From NCBI RefSeq assembly GCF_000003815.2, contig NC_049988.1, positions 9,782,985 through 9,846,984 on the forward strand: a DNA stretch of 64,000 bases. The letters run 5' to 3'. Made by a program: the position numbers and the translations under genes. The notes under the pieces were generated by a model. That model did no database searches, was not told the origin of the DNA, and saw nothing but the letters and a program-made list of their open reading frames with translations. Within the stretch, counting starts at the first letter, position 1. Each line of letters opens with the position of its first letter. Below are positions 1 through 64,000 of this stretch, piece after piece. This stretch comes from Branchiostoma floridae (Eukaryota; Chordata; Leptocardii; Amphioxiformes; Branchiostomatidae).

Positions 1-79
1 GGTTCAAATTTAAGCCTTTTTCGCCCTCGAAATTGATAATATGCCATATACCACCTGAAAGAAGAGACTGCGGTGCATT

Positions 80-985
80 TTACGCACTAGATTTCCTTTC
101 GTTCTGAAATCTGTTGTGAGGTAAAACGCAGCGGGGAACTTGCGCTAAAATCAACTGATTTCAGATCATATCATCAAACGGGTAGAGGTAAAAGTCGGTT
201 TAAAAAGTACGTAGGAGTAAAACGGAAACCTTAAAAATTGTGAACGTGATGAAATATTGATTGTACATAGTTGTAAACTCGAGCGACAAGCTTTTTGGTA
301 GGTAGTCACGACGCCCGGGGTTCATGGAACGTACAACTGTCTCAAAACGGCGCGCTGTTCGCTACGGCAGTCAGTCAGAAATTTTGAAGTTAGATTTAGA
401 TCACTTCGGGTTGGTATATTGACTTGAAACTCGGAATTCATAAACTAGGGACCACCGTACAGAAATTCAGGTCATTAACTTTAATATTTACGGAGTGAGG
501 ATCTGTCCCGGTTGGATAATTGCTAAATCGTCAAACCCGGTGCGTTCTATTCTGGAACCAAAATTATGTCATGACTTCACGGAATATCGGGGCAAATGCA
601 TTACGTCTCAAAAATCTGTGATAAATCTTATACTTTCAGAAACTAGAAGGTTTGCTCTTTCATAGGCAGCAGATTTCCTGTTGGTTTGACATCTACAACA
701 GGTTCAAAACGACAGGGGAATTTACGCGAAAGTCACCTGATTTGGGGTCGTATTTGTGACAGGAAAACGATACACAATCGGTTCAAAAATCTATATGAGC
801 TAAAAAGGAGGCTAAAATATTGTGAATGACAAGAAATTAAGAAGATACGCAGCTGTATACTCCAGCGACAAGCTTTCTTGTGAGGGGTGTTGACACCCGG
901 AGTCATGGAACAGACTACTTTCTCTCGCGGAAGGAAAAGAAAACTGCATAGAACTCTCGGCATGGCGTGGCGGCTGAATTTGGTC
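80..985. repeat. diverged tandem duplication (~580 bp offset)
   Basis: Two related blocks, about 80-400 and 660-985, line up at an offset of about 580 bp. The clearest shared stretch is around the word GCGACAAGCTTT (near 284 and 865), followed in both by a variable linker, a C-rich CCCGG word and TCATGGAAC. Another shared part is AGATTTCCT near 90 and 670. The blocks differ by many substitutions and small indels, so the duplication is old. No open frame is kept between them. The rest of 1-1980 shows no gene that I can support. Confidence 0.6.
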
Positions 986-1985
986 ATTTCAGATTTTCTT
1001 TCTGTGTTTTGCTGCTCTCTCAATCTGTATACATTGTAGTGTCGTGTAAAAAATAAGAAAAATAGCTAATGAAATTGGAAAGTCTTGATTCATACCTAAC
1101 CATACATTGGAAGTACTTTGACTTTACCGCCAATTTCTTCATTTATTTCCATGACTTATTTTTAACTTAACTTGGGCCCTTACTAATTCAAGCGATGCTT
1201 AATATATATAACTGTGTTTGCCAAACATTGTTTTGTATGTCTCCATCGTGTATGCCTGTTCTCACATTCATTTTAATGTGGTATCCAGCCTGTGTGTTAT
1301 GCCAGCTTTAATATAAAAGCAGTTTTACATTGCATTATTTTTCTTGACATTGTGCCATTGCAAGACCTAATGAAATCACCACCAAGTTACTTTGGGAAGC
1401 TACCAGCAATATGGCTGCCATTGCAAGCAAATAACTGCACAGTGAGAAGGCCTTGCAATGGGGAGGCTTATCAACAACAAAATAATGAGTTTGGTTTCTA
1501 CTTGTAGCTGTAGGAACAGTATATGGTTTCAAATTGTCATTTGGTTATCTGAACTGGTTAACACAAAGGGTTATATTTGAATACCACTTACTGGAAATGT
1601 TTTTTTTTGCAGATCAGCTTTTGTCTATTTTGAAAAGCAAATGTACTACTAGTTAGTACAAGACACATTTAAGGCTGATTCCCTCAATATAAAGTGGATC
1701 CTCAATAGAATAATTCTTCAATCTGTGACAACGTGTAAAATATGTGCCTCCAAATTTTTGATGTCAGTACATCTTAGTCATGGGATGACCTAGTCTCGCG
1801 AGATCATGAGACTACATGTAGGTCCGAGTCACTGATTGAAGCATTATTATTGACTTACTCATATGTAAGTCCCTCATATGTTATGGTTGCGAATGTCTTC
1901 GCCTGGTTTTATGCAATATGCGGAAAGCATTTTGGTATATTTTTGTCTCTATTAAGACTGGACTAATCTGCTAAAATAGTTTCAG

Positions 1986-3619
1986 TGATTGCCATGGAAA
2001 CATGCCTGTTGTCATGGCTACAGATCCGCCCGTATGAGGACCAGCGGCTACAGGAACGCTGTGAGAAGATTGAAGCCGGTATGTACCAGACGGAACCGGA
2101 TATGTCCACCCTGATGCAGCAGAGAAAAGAGTCGGATAACCCAGCCTTCTCAGCCAAGGAGAAACAGCTCAGGTTAGCACAGTGGTTATCTAGTTAACTG
2201 GTTAATCAATCAATAATTGCAGCATTTAATGACTCCAAAATGAGAGAGTTATTTCTGTCAAGGAAAAACATTTCAGGTTCACTCTAGTAGTACATGTAGG
2301 AGATAGACTGTGTGATGGAATCATTCTGAGAGAACGTCTAGAATTTTATGTTTTGTTGTTCTTTTTCAGATCTCAGTTAGAACTCGAGATATTCCGCCAG
2401 TTGCAGCTACAGCGTCCGGAGCAAGTCGTGTCTGTCAGCTCTAGCCAGTGCCTGTCAGAAACCCTCCCTAGCAGCTACGGGGATTCCCACCCTGACCTGC
2501 AGGCCAGCAATGGGGATTCCCAGTTCGACCTACAGGGGTCGTACACCAGTTCTCAGCTGCAGGAGGGCAGCCTGAGCGGTGACTCTGCGACCGCGCTACT
2601 GCGGCAGGAGCTGTACAGGCAGTACCCGGCAGCCAGGCTTCCGCAGCTCGACACCAAGAAGGGGAAAATCAGCTTCCCTTGCCCGCTCGAGCCGCCAGGT
2701 AATACATGCGTACTGTGACTGCATGATCTATATTGTGTGATGAAATCAATAAAACAGCTTGCTGTGTGATTTCAATCCATAGACTGGACCTGATCTGTTA
2801 CTGTAAGATAATATAATATTGTGATATTTCAATACAGCAAGCTCAGACTCATAAACCAATAAATCCTAAACACACAACAAACCAATGTGTTCTTGCTGCA
2901 TTCAAAATTAAGTGCATGAGAATACATCAGATTGATGTTAGTTGAATTTCCACTGACACAGATTTTGGGATGCTTTCCATTTGTTTGGGCTGTTTTCAAC
3001 TGTAATACAACAATACAAAATCCTTAGGAGAAAGCAGGAGAAGAGCTGCATATACATGTATCAGTTGTTTTATGTTGTTTATGTCATTTTTTCAGGGGCA
3101 TTGCAGTTTGAAAGGGGTGTCAACCTCCAACAACTTTCCTCTCAGAGAACCCCTCCAAACTCCTCCACCAGCCGTAGACCCTTACCTAGGAGAACATTCA
3201 GTGACAGTAGTGTGGATGTAGACAGCACACATACAACGTCCAGTAGTGCGAATTCTCGCGATCTACCTCAAAAACTACCGCCTTCATCAATAGTGACGGA
3301 CAGCGAACCCACGGAGGCGCTCAGACCGGGCGACCTTTTTCCGCCCTTACCGGGAAACGTACCAGAAAGCTGCTCGGAGGAGTATGAACTGGGAAGCTAC
3401 ACTTTACACTATGTGGAAACAGAGGGGGAGAGAAAGGGACTGGTGAAGACTGGGCATATCCTGAGAAAAACCAGGACTAAGGGGAAGGGGAAAGGTAAGG
3501 GGAAGGGGAAGGGGCGCTCTGGGGGGAGGGACTATGGACACTACAACGAGGGCTATAGCTCCGACAATGAGTCTGAGTTTGAAGAAGAAAGATGGGAAGG
3601 GAAAAAGGCAGCCTGGTAG
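1986..3619 (+). CDS. 3' end of an unrecognised protein gene (last three exons)
   Basis: Three exons join in phase: one ending at 2172, then 2370-2698, then 3096-3619 with a TAG stop. The first visible exon starts at 1986 or at 2024, since both follow a CAG acceptor; earlier exons must lie upstream or outside the window. The joined part is about 340 residues. It begins with a charged, probably helical stretch (QERCEKIE, then LELEIFRQLQLQRPEQ), continues as a Ser/Gln/Asp-rich linker with short imperfect repeats (YGDSHPDLQAS, NGDSQFDLQGS), then a Ser/Thr/Pro-rich region. It ends with a Lys-Gly repeat (KGKGKGKGKG) and an acidic tail SDNESEFEEE. Low complexity suggests a disordered cytoplasmic or nuclear tail. 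I do not recognise the family and give no function. Exon phases and strong acceptors support that the gene is real. Confidence 0.7.
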
Positions 3620-5495
3620 CACCCCTATTGGCAAGTGAGACAAACTTGATATATGTTAGGGATCTGGCTTCTTAGGATCATTCCACATAGACAGTAGGGG
3701 TGTTTTTAAGTCGCATAAGTACTTATTTTGATAAAGTACTTGTATTTGATGTCAGTCTTGTATCAAGTGTAGACTTGAGAATCATATATGCGATTGGGAT
3801 TTCTGCAACTCAAGTCTGAAGTTGGAGGCAGCTACTGTGTGTGTCTGTGTGCCATGTTGAAATGTTTTGTACAGTCCAACTTGTGTCTTCGCTCTGTAAA
3901 TGTTGTTTTTGTAGTAACATTTAAAAATGCAGTCACATTCCATAGTTATTATAGAAAAATAAGTTATGTATCTGAATCATAAAACTGTTTTGTATTTTAA
4001 GTTGTTGCTGTTTTCTTTAGAAAGGTATGTTTTAATACTGCACACTTTTAGAATTATTTTTATAGTTGTAGAACTGAGATTATTGATATGAAACAAACCA
4101 GTAACTGTTGTTTCATGCTTACTGTGGAAACTGCCAGTTTTATTTTGTTAAAAATGTATCCTTTTTGTAAAATTTGATGATATTGTTGAAGCTTACGTAG
4201 CAGTGTCTTTTTTATCCCACTTTTAGAAATGATATTGCAGTTAATCTTTTTTAAATCAGCCATCTTGTAATTGCATGATAACTTATATGTGTTTGTTAAA
4301 TTTACCTTTATAAGAACAGATTGTTGCGATGTTATGTATAACTGATGTTCATAGGCTTGATTTTACCATATTGGATGCAATAACATAATGTGTGTTACAC
4401 TGAGTCAATGGTATTGTACATAGTAACACCACTAGCCCCAAACTTCAGTTATGAAGGTGGTAACATTGCCATGACATTATATTTTGATCTTCACGTAATT
4501 TTTACTGGAAAAAAGTATGATTGTGACTCAAATCCTAAACACACTCAACTTCCTTTCATTTATTTACTGTTTTTATGTAGAGGGTACCATGTATTGTGTA
4601 GACTGTTCATTATACAGTGACGGTTACATGTATTTATGCTAGCTTTGTGTCAGGAAAAGGCTACACTTTTCAGCCAAAAGTGATGTATGTACTTAAGTTT
4701 CCTCAGCACTTGATGAAATACCAGTATTATCAAATTTTAAAGACCTTATGATGATCATGTTCTTGATGATATCCTGTATATTTGTATGATGAGTGAAGTA
4801 CAAGAAATTAAAGAACTGATATGGGACAATATGTACGGGACAACGTATACAGTACTAGATATGCATGTGCATAACTGCTTTGTCTATTCATATGGCGACA
4901 TACTTATATGTTTTATTTATGAAATACTGTTGAATCGTTCAGGTTACCATGTTCAGTTTTAAGTGGATTGTTTATCATCTCATAGCATCAGCTGTATGAG
5001 TAACATCCTCTCTGGTACTGATTTTCATATAGGAGCACAGAAAAAAGTTGTCCTAACTTTTCACTTAGTAGAGTGAAGAAACAGGGAATTATGTAAATGT
5101 ATTAATAATTTTCAGAATGAGAATGTGTTTTCCAGCTCCAATTGAAATGCATATGAATGGATGTAATTCATAACAATAACGTAAAATGTTGTGAAGGATA
5201 AAAACATGCTAGTTCTAAACTCAGGTAGTGTGTGCTATATTCACATTCCTGTTACTTTATTCCTGCATTTGCTTATACCTTCAGTTTTCAGGTGTAATAC
5301 CTTATTTTGTAAGGTATTATGTTAATGATTATAATGTATATTTTCATACATGTAAATAAATGTAATCCGAAATCAATACATATTTTACTACCAAACAATG
5401 TGTGTAGAGTTGTCTGTGTGTGGGTTGATGATTATCACCAAGAGTTTTTAAAGACTTAGTGCCCTTCTGGTAATAAATGTTTCAAACTCAACTCA
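3620..5495 (+). terminator. 3' UTR and poly(A) signals of the unrecognised gene
   Basis: After the stop at 3617-3619 about 1.7 kb of AT-rich sequence follows without coding potential. AATAAA hexamers stand at 5355-5360 and 5472-5477, either of which could end the transcript. Many ATTTTA and TGTA words are present, as is common in long 3' UTRs. Confidence 0.55.
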
Positions 5496-5499
5496 GCTA

Positions 5500-6249
5500 T
5501 TCACAACTGATATACATATACAGTAGGTAGGATTTCAGAAAAGGCCTCAAAGTCAAGAACAAGACTAGGAATGAACTAAACTGAAACCTCGTAAGAGCCC
5601 ATTTCGTTTGGCTATCGCAGAATGGCCAAACCTTGGAAAGAAAGACGCTTCATTGGCGAGATACGGACCATTTCAGAACGGGCACTAGAAGTATTGCAAT
5701 AGGGAATGAATATCTGTTTTTTTTTTAATAGAAGAAAAACCAACTTTTTACATATTTGAAATACCCTTTTGACAAAAAGTAATTTTATATTTGCCGAGCA
5801 TTTACTACTGTTCTTAACCAGTTCATACTGAGGGAGGATACTCACTTCCCAGCTTACATATCTCTGACACAAAATCCAGATCAAATCGAAACTCAAAACG
5901 GATCGGCTCATTGCAGCACTTCACTCCCACCCACCACTCTTGGTCCACCCCGTTTTTAATGGGGGTATAACAAAATAAAAAAAGAAGGAAAACAAGAATA
6001 GAGAGACAAGACGTTTTTTTCACTGTTTTCATTTTTTTTTACATCATTTGAAAGAACATACAAGAGAGAGGGAAAGAAAAAGGGATGTGTCAAGCTACCC
6101 GGCCAGAACAGGTTACTTATCCGCCGAGTTCCCACCAACCCACTCCTGCCAACTTGAAGCATCCAAATAGAAAAGACAGACAGTTCCTCACAAAAGGTAA
6201 ATGCACACACATTACATAACATACAAACAGCTTAGATGTAAAGAACAAC
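5500..6249. other. intergenic, nothing recognised
   Basis: AT-rich spacer between the 3' UTR of the upstream gene and the left arm of the foldback repeat. Short open frames on the minus strand here lack splice context and codon bias. I see no gene, RNA or repeat structure. Confidence 0.4.
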
Positions 6250-8820
6250 TCGCAATAACGAATGAGACTCATGGAGTTTTATTTGTGGTTTATTGAAGAG
6301 CCTGAAAAACAGAAACTTGACATTCCGATAGCAACAGCCAATCAATTGCGCTAAAATACACAAACGCATCGTAACCTGCATACTTGTGTCCTACATGACG
6401 CGCATCTACCGTTATTTGATGACAAATAGTATCTACAAGCAGAACCACAATATCATATGAATAAATGATGATGATGAGAACATTGTATCCATCATACTGT
6501 GCAGCCAGTTACGTTTCCATCACATAACTTGTCATACGATATTTTCAACGTTCTATTGGAATTACATGTGTAGCTAGATTCAGTCGACAGTTGTTGGGAA
6601 TTCGAATCTATGGATAAAAACAGAGACTGTTGATTGAATTTGCAGAACGTCGGCGTTGTCTTGTATTTGTTTCCTAAAATAGAATTGACATTCGGATGTG
6701 GAAGCTCAATAGACAATTTACAGGACATGCACTAGACCACTTAACGGGCTTAACTGACCTAATATACCATGGTTTTGTTGGCAAACTTTCCTAGATATTG
6801 CCATTTCAATCTTAAATGGTCATATTTTGGAAGACAGGGTCGAATAAGCCACAAAAATTCAAAACCCTTTGCGAGCCTTTCACCATTTCCCCATTCATGA
6901 AAAGAGGGAGATTTGGCAATTTGGCGGTCGTTTTAACCACTTTTCAGGACGCGGCCGGGAGCAGTACTGCAGCTTGGGCTCTCATAGGGTATGTAGTTCC
7001 GACTTGTAAAAGCAAGAACTTATGCTTAAAGCCAGTGAAAACGTTCCAAAATAGGTCCAGACTTCTTAAAATGAATTTAAAAGGACGTTGGAGACACGAG
7101 TTGACGCAAAAAGGACAGTATTAGGCGCCGCGCGAGGAGTCCATGTAACACCATGTCCACCAGTTGAAGCGCCGCCTACATTCATGTCCACATCATATTC
7201 TGTACGTATTTAAGCTGGATTAAGAATAGGTGGACATCACGAGTTTTCCATTAACAACTATGGCCTTTTTCCCAATTGTTCATCCGCTTTTATGGGGAAA
7301 TCGGACTGTCCGAAGAGCCCGGTCGTCACTCAGAAAACCTTACGATTTTTAACCTCATCATCTGCTTGGAGAGTTTATCCGATTCGCTTTGACAAATTTT
7401 ATTTCTTGTGCCGATCGTGCGGCGGTTCTAAACGCTACGACTTCCCGATCGCGGACGGGACACGCTCGCATTTAACAAACAATACGAATGCAGCAAAGGG
7501 TTTAGAACTGCCGTACGATCGACACAACAACCTGTTCTCTTGCTTTGACCAATATAGATGAACAGTCACAAAGGCGTATTACAAAGAATTGCAAAGACAA
7601 CTTTATCAACGTACCATTGTGGATACGCATATGAACACAAATTAAGGCAAAATTTGTCAAAGCAAATCGGATAAACTCTCCGAGCAGATGATGAGGTTAA
7701 AGATCGTAAGGTTTTCTGAGTGACGACCGGCTCTTCGGACAGTCCAATTTCCCCATAAAAGCGGATGAACAATTGGGAAAAAGGCCATAGTTGTTAATGG
7801 AAAACTCGTGATGTCCACCTATTCTTAATCCAGCTTAAATACGTACAGAGTATGATGTGGACATGAATGTAGGCGGCGCTTCAACTGGCGGACATGGTGT
7901 TACATGGACTCCTCGCGCGGCGTCTAATACTGTCCTTTTTGCGTCAACGGGTGTCTCCAACGTCCTTCTAAATGTGTTTTAAGATGTCTGGACCTATTTT
8001 GGAACGTTTTCACTGGCTTTAAGCATACGTTCTTGCTTTTACAAGTCGGGACTACATACCCTATGAGAGCCCAAGCTGCAGTACTGCTCCCGGCCGCGTC
8101 CTGAAAAGTGGTTAAAACGACCGCCAATTTGCCAAATCTCCCTCTTTTCATGAATGGGGAAATGGTGAAAGGCTCGCAAAGGGTTTTGAATTTTTGTGGC
8201 TTATTTGACCCTGTCTTCCAAAATATGACCATTTAAGATTGAAATGGCAATATCTAGGAATGTTTGCCAACAAAACCATGGTATATTAGGTCAGTTAAGC
8301 CAGTTAAGTGGTCCAGTGCATGTCCTGTAAATTGTCTATTGGGCTACCACATCCAAATGTCAATTCAATTTTGGGAAACATGTACAAGACAACGCCGACG
8401 TTCCGCAAACGCAACAAAGTCTCTGTTTTTATCAGTAGATTCGAATTTCCAACAACTGTTGACTAAATGTAGCTAATCCCAAAAGTTTATGGCAAATAAC
8501 GATGATAAGTTACGTGATGGTCAGACTGATGGAAACGTAACTGGCAACTCTGATGAATACAATGTCATCCTCGTCACCATGATTTATTCATACGATATTG
8601 TGGTTCTGCTTGTAGATGCTATTTGTCAACAAATAACGGTAGATGTGTGCCATGTAGGACTGAACTGATGTAGGACACATGTATGCATGTTATGATGCGT
8701 TGGTGTATTTTTGCACCGTTGACTGGCTATTGCTATTGGAATATCAAGTTTCTGTTGTTCAGGCTGTTCAATTAATCACAAATAAAACTCTTCTAGTCTT
8801 ATTTCATTCATTGCAAAGGG
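6250..8820. repeat. 2.6 kb foldback: two inverted copies of one repeat
   Basis: The left arm (about 6250-7401) and right arm (about 7643-8820) are reverse complements of about 1.15 kb, with estimated identity near 90% and higher towards the centre. Matching landmarks are CATCCGCTTTTATGGGGAAA (7282 and its complement near 7750), and TTTTATTTGTG at the outer ends (near 6277 and 8780). The centre, 7402-7642, is not symmetric: its left part (GTGCGGCGGTTC near 7428) and right part both match different parts of the third copy at 8990-10760. So two truncated copies were joined tail to tail near 7560. Each arm keeps the same 102-codon open frame (6816-7124 on + and 7924-8232 on -). I recognise no transposase or terminal signature, so the type of element is unknown. 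Confidence 0.85.
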
Positions 8821-8989
8821 GTGAAGGCAATTAATTATTTTTCTACATACAAAAGTTTGTAATAAAAAATGTCCTTGAGACATAACTTGTCGCTCTATTT
8901 GGTTCATTATCCGATGGCTTGGAAGAGTCAGGGCGGATAAGATTTGGTTTAAATGATTGAACGAAAACTTAAGTTCGTAACGTTACGCA

Positions 8990-10760
8990 ACTATATGTTT
9001 TATCAGAACGTACACATAAGGAAGAAGGAGTAAATACAGAAGCCTAGGAAAGTTTTATATATGTATTTTTACACAACTTGAACAAAACTTTTGACATTCC
9101 AATGGCAACAACCAATAAACTGCAGAGAATTACACTAATACATTAAAGGATAAGTAAATGAGATATACCTATTGTTATTTGATGACAAATGGCAGCTATG
9201 ATCAGAACCACAATATCAAATGAATAAATTATGATAATGAAAATATTTTGTATCCACTGAGTCATCATTCTTAGTGAGCTGCGTTTCCGTCACATAATGT
9301 AACATAAACATCATTCGTCATTTTTCTTCCAAAACAGTCTACTGCAATTAGCTACACTTGTAAAAGAAATACAGATGCTCTTCTATGATGTCAACTTTGC
9401 GTTCGCTTCTATCTATATATAGTGCCAAATTTGGCAAAACATTCCTCTGCATTTTGTTTTTCAAATCACTCCATCTTCGTTGCAAATTCAGCAGCACAGA
9501 AGATCTCTTCGGCTCCTTCTATCTCAAGAGACGGTTGACAACTTGTCATCGTCTCCACAGCCTCTGTAGGTTACTCTTCCTCCGTACTGCTACCTTGTCT
9601 TCCTGGGAAGGCACTTGCGCGTGAAGATCCTGTAGGCTATACACAGAAGAACAATTTACTTATTTTAATGACTTTTGCCTTCTGGATATTCCCCAAAACT
9701 GATCTGAACGAGCTCAACAACGATCACAAAGGTTTAATCAAAAGTACTTCGATACCGAAAACATGGTATAAGATCGTATAACAAGCATCAAATCTTTGTT
9801 ACTTCGTCAGGAGGTTAGTTGCATTGTTTTGGAAGAAGGTGTAAGAAACTAATCCAATATCTAGTTTGTGAACTGTCTTAAATTATGTCATTTTTAATCT
9901 CAAATATGTAGTCGTATATTCGGAAACAAAGTCTCAAAAATCCAAACCCCTTGTTGAGCCTTTCATGAAATCCAAATTCTTGAAAAGAGGGAAAGTTGGC
10001 AGTTTCACGGTCGTTTTAGACACTTTTCAGGACGCGGCTGGGGCCGGTACTGCAGGTTGGGCTCTGGTGGGGTATGTAGTCCCGACTTGTAAAATGGAAA
10101 AATGAACATGAACGTATGCTTAAAGCATACGAAAACATTCCAAAATAGGTCCAGACATCTTCACACACATACAGAATAACGTTTAGGCGGTAGTCGACAT
10201 AAGAAGGGTTGATTTTTAGACGCCGTGCGAGGATCCCCTGTAACACTATATCTTTCCTTTGAAGCGCCACCTACATTCATGTTTACATAATATCTTGTGC
10301 GTATGATGAGCAGGTTATTGATAAATGTAGGCATCACCCACTTTCCCCTATCACCTTTAGCTTTTCATTCAACCTTTCATCTACTTTTAGAGGAGAGAGT
10401 CTGTCAGAGAAGTGCGCTACTCACTCAGAACTACAACATCTGATTGGAGAGTTTATTCTATTTGCTATGACAACTTTGGCTTTTTACTTGACTTACTTGT
10501 GTCCACATATGAATGTCTGTACTTTTTTTTAAACTAAGGACGCATTATTCATGTGTTTATGTCTTTGCAATACACCTTTGCGAATTCAATATGTACTAAG
10601 AAGGGATAGAGAAAAGGCTGTAGTGCCGGTCATGCGGCGGTTCCAATCACCACGACTTCCAAAAGAGTCGCTTCATATCAGACGGAACACGTTTTCAGCC
10701 ACACACTAAATGTACCTTATACATTTCATGTACTTGTTTTAGACCTTTTCCTAACAATGG
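8990..10760 (+). repeat. third, degraded copy of the foldback repeat
   Basis: This stretch follows the left arm of the foldback in the same direction with many substitutions and indels. Matches include GACATTCCAATGGCAACA (9096; compare 6318), AGAACCACAATATCA (9200; compare 6440), the TTTTCAGGACGCGGC block (10022; compare 6942), GGAGAGTTTAT (10445; compare 7367) and TGCGGCGGTTCC (10632; compare 7428). It contains in order both central pieces that are split between the two arms of the foldback, so it shows the ancestral layout of the unit, at least 1.5 kb long. Between the matching blocks the sequence has diverged strongly. No complete open frame remains. Confidence 0.7.
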
Positions 10761-11199
10761 CATACGGTCAAATCAAGGAACTCCGGATCCCTGGTTAATC
10801 ATAACCATCCTACCGATGAAAGAGCAACAATAGAGGATTTATTGTTAAAACCTATTTATCAAAGTCCACCCTATTATATAAATACCCTGTTGCAGATTTT
10901 TATCGTTAGTCATTTTGGTTATTTCACTTTTCCCAACCACCTCTGTAATGTAAAAGTTTCATGACACTGACACCCCCCTAACTGATTTGCGAGTTTAAAC
11001 TTTCTGCAAACCCAGTCATTATCATTCTCAGAATTGTGATCCATCGATTGTGATGAGTTGGAGTAACCTTCTGCCATGTAAGTAGCTCAGAGAAATAGCC
11101 TCTAAGATGCATGGTCAAGTTTGTAGCAGCGAGGCAGCTAATGCGCCGATCAACTACATGGATCAAGAGCGCCGACTAGTGATAAAAAATATCATTGCA
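10761..11199. other. intergenic, nothing recognised
   Basis: Spacer between the third repeat copy and the CCAAT-rich satellite. No open frame with splice context and no obvious repeat structure was seen. Confidence 0.35.
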
Positions 11200-11209
11200 A
11201 CAAGTGTAA

Positions 11210-12420
11210 CATAGTTTCAACATTTCGGTCGCACTACCGCGGATGTCTACTTTGACACTCTACAAAGCGATCTAAAAGCAGAATAATTGCACCATCATAC
11301 GGTAAATTTGAAGCCTCGCTGTCTTTTGCGATAAAGTGTTTACAAATGGCGGTAATTATACTGCAGGAAGGTGAATACTCTCAAAATCGATCGCACTATT
11401 TTGTACCGCGGATAAGAGCTGTGATATGCGGTCTGAACGTGGTATTGATGCTGATTGGTCGTGTGGATGTACATACAGATAATTGTATTGATATATTACT
11501 GCATATCAAACAATGTTTCGTGCTGATTGGTCAACAAAAATTAGTTACGTGCTGATTGGTTAATAAACTTAATTGGCAAATCAATGTGCAGCGTACTGTG
11601 ACACTCCAAATGCGATCTAAAAGCTGAACCATTATACAGTAAATTTCAAGCCTCGCTGGCTTTCGTGATAAAGTCTTAATAAATGGTGTGCAAATGGAGG
11701 TAATAAGACAGAAACAAGGCTAATAGTTTCAAGATTTCGGCCGCACTATTTTGTACGGCGGATAAGACCTGTGCTGTGCGGTCTGAATGCGGTATTGATG
11801 CTCATTGGTCGTGTGAATGAACATACAGATAATTGTATTGATATATTACTGCACATCAAGCAATGTTAGGGGCTGATTGGTCAACAAAAATTAGTTACGT
11901 GCTGATTGGTCAATAGAATTAATTGGCAAATCAATGTGCAGCGTACTGTGACACTCCAGATGCGATCTAAAAGCTGACTTATTGTACCACTATACAGTAA
12001 ATTTGAAGCCTTGTCGGCTTTCGTGATTAAGTATTTGCAAATGGTTTGCAAATAAGGGTAATTATAAGGCAACAAAGTGAATAGTTTCAAGATTTCGGTC
12101 GTACTATTTTGTAACGCGGATAAGAACTGTGCTGTGCGGTCTGAATGCGGTATTGATGCTCATTGGTCGTGTGAATGAACATACAGATAATTGTATTGAT
12201 ATATTACTGCACATCAAGCAATGTTACGTGCTGATTGGTCAACAAAAATTAGTTACGCGCTGATTGGCCAATAAAAATCAATTGGCAAATCAATGTGCAG
12301 CAATGTTAGATGTTGATTGGTTGTTTAGAATTGATTGACCAATCAATGTGTAGCTGCTACATTGCACGCTAGTCAATCTGCAGCATTTATTTCATCGACT
12401 GCTAGGGGTCGCTCTTGAAC
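11210..12420. repeat. ~355 bp satellite array dense in CCAAT boxes
   Basis: Tandem units are anchored on TGCGGTCTGAA, at about 11427, 11777 and 12135, giving periods of about 350 and 358 bp. Partial units extend to both sides (about 11210-11345 and 12290-12420). Each unit contains the word TGATTGGTCAACAAAAATTAG and several more ATTGG words, the inverted CCAAT box, plus ATTTCGGTCGCACTATTTTG. More than fifteen ATTGG/CCAAT words fall in about 1 kb. No open frame runs through the array. It could be plain satellite DNA or a regulatory array for a CCAAT-binding factor such as NF-Y; only the repeat structure is seen directly. Confidence 0.8.
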
Positions 12421-15090
12421 AATCAATGTAAAATCGTATTTGCAACATTACTCGTCTGTCGTTTTTTTTTTAATTCGCATAGGGGCGCCCTTGACACACT
12501 GAGAGAAGGTGCCAATTCCCCGGATCGTTACCAATATTATCAAAGGGAGTAGGGAAGAATGATTTGAAATAACTTTGATAGAAAGAAGTAACGTTTGCCT
12601 TGATATTGTTAAAATTCAGCAAGAGTCCGTAGGTCACTATCCTCCATTAAATTAGTGTTTGCAGTGTGGCTAAGGTGTTTGCAATTGTCGATTAATCAAT
12701 CAAAATGATCTTAATTTACAGGTGCAAAGACACAGACAAACCAAATTAGTTGTTCAAAGTATGAAAAAGACTCAGCAAAGGATATTGTAGCATTTTCTCA
12801 CAAGTTACGTAAGCGAGGCCCTCGTTTGCATGATTTATATCTAGTAATATCAAACTTCACTTACAGAATCATGATTATCACTAGCACTACAGAATTATAC
12901 CAGAAGCCAGTGCACACTCCTAGACTGGCTACACTCATTTACCAGCTTTTGGCTATTTGCTACTCTTATGGTCTTACCTCTGCTGCATACTTTTCCCTCA
13001 ATTCCATCCATCAGGAAAGGCCGACAACTGTTAGCGATTGGCTCTGAAGCGCTGCCTAGTGAAGAAAGGTGGTACTCCACCCTCGGTACAATCTACAGAT
13101 TCGGCAGAAAATGCACTCCTAGGCTCGATACTCTCCTTCATGATATCATCTTATTCCACCATTGATCTGCTTGGAGATTAGGGCTATTACTGGTCAATAT
13201 AGAAGCAGCACCCATTGAACAGAGATGGTATAGCAGTAAGAATCAATTTACCTATCCCATTACACGGTGTCTGGCTCACTGGGAAGATGTGTTGGGATTG
13301 GGAATATAACGAGATAAGTTTTATTTCAACTGCTACTCAGCGCTTCTTTTTGCTCTGCCACTTTCTTCCGTTAGGTGTCATGATTTCACCGCTTGTTAAG
13401 CAATACCAATCTAACCCCCTTGTTAATACATGTACTCTTGTTTTGGCCACCCTCCCACTCAGGGTTGACTACCGAATATCGTTAGCCATTGCCGCGATAG
13501 CTCAATTCAAAGGAATCCTAATTATACTAAGTCAAGCTGACACAAAATTGACACTACAATAGTCTCTTTTTTGGTTACAACTCTGCACTGAATATATCTT
13601 CATTGCCTTCAAGTGGGCTAATTGTACTGGGATGTAGGTATGGTATTCAAATTAGTCATATCTCACATGCAAGGTTTAGATACTCTTTTCAAGGATGCTA
13701 TTTCCTCTGTGGATATGGTGTATGCATGCAGATACTTTTCCATACTGTACACTAAGTGGTACTCAAAGGCTATTATTTAAAAAGGTATTATGGTATGCTA
13801 CGCCCTGGTATTGAGGTATGTAGACTCGCAAAACAAAAAAGACAAGAGAAAAAATAGGATTGTGAATTTTATTCCTGAAAAATCTGCTAAACTTCATTTT
13901 TGTTGAAGTGGTCCACCATCCCCTGTCATCTGCAGTTAGTGTTCCTGCCAGAAAGGCAAGGTCTCCACACATCCACAAGGAGTGCTGTTGACACACTGGA
14001 TGTACCTTTGCTGTAAAAGAGCTTTGATCTGATGCAAGGCAAACAATCAATGATAACCTATGCCAGTAAACTTTATATACATGTATCAGGTGATTGTCAG
14101 TCCAATACACAGCTACAACCTGTAAAGTAAGGGATAAAATGTACTGGTTATCTCTGGAAAAACAGATTTGTGTGGAAGGAAAGTTTGAACACTGGACTCA
14201 AAGTACCTCTCTGTGCTCCTCTGCTTGTTGTTTCTGAGACACTGTGAAGACACTATAAAAAACTGAGAAAAGGGAAAGCAGTTGCCTTATTGGTAGCATC
14301 TTGGGGTAAAAACTATGGCCATCATTGTATCAAACACAGCACAAACAAGGAGATGTTGTCTTTATGACTATCACCCTCCAAGCTGATCTTCTGACGGCAA
14401 AACCACAATTCAGAGCAAGACAGTGTCCATTGACCACCAGGACTCATGGACTTTGCCTTGGCCTATGGGATAACTTTGCCATCGGAGATCTGCTTGGAGT
14501 TAACCTCTAATCGCTACAGGGGTCCTTTAGAATCATCCATCACTAATAAACTCATCTATGGAAAAACAGTACCTTCAACACTTCCATTTTCGACTGAAAA
14601 ACTCTCATAGTTAGCTTCAAGCTTCAAGAATAGAAAAATATTGATACCGTCTTTAGTCTGTGTCCATCTTGCCCCTAAGTTGGATGTTGTCAGAAGGAAC
14701 TGTAGGGTGAAGAAGAGTCAACAAAGTTTTAAAACAGGTCTTGTAGGCCTGAAAAGATCTACAACATTTGCATTATCACATTACTGCAGCTTACAGATAC
14801 CAATCAGGTGCATTTGGCATAAAAGAGTATAAACTGTCACCTCTTTACAAGGTTACCATTATGAGAGATCTCCTTTGGAAACTGATGTGGTCTGACAGTG
14901 GACTCAGGATGTTGAATTACATACATGTATATCACTTTTATGGCAAATATGTCTAACGGTATTTTCATTGTATACTACACAGTAAAGAGCTTAATAGTCT
15001 TTTTTAAACTTGGAACTGTTTTCAATTTTCTTATGATGTAAACAAAGGAACCTTGCGATACTGTTTTACACCAACAATGTGTAACTGTAG
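12421..15090. other. intergenic, no gene recognised
   Basis: About 2.7 kb without convincing coding exons. The open frames at 13215-13562 (+) and 13763-14110 (-) have no recognisable domain, no splice partners and unbiased codon use. The stretch lies beyond the likely 3' end of TRA2. An unannotated non-coding RNA or diverged transposon cannot be excluded. Confidence 0.35.
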
Positions 15091-15177
15091 CCAGTATCTA
15101 TCCCTACTTAAGCTAGTCTGTTAGTTGTAGTGGATAGGTCTAACACACAGACTGGAGCTAACATAGGGATGGATACA
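15091..15177. repeat. small hairpin element
   Basis: An imperfect inverted repeat: the left arm at 15091-15124 (GTATCTATCCCTACTTAAGC, then AGTCTGTTAG) pairs with the right arm at 15140-15177 (CTAACACACAGACT, then ATAGGGATGGATAC). It would fold into a stem of about 33 bp. It is probably a remnant miniature transposon. Confidence 0.6.
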
Positions 15178-15473
15178 TGTATAACATAACCCACGAAAGC
15201 TAAAGTCATTTCAGTCTGGAAGGAGAAAGAAACTCTCCTGTTAGCAAAGGAAGGGCACAACAGATTTGACTTCATAAATAACCTGTGTTTCCCTCCATGT
15301 TAGCCTCTTCTCAGAAAACTCACTTTTTCAAGTTGGACAAAAAGTCCACAAAATATCTTGGAATTATTATGAAACTGTTGGAAACATCAAAAACATAATG
15401 TCATCAAGTGACTTGCAGAAAAATTAGACAAACTTTTCTTACATAAGAATCCTGCATAAGATTTGTAATCTCC

Positions 15474-15583
15474 TAGCCTGAGTACCATCCTACATAGCTG
15501 GCTCAATACTTTTGCTTGCTAACCACTGAGCAAACGAAAGTATTGAGCCAGTGGTCACTATGGAGGATGGTACTCAGGTTAGA
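15474..15583. mobile_element. 110-bp hairpin MITE with 7-bp target duplication
   Basis: The arms TAGCCTGAGTACCATCC and GGATGGTACTCAGGTTA are followed inward by TGGCTCAATACTTT and AAAGTATTGAGCCA, so nearly the whole element folds back on itself. It is flanked by AATCTCC on both sides (15467-15473 and 15584-15590), a likely 7-bp target-site duplication. A related hairpin lies at about 57505-57603 in a UGDH intron. There is no coding capacity. Confidence 0.7.
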
Positions 15584-15590
15584 AATCTCC

Positions 15591-16800
15591 AGCAGATTCA
15601 TAAACGTCTCCAGCAGATTCATTTGCTCTGTACAAACAAGTCAAATGTATTTTTTAAAATGCCTTTTTCATGAGAAGGAATTGCTTTTACTCTTGGTAGA
15701 TGTCCATACTGACGACAACAGCAACACAAGGATCATTTTCTGAGGGAAAAAGACAATGTTAAGCATTCAAAAGCATTCAACAAAGGCATCCAATCAAAAT
15801 CTCATCAGCCTACATTACAAGAGTTTTCTGAGAAATTAAGTGTTTTGTCTTGAGACAATTGCTGTGTGAATTACTGAAATCAAGTCAATAGTATTAGTGC
15901 TTACCTAGAATTACCTTACAAGGAAAGTCAGTCAAATTTCACATGGCTCTAACACGTGGACATATTTCTATGTTTGAAATTTGCTGCTTGCAAGAAAGTT
16001 TAAGTATGAAAATCTTTTTTCATTTAATAGCTTGATAACTGTGTGATAGTGGTAGCTGTCAGTAGTGTAATACATGCCTTTGTGGTAATCATGTATTCTC
16101 AATCTTTTTACAACACAGCTACAACTGCAGTGGTTAGCAAGGAAGTAACGGATCACAGATAAAATTGGGATGAAAATTTTTCTGACTTCTGTGCAAAGAT
16201 GAAATACCCACGAGCCAAGGAACATTTCACTTCTGTTGTCCTTCCATTTCTTAAAGGGTTAGGAAGACAGGAGGAGTGAAATGCTCAAGAAAACTGACTT
16301 TATGATAGTGTAACCAGTGCATGCAAAATAGATACTGCATACATGGCAAGGTTGAAGCAAGAAAAATGTTGGAAAGGAAGTGAAAAGACGTTATGCGTTA
16401 CCCGTCGCTACGACTCTTCCCCACTTTCCTCCATCTTCATTTGTTGGTCTTCTATTTTCTGTTCTTCTCAATTCTTCATCTACTTCCCTTTCCTTTCACA
16501 CCAACTTCTTTTACCGGGAAATGGAAGACTGGATTTTTGGGTTTTGCCCTACAGACAGCCACCTTTTTCAGCAGCTTCTTTCTTCTCTCTTGTGAGCAAG
16601 GCCACGAGGTCTACAACTTAGAGAAACACCCATTCTTCTCAACGCAATTTCTTCCTAGTGGGTATATGTCTTCCCCAATTTCTTGAGTCTTCACTTCAAG
16701 TTGGGCTTCTTCATTTTTCTTTCTTCTGTTTTTTCTTTCTTCATTCATCCACCTTTGTAAGTAAGAGGAAGACAAGACGTTAATATCATGTTTCATGGAA
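15591..16800. other. intergenic, CT-rich patch, no gene recognised
   Basis: No coding exon can be supported. Around 16400-16740 the + strand is rich in pyrimidines (TTCTTC and CTTTC runs), which produces three overlapping open frames of similar length by composition alone. Confidence 0.35.
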
Positions 16801-16807
16801 CCATTGC

Positions 16808-18657
16808 TTTATTTTACTGGGTACATGTTAGTAGTGTATACATGACCACAACATATGTTACAACTTGCCTTTCCACGCTTTTCAGAGTGTGATCAGCATT
16901 TCTATCAGCATGTGTGCCATGTATGGAACAAAACAAGCCAAATTGCAATAGGCAACATCCAGCTTCATTGTTTTTCTGGCCTTTTTGCTTTGCATGACAC
17001 AAAAGAACTTCAGAATCAGACATCTTGAATGAGAACTTTTTTTAGAAAACAAGTGATCGTTGACAGCTTATGGATTGAAACAATCAGACAATTAAAGAAT
17101 ACAAATTTGTCTGAGGAAACCAGGCAAAGGATCATGACACACAATTCTCTGACAGAAACACTGTCATTTACAATGGATAACTTGATTACAACAGAGTCAA
17201 CTATCTACAGTAGCTGCACAGTACTTCCTCTGCTCTAAGACTAGGAGTAGGTACCAGGTATTTGGACATATCGCAAAATTTTCATCGCCTATTGCATGCA
17301 TCTTCCAAAGTAGTGGCACTGAATTGTTCACGACAATTTTGACAAGGGACAAAAAGTGCTATTCATTTTGCTTTTGTTTTAATTCCAGCTACCTGGGAAT
17401 TTTAGAAGTGACACCTTGAAAACAACATACATTGCAAGTGCCAAAGGAATGGTATAGATATGTCCAAACCCTGGTATGACAGTTTCAACCCTTACATAAT
17501 TGGTTCTGTACTTTTATCAGTTAAAGCTACACTTTGCAGACTTTCCAGTAATGTTTCATTTGAATTGTAACTAAAATTTGGAAATCATTTCTGAGCGAAC
17601 AAATTTAAAACTGGAAACAGATTAACTAGACTAGCGGTACATTTACTCCCACCAACGTTTTCTAGAGTTGCAACAGTATTGTAGCTGGATGGAAATGTGG
17701 TAAGAAATATCTTGAAAGAAAGGCCATAAAATAAGCTACAAGAACCCATCTCAACAAGATAACAATTGGGACTATAGTAAGTGGTGCTCATATTTCCAGC
17801 AAGGCCCATCAACCTTCCATCTAAAGCCACATGTCGTTTTCTCTCTTTACACTTATGACATTGGGAAAACAGGGACAACTCTATCTCTGCATTTCATACA
17901 CACCAAACACTTGGCAACTGAAAAGAAATGCTTCCTCCAAACTCCTCTATCTTTATAAAAAAACAAGGTTAAAAATGGAATGTTCCTACCATACTAGTAA
18001 ATGTACAATGCCATTTTGGAATACTTTTTGCTTTTGCATGTTCCGTGAATGCCTAAGTTGTTACAATTCTTCACACTTTTTTTAAGCATCTACAGCAAAA
18101 AGCACTTGCATGACTCTTTCATATACCTGTAGCCAGTGTTTGCCCTAATGCCCAAACAAACACTCCTTGATAAAAATGTCTTTCTACAACCAGCATATTA
18201 ACAAATTGAAATTATACTGAACAATAACAAAAGATATTACACCTTCAATACTGACCAAAACAACCAACACTTTTGACCTTGTAATGTTAGTCTTTCAGGA
18301 TATTAAAAAAATTCTTTTGGCAATATCTTAAGCCCAGAAATTCAACTTTAGGTCACACAAATCTCTGGTCTAGAAATATACTGTAAGTTACAATTGAAGC
18401 TTGTATAGCAAATCACACATATGATCTTTATCAACTGTTTACAATTTTTTTTGCAAGGCTTGTGAGTGGGCATAAGAGGAAAACACTGACTAACAAACTG
18501 CACTGAACACTAATTCTAGCCCGTACATGTTTGTCTGACTGCCTCTGTATTTATCAACCACTGCACTTCTCCACCAAGACGTCATACAAATGTCACATGC
18601 TCAGAAAATGCCTCAAGTCTATTGCGACTGATTTTGCTTTTCAGCCTGATAACGTGT
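16808..18657 (-). terminator. TRA2 3' UTR with poly(A) signal
   Basis: The TRA2 stop codon ends at 18658. Reading on along the minus strand, the first clear AATAAA is at 16813-16808, giving a 3' UTR of about 1.85 kb. An ATTAAA variant near 17376 could give a shorter one. No coding exon interrupts the interval. Confidence 0.5.
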
Positions 18658-21600
18658 TTAGTAGCGACCTACAAACAAAACAAAGGAAACACAAGGGCAT
18701 CAATTAAAATATATCATTAGGCAATACCTGATAGAAGATGAAACTCTCAATCAAAGAAAAAAAGGTAATGATTTGATTCAGTGAAAGCACGTCATGTGGC
18801 CACTCATCATGCAGCTCTTATAGATACTTTAAATTCAGTTCACTTAATTTCATCGTAGAGGGGAAAGGAGTTTATTGCAGTTGAAACAATTCTGTACTGA
18901 AATGCATACTTCTGGAGTGGTGAATTTGCAGCGAAAAAATGAAAACATTGCAAACATTTCAAGATCAGCAGTACATATTCTTAGTGGATTGTTTTCCATC
19001 GCTGAAATCTAAGCGAGTAAAAATGTCTTTAAGTGTGTCTGGTGCATCTATCCTTTTGCCACTTTGCCAATTGAAGATAGCAAAATTTTCCGAAGTAGGT
19101 TTTTGTTGTTCTTCTCTTCATGATACAGAACTGCATGAAATGTTTCCACATTAGGAGGTGCTGAAGAGAAGAGATTTACACTTTGGAACTTGGAAGGACA
19201 GAGTGTAAAAGAAATTGATAAAGGAGACAGAAAAGGATAAAAAGGTAGCTAGATTTTACCCGTCGAAAGAAACTGAGAAAATTAAGGAAGAGCAAAAAAG
19301 CACACACGGAGGCGTCTATATTTACTTACGTGGTGAGCGCGAGTATGAGCGGGATCGTGAGCGAGAATAGTAGCGCCTGGAGCCACGGTAGGAATATGGC
19401 GACGGTGACCTCCGGTAGTAGTCCCGGTCACGATCACGGTCTCTGTAGCCACCGCCCCCGCCGCCACCACCGCCACGGTCGTAACGATCCCCGCGGTCGT
19501 ACCGATCCCCTCGATCCCCACGGTCACCTCGATCCCCGCGGTCACCCCGATCCCCACGGTCTCCGCGATCCCCACGGTCTCCGCGATCTCCCCCCGTGCT
19601 GTGGAGAAATGCCGTGTATCGGGAATTCTGTCATAGGACTATTGCTGAATTTGGATCCTACTCTGACAGCGCATCTAAACTGGCTTACTGTATGATATTC
19701 TCTGAGAGGACTACGTACAATGGCAAAATTTGGGGAACTCTGTCATAAGACTCTTTCTAAATTTGGATGCTCTTGTGACAATGCATGTCAACTTCACTGA
19801 GAGGACTACGTACGATGACAAAATTTGGGGAATTCTGTCATAAGACTCGGATTGCTAAATTTGGATGCTGTTGTGACAATGCATGTCAACTAGTTTTACT
19901 GTGTGATATTCACTGAGAGGACTATGTATGATGGCAAAATTTGGGGAATTCTGTCATAAGACTCGGATTGCAAAATTTGGATGCTGTTGTGACAATGCAT
20001 GTCAACTAGTTTTACTGTGTGATATTCACTGAGAGGACTATGTATGATGGCAAAATTTGGATATTACTGTGTGAATGTATTCACTGAGAGGGCTGTGCTA
20101 GATGATAAAATTTGGACATTATTGCGTGAATGTATTCACTGAGAATATTATGCTGGATGATATAATTTGGATATTACTATGTGAACATATTCAGTGGGAG
20201 GGCTAGATGACAAACTCTGGGCATTACTGTGTGAATTTATTCCCTGGAAGACTGCTAGGTGGTAAAATTTGGATATTTCTTTTAAAAATTAAAGCTGTCT
20301 TCTGCAACCTACTGCAACATTTATACCAAAATAGGAAAGATGATATGTCCTGACATTTTGCTCAGTAAATGACAATTGGTAAGGTTTGTGTACTAAATAT
20401 GTAATGTTTTGAAATGAATAGCTCACTTGGTAAACATTATTGATTCATCATTATAAATTTATACTTTTAGAATAAAATCATCTGACTCACAATTCTACAC
20501 AAACAGAATAGTTTGACACTTCGGAGAAATTTTTGTCACATAATAACTGCATTACTATTTTGATTTTTTTTCAGCTGTTTCTCTGAATTCTAAGAAAGAA
20601 TTTTAAGCGCAACTCTGTATAACATTTCCCGATACATGGCAGGCATTTGGTTAGTATCAAGAAAGACAACACAACACATATAAAACACAACATTTTCATA
20701 CCAACAATACTGCATTTGTTGATGAAGGTTAGACACAATACTGTATTCATCTATAATTCTTCACATTTCATGCAAACATCAATATTGTACAGTTGACAGT
20801 GATCAGAAAAAAATTAAAAACACAAGATTGGGCATTTTCACTGAGCTTTCACAATTTTACGATTACTCTACTCAAAATATACGACTTATTGTTCATCTAT
20901 ATCTAGAACTATTTTTTTACAATGCAAACTGCACCCATGATCAGAAAATTTGAAATGCTCACTACGTGGGTCGTCCCATGTAGATGCCTGGAGTAGGGGT
21001 GTGAGCCCTCTCTGTGATGGAATAGTCCACACGGATGCGGCGTCCATCCACCTCCATTCCATTGGTACGGTCCTTGGCCTACAATTAATTATAGTGAAGA
21101 CTTGCAACTTACATTTTCGCACATTGAATACTTAACGATTAAGGTGCACAAGAGAACTAGAGGTGATGAAGTGATCAGTCTTTGCATCCGTTTTGAGGCA
21201 ATTTTATCACTTTATTCTGAAAATTTGCAATAGTAATGAATAAATGATAAAATATCATAAAACTATTGAATAGGTTCTAACATACCTCGACTGCATCCTC
21301 AGTAGTTTGGAAGTACACAAAGGCAAATCCTCGAGACCGGCCGGTCTGAAACAGGACGAGCAACAAACTTATCATCATCTGCATGGACCTATGCAACACC
21401 TCTCGCTAATCATAACATTCAAACCGGTCATACTGTACTATAACTATTCATACATTCATATATAAGCTATTTGTCATCACAGTGTTCATCTTAAGGCAAT
21501 GTCTGGTATGCACTTTCAACGTGTGCCAGTCTTGCCACTAAAAAGGCTTGTAAATAAGTAACAAATACCATTTGTCCAATAGAAAAAAGGATTCAAAATG

Positions 21601-24600
21601 TACTTCCTCCATATCTTGAAAGCACATATGCCATTCTTAGTCTTACCACCAAAAAGGCCCGTTTAAAATCACATAAACACTTTCTAAAATAGGACAAATG
21701 AAATCCTAGACACCTTTTGGTCGTAGACAACTTGTACTTCTTGCAGTGGACCATAGCGGGAGAACACCTCCCGAAGATCCCGCTCTGAGGTGTACAGGCT
21801 TAGCCCAAACACACCCAGGCAGGCGCCGGTGGTCGGGTTTTCCTGTAGGGTTGCACAACTTCTGATTAGACTTAAGACGCAAAGGAAAATAGGTGATATT
21901 TTATTTGTAAACTAGGTGCAAACAAAACATAAATAGTTTTGTAAATAACTGTAAAATATAGTCCTTTGTTGCACTACACCAGTCATGAACTGTAATGAGG
22001 GGGGATACCAGTTAAGTCATGTTTGGGACAAGGCTCTTCTCACTGCAGCGCCACCTAGCAGTGGAAAGCAGAGGCACAGGTATTACAGTCCTAAGGAACA
22101 GAAACTACTGACAAGCCAACAGTGCAAAAAGAAGGGTATTATCCGAATCCATGGTTTTTTTCTGAACTTTTGAGTATTGCAGACTGCTGAGTCACACCCG
22201 ACACTACTGAAGAATGAATCAACAGCCATGAGGCTTTTCCCGTGGGACTCACCCTGCTGCCGACATGTCTGCGGCGGTTGGACATGGGGGATCGGCTGTG
22301 GCTGCGCCGGTAACGGCTGCCTCCATAGCTGCTTCCGTAGTAGCTGCTGCGTCGGGGGCTGTTCACATGGAAAACAAATAATTTTTACCTGTGGTACGAC
22401 TGAACATTACAACCTTAGCTAACCATTGGCATGGACTTATGGAAACTCGTATAGCAAACAGCAATACTTCAGTCAGAACGATGGAACCGAAAATGCAAAG
22501 AGTACTAACCTTCTGCTGCGAGACCTGTTGTGTCCAAAAACAGAAGACAAACAAGTTATAGATCATTCAATAGTAAGATTCGTGAACACGAAAATGAAAC
22601 GAAACATATTTCAAAACACCATTTGATATTTATCTTTTTTGTTGTTGAGAATATGACAAAATGTTACTTAACCAAGGCAAATAAATGATCCAATCACGGG
22701 TGCAATAAATTCCATAAGAGCTGTCAAAGAATGTCCCCTTTCTCAGTTTCTGACAGTGACTCTTAACTACAACAGTGACTATGGCTTCTTTGTTAAAGTA
22801 TAAGAAATGGCAGAAGCTAAGGTAACATGGCTTACCTATATCTCCTACGCGACCTTGACCTGGAGCGAGAACGACTGTAGCGCCGCCGGCGGTCGTACGA
22901 GCGTGAGCGAGAGCGGGATCGCGAGGCCCTGGAATGCTTGCGTGGGCTGGAATGGGTCACAGAGGAAAGAGAGGGATTTACAGCAATCCCAAAACACACA
23001 TACATTTACAAATATATATTGAAAGAAATTTCTCAAACTACTCTTACACAGATACTAGCAATAATAGTAATCCATGAGCTGCAAAAAAAAGACAATGATG
23101 TTTCAACAAACTGACTATATCAGTAATAGTACTAGTAATAGTAGTATAAAATCATACAGATACATACCTGTACCTAAATATAACTCCCCGCCTGACAGAT
23201 CTGTTGCGCATTACTATCAGTTATGCTGTCCTTTGGTGTCACTTTGGTCTCATTTAGTGTAGTATGAGACCATGAGGTTAGGAGATGAAAACTAAAACAT
23301 TTCATCTTTAAGTTTAAGATGGCTTGATTTTAACAATTCAAGTTTCAATGCAGCTGATTATATCCTTTGCTGAAGTTTTGTCTTTGTGGTAGTACTTATG
23401 CATCTTCATTCACAAATTAAGCAATATTTGGTGAAAATTACTATTGGTACAGTCAGTACTTCAGGTACTTCATCAGGTACTTCATTATCAAGTATTTTGG
23501 ACCTGTACCAAATCAATTTTTACAGTACAGTGCCAGTACACAGTGCTGGTGCGCATTGTTTCTTTGGTTCATCAAACAGTTTGTTCAATCTCACATCTTT
23601 ACGCAGATCTATCACAATCATCACCCACCTGGGAGACCTGGAGGCTGACCTGGACCGGGACCTGGAAGGAGATCGTGAGGCAGCGCGGGCTGAAGGAGAG
23701 CGGGAGTACGAGCGGTTGGATCCGCTGGGCGACCGAGATCGCGAGGCCGACCGGGATGCAGATCTTGGTGCAGATCCCTTAGATCGTCTCCCAGTGCTCT
23801 CCTGTACAAAATGACAAAAGCACATCAGAAAACTGACAAAGAGAGTCAGAAGCAGTCTGAGTCATCTACCTGCCAGGAAAAAGTGGACTCTGGTCAATAA
23901 AGAACAGCCTACAATAGTCATACTCATACTCATAGATTTGTCACTGACGACAGGTGAATTCTTTGTTTCTTAGACTTTAAAAAAATGTGAGCATTCTGAA
24001 AACAATACTTGGTTATTGCCACCCCTGTCAACACTTTGATCAGAAATTGTTTGTAACTGATTATAAACAATTAACTGCCTCATGCTTTTATGATTTCAGT
24101 GTTGAACTAAACTTACACTCCTTTAGAAGTCAATTGGAATAGATTCAAATCTAGTTGTACAATAACATGTATGACTAATGATGAATGAAAAACTGCCCAA
24201 CTACATCCATGCCTGGCTGCCTAATTAGACACAATGAACCATTGTATTGTCTAGAATACTGGATACTACTACTACTACTAGAACTAATACTTTTGTCTAG
24301 TACCAGCCATACTTTCGTGTGTAGCTGTGAGTATGTTGCCAACTATAGTACCTTGATTTCCTTTAATCACATATAATCCGAGGCATTTTGCTCAAATTTA
24401 CTACTGAGTTCAAGAATATTTTGTAGCATTCTAACTTCTAATACCCTCAGGGTTCTCCCCAGAATTTTTTAGTATAGTGGAGGGGCTGGCAAAAATAACC
24501 CACACCAACGCGCTGCACTTTCATGAAAATGGGTTCATTTTGCAATGACAGAGGGTGTCAAATACTACAAGTATAATATACTGTTGTTATTCCTTTGTTG

Positions 24601-26155
24601 TGAAGTGGCAAAACTACTATTGTTTTGATCATTGCTCATTCACAAGTTTTTGCAGACAATACTGACTGGAAAAGTGATGCCACTTGGTACAAAAATCTGT
24701 GAATTGTCATTAATCTTAGCAAAACTAACAAAGAAAATAGGGAAGAAACACACTAAATTTGAAAAATAGTATAGTGGAGCTGGCTGAGAGTATAGTGGAG
24801 GGCCTCCCTTATTCCACTCTCTGGGGAGAACCCTGACCCTCATTTCTGAGACAGGCCTGTCAGGTGTGACCTACATATCAGTGGGTGGCAGCAAAGCCTT
24901 CCAAAAAGAGGACTGACCAGTTCTGGGCTATTACAGTCAGTAAACATTCCTTCTGTGTGTGTCCTGTGATTTACCAGTACATGCACTGGCCTCACAATCA
25001 GACTGGGATGCCAGTTTATCATGTTTCTGACCTGGTCACTAGCAGGGGCTGCAGGGCTATCTGCCGCTTTATATCTTAGTTTGTTCTAATGATCACTTTT
25101 TCTTAGGCTGGGGTGGGGAAAATACAACAGGCCTTGGAAGGCATTAAACAATGATAATGGATGGGGATGGTGGCAAATTTGATTCTTTAAGAAACTGATT
25201 GTACAAAATGTTAGTCTTTCCCCACAATCAAATAACATTCCTTTCCTGGATGGGAGGGCGGCCCTGGGTATGCAGAATCCTAGTGTAGCTAAGTTATATA
25301 TGGCCGCACCTAGACAAAGTAGACGCACATAAATATGTAACGGTAGTCACATACATAATTTTTCAATGATCAGTTAGTCTCCAAAGAATTGAAAGAAAGC
25401 TTGCATGACATTTGATGTGAAAACATGTGCATACAGTTCTAGCTACAATCATCAAGGACATTTTATCGTGTCTTTGCTTGTACATTGTACAAACCAAATA
25501 TCTTTTATTAGCACCTTTCTGTGATGTAGAATTCAATCTTTCAGATTTCTGCATACTACTTTGGTGCACTGCATACTAAAATTTATGACATTGTGTCTTT
25601 GTCAGCATGATTTGTTCAGTTGGCCTACATTCAAATATTTGGGTTAAGTCCAAAAACGCAGACAATATGTCTGTCATGCGACATGCAAGATCACGCACCA
25701 ATACCGTAAGTGGACTAACCAGTTGGTCATGCTGTAAGAAATACACAAATTATGGATTAGTGTACGTGTTATAAGAACTCATGAGCCCCGCCTTGGCTGT
25801 GTATAGCAGAACACTCCAGAAAAATCACTGCAGTAAATTTCAGACCAACTTGGGCACTGAACAAGCTGAGCGTTTAAGTTTGATACATCTAGATCGTGTG
25901 TACACTTGGGCAGTACAAACAAATGCGCATTCATAAATTTTAAAAGAAAATTTTGGAAAATTCTTCAAACACGTACGAACACGCAAAAATCATCAAGCTT
26001 CTTTCATTAGCGAGTGGGTAAAATAAATTATGTGTTGGGCCAGTTTAGCTTGGATCGACAAATTCAAAGCAAAAGAACAACACGTTCGTCATGAAACGGC
26101 CAGAAACGCAAGATCTTACCCTCCGCTCTTCGTATTCGCCGTTAGTGTCGCTCAT
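18658..26155 (-). CDS. TRA2: Transformer-2, SR-like splicing regulator
   Basis: Ten coding exons join in phase on the minus strand: 26155-26120, 23801-23629, 22946-22836, 22524-22510, 22358-22253, 21842-21714, 21345-21286, 21078-20966, 19598-19330, 18668-18658. The product has 340 aa (335 without the 15-nt exon). An N-terminal RS domain (about 20-147) ends in [13 protein letters not shown]. One RRM follows (about 151-228) with RNP2 LGVFGL and RNP1 RGFAFVYF, then the conserved linker [15 protein letters not shown]. The C-terminal part has a GDR repeat, a Gly run, [11 protein letters not shown] and a second RS tail ending SPRRY, the same last residues as vertebrate TRA2. TRA2 proteins bind GAA-rich exonic enhancers in the nucleus and promote exon inclusion. 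The last exon codes only RRY and the stop. Exon 3 could instead start at 22928, dropping six residues. The single copy here does not allow an alpha/beta assignment. Confidence 0.97.
19620..20280. repeat. minisatellite in the TRA2 intron before the C-terminal exon
   Basis: Units anchored on CTGTCATA recur at about 19628, 19740, 19835 and 19951 (spacing 112, 95 and 116 bp). They share GACAATGCATGTCAACT and CACTGAGAGGACTA. After 20050 the array turns into shorter units of about 55-60 bp anchored on TTGGATATTACTGTG. The array starts only about 20 bp upstream (minus sense) of the acceptor of exon 19598-19330. Confidence 0.85.
22510..22524 (-). CDS. TRA2: 15-nt RS microexon of TRA2
   Basis: The minus-strand sequence GTCTCGCAGCAGAAG is flanked by an acceptor after a pyrimidine-rich run (TTCTGTTTTTGGACACAACAG) and by a GTTAGT donor. 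It has the same phase (2) at both ends as the neighbouring exons 22946-22836 and 22358-22253, so inclusion adds exactly five residues that extend the RS dipeptides (YRSRSRSP) and skipping keeps the frame. That the inserted residues continue the SR pattern makes chance unlikely. Whether it is constitutive or alternative cannot be told from DNA. Confidence 0.75.
24448..24835. mobile_element. 388-bp MITE in TRA2 intron 1
   Basis: The ends are exact inverted repeats of 16 bp: CAGGGTTCTCCCCAGA at 24448-24463 and its complement at 24820-24835. ACCCT stands directly outside both ends (24443-24447 and 24836-24840), a possible 5-bp target duplication, although it overlaps the palindromic context. A second, internal word, GTATAGTGGAG, occurs near both ends. 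There is no coding capacity. The family resembles hAT-type MITEs in its CAG start, but this is not proven. Confidence 0.75.
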
Positions 26156-26565
26156 GTTGGTTGTTTTCCGACGGAATTTTGTGCGAATTTGCCCGAATGT
26201 TCAGCTCTCACACCTCTGCAAAATGGCGACCGTCTTCTCTGTCGCAATGCATGAAGGGAAATGAAATGTGGAATAGTTCATAAACAAATTATAGGGGGGC
26301 TTACTATGAAAATTAAAAATAGGTAGCTCGCTAATTATCATCTATATGATATATAAGATATAATTAAGATATAATTAGATTTAAACCAAAACATTATTGT
26401 ATTCTCTCTATAGTTGTGGTAAGTAAGGTACAATCTTTTTTTAACGTATTGACTTCCCTAGTCTGAAGTGGAATATTCCTGATTGGAAAAACACATGTGT
26501 GGTTATGTTTTGTTGATGGGCATTCAATGTGTGTGTCTAAAAGGTAGACACAGTCAGTCTCTGTC
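26156..26565. promoter_or_regulatory. likely bidirectional promoter TRA2 / ICE2
   Basis: Only 410 bp separate the TRA2 start codon (minus) from the ICE2 start codon (plus). The TRA2-proximal half is GC-richer and contains AAAATGGCGACC (near 26219), a YY1-like word, followed by a GCATGAAGGGAAATG block. No TATA box was seen at a suitable place for either gene. Transcription start sites cannot be fixed from sequence. Confidence 0.55.
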
Positions 26566-29500
26566 ATGGAACTCAACTGGTGAGTATGATACTTGATAGA
26601 TTTAATAAAAGACTGAAAACGATCTCATAATATAATGGTGATTGAATCAATAAGATCAGAGTCATCAGATCATATTTTATTTGGCATCAGGAACTCACTC
26701 AGGAACACCATATATCATGATCTGAATCAGATGATCCAGTGGGGTTCAACAGTTGAACTTTAAGTGCTTCGAAACTGATCATGCCATACCTGGGTCTAAA
26801 CCTTTTTGGTGCGTGGTGTAGTGGTGTTACCCAGAAATCCTGTCACTGCACATGCATATTCGCATGCATATTCGGAACCAAATTGTGCTCATTTAAACCA
26901 CTGAACTATGCACGCCGTTATTGACCTTCCTCTGCCATAACGTTTAACATGCATATAAGCATACAGCCGTTAAGTCCATATGATATTCTGCATATTCTGA
27001 TGTTTTATCATCCCCAGGGATGCGCCCCTGATCAATGGACAGCAGTCGTTCTTCACAGAGACCAGATATAACCAGTTCACCATCGCTCCACCATTTGATT
27101 CACACCTTTGTCAGGTGAAGGAAAGGTAAACAGAGTCATTTCGATATTTATGATCTGTAACTGAGGAAATGGTTTGATGGACTACTTTTACTTTTCATTT
27201 TTCATTTGTCTGATATGTGTGACTAGTATAACTCAGGGAAATTTGTTTTATTCATTATAACATTACAGTATACAACTCGCGCTCTTCTCTTTATTACAGT
27301 AACTCGCGTCATATGTATGCAGTCACTATTATGATTTAAACTTGTATATTTATAATTGTAGATTCCAAAGCCGGGCTGCAGAAACTTCCAAGAAGAGTCT
27401 GACACAAGCGGAGCTACAAAATGTCCAGGGGACTCCTAGTCCTACAGTTAAGCAGCCGACTGCTGCCGCGAAACCTTCGCTCACATACCCCGCTCCTCGC
27501 ATCCCGTTCCCTCGGCTGTCCAGCCTGACGCACGTAGAGCAGAAGACTTACATGGAGCTGTTCAGGAAGTACCAGTTCTACAACCCAGCACGGCCGCCTG
27601 GACCAGTAGAAATGAGGGAAATACAGCAATTCAGAGTAAGGGTGACAGTATTTTGAAAAATGGCTAAATCAGAGGGCATATTCAAGATACAGTAAACTTT
27701 TCTCAAAGTTTAAACATGAATCCTGATTTTGCCTCTTCCCATGACTGTGGAAACTTTTTCTTTCTTGTTGTTGATTATAATATGGGGGCCCCAAAGCCCT
27801 TTTCCGTAGAGCGTAATCGGCGGTTTTAATTCTACGTACTACGTAGCGGGACCACTCGAATTCAACGTAGAGCGTAATCGGTGCATTTTGCGTTGAGCGA
27901 TATTGGCCCCTTTAATTTAACGTATTACGTAGAAGCTAACCGGATTTTACCGTACAACGTAATTCATATTAATTTTTCTTCAATCGTAATCAAAGTTTCA
28001 TTAAACTTAACTAGTCTACCGGCAAATTTTACCCGCGAAAATGCTGGAAATTGCGTTTCAAAGGGTCCAGATTTCAAAATTTCGCCGGACATTCCTTGCT
28101 ATGGCTCAACACTTCGGCACTGGACATGGTGAAAATATGTTGCGGGGGCGTTGTCCCCCAACTAGTAGAAATCTTTGTACCGACCTTAGCTATATAGCTT
28201 AGTTAACAAGCAAAACGTGCCCCTTAAATGCAGGAAATGACATTTCAGAGGGTCGAGATTTCAATTTTTCTCCGGGCGCCGGGCGGCCCTTGCCAATGCT
28301 TGCGAGGGGTTGGGCCTCCGGCGCTCACGACTCTCTGGCGCTCGTCGCCCTTAAAGACGTTTCTCTGACAGAAATGTCATTACATTGAGCATAGGGTCTG
28401 TCAGCAAAATTTGTCCCTCAAAATGCAGGAAATGGTGTTTCAGAGGGTAAAAATTTCCAAATTTTCCCGTACCTACCTTGCGACAGTTCGACTGTTCGTG
28501 CTTTCGGCACTCGAAATCTGAAAATGATGTTTGGGGGCGTTGCCCAACTTAAAGCTAAAACCATCTAATTGGATATCGATGCTATTTAACTTAGCTTAGT
28601 CTGTGAGCAAAATTTGCCCTTCAAAATGCATAAAATGGCGGTTCAGAGGGTTAGGATTTCACAATATTCCCGGGGGAGCATGCCCCCGGACGCCCTAGGA
28701 TTGTCGCTCCTCCGCTTTCGGTGCTACAAGTGCTGAAAATTACGTCACATGAGAAATTTGCTGTCGCCGCCTTTGGCCAGCAAGACGTCTTTAGAAGTTA
28801 AGTTTTAATCTTATTGATGGAATTATCAGTTTTGTTTAGATCTCATCTTCACATGTTCTGCCGTCGGCGGAGTTCAGCCAAAAGACAATAAATATTTGCA
28901 TAATGCATTATGAAATTTCGTAATTTAGCGTAGAGCGTAATAAAGTGTCTATAATTTAGCGTATTACGTAGCCGGTCCTCCCGAATTTAGCGTAGAGCGT
29001 TGTCGGTACCCCCCCTTGGGGGCCCTCTAATATAATTATAAGGCGCCAGTCGTACTAATTACTGACCTTCTGCCTTGTTAGCCTCATACACACAAATTGA
29101 TATTTGCTGACTCTTGAAGTTACTGCTTATTGGCTAATCAGACAAAATTGACTTCATCCCAATTATCTTTTCAGGACTTACAGATGAAGGTTGGTCCAGA
29201 GCAGGAGGAGTTCATGGGTTACCTGGAGTTTGTAGCCACACAGAGTCCTCAAGATTACAGCTTCATGCAGCCACAGGCTCATAGATACATGCAGGTATGT
29301 CATCGCGTTGGGATTATCTCGCGTTAACGTTGTCACTTGATACAGGACAAAACTTGTCTTCAATCAGTCAGACTATGCATTGTGAGCAATTCGTTACTGG
29401 ATTTCCGTCTCAGTTTTGTGTTTTATATGTTCAAAATACTGGTTTATTATATGTAGGTATTAGTTAATACAAGTTCAAGAAAGGACTGATATTTATGATT

Positions 29501-29996
29501 TAAGATTTTTCTATGACCAGATTGAGAACAACCCCCAAACTTTGGCCCAAAGTAAATGTCAATAGTTATGTTATATTGTTACTAATATCTCTTCATCTGC
29601 CAGTTATGTCTTCAATTTGTTGGCTGAACAACGTACGTCTGTTGTTATTTTTTTAACAGGAAGTTCTTTCAGCTAGCAACAGAAGTATACCAATGATGGG
29701 TTACCCACAGTTTTACAAGGTTTACCAGACTGTGGGCATCTCCACTGTGGGCTTCAAAACTGACCCTGTCATGAGACATGTCAAAACACTGCTGGAAATG
29801 GTGAGTCTTCTGTGATTATTGAACAAGCTGCTAGTGATTTGTAGGTAGCAAATCTCCCTGTACTTTGGGAGATTATGTACAATCTTACATGAAATTCAAA
29901 CAACTTGTTGCAATGTTGTTTTAGTATTCTTCTGTACCAATCTATATCTGTGAATGAACCAATCAAATAATCTGTTAAACCATTATCATAGTGTTG

Positions 29997-30038
<42 letters not shown>

Positions 30039-33000
30039 GCAGCATCATCATCATCATCCGGGCGTGCTGGTTGCACGCATGAACTCTCACCTAAAACTGT
30101 TTTCTGATCTCTAGGGCTCTGTTCCTGGGTTGAAGCTTCCCAAAGCCAATGAAACGGCCAAGATTCTGCCTTCATATGAAGAGGTTGTGGATCACAAACC
30201 AGTCGACAGTGCAACAAATGCTGACAGAAGCACCATGCAAAAGGTTTTTGTAGCAAAACGAATACTACAGTAGTCTTATGCCTTATGAGATGGTATACAT
30301 TTATGATAGGTAATATTTTACAACAAGAACTTTTGATCTTTATATACAACAGGTACAATGTATGGCTACTTATTGTGCAACAATTATAATAATGAATATG
30401 AAAACTACAATGTATTTTGTAAAGAATGTTTCTGTTCTAAAAGATCTAATGAGGCATTTATAACTCAGATGTACAAATGTATATTGTGTAGGAGGTGAGT
30501 AAAGATGAGAATGCAGAGAAACTAGCAGCCAAGTATGGAGCTGGTATAGTCCTGTCTGCTGATGCTCTGTGCACCCTTTTGGACAACCATGCACCTCACT
30601 ACCAGGAGCAGTGGGAGCTACCTGTCATTGTCAAGGAGTCAGCAGCAACAGGTGTGTGATAAGGGACCGTACGGCGTTTAGTGAGGGGGGAGGGCCGGTC
30701 GCCAGAGGGTCGGGTCAAAAAATTTTTGCATGGCCCTCCCCCCAGGTAAATTTTTTTTTGCTAGGCCCTCCCCCCAAGACAAAATATTTTTGCTTGGCCC
30801 TCCCCCCTCCTATCAACTTTGAAAAAAATATTCAAGACGGCAATAAAGCACTGCGCTCCCGCATTTGGAAATGTGCTTTGCGTCATACTTTTTCATGATT
30901 TTCATCGAGAAGCAGATCTCTCACCCCTAGTAAAAAAAGGAAAACAGAATGGCTCAAAATATCTGCTAAATAGAGGGATAAATATCTGCTTCATAGAGGC
31001 ATAAATATTTGCTTTATAGAAGCTATTTCATTGTTTTGATATTAAAACAACACCTAAAAAGCATTTGTACCTGGATTTCTAGTAGATTTGCGCGACGAAG
31101 CGGCGCGCGCCCCGCTTCCTAAATTTACGTATTGCAAGCTCGCGGGCCTGAGCGGCTTGACGGAAACTATTTTCAATTTACATATATTTTGGACTTTTTC
31201 TTGGTTCTGTGGTGGTAATAACTTACGGTAAATCGGGGGGAAAAAATGAAAATTAAAACGACAGCACGATTCGACTTCCAAAACTGTAGTGGGGAGGGGG
31301 GCACCAACGCGTGACGCTGATTTTCCCACGGCGGGGTAAGACCGGTCGCCTCTCTCTAGCCGCCGGCGGGCGTGAGACCGCAGACTTGCAGGAGATCTTT
31401 TAGAAATGCCACGCTTTTTTTGCCACGATTTCCTGCATTGCTTTTTTATGGGAAAATTTGCTGGTTAGATGACATTTCTATGAAAAAAAAATACGAGGGT
31501 TTCAAGTTTTTGAGAACGACGTTCCGAACACCATGTTCGGCGCCAAAGGCACGAAGAATCGCAAGGTAGGTCCTGGAGAATTTTGAAATCTTGACCCTCT
31601 TAAAAGCTATTTCCTTCAGTTTGAGGAGATATTTTGCTGACAAACAAAGCTAACTTTAATAGCATTTCAATTTAGAAATACAAAATTAAATCCCCCCAAA
31701 CACATTATCACGATGTCGGTCATCAAAGGCGCGAGGCCGGTCACGTCAAAAGGGATCCAGGGAAATTTGCAAATATTTACCCTTGAGCTCTGAAACGCCA
31801 TTTCTTACATTTTGAGGGCAATAAGACAGTGGTAAATTTTGCTGGCAGACTAATCTAGAGTTTAATAACATTTCTGTGCGTGAAGAAGGTTTTCGAGGGC
31901 GTCATGCATAAGCCCCGCCCCCTCCCTTTCGCATTTTCACTGTATCCCGAGCGCCAACCTCGGGCGATCCCTTGCAGAGGTCCAGAAAAATTTTGAAATC
32001 TTGACCCTCTGAAACGCCGTTTCTTGGATTTTAAGGGACATATTTTGCTGGCAGACCAAGCTATTTTTTTTTGCTTGGCCCTCCCCCCGAGTAAAAAAAA
32101 ATTTGCTAGGCCCTCCCCCTGGCAAAATATTTTTTTGCTTGGCCCTCCCCCCCCTGGCGACCGGCCCTCCCCCCTCGCTAAATGCCGTACGGTCCCTAAT
32201 AGGTGTGGGTTTGATCATGAGGCACTGTTACTGTCGAGGAGTCAACAGCAACAGGTGTGTGATAATAGGTGTGGGTTTGGGGCACTGTTACTGTCAATGA
32301 GTCAACATCAACAGGTTTGTGATAGGTAAAGCTTTTAGGCACTGTTTCTGTCAAGGAGTCAACATCATCAGCTTTGTGATGATAGATGTAGTTCTGAGGC
32401 AATGTTACTGTCATCAAGGACGTTATGATATAACGTCCTTGCTGTCATGAATCAACATCAACAAATTTGTAATAGGTGGAGCTTTTGGGCCCTGATTAAT
32501 ACTGTCAAGTCATCAACTTCAATGGTTTGTGATAGATGTAGACTTGAGGCCTTGACTGTGAGGACAATTTTCTTGATTTCATTTCCATACTCTGTGCTTT
32601 TGATTATCCACTTGAATTAGCAAATACCATAACAAATAGAAAATAAGACATTTGCTGTGATTGATAGCCTTTTGTAATCCACATTTATTAAGTTGACCTT
32701 TTCCATTGAATACATTTCTATTCAACAAACTTAGATTATTTTACCCAATGTTGTCCTTTAGATGTTTAAGTCTAGATAACTCAGAGTTGTATGTTCTAAA
32801 TATATTGACTGTCCTCTCTTCACTTGTTCAGGAGATGGTACAAGTACAAGGACTGTTATCATTGACAAGCCCCTACCAAAGAAAAAGATAACCACAAGAG
32901 AAAAGAACACACTTTTCCACAGCATTGCCTTAGAGTTGCTTCTGACAGACAAAAGTGCTGGTACTGCACTGGAGAAACTGAGATCAGATAGATACAAAGA

Positions 33001-36000
33001 CATGTCAAGCTTAGATGCCCCCATTGAAGAAGTGGAACCTTCCAGTTCCCTTGAAAAGGATACACAACAGGATGTAACCAAAGAGAAGATGGGGAGGAGG
33101 ACATGTCAAGAAATGGAGGAAGATGACTTGCTTGGAAACAATCAGGATTTGACAGATCTGGAAACCTTTGGCGAGGGAAGTAGAAGACGAAACCCTAAGA
33201 AAATGTCGCCTAAGATGCACGCAGTTCAGACCACAAAGATCTCACAAGAACAACAAGACAGTGTGGGAGAAACTTGCACTGCAAATCTAAAAGATGTTAA
33301 CTCAGGTGATGATCAGTGCAGAGAATTTGAGCTGGATATCGGAAGCTCACAGATGGATGTATCTGAGAATGATGATGAGCCTCAAATAGAGGCTAAAGAT
33401 CCTGTAGAGGAAAGCAAGAACAATGTTACAACCAGCACACACGCATCTTTAGATAGTGATGTAAACTCTCAGAGAAAAGAAGTTCAACTTGAAGCAGAAG
33501 GAGATAGGAGTGAAGTTGATAAAGAGGAGACAAAGGAGTTAACAGGAAGAGTACATCTGAGTCAGGACAGTGACAGTGATCTTGGATTGATGATCGTGAC
33601 AGACTCAGATTCTCAAGGGGAGGGGTCACCTGTAAAAAGGCAAAAGAAGATGTCTGAAACATTAGAGTCTAGTGCTGGCAAAGAAGAACCGGGACACTTT
33701 TCAAGTAGGATAGAAGAAAAGCCACAGTTTAAAGAAACAGAGCAAGAATCTTTAGGGAACAAAGATGAAGAGAAAATTGAAGGAGAGAATGAAAGCAAAG
33801 TTATTGAGTCAGCCATGACAGGAATGACCTTGAGGAGTAGAAGGTCAACAGGACAGGCTAAAAGTAGCCCAATGTCACCACCTGTCAAAAGACAGAGGAT
33901 GGAAGAACCTAGCACTGGTAAGGGCAAAGTAGCTAAAGGAAGCCCACCAAAGACAGAAGAAAAGTCAAAAACAGGTTTGCAGAAAAATTCGATAGAATCT
34001 GATGGTTCTTCAGACAGTACTATTCAGGCAAAAGCACCACAGGTGATCAAAGACAAAGATCCTGAAGACAAAATGGACAGATCGGATGAAAAGACTGATG
34101 CAGTGGCTCCTGCAGTTAGAAGTCCAAAGGAAGGAGGCGCTGTTAGCAGGGAAAGGGGTGCAGCAGCTAAGCCTGAGTCAGAAGGAAAGGGTGGAGTTTT
34201 AGACACCGTGGGACAGATTATGCAGCTACAGGAGAATCTGCAAAAGTTCCAGCCAGAGGAAAAACAAGGTGAGATTTTTGGTTCAAACTGTAATTCTTGT
34301 TTTTGTGTCCGCGATTCTGCCTTATGCAGCAAATAACCATTTTATGATCATATCTTTATCTTTAGGTCAAGTGAAACCTAGTACTCCACGTGGCGTGGCA
34401 TTACCACGGCAACCCTCCTCCTGCCCACAACCTGCACCTTTGGGAGTGAAGCCAGCACCACATTCGCGTGAGCAGCTGGAATATTGCTTACCTGCGGATC
34501 TGAAGATGTGCCAGGAAAACCTGCAGGACTACACCAGGCCTGACAAGCACAATGTGGTGTACAGTCTCATGAGTTTTGGCAAGCTGTTGCTTCTGGTCAG
34601 GTCTGAACTTCCAGCTGTCTGTAGGACAACTGGGGGTCATTTCAAGGTGAGAATAGGCATGATAAGTCAATTCAGAGTATATATTAGCTGCACATTTGCA
34701 GCCTAAGATGCATTGTGGGTATTACATGTATACCAGTACATGAGGGTCTGCATGGGGGAGTCTTGGTAACGCTTAACGGTGATTCAGGAGGCCCGGTAAC
34801 GCTTAACGGTGAATTCAGGAGGCCCGGTAACGCTTAACGGTAAATTCAGAAGGAGTTACAAAACATAACACTTAAGTAACATCGACGTGCATTCCTATTC
34901 ATACAGCGCTAGAGTAGTTATATCAATGGGTGAAAATGTCCGACTATTGACATTGTGAGAAGCAAAAGGTGTGACAGGACAATGTCCATGACATCTGTAA
35001 CTTGACCGAGGCAGATCTAGAGTTCCCGGCCCGCCACAGAGACGGTGGCAGCAAATTTCTTATGGAGGGATTGAACTATTGTGTCAGCACATGGAGCGCC
35101 AAAGGCGCCACGCATCCTAGGGGGGTCCGGGGGTATGCTCCCCCGGGAAAATTTTAAAATCAAGACCCTCTTAAATGCTATTTCCTGCATTTTTGACAAA
35201 TTTTGCCGACCGACTAAGCTAGGTTGATTTTGACATTTTCATCTAATTACACATGGTTATAGCTTTGGCCTCCACCCCCAGAGCCCCCGACATATTTTAC
35301 CATTTAGATTCGAGCTCGGAAGGCACGAGACGTTGCAATATAAGTCCGGGGAAATTTTAAAATCTGGACCGTCTGAAACGCCTTTTGAAGGACAGATTTT
35401 CCTGTAAGACGAAGCTAAATCAGATATAACATTTTCTTAGAGAGAAAAGGTTTTTTTGTGCCGGAAAGCCCACGCCCCTAACGTTTATATTTTGTCAATG
35501 TCGTCGTAAGCGCCAAAGGCGCAAGCCGTCGCAAGGGAGAAACCTCATTTTCTGCATTCTAAAAGTACTTTTTGCCCGAAACTAAGCTTGACACTGAAAT
35601 CTGTATGAGTGATAAAGATTTTGAGGGCAACGCTTCCGCAACATATTTTACCCTGTTCAGAGCCGAAGGCCGGGAGGCTCGGAGAAATTTTGAAATATGG
35701 ACCCTTTGAGACGCCATTTCCTGCATTCTCAGGGGTTCTATCTGGCATTAGACTTAATGTGTATAACGGGTTACGAAGAATTTCTTGGTAACGCTTAACG
35801 GTGAATTCGGGACAACAAATAACGATTAACGTTAAATTAAAACGACCAATAACGCTTCACGAAGAATATACCGATAACGATTAACGGTGAATTAGAGCGG
35901 GTCGGTAACGATTAACGGTGAATTAAAATGGCTCGTAATGCTTAACGGAAAAAGGCATGCAGACCCTCGTACATGTATATCCAATTTGAAAGCCCCTGGA

Positions 36001-38901
36001 ACTGGAGCAAAATACGTCTGGACAAGAATTTCTACAAGTTAGGGGCCCTAACCTTTGACATATTACCCAAGATGCAACTTGCTGCACACACATTGTGTTA
36101 TGATCTGGCTTGTGCTGGCATGTCTTCTTCCTGTAGTGCCACCTAGCAATTCAAAGTGGAACCAACCAGTCAGTATTGGCCTAAAGAACATGGCAGAACT
36201 ATCAAATCTTTGGCCGTGCAACAAAGAAATGTATAATCCAATATGTTAAAAAATACCTACCTAACATTTCCAGAAAAGACAAAGATGGTGACAGGATTTT
36301 TAAAGCAGTAGGGCAAAAAGACCCAAAGTCAGGAGACTGTTCAAAGAAAAAAGTCAAAGATGAAATGTCTTCTAGCTAAAATTTGATGATTTCGATAGTG
36401 ACCTACTTTTGGGATCCTTGCAGGAAGTCAAACTAGTTTGCAGTTTCTAGTAAAGAACTGTTAGCAACCTGATAGTTTGCAGGTAGTATTTAGACCCATT
36501 TCACATCATGCTTGCATCTATATACATATGTACACAATGGATAACCTGCTTCTTAAACCCTTTTGCCCTACTTCAGTGGTTTGCTCATGTGCGTCCCAAG
36601 TTGGAGTACCAGCCAGACTTTGGGGTGGAACAGTTGACTCCTGGTGAGATGTGTAGGGAATGGATCAGCACCTACATCATGCCTCCGGAATCACGGCTTA
36701 TCAGAGGTGAGTGTACATGTACTCAGTGTAGTCTGTGTAACACAAACTCTGCTGTCTGGGGCTGTAACTGGCTCCTCCCCGCTAGGCCAGCGGGATGTTG
36801 GGTGGGCTGCTGTATGAGCAAGGAGGTTAATAACCTCCTTGGTATTAGCGAGATTTAATGACAGGCTAAGGTGTGTGTGCATTGTTTTTTTTTCCTTTGT
36901 ATGCAAATAGAGGCCATTTGCATGTACAGTCATGTGGACAGGTGGTCACTGTTAATGGGAGAAATTATGGAAGGACCACCAAAAAGTGGTCACATTTGCC
37001 AGGTGTTCTTTATGTACATTGTACATGTGTAGAGGTATTCACTAATGTGCAGATTTGACTGTACTTTATTAGAATGTCTTTGATGTTATTTTTCATGTAA
37101 GGAATTTGAAAGTGACGTAGAGAATTTTTCAAAACATTCACTTTCTTTTCTTTCATTACTCCTATCCAGTGAGGATAAATGCCTTCACCTCAGAGGTGAT
37201 GCTGGTTGAACAGCTGAAGCACAACCAGATCTTGGACCACAGGGTTCACTTCAGGTGGGGGGCATGCCCTCTGTCGAGGGTTGTCTATTGTGTCTCTAGA
37301 TTGGGAGTTTTTCCAAGTTGTAGATATTCAAGTCTATCAATATGATGGTTGACAAATACCAGTTTGAGCCTTCACTGATTTAAGTATCATGGTTAGGGGA
37401 TGCCACATTTAGTTTCAAAGGAGTAATTTTTTTTTAAACTAGATGTTGTAGCCTGGGAAAACTTTATTAACCATTATGTCAACTTTTCCTCTCAGTTTGC
37501 ATGTGAAAAAGATTGTATCAAGAGTTCAACAAAAAATCGGTAGCCATGCGGGATGCCATCCTAAACTTCACTACAACAATGGCTGTACACAATGTACATG
37601 TGCAGCAGATTTCTGACACCTACCAAAACATTATGATTAAAACTGAGTTGGCCTGATTTGGCTGCAGTATTGAAGGGTCACCTATAAGAAGAGGAACCCC
37701 ACATATTTGGGCTAGTTCATCACCTGGCATCCTCACCTTAAAGTTTGAATGTGATGGTGTTTCTCAAGACTAGTTGTAGGGGAAGTTTGGAAGCCTTTGT
37801 AAACTGAGATGGCACCCCGGCCAAAAAAATTGGTAGCAGAAGATAATACACCAAAACTTACTGTTCTGTGGTTGTTTCTCAGCCCAGCGACAGCCATGAA
37901 GATGTTACTGAGCATCCTTGAGAAGGTACAGAGTCTTCCACCAGGACACTTCCTCCTCACTCACAACCCAGGAGACGTGCACATCTGTATCTACCAAGGC
38001 CTGGACTCTTCAGCAGCAAAGAAGTATGTTTTAAGTTACCCAAAAAATCACTCTTTTGTAAAAAAATGTATGGGTGCTCTATTAAACAGGTTGACTTCTT
38101 CTATATAAGTACATTGTATTAGGGAAGATAATTGAATTGATTTCCGGAACTGACACATGTAGTCATGGCTGTTCTTTGTTGTTTTCCTGCAGGAATGGCA
38201 GGTATGTGTAGTCTTGTCATTTTGTTTTCTGTAAATTCATGCATCTTCAGAAGGAGTTTATTTTACGTCAGTGAAGTGGGAGGGGAGGGGCTTTCATGGT
38301 GTTTGAATTTTAAACAATTGTTTAAAACAGTAGGAATACAATGGAACTTTGTTGTGACTTCACAGTTAAGTCTGTGAAAATAACCCACCACAATACTTAT
38401 TCACAGTGTTATCCCTTTCTCCCCACCCCAGAGGAGCCTATGACCTCCACAGTGCTCACCAGCAGGCAGCAGCCACGCCCACCACAGAGACACGCCCACC
38501 TTGGGTACCACTGGACCCCAGCATCATCCTGCCTCAGGTAGGGCCTTAGCAACAGGCCGACGCCTGGCAACAAGGATGGCAGCACACACATTATAGATGT
38601 CAACAGAATTGTATGGGGAGGGAAGTATTGTAACAGTTGTTATGATTAATCAAGTTCATGTTGTCCCATTTAGTTGCATCCAGAAAGAATAGTACATGTA
38701 GTTACATCGATGTAGGTTAGACATTCAGGTAATAATGTGTAGTTCCTTCAATTTCTTTTGTTCTCTTTGCAGCACTGGCAGAATGGGCGAGTTCCAGCGA
38801 CTTTTGAACCCCGACCTCCGAACCCTCCCCCTGGCAAACAGTGGCAGCCACAGGCTGGCAAAAAGAAGGGCAAGAAAAAGAAGAAAAGCAAACAGACGTA
38901 A
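26566..38901 (+). CDS. ICE2: ICE2/NARG2, little elongation complex subunit 2
   Basis: Fifteen exons join in phase: 26566-26579, 27018-27125, 27362-27635, 29175-29294, 29660-29800, 30115-30243, 30492-30651, 32832-34268, 34366-34646, 36577-36706, 37170-37254, 37883-38023, 38193-38201, 38432-38537, 38773-38901. The product has 1087 aa; human ICE2 has 982. Family marks are MELNWDAP at the start, PRIPFPRLSSLTHVEQ, the region LLDNHAPHYQEQWELPV followed by IIDKPLPKKKITTREKN, and the C-terminal NARG2_C region with YSLMSFGKLLLLVRSE, INAFTSEVMLVEQL and PPWVPLDPSIILPQ. The 1.4-kb exon 8 codes an acidic, Ser/Lys/Glu-rich, presumably disordered middle. The protein ends in a Lys-rich tail (KKKGKKKKKSKQT). 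ICE2 works with ELL, EAF and ICE1 in RNA polymerase II transcription of snRNA genes. Three large transposons sit in its introns 3, 7 and 9. Confidence 0.95.
27784..29027. mobile_element. non-autonomous DNA transposon A (ICE2 intron 3)
   Basis: 1244 bp. Ends are related inverted G/C-rich repeats (GGGGGCCCCAAAG and the complement of CTTGGGGGCCCTC), flanked by TAATAT on both sides (27778-27783 and 29028-29033), a 6-bp target duplication. Next to the ends lie repeated subterminal words of the type CGTAGAGCGTAATCGG and CGTATTACGTAG (about 27806, 27833, 27864, 27920, 28932, 28959, 28990). The interior holds four copies of a shared module in minus sense, anchored on ATGCAGGAAAT-type words at 28041, 28228, 28423 and 28626 (spacing 187, 195, 203). 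No transposase frame is present. Confidence 0.85.
30001..30035. repeat. (TA)n microsatellite in ICE2 intron 5
   Basis: An uninterrupted run of TA dinucleotides, about 17 units, shortly followed by a short (CAT)n run (about 30042-30058). Both lie within about 110 bp upstream of the acceptor of exon 6 (30115). Confidence 0.95.
30663..32196. mobile_element. non-autonomous DNA transposon B (ICE2 intron 7)
   Basis: 1534 bp. Terminal inverted repeats of about 47 bp begin GGGACCGTACGGC and run through GAGGGCCGGTCGCCAG with few mismatches. TAA is duplicated at 30660-30662 and 32197-32199. The neighbouring tandem copy of the same intron sequence at about 32259-32263 preserves the empty-site reading GATAATAGG, which confirms the 3-bp duplication. 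Subterminal repeats of the type TTTTTGCTTGGCCCTCCCCC stand in three copies near each end. The interior has copies of the shared module in plus sense (anchor TTGACCCTCT near 31591 and 32002, a diverged one near 31778, and a partial one near 31420). TNA duplications are typical of PIF/Harbinger elements, so that superfamily is the best guess. No transposase frame. Confidence 0.88.
32200..32560. repeat. tandem array made from the ICE2 exon 7 / intron 7 boundary
   Basis: About five units of about 60 bp. The first copies read GAGTCAACAGCAACAG/GTGTGTGATAAT (junction 32254/32255) and GAGTCAACATCAACAG/GTTTGT (32314/32315), against the real exon end GAGTCAGCAGCAACAG/GTGTGTGATAA (30651/30652). Later copies (near 32371, 32463 and 32524) have lost the GT or the AG. 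Each unit therefore consists of about 27 bases of exon 7 and about 33 bases of intron. Between copies 3 and 4 lies the palindrome at 32415-32441. Confidence 0.8.
32415..32441. repeat. 27-bp palindrome
   Basis: CAAGGACGTTAT and its exact complement ATAACGTCCTTG are separated by GAT. A sister palindrome with a compensatory base pair stands at 36819-36841. Confidence 0.85.
34742..35968. mobile_element. non-autonomous DNA transposon C (ICE2 intron 9)
   Basis: 1227 bp. Inverted ends GAGGGTCTGCATG (34742-34754) and its complement (35956-35968) are flanked by GTACAT on both sides (34736-34741 and 35969-35974), an exact 6-bp target duplication. Subterminal words of the type GGTAACGCTTAACGGTGAAT are repeated three times at the left and about six times at the right. 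The interior has copies of the shared module in plus sense (anchors GACCCTCT at about 35163, GACCGTCTGAAACGCC at about 35367, a partial copy near 35545, and GACCCTTTGAGACGCC at about 35700). The subterminal repeats resemble those of element A (GAATT, then CGT..AGCGTT..CGG), so A and C look like subfamilies of one group. No transposase frame. Confidence 0.88.
36819..36841. repeat. 23-bp palindrome
   Basis: CAAGGAGGTTA and its exact complement TAACCTCCTTG are separated by one base. It lies in ICE2 intron 10, 113 bp after exon 10. Confidence 0.85.
38193..38201 (+). CDS. ICE2: 9-nt microexon of ICE2
   Basis: GAATGGCAG lies between TTGTTTTCCTGCAG and GTATGTG. Upstream exon 12 ends in phase 2 (AA) and exon 14 starts in phase 2, so the nine bases add K-NG-R and keep the frame. 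Exon 12 spliced straight to exon 14 would also be in frame, so only the residues corresponding to the vertebrate DGK/TRTAYNL region would change. The fit of both splice sites and of the local alignment (NGRGAYDLHSAH against the vertebrate TAYNLYKTH) supports it. Confidence 0.7.
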
Positions 38902-39470
38902 TCTACTATTTCACTATAAAGCAGACACTAAACTTTTGCATTAGGAATTTTGCTTTACCTACATTGCAGATCTAACAAAACACTCTCACTCACTCACTCA
39001 CTCACCCACTCTCTGGTTTAACCATGAAATTTTAAGAAAAAGATCTGAATACGAGAGTTCCATATGCTTTGTATATTTTTATTTTCTACACATGTATGTA
39101 CATGTACAAATACTAAATGCTTTGCTAACTCACTGTCCATTGTACAGTGTCAAACATATACAGATTCCAAGCAAAAAATCAACTCAGGCTTGTCCAAGTT
39201 TCATCTACATGTGTACATATTCTGTTCTTAGTTTACATAAATTACATTGATGCTTTCCATAATGTAAGCTTATCCCAATGTTGGACTTTTACGAAGCACC
39301 AAATAGACAATAGTAACCTTAAGATCAGTATTTTCCCTATGAGAACAGAATACAGCATGGAATATTAACCATGTTTCATCAACCTGTCATGTTTGAGCAA
39401 TGCCATGGGATGCTCTTTATTTGATAAAACTCAAACAAAAACATTAATAAAATACTTTGATGATAAAAAA
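38902..39470 (+). terminator. ICE2 3' UTR and poly(A) signal
   Basis: The ICE2 stop is TAA at 38899-38901. An AATAAA stands at 39446-39451, giving a 3' UTR of about 560 nt. It includes a short (CACT)n run near 38982-39005. A further AATAAA on this strand occurs near 39714. Confidence 0.55.
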
Positions 39471-40720
39471 GAGGATTCAATGTGCATTTTACTTAGATGC
39501 AACAGATGGTAATTTTCTATCAGCCAAAAAGCTTTACCCAATACAAACTACAAACACTAGCAATGGCTCATACCGGTAACATGCTTTGTTTTCGTCTCCT
39601 CATTAAGAAATGGTGTGGCTGATACAACAAGCAAAGAAAATGCACAACATTTATGATAAAATAACCACTACATTCTAAACAAGTCAGGAGTTTCATCAAC
39701 CATGTCAGTAAACAATAAAGGAAAGAAACACACGGCTCCTTGCATGGAATTCTCTCATAAGTTTCAGCAGCAAATTTAACACAACAGCCAGATATACAAT
39801 GTACACCATAATCCACCATCCAAAAGAAATTTCAATTTCTTCTCTAATTCCAAACGAATCATATGCATAATTGTGGCTGAACTGTTATTTTTATTACGTG
39901 ATGAAATCTGATATGTACTGATTGCATCCATAATCTTAACTACTACACATTTCATAAGGACCAGGAAAAATATTGTAGGACAAAATTTTCAGGGTTCTTT
40001 TGTTATGAAATTTTTAGGTTTTGTACAGTCAAATATACATGTCGGCTACACAGCAATGTACAGATTTTTACAAAATGGTGCACATCTAGAGGAAATCTAT
40101 GATTTCAAATCTTGTGCATTTACAAAGTCAGGGCATGGATAAACTGAAAGCAGGAAAATAGACTGCAATCTTGAAACTTTACACTAATCTGGTGATATCG
40201 AGATGGTGACAGCTTTTTCTGGTGCACAAAGTGAAATCATACAAATGCCTTTCCCCTAAAACATGAAACAAAAGGAAGGCAGGAAGAAATTCTTTCAGTC
40301 ACAAATGGCAAATCAGGCTATCAAAGGCAAATTATATCATGCATTCTGAAGTCTATTCTTGAAATTGAATTTATCACAAGCTTAACACCATGGATGCCTT
40401 GCAATACTTCTGTAAAGCCATCCCGATATTGGTAAAACCTGTATAAAGTTGGCCGGAGATGACAGAACTATTTGTACTGCATCCCTCCTGAACTTTTACA
40501 TATGGCAGCTTTTAGACATTTCTGTAATGTATTATGGTGCTTCCTGAGCAAAATGTACCCACTGATGTTCAAATAATCAATATTTTTCACATGAACATGT
40601 CTTACTATTTGGTTCCCTGAAAACTGTAGTACATGTATCACAGTTTGTCTAAATAAAATCTTTTCACTAAAACTGGAAGAGCTCATAGCTGAAAACTGGA
40701 TCTGCGTCTTGGCTGTCGCT
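39416..40720 (-). terminator. INSIG 3' UTR with candidate poly(A) signals
   Basis: Downstream of the INSIG stop (minus strand) AATAAA occurs at 39895-39890 and at 39421-39416. If the distal signal is used, the end of the INSIG transcript overlaps the end of ICE2, whose own signal is at 39446-39451 on the other strand. Confidence 0.5.
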
Positions 40721-43700
40721 TCACTCAACCTTTTCCTTGTTGGTCGGATCATACTGCAAGAAGAACAGGATGACATTAAAGCTGATGACAAAATTCTGGA
40801 AACAACAGTCATAATATATCTTTTTTTCAAATAAATAAAAAATGGGGAAAAGTGCCAATGAAGAAAGTTATTGCTATACTTTATTATATAGAAGTAAGGA
40901 TCTATTTGGAAAGAATCACAATTGTGCATTCATTTGTTACTTGTATTCTTGAGCCTGTAGCTGGTACAATGCAAAATCATGAAACCCTGGGACAATTTAA
41001 CTGACCAAATTTTAGTATTGCCCTCTGTTTTTGTCTCTTGATTCTCTCCTAGAACTACTAGAATATTTTCACCATCCCTGTAATGCAAGTTTTCCGCTGT
41101 ATTCTGTGTATCTTTCGTGACCTAGTTGTCACTCCAAACAAGGCAGTGAATTGACAACTTCCAGATCACATGCATCACATGCTTTCTGGCACGGACTCCT
41201 TTTTAAATATTGCTGGTCCATTTTCCATGTGTCACAAGTAAGCAGTCTTAAATGAGAAAACCAGTCTTACTGGTTTATAATTGATGGGAATAATCCAAGA
41301 GTAATAAGTGCTTGCAATAGTTGACACTAAAGTGCATAGTACAGGTATTTTAAATCCCAGCAGTTCTGCTCTGTGAATTTTGTGAATTATCTACTTAAAA
41401 ACTTAGCAAATTAACATTCACCCTGCTAAAATATCCATACAACAAAACCAAATTAGAATGCTGGGTGACCTCTAGCACGTTAAAGGTTAAACGGTCCTTT
41501 CATGTTACTTTGCAAAATATTTGAAGGTCAAACATGGATACACCCTTGCCATAAAGAGCTATACATGTCCCAAAATTGTCCTCCCAAAATAGGCTTTGGC
41601 GGTGAGAGAATAGTTCTCATGTGACTGAAATATTGAAGGAAATCCTCCCACACTTCGTAGCCAACCTCAGGAGTAGCTTAATGGTGATCAATTCTAACAA
41701 TAACCAACAACGCTCTTATGGAATAGATCGTTTTCACAATGACGTCACAGTCGCGTTCGAACGTTCGAACGGCCATGTTGGATGATAAGCTGCTCGATCT
41801 CCATACGGCTGTGTTGCGCGTGGTGGACTCGTTCGTGGAAAGAAAGTTTTTTAATTCGGAAACGGGCTGGATGTTTGCCGTGCGAACTGCGACTTCCATG
41901 AAAACAGCATACGGCCTACTCAATGTTTCTAGTTAACAACTTTCCTTACAGTGCATCCTTTTTTAGTTTGATTAACAACATGAGCCCCGGCCCGGAGTTT
42001 GCGTTATACAGACTAATGCTCTTGGGCTGAAAGTTGGTTTCTGGCACGGGGTATGTCACGGACGCAAAGGCCCTGTCACACAAAAACAAGCTGTAAATGA
42101 TATTTTTATCAGTATGCGCCTGATATTCTGTCGAAAATCAAGCAAATTTCAGAAACTACCAAATAACTGAAGTTCCAAGGGAGATAGTCATTAAAACTGG
42201 GCGGTCTCGCTCCGTTCACACTTGTGTGCACATGAAAATGGAAAAAAAAAAAAGGAAATGACGCGCAGTGGCACGGCGCAGTGTGGTCGTTTTCCTTTTT
42301 ACACGGACAAAAAAAGCGCCCTAGGACACGGGCGGAAAATATAATTAGACAAATAACATACCAGAGAAGTTAGATAGCTGGGTCGCAAACCGTATTCCTC
42401 AGTCACTTAACTCCCCTGACATATCATCTGTCTATATCTGTCTAATTTCTACTAAAGATCCAGTGCCCCGTGGGGCTTGATAGAGGCTAAAGGTGGGGTC
42501 ACACCTGCGTTTATATTCAAGTCCGTTTGAGGTGCGTATGAAGCTCTTAGTCTCTACCAGGCTCCTCAGGTCGCGGGAAAAATAGTACAAATTAGACAAA
42601 TATAGATACATAACATGCCAGATGGGTTAGCTGACCGAGAAGTATGGTTAGCGACCCAGCTGACATGTTACCTGTTTACGTTTGTTCAATTTCTATTACT
42701 AGTATTTTTCCAACGACCTGTGGGGCCTGGTGGAGGCAAATACTGCCATGTGCGCCTCATACGGACTTAGATATATACGCAGGTGTGGCCCCAGCCGCCC
42801 CACCTTAAGAATTTCATACGGACCACTGCGTACGAACTTGAATATGTACGCACGTTTGGCGACACCCTTACACAATATTATGACAGCCCAGTTCCGTATC
42901 TCGCATGATTTTAGTACAGAATCGACTTGTCGGGCTTGTCTTCCACTGAGCTCTGTGCTTGTGTTGTGGCAGGGGAAACTTCTACAAGCTTGGTGTAGCT
43001 CCTGTCACCTCCATGCTGTCACTTATACAGTTTGGCACCTGACAAAACATGTGCCAAGCATTCTGAGTTTGAATTTTCAGTATTAAGTGCACAGTCTGCA
43101 GCTGTAACTTCACCTGCCCTGATTACCTTTAATGCTGATTGATCAAATGAATAAATAAAATTATGTTGTTTTTTTTTTTTGTTATTTTGTGAGTAGGGCT
43201 TTCTGTCATCATGGTTCTTTCCTCGTAGACGAGGATGTTCCAATAGGGCTTTCAAATACACGCACAAACCTAATCACTATTCCGCTGACCCCCACTATCC
43301 GCTTGGCGGCTTGCCTCACGGAGTTATGGTCGGGGAAGCGCCAAATCTTGTCCCGTAAGGCAAGCGGATAGTGGGGGCAGTTGGATAATGGGGCAGGTAT
43401 AAAGCTCGTGCGCGCGTGCGTTGGGGCACCGGTAGCTAGTTCTCAGTGCGCTGCCTCTATGAAAGAAGTTCATAATTATGTAGTCTCAGGGTAGGGGCAG
43501 CGGATGGCCGGGTATTCCACGATTCCACCATCGAAACCATCGTTATAGATCGTTGAATGCCGTTTTTTTAAGCATATGGATCAAGACGTATTTATGCAAC
43601 TGTGTCATGATATCTAGCCTTGGCTACATCACTTAATGTTTCCCAGTACGGAGACAAAACAGCACACTTGAACCCTCTGCAAGTAACTTTGATAGCGCCG

Positions 43701-46124
43701 TTCTGTTCTATTCATCCAGGTTATCATCCAACATGGCGCCCACGCGTGATAGAACGGTTTTCGAACGTTCTGTGAAAACGATCTATTAACAGAAATCAAA
43801 GCAATTTTCAGGACACGGAACATATAAGTTATTCCTCTTGTGTGTTAAAAGGGATAGTCGGCAAATATTTTTACACAAAAGGGTATCTTAGTTATAATTG
43901 AGAAACCAATGATTGTTAAGTTAAAGTGTGTTTCAAATAATTGCAGTGTAATTCAACTCACCAAGGCCAGTTGTCTGCCTATGTTGCCCATCGTGACACC
44001 TCCGGAAAAGAAGATACAGGGTAGCCAGGAACGAACGTACAAGAAGTCTGGTTCTGTGTATCTGAAAAAAAAACATGTACTTTTATTGTTTTTGTTGGCA
44101 AGGCATTTTCTGTATAAATTATATCACATGCATGTAATGTACTGTTTGTGTATCGTCTAATGAAAATCAGCAAAAGGAAGGAAGTACACTTTGTGGTGAC
44201 ACCATCTTCCCTATCACTTCCTGCCTCTCTTTTGACAGTGTATTCAAATAAAAAAGTAGATCTTCGGCCAGACATATCAGACACTATCCAGTATCTTTCG
44301 TCAGTGACACTGGAGAGATCTTCTTGGAGATAGTTTTTAAATACTAGCTATGAAACATCTGACTGTTTCTAAAATCATATCTAGTTGCTTGAGTAACTGC
44401 TTTTTTGCGTATCTTACTATCAGGATGTCTAACCTTGATGTTTCAAATAACTACCTATTAGTATCAAATTAACACACCAAAAATGAAGACTCTGTACATA
44501 GAGTCAATTATCTTTATACCATAGCTATTTCTCCTCTTACCTATATACTCCATGGTAGACCAAGAGTTGTGTAACGAATGTAGCCAGCACAGCAATCAAC
44601 ACTCCGAGTCCGAAGCCGCTCCGTGACCTGTCGAACAGCCACCACATCCCAATAGACATGGCTGCCAGCGTCAACGACAACTGCATGTTGTTGTCAAAAT
44701 TGATTTTCTGGTAGCAGAGTCAAGAATGCTTCCTTTTCTCTTAAGAATTGTTACTGTCGTTCCTTAGCCATAAAAATCATTTTTCAGAGTCTGTCATGCC
44801 TTCTAAATAGGTGCTTGTAGTAAGGTATGTGCTGATTTTCAAACAAGTAGCTCTGTAAATTCATTTATTATTGTAGCATTTTAAGTTAACAGTTTAAACA
44901 GTACTAACAATACTGTTAGTAGTCCATGTACAATAGAAATGCAAATTTGTTGTGTTATGAATTTGTAGTGGAGAGTTAATGGTGAAAATAAAACCACTGC
45001 AAATATTTAAACATATACCGTAAAATGCACAACATTTTTGAAAGGATACAGCACTAGCATGGTTGATTCCTACAAAGACAGCGACACATCTCATGACACT
45101 GGACCACTCCCTCTGGAACCTGTGTGGTTCTCCCAACTTGTTATCCAGACACGGGTACATCAGTCCTATAATGGCTGGAAAATACACATCAAATGTTCAG
45201 TATTGTTCTACATAGCTCATGCAAACTACTGTAATCCACTTTGTCTTCACGGTACCAAACTTTCACGGTCTGAGAAAATTTAACTTGTTCTCGGAACTAA
45301 ATGTTCACTGTCGCGGCAAGTGCACATAAAAAAAGGCTGTGAATTATTTGTTATCAGTAATGATAAGTTCACGTTACATTCGTCACCGTGAAAACCGTGA
45401 ACATAACAGTACATTGAAAAAATCAGGAATTACAGTAACTCATTGTTGTACATTAGAAATGTGGTGGGTTCCAAATAAAGCTGACACACACATGCGTTGA
45501 TGATGCAAAAATTAAAATATTATACAAATACTACAACTTCAGTTTGTGTTGTAATTGCTTTTTTCTATTTCTTATTAAAAAAACCTAACCAAGACCTGGG
45601 TGATTTTGCAGTAAAAAGTAGCAAACTTTGCTTAAGAATAGGAGATACCACCCCTACTTTATAATAGAATGTCCCTTACCTGCTCCTGCTCCACAGGCTG
45701 GTGGTACCCACCAGGCGGACTGGAACATTGTAATCATGACCTCAGGGGGGAACAGGGTCACTTTTCTTTGCACCTGCATAGGTAAACAGGGGAAAATGGA
45801 CATTTAGAAATATTTCCCACTAAAGCTTTAAGTTCAAGCCTGGGAAAGAAGCTTTAGTGCATAAAAAACAGCAGTAAGATTAACTATTCTTTGTCATTGT
45901 AATAATCCAATTGTAAGTTAATACAAAACTTGGTCTGCATACACCTTTACCTTGTTTAAAGTTGAACCAATTTTACTTGTTGCGATGTAAAACATTTGGC
46001 ACTTTTACTCCTGTATACATACCTGAAGTAGGTTGAGCACGATGGTCAGGAGTCCCCCCACCATGAAGAGTACTGACCCTCGCATCAGCACATGTAAACC
46101 TTTCAGCACCCGAGCAGCCACCAT
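40721..46124 (-). CDS. INSIG: INSIG, ER sterol-sensing anchor of SCAP
   Basis: Six coding exons in phase: 46124-46023, 45773-45680, 45174-45050, 44707-44541, 44061-43962, 40753-40721; 206 aa. An in-frame TAA 15 nt upstream supports the start ATG at 46124. The protein is membrane-embedded throughout and aligns with human INSIG2: [62 protein letters not shown] and [21 protein letters not shown]133 in the FDRSRSG loop matches the aspartate needed for SCAP regulation in mammals (D149 of INSIG2). The C-terminus NKEKVE is a canonical K-x-K-x-x COPI retrieval signal, at the same place as the vertebrate KxHxx. INSIG binds SCAP and HMG-CoA reductase in the ER when sterols are high and restrains SREBP processing. 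The N-terminus is about 17 residues shorter than in human INSIG2. Only one INSIG gene is seen, so no 1/2 assignment is made. Confidence 0.95.
41722..43787. mobile_element. 2.07-kb composite element in INSIG intron 5
   Basis: The ends match in inverse orientation: AATAGATCGTTTTCAC at 41722-41737 and its complement at 43772-43787, followed inward on both sides by a TTCGAACGTTC-type word and by GGCCATGTTGGATGATAA (41771) or its near complement (about 43720-43738). No clear target duplication is seen. Inside lie further inverted repeats, e.g. 42490-42540 against 42750-42800 (ACACCTGCGT, AAGTCCGT) and a perfect hairpin at 43286-43382, so it looks like nested miniature elements. No transposase frame. 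Confidence 0.7.
43286..43382. repeat. hairpin inside the INSIG intron 5 element
   Basis: CTGACCCCCACTATCCGCTTG at 43286-43306 is answered by CAAGCGGATAGTGGGGGCAG at 43362-43381, an almost perfect 20-bp stem; GGCTTGCC and GGCAAGC words lie further inside. It looks like an independent miniature element nested in the larger one. Confidence 0.75.
44225..44425. mobile_element. degraded Penelope-like 3'-end fragments in INSIG intron 4
   Basis: The word TTTCGTCAGTGACACTG (44297-44313) and, about 40 bp on, GAAACATCTGACTGTTTC (44352-44369) with GTTGCTTGAGTAACTG (44384-44399) match the element fragment at 55500-56110. The second part is in the opposite orientation to the first. The minus strand has a CTGACGA box (44304-44298) followed by a short stem, but GATA replaces the GAAA expected in a hammerhead. 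Confidence 0.5.
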
Positions 46125-49100
46125 CTTGGCCTGGTGTTATATATACACACGTGGAAGAAGTCACCAAGGCTAGAAGTATCTAGCAAAGGCTGTATCAGCA
46201 GCTTTGGTGTCCACACACCTGGAAAAAGAAAGAGAACATTTGATACTTTTAAGTTAAATTCATGGGTGGAATTATAAACTAGCTTCCTGGTGTTAATGTT
46301 TGAAAATATGCAATCATGAATTATGAAAATAGACATTTTTGGCAAAGTTTGAGACTTTGCTGCTGATATATTTCAAGTCAAAGTTCTTAATTTGAAATAT
46401 TAAATTTAATGATATCAAAAACTACTATCACCAAAATAACATTGACAAACTTACATTCTTCAACGATAACGGAACAATACGTGATACCAGGAACCAGAGT
46501 AATGTCAAATATACCAAAATTGATAATGTGAAGCTGTTACATGATCATATATAAAACAGATATGGCAGAAAGTCTTGGAATTCTACAGCTAACTGGGATC
46601 ATAGCATTTCTTTGGATTCTTCAGACAAGAAACCTACAGTTAGAAACCAATCAAATTCTACGTATACAGTTATCAAACCATCTTCTATGTAGCAAGATGA
46701 CAAATGAACAGTATACCTTATAAATGCTAATATTCCTTTCAAGTGTCAGATTTCATAAAATCATTATGGAGGTTTCTGGACAGCTGTTTTAAACCAGACA
46801 GTGCCATGTTGGCAGTACTGTTGACACCATGCCAAAACCCAACATTGGTGCAAGACCTGTCTGGTACTGGTAGCTAAGGTTGGGAAGACTTGACCCACGC
46901 TGTCTAAGACACTTACATAACAGCTTAACTGATGCTACACAGTTGTCTACCATATGTGGAATTCTCTGGATGGCATACAACATTGCCTTTTAACTTTCCA
47001 ACGATTCTAATTGCTAAATGCACAAACTCAACATGTACAAAACAACATTCTAGTTCCTTGTTGAAAGAAAAAAACTGAGACAAACTGAGTTTCTGCAATA
47101 GCCAAATTCATCAGACCTAGCCAACAACAACATAATACAAAACAAAATGTATCTATGAGTATGATTAGTATGAAACAACCAAACTCTTCTACTTAACCAA
47201 CACTACAAATCACTGGAACTTTTCGTCATTTCTGTCAGTCTTATTGAGAAAAGGTCATCAATTAACTTGTTAACCAATCAACAACTACCGGGTATCATGA
47301 GTCAGCTAAAATTATTTTCATACAAGGTTACATTCAGAGTCATATATGTACAGAGTCGATCAAAGGTTGTTGCTAGGTAACATGGGGTGACTCCTGCTTA
47401 TCTCGAGCGTCTCCCATTTTGAGACAAACAACTCAAACTAAACAAACAGGTGAGCATTGGTTGAAACATGTGACTTGGGTCACTATGACCTAGGTGTACG
47501 TACAATGTATCTACATTTCTACATTTCATGGTCGTCACAAATGATAGGTGTGGCTGTGATTGCACTAAAACTGGACAAAAATTCAGATGCTCCCAACGTA
47601 CCTACCTACCAACCTTGGGTTGCCAATGGTCTGAGGCAAGTTAAGCCACTTTAGGGGAAGGTTTTGAATGTGCGACAGGAAAATGAGCTTGAATGTATAA
47701 TATATATTATGTTGACAGTACACATAACTATCATCACTACTGTTTAAAAGTTAGGGTTAGGTTGTTGTGCAAAGTGTATGTACGCAATTTGTTCACCAAG
47801 TTCTTGGGTTGACTTGGTCTTATTAGCCAAGGGCTGAAGTGGTCCAGCATCCTATTCCTTTGAATACGTTTTTCACCTGTTACCTACAGGCCCAACTCCA
47901 AGGGTTTTTTTTAAAACTCTATCTACAGACTTTAGTCAAATCTAATTCAAAATTGTCTCCAACGGGGGAATTAGGTGAAAGTCACTTAGTGGCCTTTTGT
48001 TGTATATATAGGCATGTACCATAACATAATTGATACCATTTCTAGCCTATTTCTATAACTTAAGTTTCCCAAAACAAGTTACATTGTAGACTTACCAGTA
48101 ACTTCGAATCTCCAAGTCGAAAAGTATGATAAAGAAGATGGAAAGACCATACCTCCAAGAGGACCTTGTCTGCAAATTCAGTTTAAAGAGAAGCTTATGG
48201 CATCTAATTTAATATAGATGTTGCTATTTTCTGATTGGTTGAAGGCCCGAGGTCATGCTATCATGTGAAAGGTGGTACCACTCTAAAACAAGAGCATCAG
48301 TTTGACCGATCAAACAATGACACCAAAGTATAGTGTAGACCCCATAAACCACAGAAAGTAAAATCAGCCAATGAACAAACATACCATTACTGTTGCCATG
48401 ACAGCAAAGGTGGTGGTAAGTACAGTAAGCCAGCTGATTGGTTAGCTAAAATCATGTGATGTCAGGTGCTCAAGAGTTATGAGTTATATCTGGACAAACA
48501 TGAGTTGTTTAGACATGCCAAAGTCCATGGACAACTTGCAACTGTATCAAAGTCCAATAGCTACAACAGTTGGGGATTTAAACTTTAAATGAACCCTCAA
48601 TGTCATGTAGACCATTGACTTTGCCAATTTAGTCCAAACATGTAGGTGACTTTTGTGACCTTTGGAAAATCTGTGTGTGAAAATGAAGATGTGCAAATCA
48701 AATCATTCCCACGGGGTTCAGATTGGAAACTCCTATTCAAAAAGAGATGTTGGAAGGAAGAAAACCTTGTGGAGTTAACTTTTCTTACATATTTCTGAAA
48801 GATAGAGGGATTGTAAAATCTTGAACTTTCATCATTTCATGGGCCAGAAATGTAGGTTGATTATGATACTGTGTTGTGAAGTTTCTTTGTTCATTCAATT
48901 AAAAAATTGATGTATCAATGTCCTCATCATCATGATGTCACAGATACCCCAAATAGCCCCGCAACGTAGGGGGGGAGGATGTAATTGAGGTCTATTGCCT
49001 GGCACGGAAGGACTCAACAGTGGCAGCAATTGCATTCCACTCCGGACAAATTTGTACAACACTTCGGGAAAATTGGCATAGTACAGTAGTGAACATTTCA

Positions 49101-50656
49101 GAGGAGGAGACTCCAATAAACACCAAGGTGACCATTGAATAGAGAAGAATTGTGCGGTTGGTGGTAATCTCCAAGCAGATCCTACGATAGTACTAAACTG
49201 GCCAAGGAAATAATGTAATCAGCCAAGAAGTGTACATTAAAACACACTCCTAGGCCAGCCTCAATCCTCTGGCAGCTTTTGATACTGCTACCCTCAAATT
49301 TACTTGGATATTAGGTCCGAAAATAGTTTCATCAGGTTGGAGATTACAGTTGATGAACCTTGTCCCAACTGGCCTGTTCAAGGCTGTTGTTATCAGGTGA
49401 TGTGGGGTGAGGTGGTGGGGTTATCAGAACAAACCTTTAACACATCCTTAGCTATTCATGGAGGTAAATAACAAGTGAACTGTCACTGGGTCATGCGGCA
49501 GACACCTGAGATAGGAGTAACGTGTTACATCAGTTTGACCGATCGAACAAAGACACCAAAGGATATGGGTAGGATATGGGGACGAATATGCATCTTGGCT
49601 GATTGAACGATGACACCATTTATATACAGTATATACTACATGTAGTATACAGTGGTAGTGCAGAGTATGAAGCTACATTCATCAACTTATCAAGGAGTTT
49701 TTAAAGCCTAAGTCTTGAAACTCCTTACATCTATTCATCTACAATAACTAACATAATGAGGATAGGACCACACGGTACAAAATTTATTTTCTGAGTAGGT
49801 ATCAATGAGACCTTGACCACATTTAGGACAAGGACATGATCATATCAGTTGTACCAATGTACACTAGCTTGGATCTTATACATAAAAATATGTGCATCTT
49901 ATTAATCTATCGGGATTTCGAGTTTGACTGACATGAATGTCAAACGTTACTGGGGTAGGACTAATAGCATATTTCTTCCTTGTTTGCACATTAGATTGAA
50001 GATCTATATGTATCTACTTACAAGACATATGGGTGCCTAGTTGCTGCTAATATATATACCCACTCCAGGATTGATACAAATCTGTGGTTATGAGTATATG
50101 ACGAAATTATAAAATCTATTAGTCTGGATATGTAACCTAACTATATCAGCTGGTCTTCATTAAATGCCTAACGAATTGCACTGTGATTGCATTCTCTGAA
50201 TGCTTTCTAATATGTAAACCAGAACTTAAATTCCACAGCGACAAATTCTGTATATGTCTATTAAAGCACAAAATTGGACAACAAGCAAGACTTGCATGCA
50301 ATAGAAAAACAATCTTGAGGGAACTTCTGGCACAGACAAAGGAAGATTTCTCACCTCCAAGATCTTCAGAATCTACAAAATCCAAGAAATCAGACCTTGC
50401 TAAGACCCTTCTTCAGAACACTTCTTCTCTACAAAGATATCTACAAGACTCCTTCCACACGTAAGTTACGTAATCTATCTTTGGCGCGTCGGACTTTCCT
50501 CTTCAAATATATTTGAAGAGAACAGAAACTAAAATGGTGGACAAGGTTGCCACACAAAATTTCTCTTGGATAAACGAAAACGTCTCAAGTAAGGTTCTAG
50601 CGACCGTTAGCATGTTAAGATACGTCGTCTCTACTTCAGTGAGTGTTAAGACTTAC
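46125..50656 (-). other. INSIG upstream region, probable 5' UTR intron
   Basis: No coding exon was found here. The minus strand has acceptors at about 46220 (CTTTCTTTTTCCAG) and 46130 (ACACCAG) before the INSIG start codon, and a strong donor AAG/GTAAGT at 50657/50656, so this interval most likely is the intron between a non-coding first exon and coding exon 1. It contains a direct repeat: GTTTGACCGATCAAACAATGACACCAAA-like words near 48300 and 49531, with a third weaker one near 49597. I recognise nothing else. Confidence 0.45.
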
Positions 50657-50900
50657 CTTAGGGGTGATAGATGAGCAGAAAGCGGGTTAGAATGTTGAGA
50701 AATGCCGGAGTTGCGTGTTGACATCACACGGTGTTGCACGTAAACATCGCGGCCCGGCGCCGCGTCAGCCTGGTGTGATGCCGGCTGACCAATCAGCGCA
50801 CGGCGCGATGACATCACGCCATGGGCAGACCCGGTACCACTTCCGGGTGGGGGCGGGGCACGTGGGCTGGAGGGAGGCGGTTTTTGGCGCGAAATTTTGA
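50657..50900 (-). promoter_or_regulatory. probable INSIG promoter and non-coding first exon
   Basis: A GC-rich, CpG-rich island. On the minus strand a probable exon ends at 50657 with AAG/GTAAGT. Further upstream (higher coordinates) lie a CCAATCAG box (about 50788), TGACATCA (about 50809), CTTCCGG (about 50839), a GGGGCGGGGC Sp1-type box and CACGTG (about 50857). The exon itself has ATCACCCCTA (minus strand, 50668-50659), eight of ten bases of the classic sterol regulatory element. These fit an SREBP-responsive INSIG promoter, but assignment to INSIG rests on position and strand only. Confidence 0.5.
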
Positions 50901-51086
50901 ACTTTTAAATGTAAACCTTTTAATAACTGTGAAATCGGTTTTAAAGGTCAACTTTTGAAATAAACAAACGATGACATAATGCACACAGATAAGTAACATT
51001 ACATCATCACACACACAAACATGCTCACACTAACACATGTAACACGTAATTTGCAATAAACTATCATATCTATTGAGTTTAATGGA

Positions 51087-51090
<4 letters not shown>

Positions 51091-51120
<30 letters not shown>
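51091..51120. repeat. (CA)n microsatellite
   Basis: Fifteen uninterrupted CA units, just beyond the likely 3' end of UGDH. Confidence 0.95.
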
Positions 51121-51124
<4 letters not shown>

Positions 51125-51126
51125 TC

Positions 51127-53275
51127 ATTTATTGCAAGCAGAAGTACACAAATCTATCATATAAACTGTTGTAATAATTTCACCATACTGGAAAGTTCAA
51201 GTTTGAAAGTTGATTTAATAATTGCAATAATTGTACCATTACATGTAGCTACTAACAAAGCAAGACTCTCCTCTTCTAGAGTACTACATTTTAAGATAAA
51301 GGGCTGTCTCCAGCTTTAATTTGTTGTCCCACTCAATGTTTGGGAACACATTTTAGGAACATGCATTTTCATAAATTTTACATTATGAAGTTGGTATATC
51401 TTTTGGCAATTGATGTGAGATGACCTTTTTTTTCATCACATCAAGTAAATTTCTGTCCCTGGATGGAAAGACAGGTCCTGTAGACAGCCCTGCTAAAACA
51501 TAAGAATTTTGCCAAAGCATTACAAATATAGAGCTTTTATAATTGCTTTTATGTACTTTTGATTCATGGTTCCCAGCGTATTAGGACCATCATCATCATC
51601 ATGGCTCTTTCCCCGTCGTCGAGGATTCGTCACAATGCATGAACTAACCCAACGATGTGGATGAAAAATATAACATGAACAATTTCTTTGAGAACAATGT
51701 GATGTTAATAACTGTATTCTACATTTTACTATTCTATTATGTAAGCTAAACTTACTCTACTACTTGCATAGCACCAATTCCATATCATATTGGCATCAAA
51801 TGCTGTTATAATATGCTAAATTTTCCTTTGTAGGATTAGAATTTTCAGTATTTTGCACAAAAATTCTTGTCATAAAATTTAGTTGCCAGAGTCCATATAA
51901 AAAATCGTTTAAATCAAGGTTATAAGAAAACAAATTTTAACTTCCTTATTTAAATGAAATTCTCAATAACTATCAGATACAACGTAATATTACTATTGGT
52001 GGTGTTGAAATAAAATATATTTTCACAACTTTTTCATATGGCACAGTTTCTATTTGAGAAATTATGTCAATGAATTCATGTCATATGGAAGCCAAATAAA
52101 TGATACATTTTCAAGGAAATGAAATTTATGTAATTGTAAAGCATAAATACAATGCAAACAATACTTTGCAAAATATGTTACTGTCAGCATGTTTCTAACA
52201 TGTTAGATGTGCAATAAAATAATATATTAGTCTGCACCCTACACCAGAATAAAATATAGGAAAAATAAAAGTATGTGGAATGAGTAATATAATGTATGTT
52301 TACAAAATATAAATCTAGTATGTTTTGCATTTATGTATATGTTAAGCAGCAAGATCTGCAAAAGCTATTATGAATAAATAAACTTATGCAAATGGCCTTT
52401 TACAAACACAGGCCTTGTACTGGTCTGTTTCTATGGTAACCTTTTAAAGAACACAGCAAGAACACAGCAATAGAGTTATGTATACATTTTGTATATCTAC
52501 TATGTATACATATAGTATCTAAAAAAAATACCATTATGCATATGTATTGTGTATTGCTTTCTTCAGTGTTTGTAACCTTGTTATCTATATGGGAGTCTCA
52601 TCTGAAGGTTTACAATCATTTGAATTTTAACTTTCACATTAAATGGAAATTCACTTCAACTATAACATGTTGTTGGAAGAACTTATCCTGTACTTGCACC
52701 AGTGGAATACAGGGAACTCACCCCATATGCCATCAGATAGTGCTGACTCCCACACTATGTGATTTTTATGTGATTTGACTATTAAGTGGAATGTTTTGAA
52801 ATTGAGCTTTGGTCCTTTTACATTAAAATTGCATCTCATGATAAGTCACCAACAGTATGCTGATTTTGTGCTGCTATCTATATTCAACAAGTTCTCAATC
52901 CATACTGAGAATCTTGTACTATCCCCTAACTTTCACTATGTTGACGTATTCCTAACATATAGCAAGAATATGGGCTTCAGAACAATCCAAAAAGATAAAA
53001 CAATGCTCTATACAGTAACAAGTGGCAACATGTCTTATACAGTTAGAGTGTGGAAGTTCTACCAATCCAACTGGACCAACAAATGGAACAATGATTCTGA
53101 AAAAATACCTTTCTATTTTACCTGCAGCTGATGTTCAGTTTATGAAAACCCTGTGAACCCTTGACCCAGTTTACAAAAATACTTTGAACTTTCTGTACAT
53201 AGTGTATGGTATAATATGTGAAGCATTGTGACAGATGCAATGTCTATGAGCTATCTACTAATAATCCTTTAGACC
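51127..53275 (-). terminator. UGDH 3' UTR and poly(A) signal
   Basis: AT-rich sequence without a supported exon. Reading on the minus strand from the stop at 53276, an AATAAA is found at 51132-51127, followed by the GT-rich strand of the microsatellite, which could serve as the downstream element. The UTR would be about 2.1 kb. It includes a copy of a UGDH coding fragment at 52411-52441. Confidence 0.5.
52411..52441 (-). pseudogene. 31-bp copy of UGDH exon 10 in its 3' flank
   Basis: GGCCTTGTACTGGTCTGTTT continuing to CTATGGTAACC matches 53503-53533 in UGDH exon 10 with one mismatch (T for G). It lies about 1.1 kb downstream of the original in the same orientation. The match ends abruptly on both sides. 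Confidence 0.7.
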
Positions 53276-60657
<7,382 letters not shown>

Positions 60658-61192
60658 ATTTCTGGCGTTTCAGTGGGAGAAGTTAGAAACGTGGTGTTTT
60701 AGCGGCGGAGTTTTGTCTGATGACTGGAAACCGGAAGGGACGTCTGCTACCTACGTCACGACTGACCTTCGACACTAAACACTCCCCTGCATATTCCACT
60801 AACATTCGAAGGGGAGAAATTAAAGTAAATGAATGAGAAATGATGATAGTTGCATCAGTGCCAATAGAAAAATATCAAAATAAAATGATATCAATTTTGT
60901 ATCTAATTAATCATATTTATCAAATATTACGGTTTCGGCACTATTTTAGCCACTGTTTGACTGCTACATTTCCCCTCTTCATAGTAGACTTTTCGAAGCA
61001 TACGGCACACAAATGCTAAACATTTTCACACTTTAAATAATGAAACACAGTTTGTTTTATCTACAAAAAATTGGAACTTTCACAATTATTATCATTATTT
61101 CTTCAGACATTAGCATTTATTCTAATATAGTTTCTTATTTGATGTAAGAAAGATTTTAGGTTTGCTTGCGGTGGAGTCATAAGACTGGGAAG
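60658..61192. promoter_or_regulatory. likely bidirectional promoter UGDH / CCDC93
   Basis: The start codons of UGDH (minus) and CCDC93 (plus) are 535 bp apart. The UGDH side (60660-60780) is GC-richer with GACTGGAAACCGGAAGGGACG, an ETS-type CCGGAAG word. The middle is AT-rich. No TATA box was seen in a convincing position. Confidence 0.5.
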
Positions 61193-64000
61193 ATGTCGAC
61201 AGTTCTTGGTGGGAGGGTGCGAGCGGGTAGCAAGGTGCTAGCTCCTCAGTACGACCAGGAAGGCAATGAAATCAAGGTTTGTGTGGACTTTCAGTGAAAC
61301 AAGAATCACAGCGCTTAGAAATTATCATCTTACACGCAGTTCCTGTTCTGATCTTTGCAAAAGAAACTTTTTTCGAGGGGGGGGGGGGAGATATGGTTGT
61401 GTACTTCCTTCCTTTGGTCCCGTTGCAAAAAAAATTAGGATGGAAAATTGTCAAGAAAGTACAGTAATGTTGGATTATGTTTTCATTTGAAAGTAGGACA
61501 GCTCTTGGATTTTTTCTCTGCTCTTGTTATTTATTATCATTGTTGTTATTGATGTTTATTGTTTTTGTTTACAGGTGGAAACCCGCGAAGATGAGGAACA
61601 ACAGGTGAAGTTGGACCAGACCATTGAGCTGCTGCTGGCAGCTGGGTACTTCAGGGCCAGAATCAAGGGCTTGTCTCCTTTTGACAAGGTGAGTCATTTA
61701 AACTGCGTTTAGGGACATCCCTCGTAAAGGAAATTAAACGGAGGTCCCGTGTTTGAGGAGAGCCACATGTCGAGCATGTAAAAGAACCCGACACACTAAT
61801 CGAGAAGAGTAGGGGTCCATTTGGTGTGAGTACATAAATTAGATCTGTCCTTGTACTCTGTGCAAACCTGGTGCCAACAATCATACAGTTACTGAGTTAG
61901 CACATTGTGTATAATACTAGTAGGTTGGGCAGTAGGCCTAAGTAACTAAGTAAGTAACTAGTAATAGGTTGAACTTTAACATTTGCCTTTTGACCCTTGT
62001 GCTCAGGTTGTTGGGGGCATGACCTGGTGCATCACGACCTGTAACTTTGACCTTGATGTGGACCTACTGTTCCAGGAGAACTCAACGATCGGTCAGAAGA
62101 TGTGAGTTGGAAATAAAAACACAATGTTCAAATACAATTCAATCTCTACAACTGGATAAAAACGGATATGCAGTACAGTGTGGTACTTCATAGCTAGAGC
62201 ACTATATTATTTATCGCAATCATCATTCAATCAAAGTATGGCACTTAATTGCATTGGAAATACTTCACATTTATCAGATATAAGTCTTGCACAAAAAGTT
62301 TCAATTTATCAAAATGCGAACAGAAAATCTTGCTCTCTGCCCAATATATTTCACATACTGGTATCTACTTCCTTCCGTATAAAACTTTTCGTACTACTTT
62401 CCCTCCCCATTGTATTAAATAAAAATCTTTTGGTGGCCTTTCTGTTGATACCGAACCTGCCTAGATCTGTTAGTGTTTTAGTTTAGAAAACTAGAACCAA
62501 CAAAAAATAAAATACAACTTACTCCCTATATATGTTCTGTTAGTGCTCTAACAGAGAAGATTGTGGCAGTGCTGCCCAAGATGAAGTGTCCACACAGAAT
62601 TGAACCACATCAGATCCAGGGTCTGGACTTCATCCACATCTATCCTGTTGTTCAGGTTTGTTGATTCACACTTCTGACGTTTTATTTACCGTCTGAAACT
62701 TTGTGTAGGGCGGTTATACTGGCTATATAGATACAGATACACACTGAAGTAGCCATTTGTCCTCCAAGATTTTTTAAATGCCATCTCCATGTACTGATTT
62801 TCAGTGGCTGGTGAAGAGGGCCATTGAGACAAGAGAGGAGATGGGAGACCAGATCAGGGCGTTCTCTGTCTCACAGTTCAACAAGAACCACCGAACGCCA
62901 GAGGACCAGGAGTTCGACTCTCGTAAGGAACAGTCCGTCTCCACTCTGGCGGCTGTCAAGGTATGGTACACAGGGTAGCAACCTTAGGGTGTCTTCTGAA
63001 ATATTTCCATAAAAAGTAAATTTGTAAAAAGTATTTCCAACTCTAGACATCAACATTAAAAGTTTCAATACAATATGATTAAGATGTGGATAGAGACATT
63101 GAAGAGTCTTTGAACGTCAAATAAGCATGGAAAATGAACCATAGCATTGATCATGATTTGTGGTCTTCATCTAACTAACGTACTATAAATGCAGAAATGT
63201 TTGTGTGGTTCATTGAGAAGAATCTGGCTCCAACATGACAAACCTTGTATCCCCTCTCATCAGTCTAAGTTTGTTCTGTTGTTGTCTCTCTCAGACCGGT
63301 TACCAGCCCCGCAGACAGTACAAACGCCAGGACATTTCTGACTTGTTAGACGAGGAATCACGGGTGCATTCTACTCTGCTGGAGTATGGCAGGTCTGTTT
63401 ATACATGTTACATATATATACATTTGTGTGTGTGTGTGTACACAATGACAGAGATTCTGTTCTCTACTGGTAGAATTGCAGATTGTACTAGTAGAGATTC
63501 TGATCATATTCTCTGTCAATAGAAACTTCAATGGCTTTCTCTACCAGTAGAATCACTGATTTACCAGATAGTGATCATGACTCTAGATCTACCCTCACAT
63601 GCCTATGTGCTGCTTTCTCCCAACTGTTGTCCAATCAATGGTCCCAAATTTGTGTAGGCAGTTGTTAACAGTTGTGCATGTCACAGATATGCTACACAAA
63701 CATTGCCATGTTTTGGAAGGGTTAGCAGTGCCTATACTAATGTATAAACTACATAAAGATCATGATACTTTGTTTCTTCTAAATTTGTTTCAAGAAGTAT
63801 CATGGTGATTAAACTTTTCTTTGTACATACTCATATTTTTGTATGCATAGTTGTTGTCTATATATATTATGTCTGCAATCACCTATTGCATCATTGTACG
63901 TGTAATGTTGTCCATGTACTTGCTACCATATATCACATTATTCTATGCCACTATTTCTCTTTTTATTCTCTTGTTTCAAGGGAACAATCAATAGACCAAT
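61193..64000 (+). CDS. CCDC93: CCDC93, Commander/CCC complex subunit (5' part)
   Basis: Seven exons are visible, in phase: 61193-61276, 61575-61688, 62007-62101, 62544-62655, 62805-62960, 63295-63392 and the beginning of the next at 63981, which runs out of the window. About 226 residues are covered. The match to human CCDC93 is close: [75 protein letters not shown] and [17 protein letters not shown]. This is the N-terminal globular part (a calponin-homology-like domain in the known Commander structure); the coiled coils lie outside. CCDC93 binds CCDC22 and COMMD proteins and assists retromer/retriever recycling from endosomes. The last exon joins AG to GAACAATCAATAGAC; this small piece is the least certain. 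Confidence 0.95.

Follow-up and report, generated by a model that had tools for sequence, protein, structure and literature searches.

Within a 64,000-nucleotide stretch of the Branchiostoma floridae genome (the window), three transposons of supposedly different type, A, B and C, were predicted to carry several copies of one tandem internal unit. How could elements with different ends and target duplications come to have the same body? The origin of the internal parts of MITEs is an open question, and an ordered body that outlasts changes of ends, and probably of transposase, makes the exchange of bodies and the selection on them directly askable.

Three elements with a common tandem core

All three elements were recovered at the expected positions, with the duplications TAATAT (A), TAA (B) and GTACAT (C), and a profile search located several units in each, in the minus sense in A and the plus sense in B and C, as had been proposed. 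Element A (27784..29027, minus strand) belongs to a non-autonomous family whose ends are GAGGG..CCCCC, and its 6-bp duplication occupies 27778-27783 and 29028-29033. Its four minus-strand units lie at 28593..28687 (unit 1, position class 1), 28395..28483 (unit 2), 28196..28281 (unit 3) and 28011..28100 (unit 4), all grouping by position. Element B (30663..32196, plus strand) is Harbinger-like and non-autonomous, with inverted ends GGGACCGTACGGC. It contains three plus-strand units at 31560..31651 (unit 2), 31752..31856 (unit 3) and 31977..32062 (unit 4, adjoining the right terminal repeat), together with a weak match to a degenerate copy, possibly unit 1, at 31424..31465 (E=0.034). Element C (34742..35968, plus strand) has ends GAGGGTCTGCATG and is a diverged relative of A; it contains three plus-strand units at 35129..35220 (unit 1), 35332..35416 (unit 2) and 35666..35756 (unit 4), all grouping by position, and a partial, weakly matching unit 3 at 35539..35588 (E=0.0067, position class 3). 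No further unit was found elsewhere in the window, the next profile match having E=2.9. The words GGGCAACGCCCCC and GCGCCAAAGGCGC, claimed as features of the unit, are present in some units only.

The unit profile was seeded by ten of the same copies, and an independent test was added. A profile of 25 A-family copies matches the B consensus with 85.7, 57.1 and 53.0 bits (positions 835-1398) and, below threshold, at 762-818; of 300 dinucleotide-shuffled versions of B, none scores above 0 bits, ruling out chance similarity of the cores. Elsewhere in B there is no similarity to the A profile, so that its resemblance to A and C is confined to the core.

The view that the three elements differ in type is correct for B, but not for A versus C. 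Reversed A is homologous to C over its whole length, including the subterminal repeats, which are diverged homologues, and the match of C to the A-family profile (E=4.5e-109) extends over positions 1-1219 of its 1227. An exact 6-bp duplication, as expected of the hAT 6-bp group, flanks 25 of the 26 A-family copies with both ends, and a 6-bp duplication flanks 8/8 such C copies. Given the full-length homology and the 6-bp duplications in both, A and C represent one type. The hAT end pattern is YARNG, from which the GAGGG start departs at its first base. These ends, without TA..TA, rule out an IS3EU identity for A/C, as IS3EU elements have TA..TA ends in the accessible part of one description (PMC10045372).

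Core-bearing families and the order of their units

Two additional core-bearing families, D and E, are present in the genome, bringing the carriers to at least five families, which have four types of ends and target duplications of 3 bp (B), 5 bp (D, E) and 6 bp (A, C). The genome matches are therefore not of a single terminal type, and the claim of a core common to elements of differing duplication, which holds for A/C versus B, is widened. Family E has CAG..CTG ends (CAGAGG...CCACTG) and a 5-bp duplication in 4/4 copies with both ends; CAG..CTG is the end rule of the hAT 5-bp group, and E thus shows both features of that group that were tested. Family D, which retains only units 1 and 4, has CATG..CATG ends and a 5-bp duplication in 5/6; its ends, like those of A/C, fall outside the hAT end pattern. 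Copies with both ends and their own duplication were found at 25 of 30 A loci, 26 of 28 B loci examined and 8 of 12 C loci, and five D and four E copies of this kind were found among 18 loci chosen from a pattern list; the core is therefore an integral, regular part of each family. All five look like non-autonomous, MITE-like DNA transposons mobilised in trans by end-recognising transposases, and duplication length and ends, the only features considered for this assignment, suggest that the transposases differ between families. As a caution, a classification of repeats based on how similar they are internally can lump together members of different superfamilies.

The duplication of B conforms to PIF/Harbinger, being 3 bp and mostly TWA: among the 26 copies with both ends, all have a 3-bp duplication (24 TAA/TTA, one CTA and one CAA). 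Among 37 pairs of B ends that face each other, selected from a list, 33 span 1,337-1,611 bp; one pair, at G000:C1:29616169-29620923 in the genome, spans 4,755 bp. The sequence 31977-32060 (B unit 4) has at least 40 exact copies genome-wide, and a search of B against a plasmid collection gave no match. The core lies off-centre within B.

Units of A, C, D and E cluster by array position, not by family (position 1, 98/98; position 3, 99/99; position 4, 84/89; position 2 weakly, 40/49). Aligned in register over 756 columns, the cores of A and E share 72.6% identity, above the 68.3% between stretches of A's own array. The array in these four families is thus one ordered four-unit cassette that predates the family split, and because its units group by position, it formed once and was then transmitted as a block, by inheritance or by transfer. 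The B array is more diverged, and its units do not fall by position. The core tree places an unsupported branch (40/0) between the 6-bp and the 5-bp families.

Origin of the shared body

We consider it somewhat probable that the cassette body was kept or passed on as a block while the end types changed, B included. In a transfer between end types, either the body would have gained new ends or the ends a new body, possibly by template switching in excision-gap repair or by recombination between nested copies, and combinations movable by an available transposase could then have multiplied. The most clear-cut case crossing transposase superfamilies would be B, with its Harbinger-type duplications. 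A transfer event is visible at no junction, which counts against block transfer, as do the weak grouping at position 2 and the B units that fall into no position class. A less probable but substantial alternative is that A, C, D and E simply descend from one hAT-like ancestor with a four-unit body; ends and duplication length would have diverged along with the transposases, and B alone would have acquired part of the body from elsewhere. This still requires a transfer for B, A/C, E and D have mutually unlike outer ends when judged by eye only, and the D and A/C ends misfit the hAT pattern. In its favor are the homology of A and C over their whole length, a core tree that permits one 5-bp and one 6-bp side, the ends and 5-bp duplications of E, and the placement of 5-bp and 6-bp hAT groups inside one animal hAT lineage in the accessible part of one study (PMC12730594).

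Repeated, independent capture of a free satellite-like repeat by several MITEs, one of the two explanations offered in the original prediction, appears improbable. Satellite-transposon networks of this sort are reported in the available portion of work on bivalves (PMC5139131), and B units that do not fall by position would fit, but the orthology of units by position in A, C, D and E argues against capture of monomers and leaves it unsupported for these families. Furthermore, the genome has 606 unit places, never more than three within 1 kb among those listed, and 17 of 18 unit loci examined lie inside A, D or E-like elements, one (L082) being not settled. We give almost no credence to an artefact, in which B would be a nested insertion or its similarity due to chance. 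Solely the off-centre core speaks for it. Against it stand the shuffle control, the uniformity of the B copies, which have duplications of their own, and the absence of any match longer than 12 bp between B and the 60-bp ends of A, C, D and E. The latter two observations, with both B ends and a 3-bp duplication at 26 of 28 loci, likewise lead us to reject B as an A/C element with a secondary Harbinger insertion around it.

Under block transfer the elements at the least tolerate the body as a passenger, and it may be useful, as hinted by a box of approximately 95 bp that is more conserved between families than the spacers (means 0.754 versus 0.611). Of 36 comparisons between families, which are not mutually independent, 32 show the box to be more alike than the spacer; conversion between units is another process that could keep the box alike. 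We regard as doubtful the stronger proposal that selection maintains the box array as a cis-element whatever the ends, for instance a transposition enhancer, a host-factor site or a means of silencing escape. It is similarly unlikely that the four-box cassette helps any carrier, by host-factor binding or silencing escape, and was for that reason taken up across several superfamilies; were a functional reading true, the cassette would be a common accessory working whatever the transposase. The suggested exchange of a functional core between families is possible, with box conservation in its favor and no support from the hairpin word, whose pairing (69.2%) is close to that of shuffles (67.4%; 210 of 1,000 as high). 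With no support for covariation in this word and no Rfam match to the core, we rejected a structured RNA. Copies of D contain long minus-strand stretches without stops. A coding core was rejected, since these stretches vary in frame and extent among seven copies. Core patterns searched in other sequence collections, two against viral contigs and one against genome contigs, gave no match, and matches to a GC-rich palindrome pattern in two bacterial contigs were both without a match to the unit profile.

Comparison with known systems

Our literature search, with Repbase and most subscription papers outside its scope, found no report of this cassette and no tandem core common to 3-, 5- and 6-bp duplications. 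Helitrons are not expected to produce a target duplication, and the duplications in all five families set them apart from Helitron-associated pearl elements. In the available text on the bivalve pearl repeats, short tandem arrays of up to six monomers similarly form the core of modular MITE-like elements, with relatives in different elements and as satellites, and the elements are linked to Helitrons (PMC5139131); the amphioxus units, in contrast, are ordered and orthologous across families.

The CMITEs of Acropora are likewise several MITE families with different ends and one common internal region, which is more conserved than the ends and, in the portion of the report at hand, of unknown origin and role (PMC2872659). 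CMITEs are about 100 bp long, with a single 75-bp region and piggyBac-type TTAA duplications (PMC2872659), whereas the amphioxus families are 0.6-1.5 kb long, with a four-unit array and duplications of 3, 5 and 6 bp, none of them the TTAA of a CMITE-like group. The fungal TET/JBP genes, as far as the accessible text goes, also represent one cargo across superfamilies, including Harbinger, hAT and IS3EU, with passive passage and borders without a signature (PMC12730594). That cargo is a protein-coding gene in autonomous transposons (PMC12730594), unlike the apparently non-coding repeats of the non-autonomous amphioxus elements. Tetris of Drosophila virilis is a non-autonomous element with tandem repeats of approximately 220 bp, but these sit in its terminal inverted repeats and give rise to satellite arrays, and what Tetris and DAIBAM have in common, in the part of the paper available, is end portions and not a body (PMC4079207).

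A, B and C in the window and the genome

Three non-autonomous transposons that carry an internal array of tandem units, A (27784-29027), B (30663-32196) and C (34742-35968), lie at the coordinates originally predicted, with target duplications of TAATAT, TAA and GTACAT, respectively. A profile built from ten units, whose ten strong window matches are its own seeds, finds four units on the minus strand in A; B and C each have three, plus a weak one in B and a partial one in C, and the rest of the window has none. As a second, non-circular test of the shared core, we ran a profile from 25 A-family copies against the B consensus. It matched three stretches within 835-1398 (85.7, 57.1 and 53.0 bits), with a sub-threshold match at 762-818 and none outside the core; 0 of 300 dinucleotide shuffles of B scored above 0 bits.

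The elements had been predicted to represent three transposon types. When A is reversed, it can be aligned with C over the full length, including the subterminal repeats, and the A-family profile covers positions 1-1219 of the 1227 in C (E=4.5e-109). Given this homology and the 6-bp target duplication found in both, the window holds two types rather than three: A and C belong together, their strand difference reflecting insertion direction only, and B stands apart.

We searched the genome that contains the window (513,431,437 bases in 431 contigs), scoring the best 40 of 1,862 candidates for B, of 2,648 for A and of 2,084 for C, so that the samples are biased toward copies close to the window's own (A and C of the window are included, as L009 and L059; its B is absent). 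Both ends were present in 26 of 28 B loci fetched (8 + 20) from the 40 scored matches, all 26 with a 3-bp duplication, TAA or TTA in 24. For A, 26 of 30 loci had both ends (exact 6-bp duplication in 25), and for C, 8 of 12 (6-bp duplication in all eight). Mean divergence from consensus in 25 A and 25 B copies was 0.5-5.6% per 100-bp bin, low because of the sample choice. B ends occur at 330 places at two or fewer mismatches (reversed control, 0). Of 37 facing pairs picked by hand among the matches listed, 33 span 1,337-1,611 bp and the others 912, 2,124, 2,241 and 4,755 bp. From these spans and the uniformity of the copies, the core seems to be a standard component of B.

The longest pair, exact facing ends with a B core match inside (G000:C1:29616169-29620923), looks like a long B element, which may contain nested other DNA or represent a gene-bearing partner. 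An A copy with a 6-bp duplication (L032) is, at 2,489 bp, double the normal length and contains additional internal DNA. In three C-like loci (L061, L062, L067) the left end resembles that of C (about 86% identity) but a matching right end is missing; they are either truncated copies or a subfamily with a different right part. At L049:2222-2436 a C-like copy starts about 210 bp past the end of a B copy; core carriers can thus lie close together.

Further carriers of the core

A 34-base unit pattern, allowing two mismatches, occurs at 606 places in the genome (reversed control, none). Eighteen of the places listed were fetched, a non-random choice spanning variant words whose counts are no measure of family shares: one was A (L078), eight belonged to a family D, four were complete copies of a family E, four were incomplete E-like copies (L081, L085, L086, L088), and one (L082) was left unassigned. 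The E ends, CAGAGGCGGCGGCACC...GGTGCCGCCGCCACTG, are both present in L074, L075, L076 and L079, all four with a 5-bp duplication. The D copies (L071, L072, L073, L077, L080, L087, L089, L090) have the ends CATGCCCGTAGC...GGCTACGGGCATG, both found in six of eight, counting L080, which lacks the first five bases; five of the six have a 5-bp duplication, and L089 has none. More core-carrying families may exist.

Units of different families were compared at matching positions, and in 32 of 36 comparisons a ~95-bp box within the unit was more alike than the remaining spacer (means 0.754 versus 0.611). The comparisons are not independent and omit B, within-E and within-D pairs, and pairs with too few columns. 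The hairpin word paired in 69.2% of cells versus 67.4% in shuffles, 210 of 1,000 being as high, giving no support for a kept hairpin, and Rfam yielded no family match. D copies contain long minus-strand stop-free stretches, but their frame and extent vary among copies, making it unlikely that the core is coding.

In the available parts of the sources, coral CMITE families likewise combine differing ends with a common, conserved internal part, and their duplications are all TTAA (PMC2872659); in bivalves, pearl elements and satellites are connected through a network of repeats that they share (PMC5139131); Tetris has 220-bp repeats located in its ends (PMC4079207); and fungal TET/JBP genes move among superfamilies including Harbinger, hAT and IS3EU (PMC12730594). 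The present families add to these cases a body that is ordered, apparently non-coding and retained across 5- and 6-bp duplications, with a more diverged version in the 3-bp family, B. Our literature search, with Repbase and most subscription papers outside its scope, found no report of such an ordered body across these duplication lengths.

Unit order and origin of the core

The arrays of A, C, D and E could stem from independent, repeated capture of the unit or from one ordered four-unit cassette. We built a tree from 22 units, taken from A, B, C and two copies each of E and D, omitting the weakly matched B1 and C3 (element and unit number). Position 1 groups across A, C, D and E (98/98) and position 3 across A and E (99/99); at position 4, the A, C and E units fall together with D's second unit (84/89). 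Grouping of position 2 is weak (40/49), the other B units are only loosely placed, and long branches lead to B4 and C2. Aligned in register, the cores of A and E share 72.6% identity across 756 columns, above the 68.3% over 309 columns between stretches of the A array itself. When each family in turn was held out, the correct position was recovered for 16 of 20 units; the misses are positions 2 and 3 of both E copies, all assigned to 4. Together, the position grouping, in-register identity and hold-out argue that A, C, D and E most likely owe their array to a single origin, as a structure of four units, and repeated capture is not favoured.

B is harder to place. In the alignment with A, one block of its array runs collinearly at 173 bits (65.3% over 522 columns, E=7.9e-47), against 109 bits for the next register. 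With E, however, two registers score almost equally (158 versus 152 bits), so its unit order is not fixed. Its three full units all score best against position 2 (96.1, 84.3 and 86.0 bits), perhaps just because this position has changed least.

A whole-core tree of eight rows without B allows the 6-bp families to be separated from the 5-bp ones, on an unsupported branch (40/0). Since hAT groups with 5-bp and 6-bp duplications are placed in one animal hAT lineage in the available part of PMC12730594, and the E ends are hAT-like, A, C, D and E may be old relatives with changed ends. Superfamily crossing is clearest for B, with its Harbinger-type duplications. Matches to other-family ends in B were no longer than 12 bp, and no junction showing a transfer event was seen among the sequences examined. 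Gap-repair template switching could have carried the core between families; recombination between nested copies would be an alternative route.

Surroundings of the elements

B is located within a 57-60 bp minisatellite array (30602-30661 and 32200-32550), a few bases past a donor-like word; the repeats to its right are copies of the sequence directly to its left, which looks like an exon end with a splice donor. Between B and C is a long open frame (32780-34336), presumably a host exon, with only an insignificant Pfam match. Elsewhere in the window are a tandem array of a 358-bp unit (11351-12301; 2.7 copies, 87%), nested arrays of 116-bp and 55-bp units (19793-20277), and an interstitial, telomere-like GGGTTA array of 12 copies (53846-53918).
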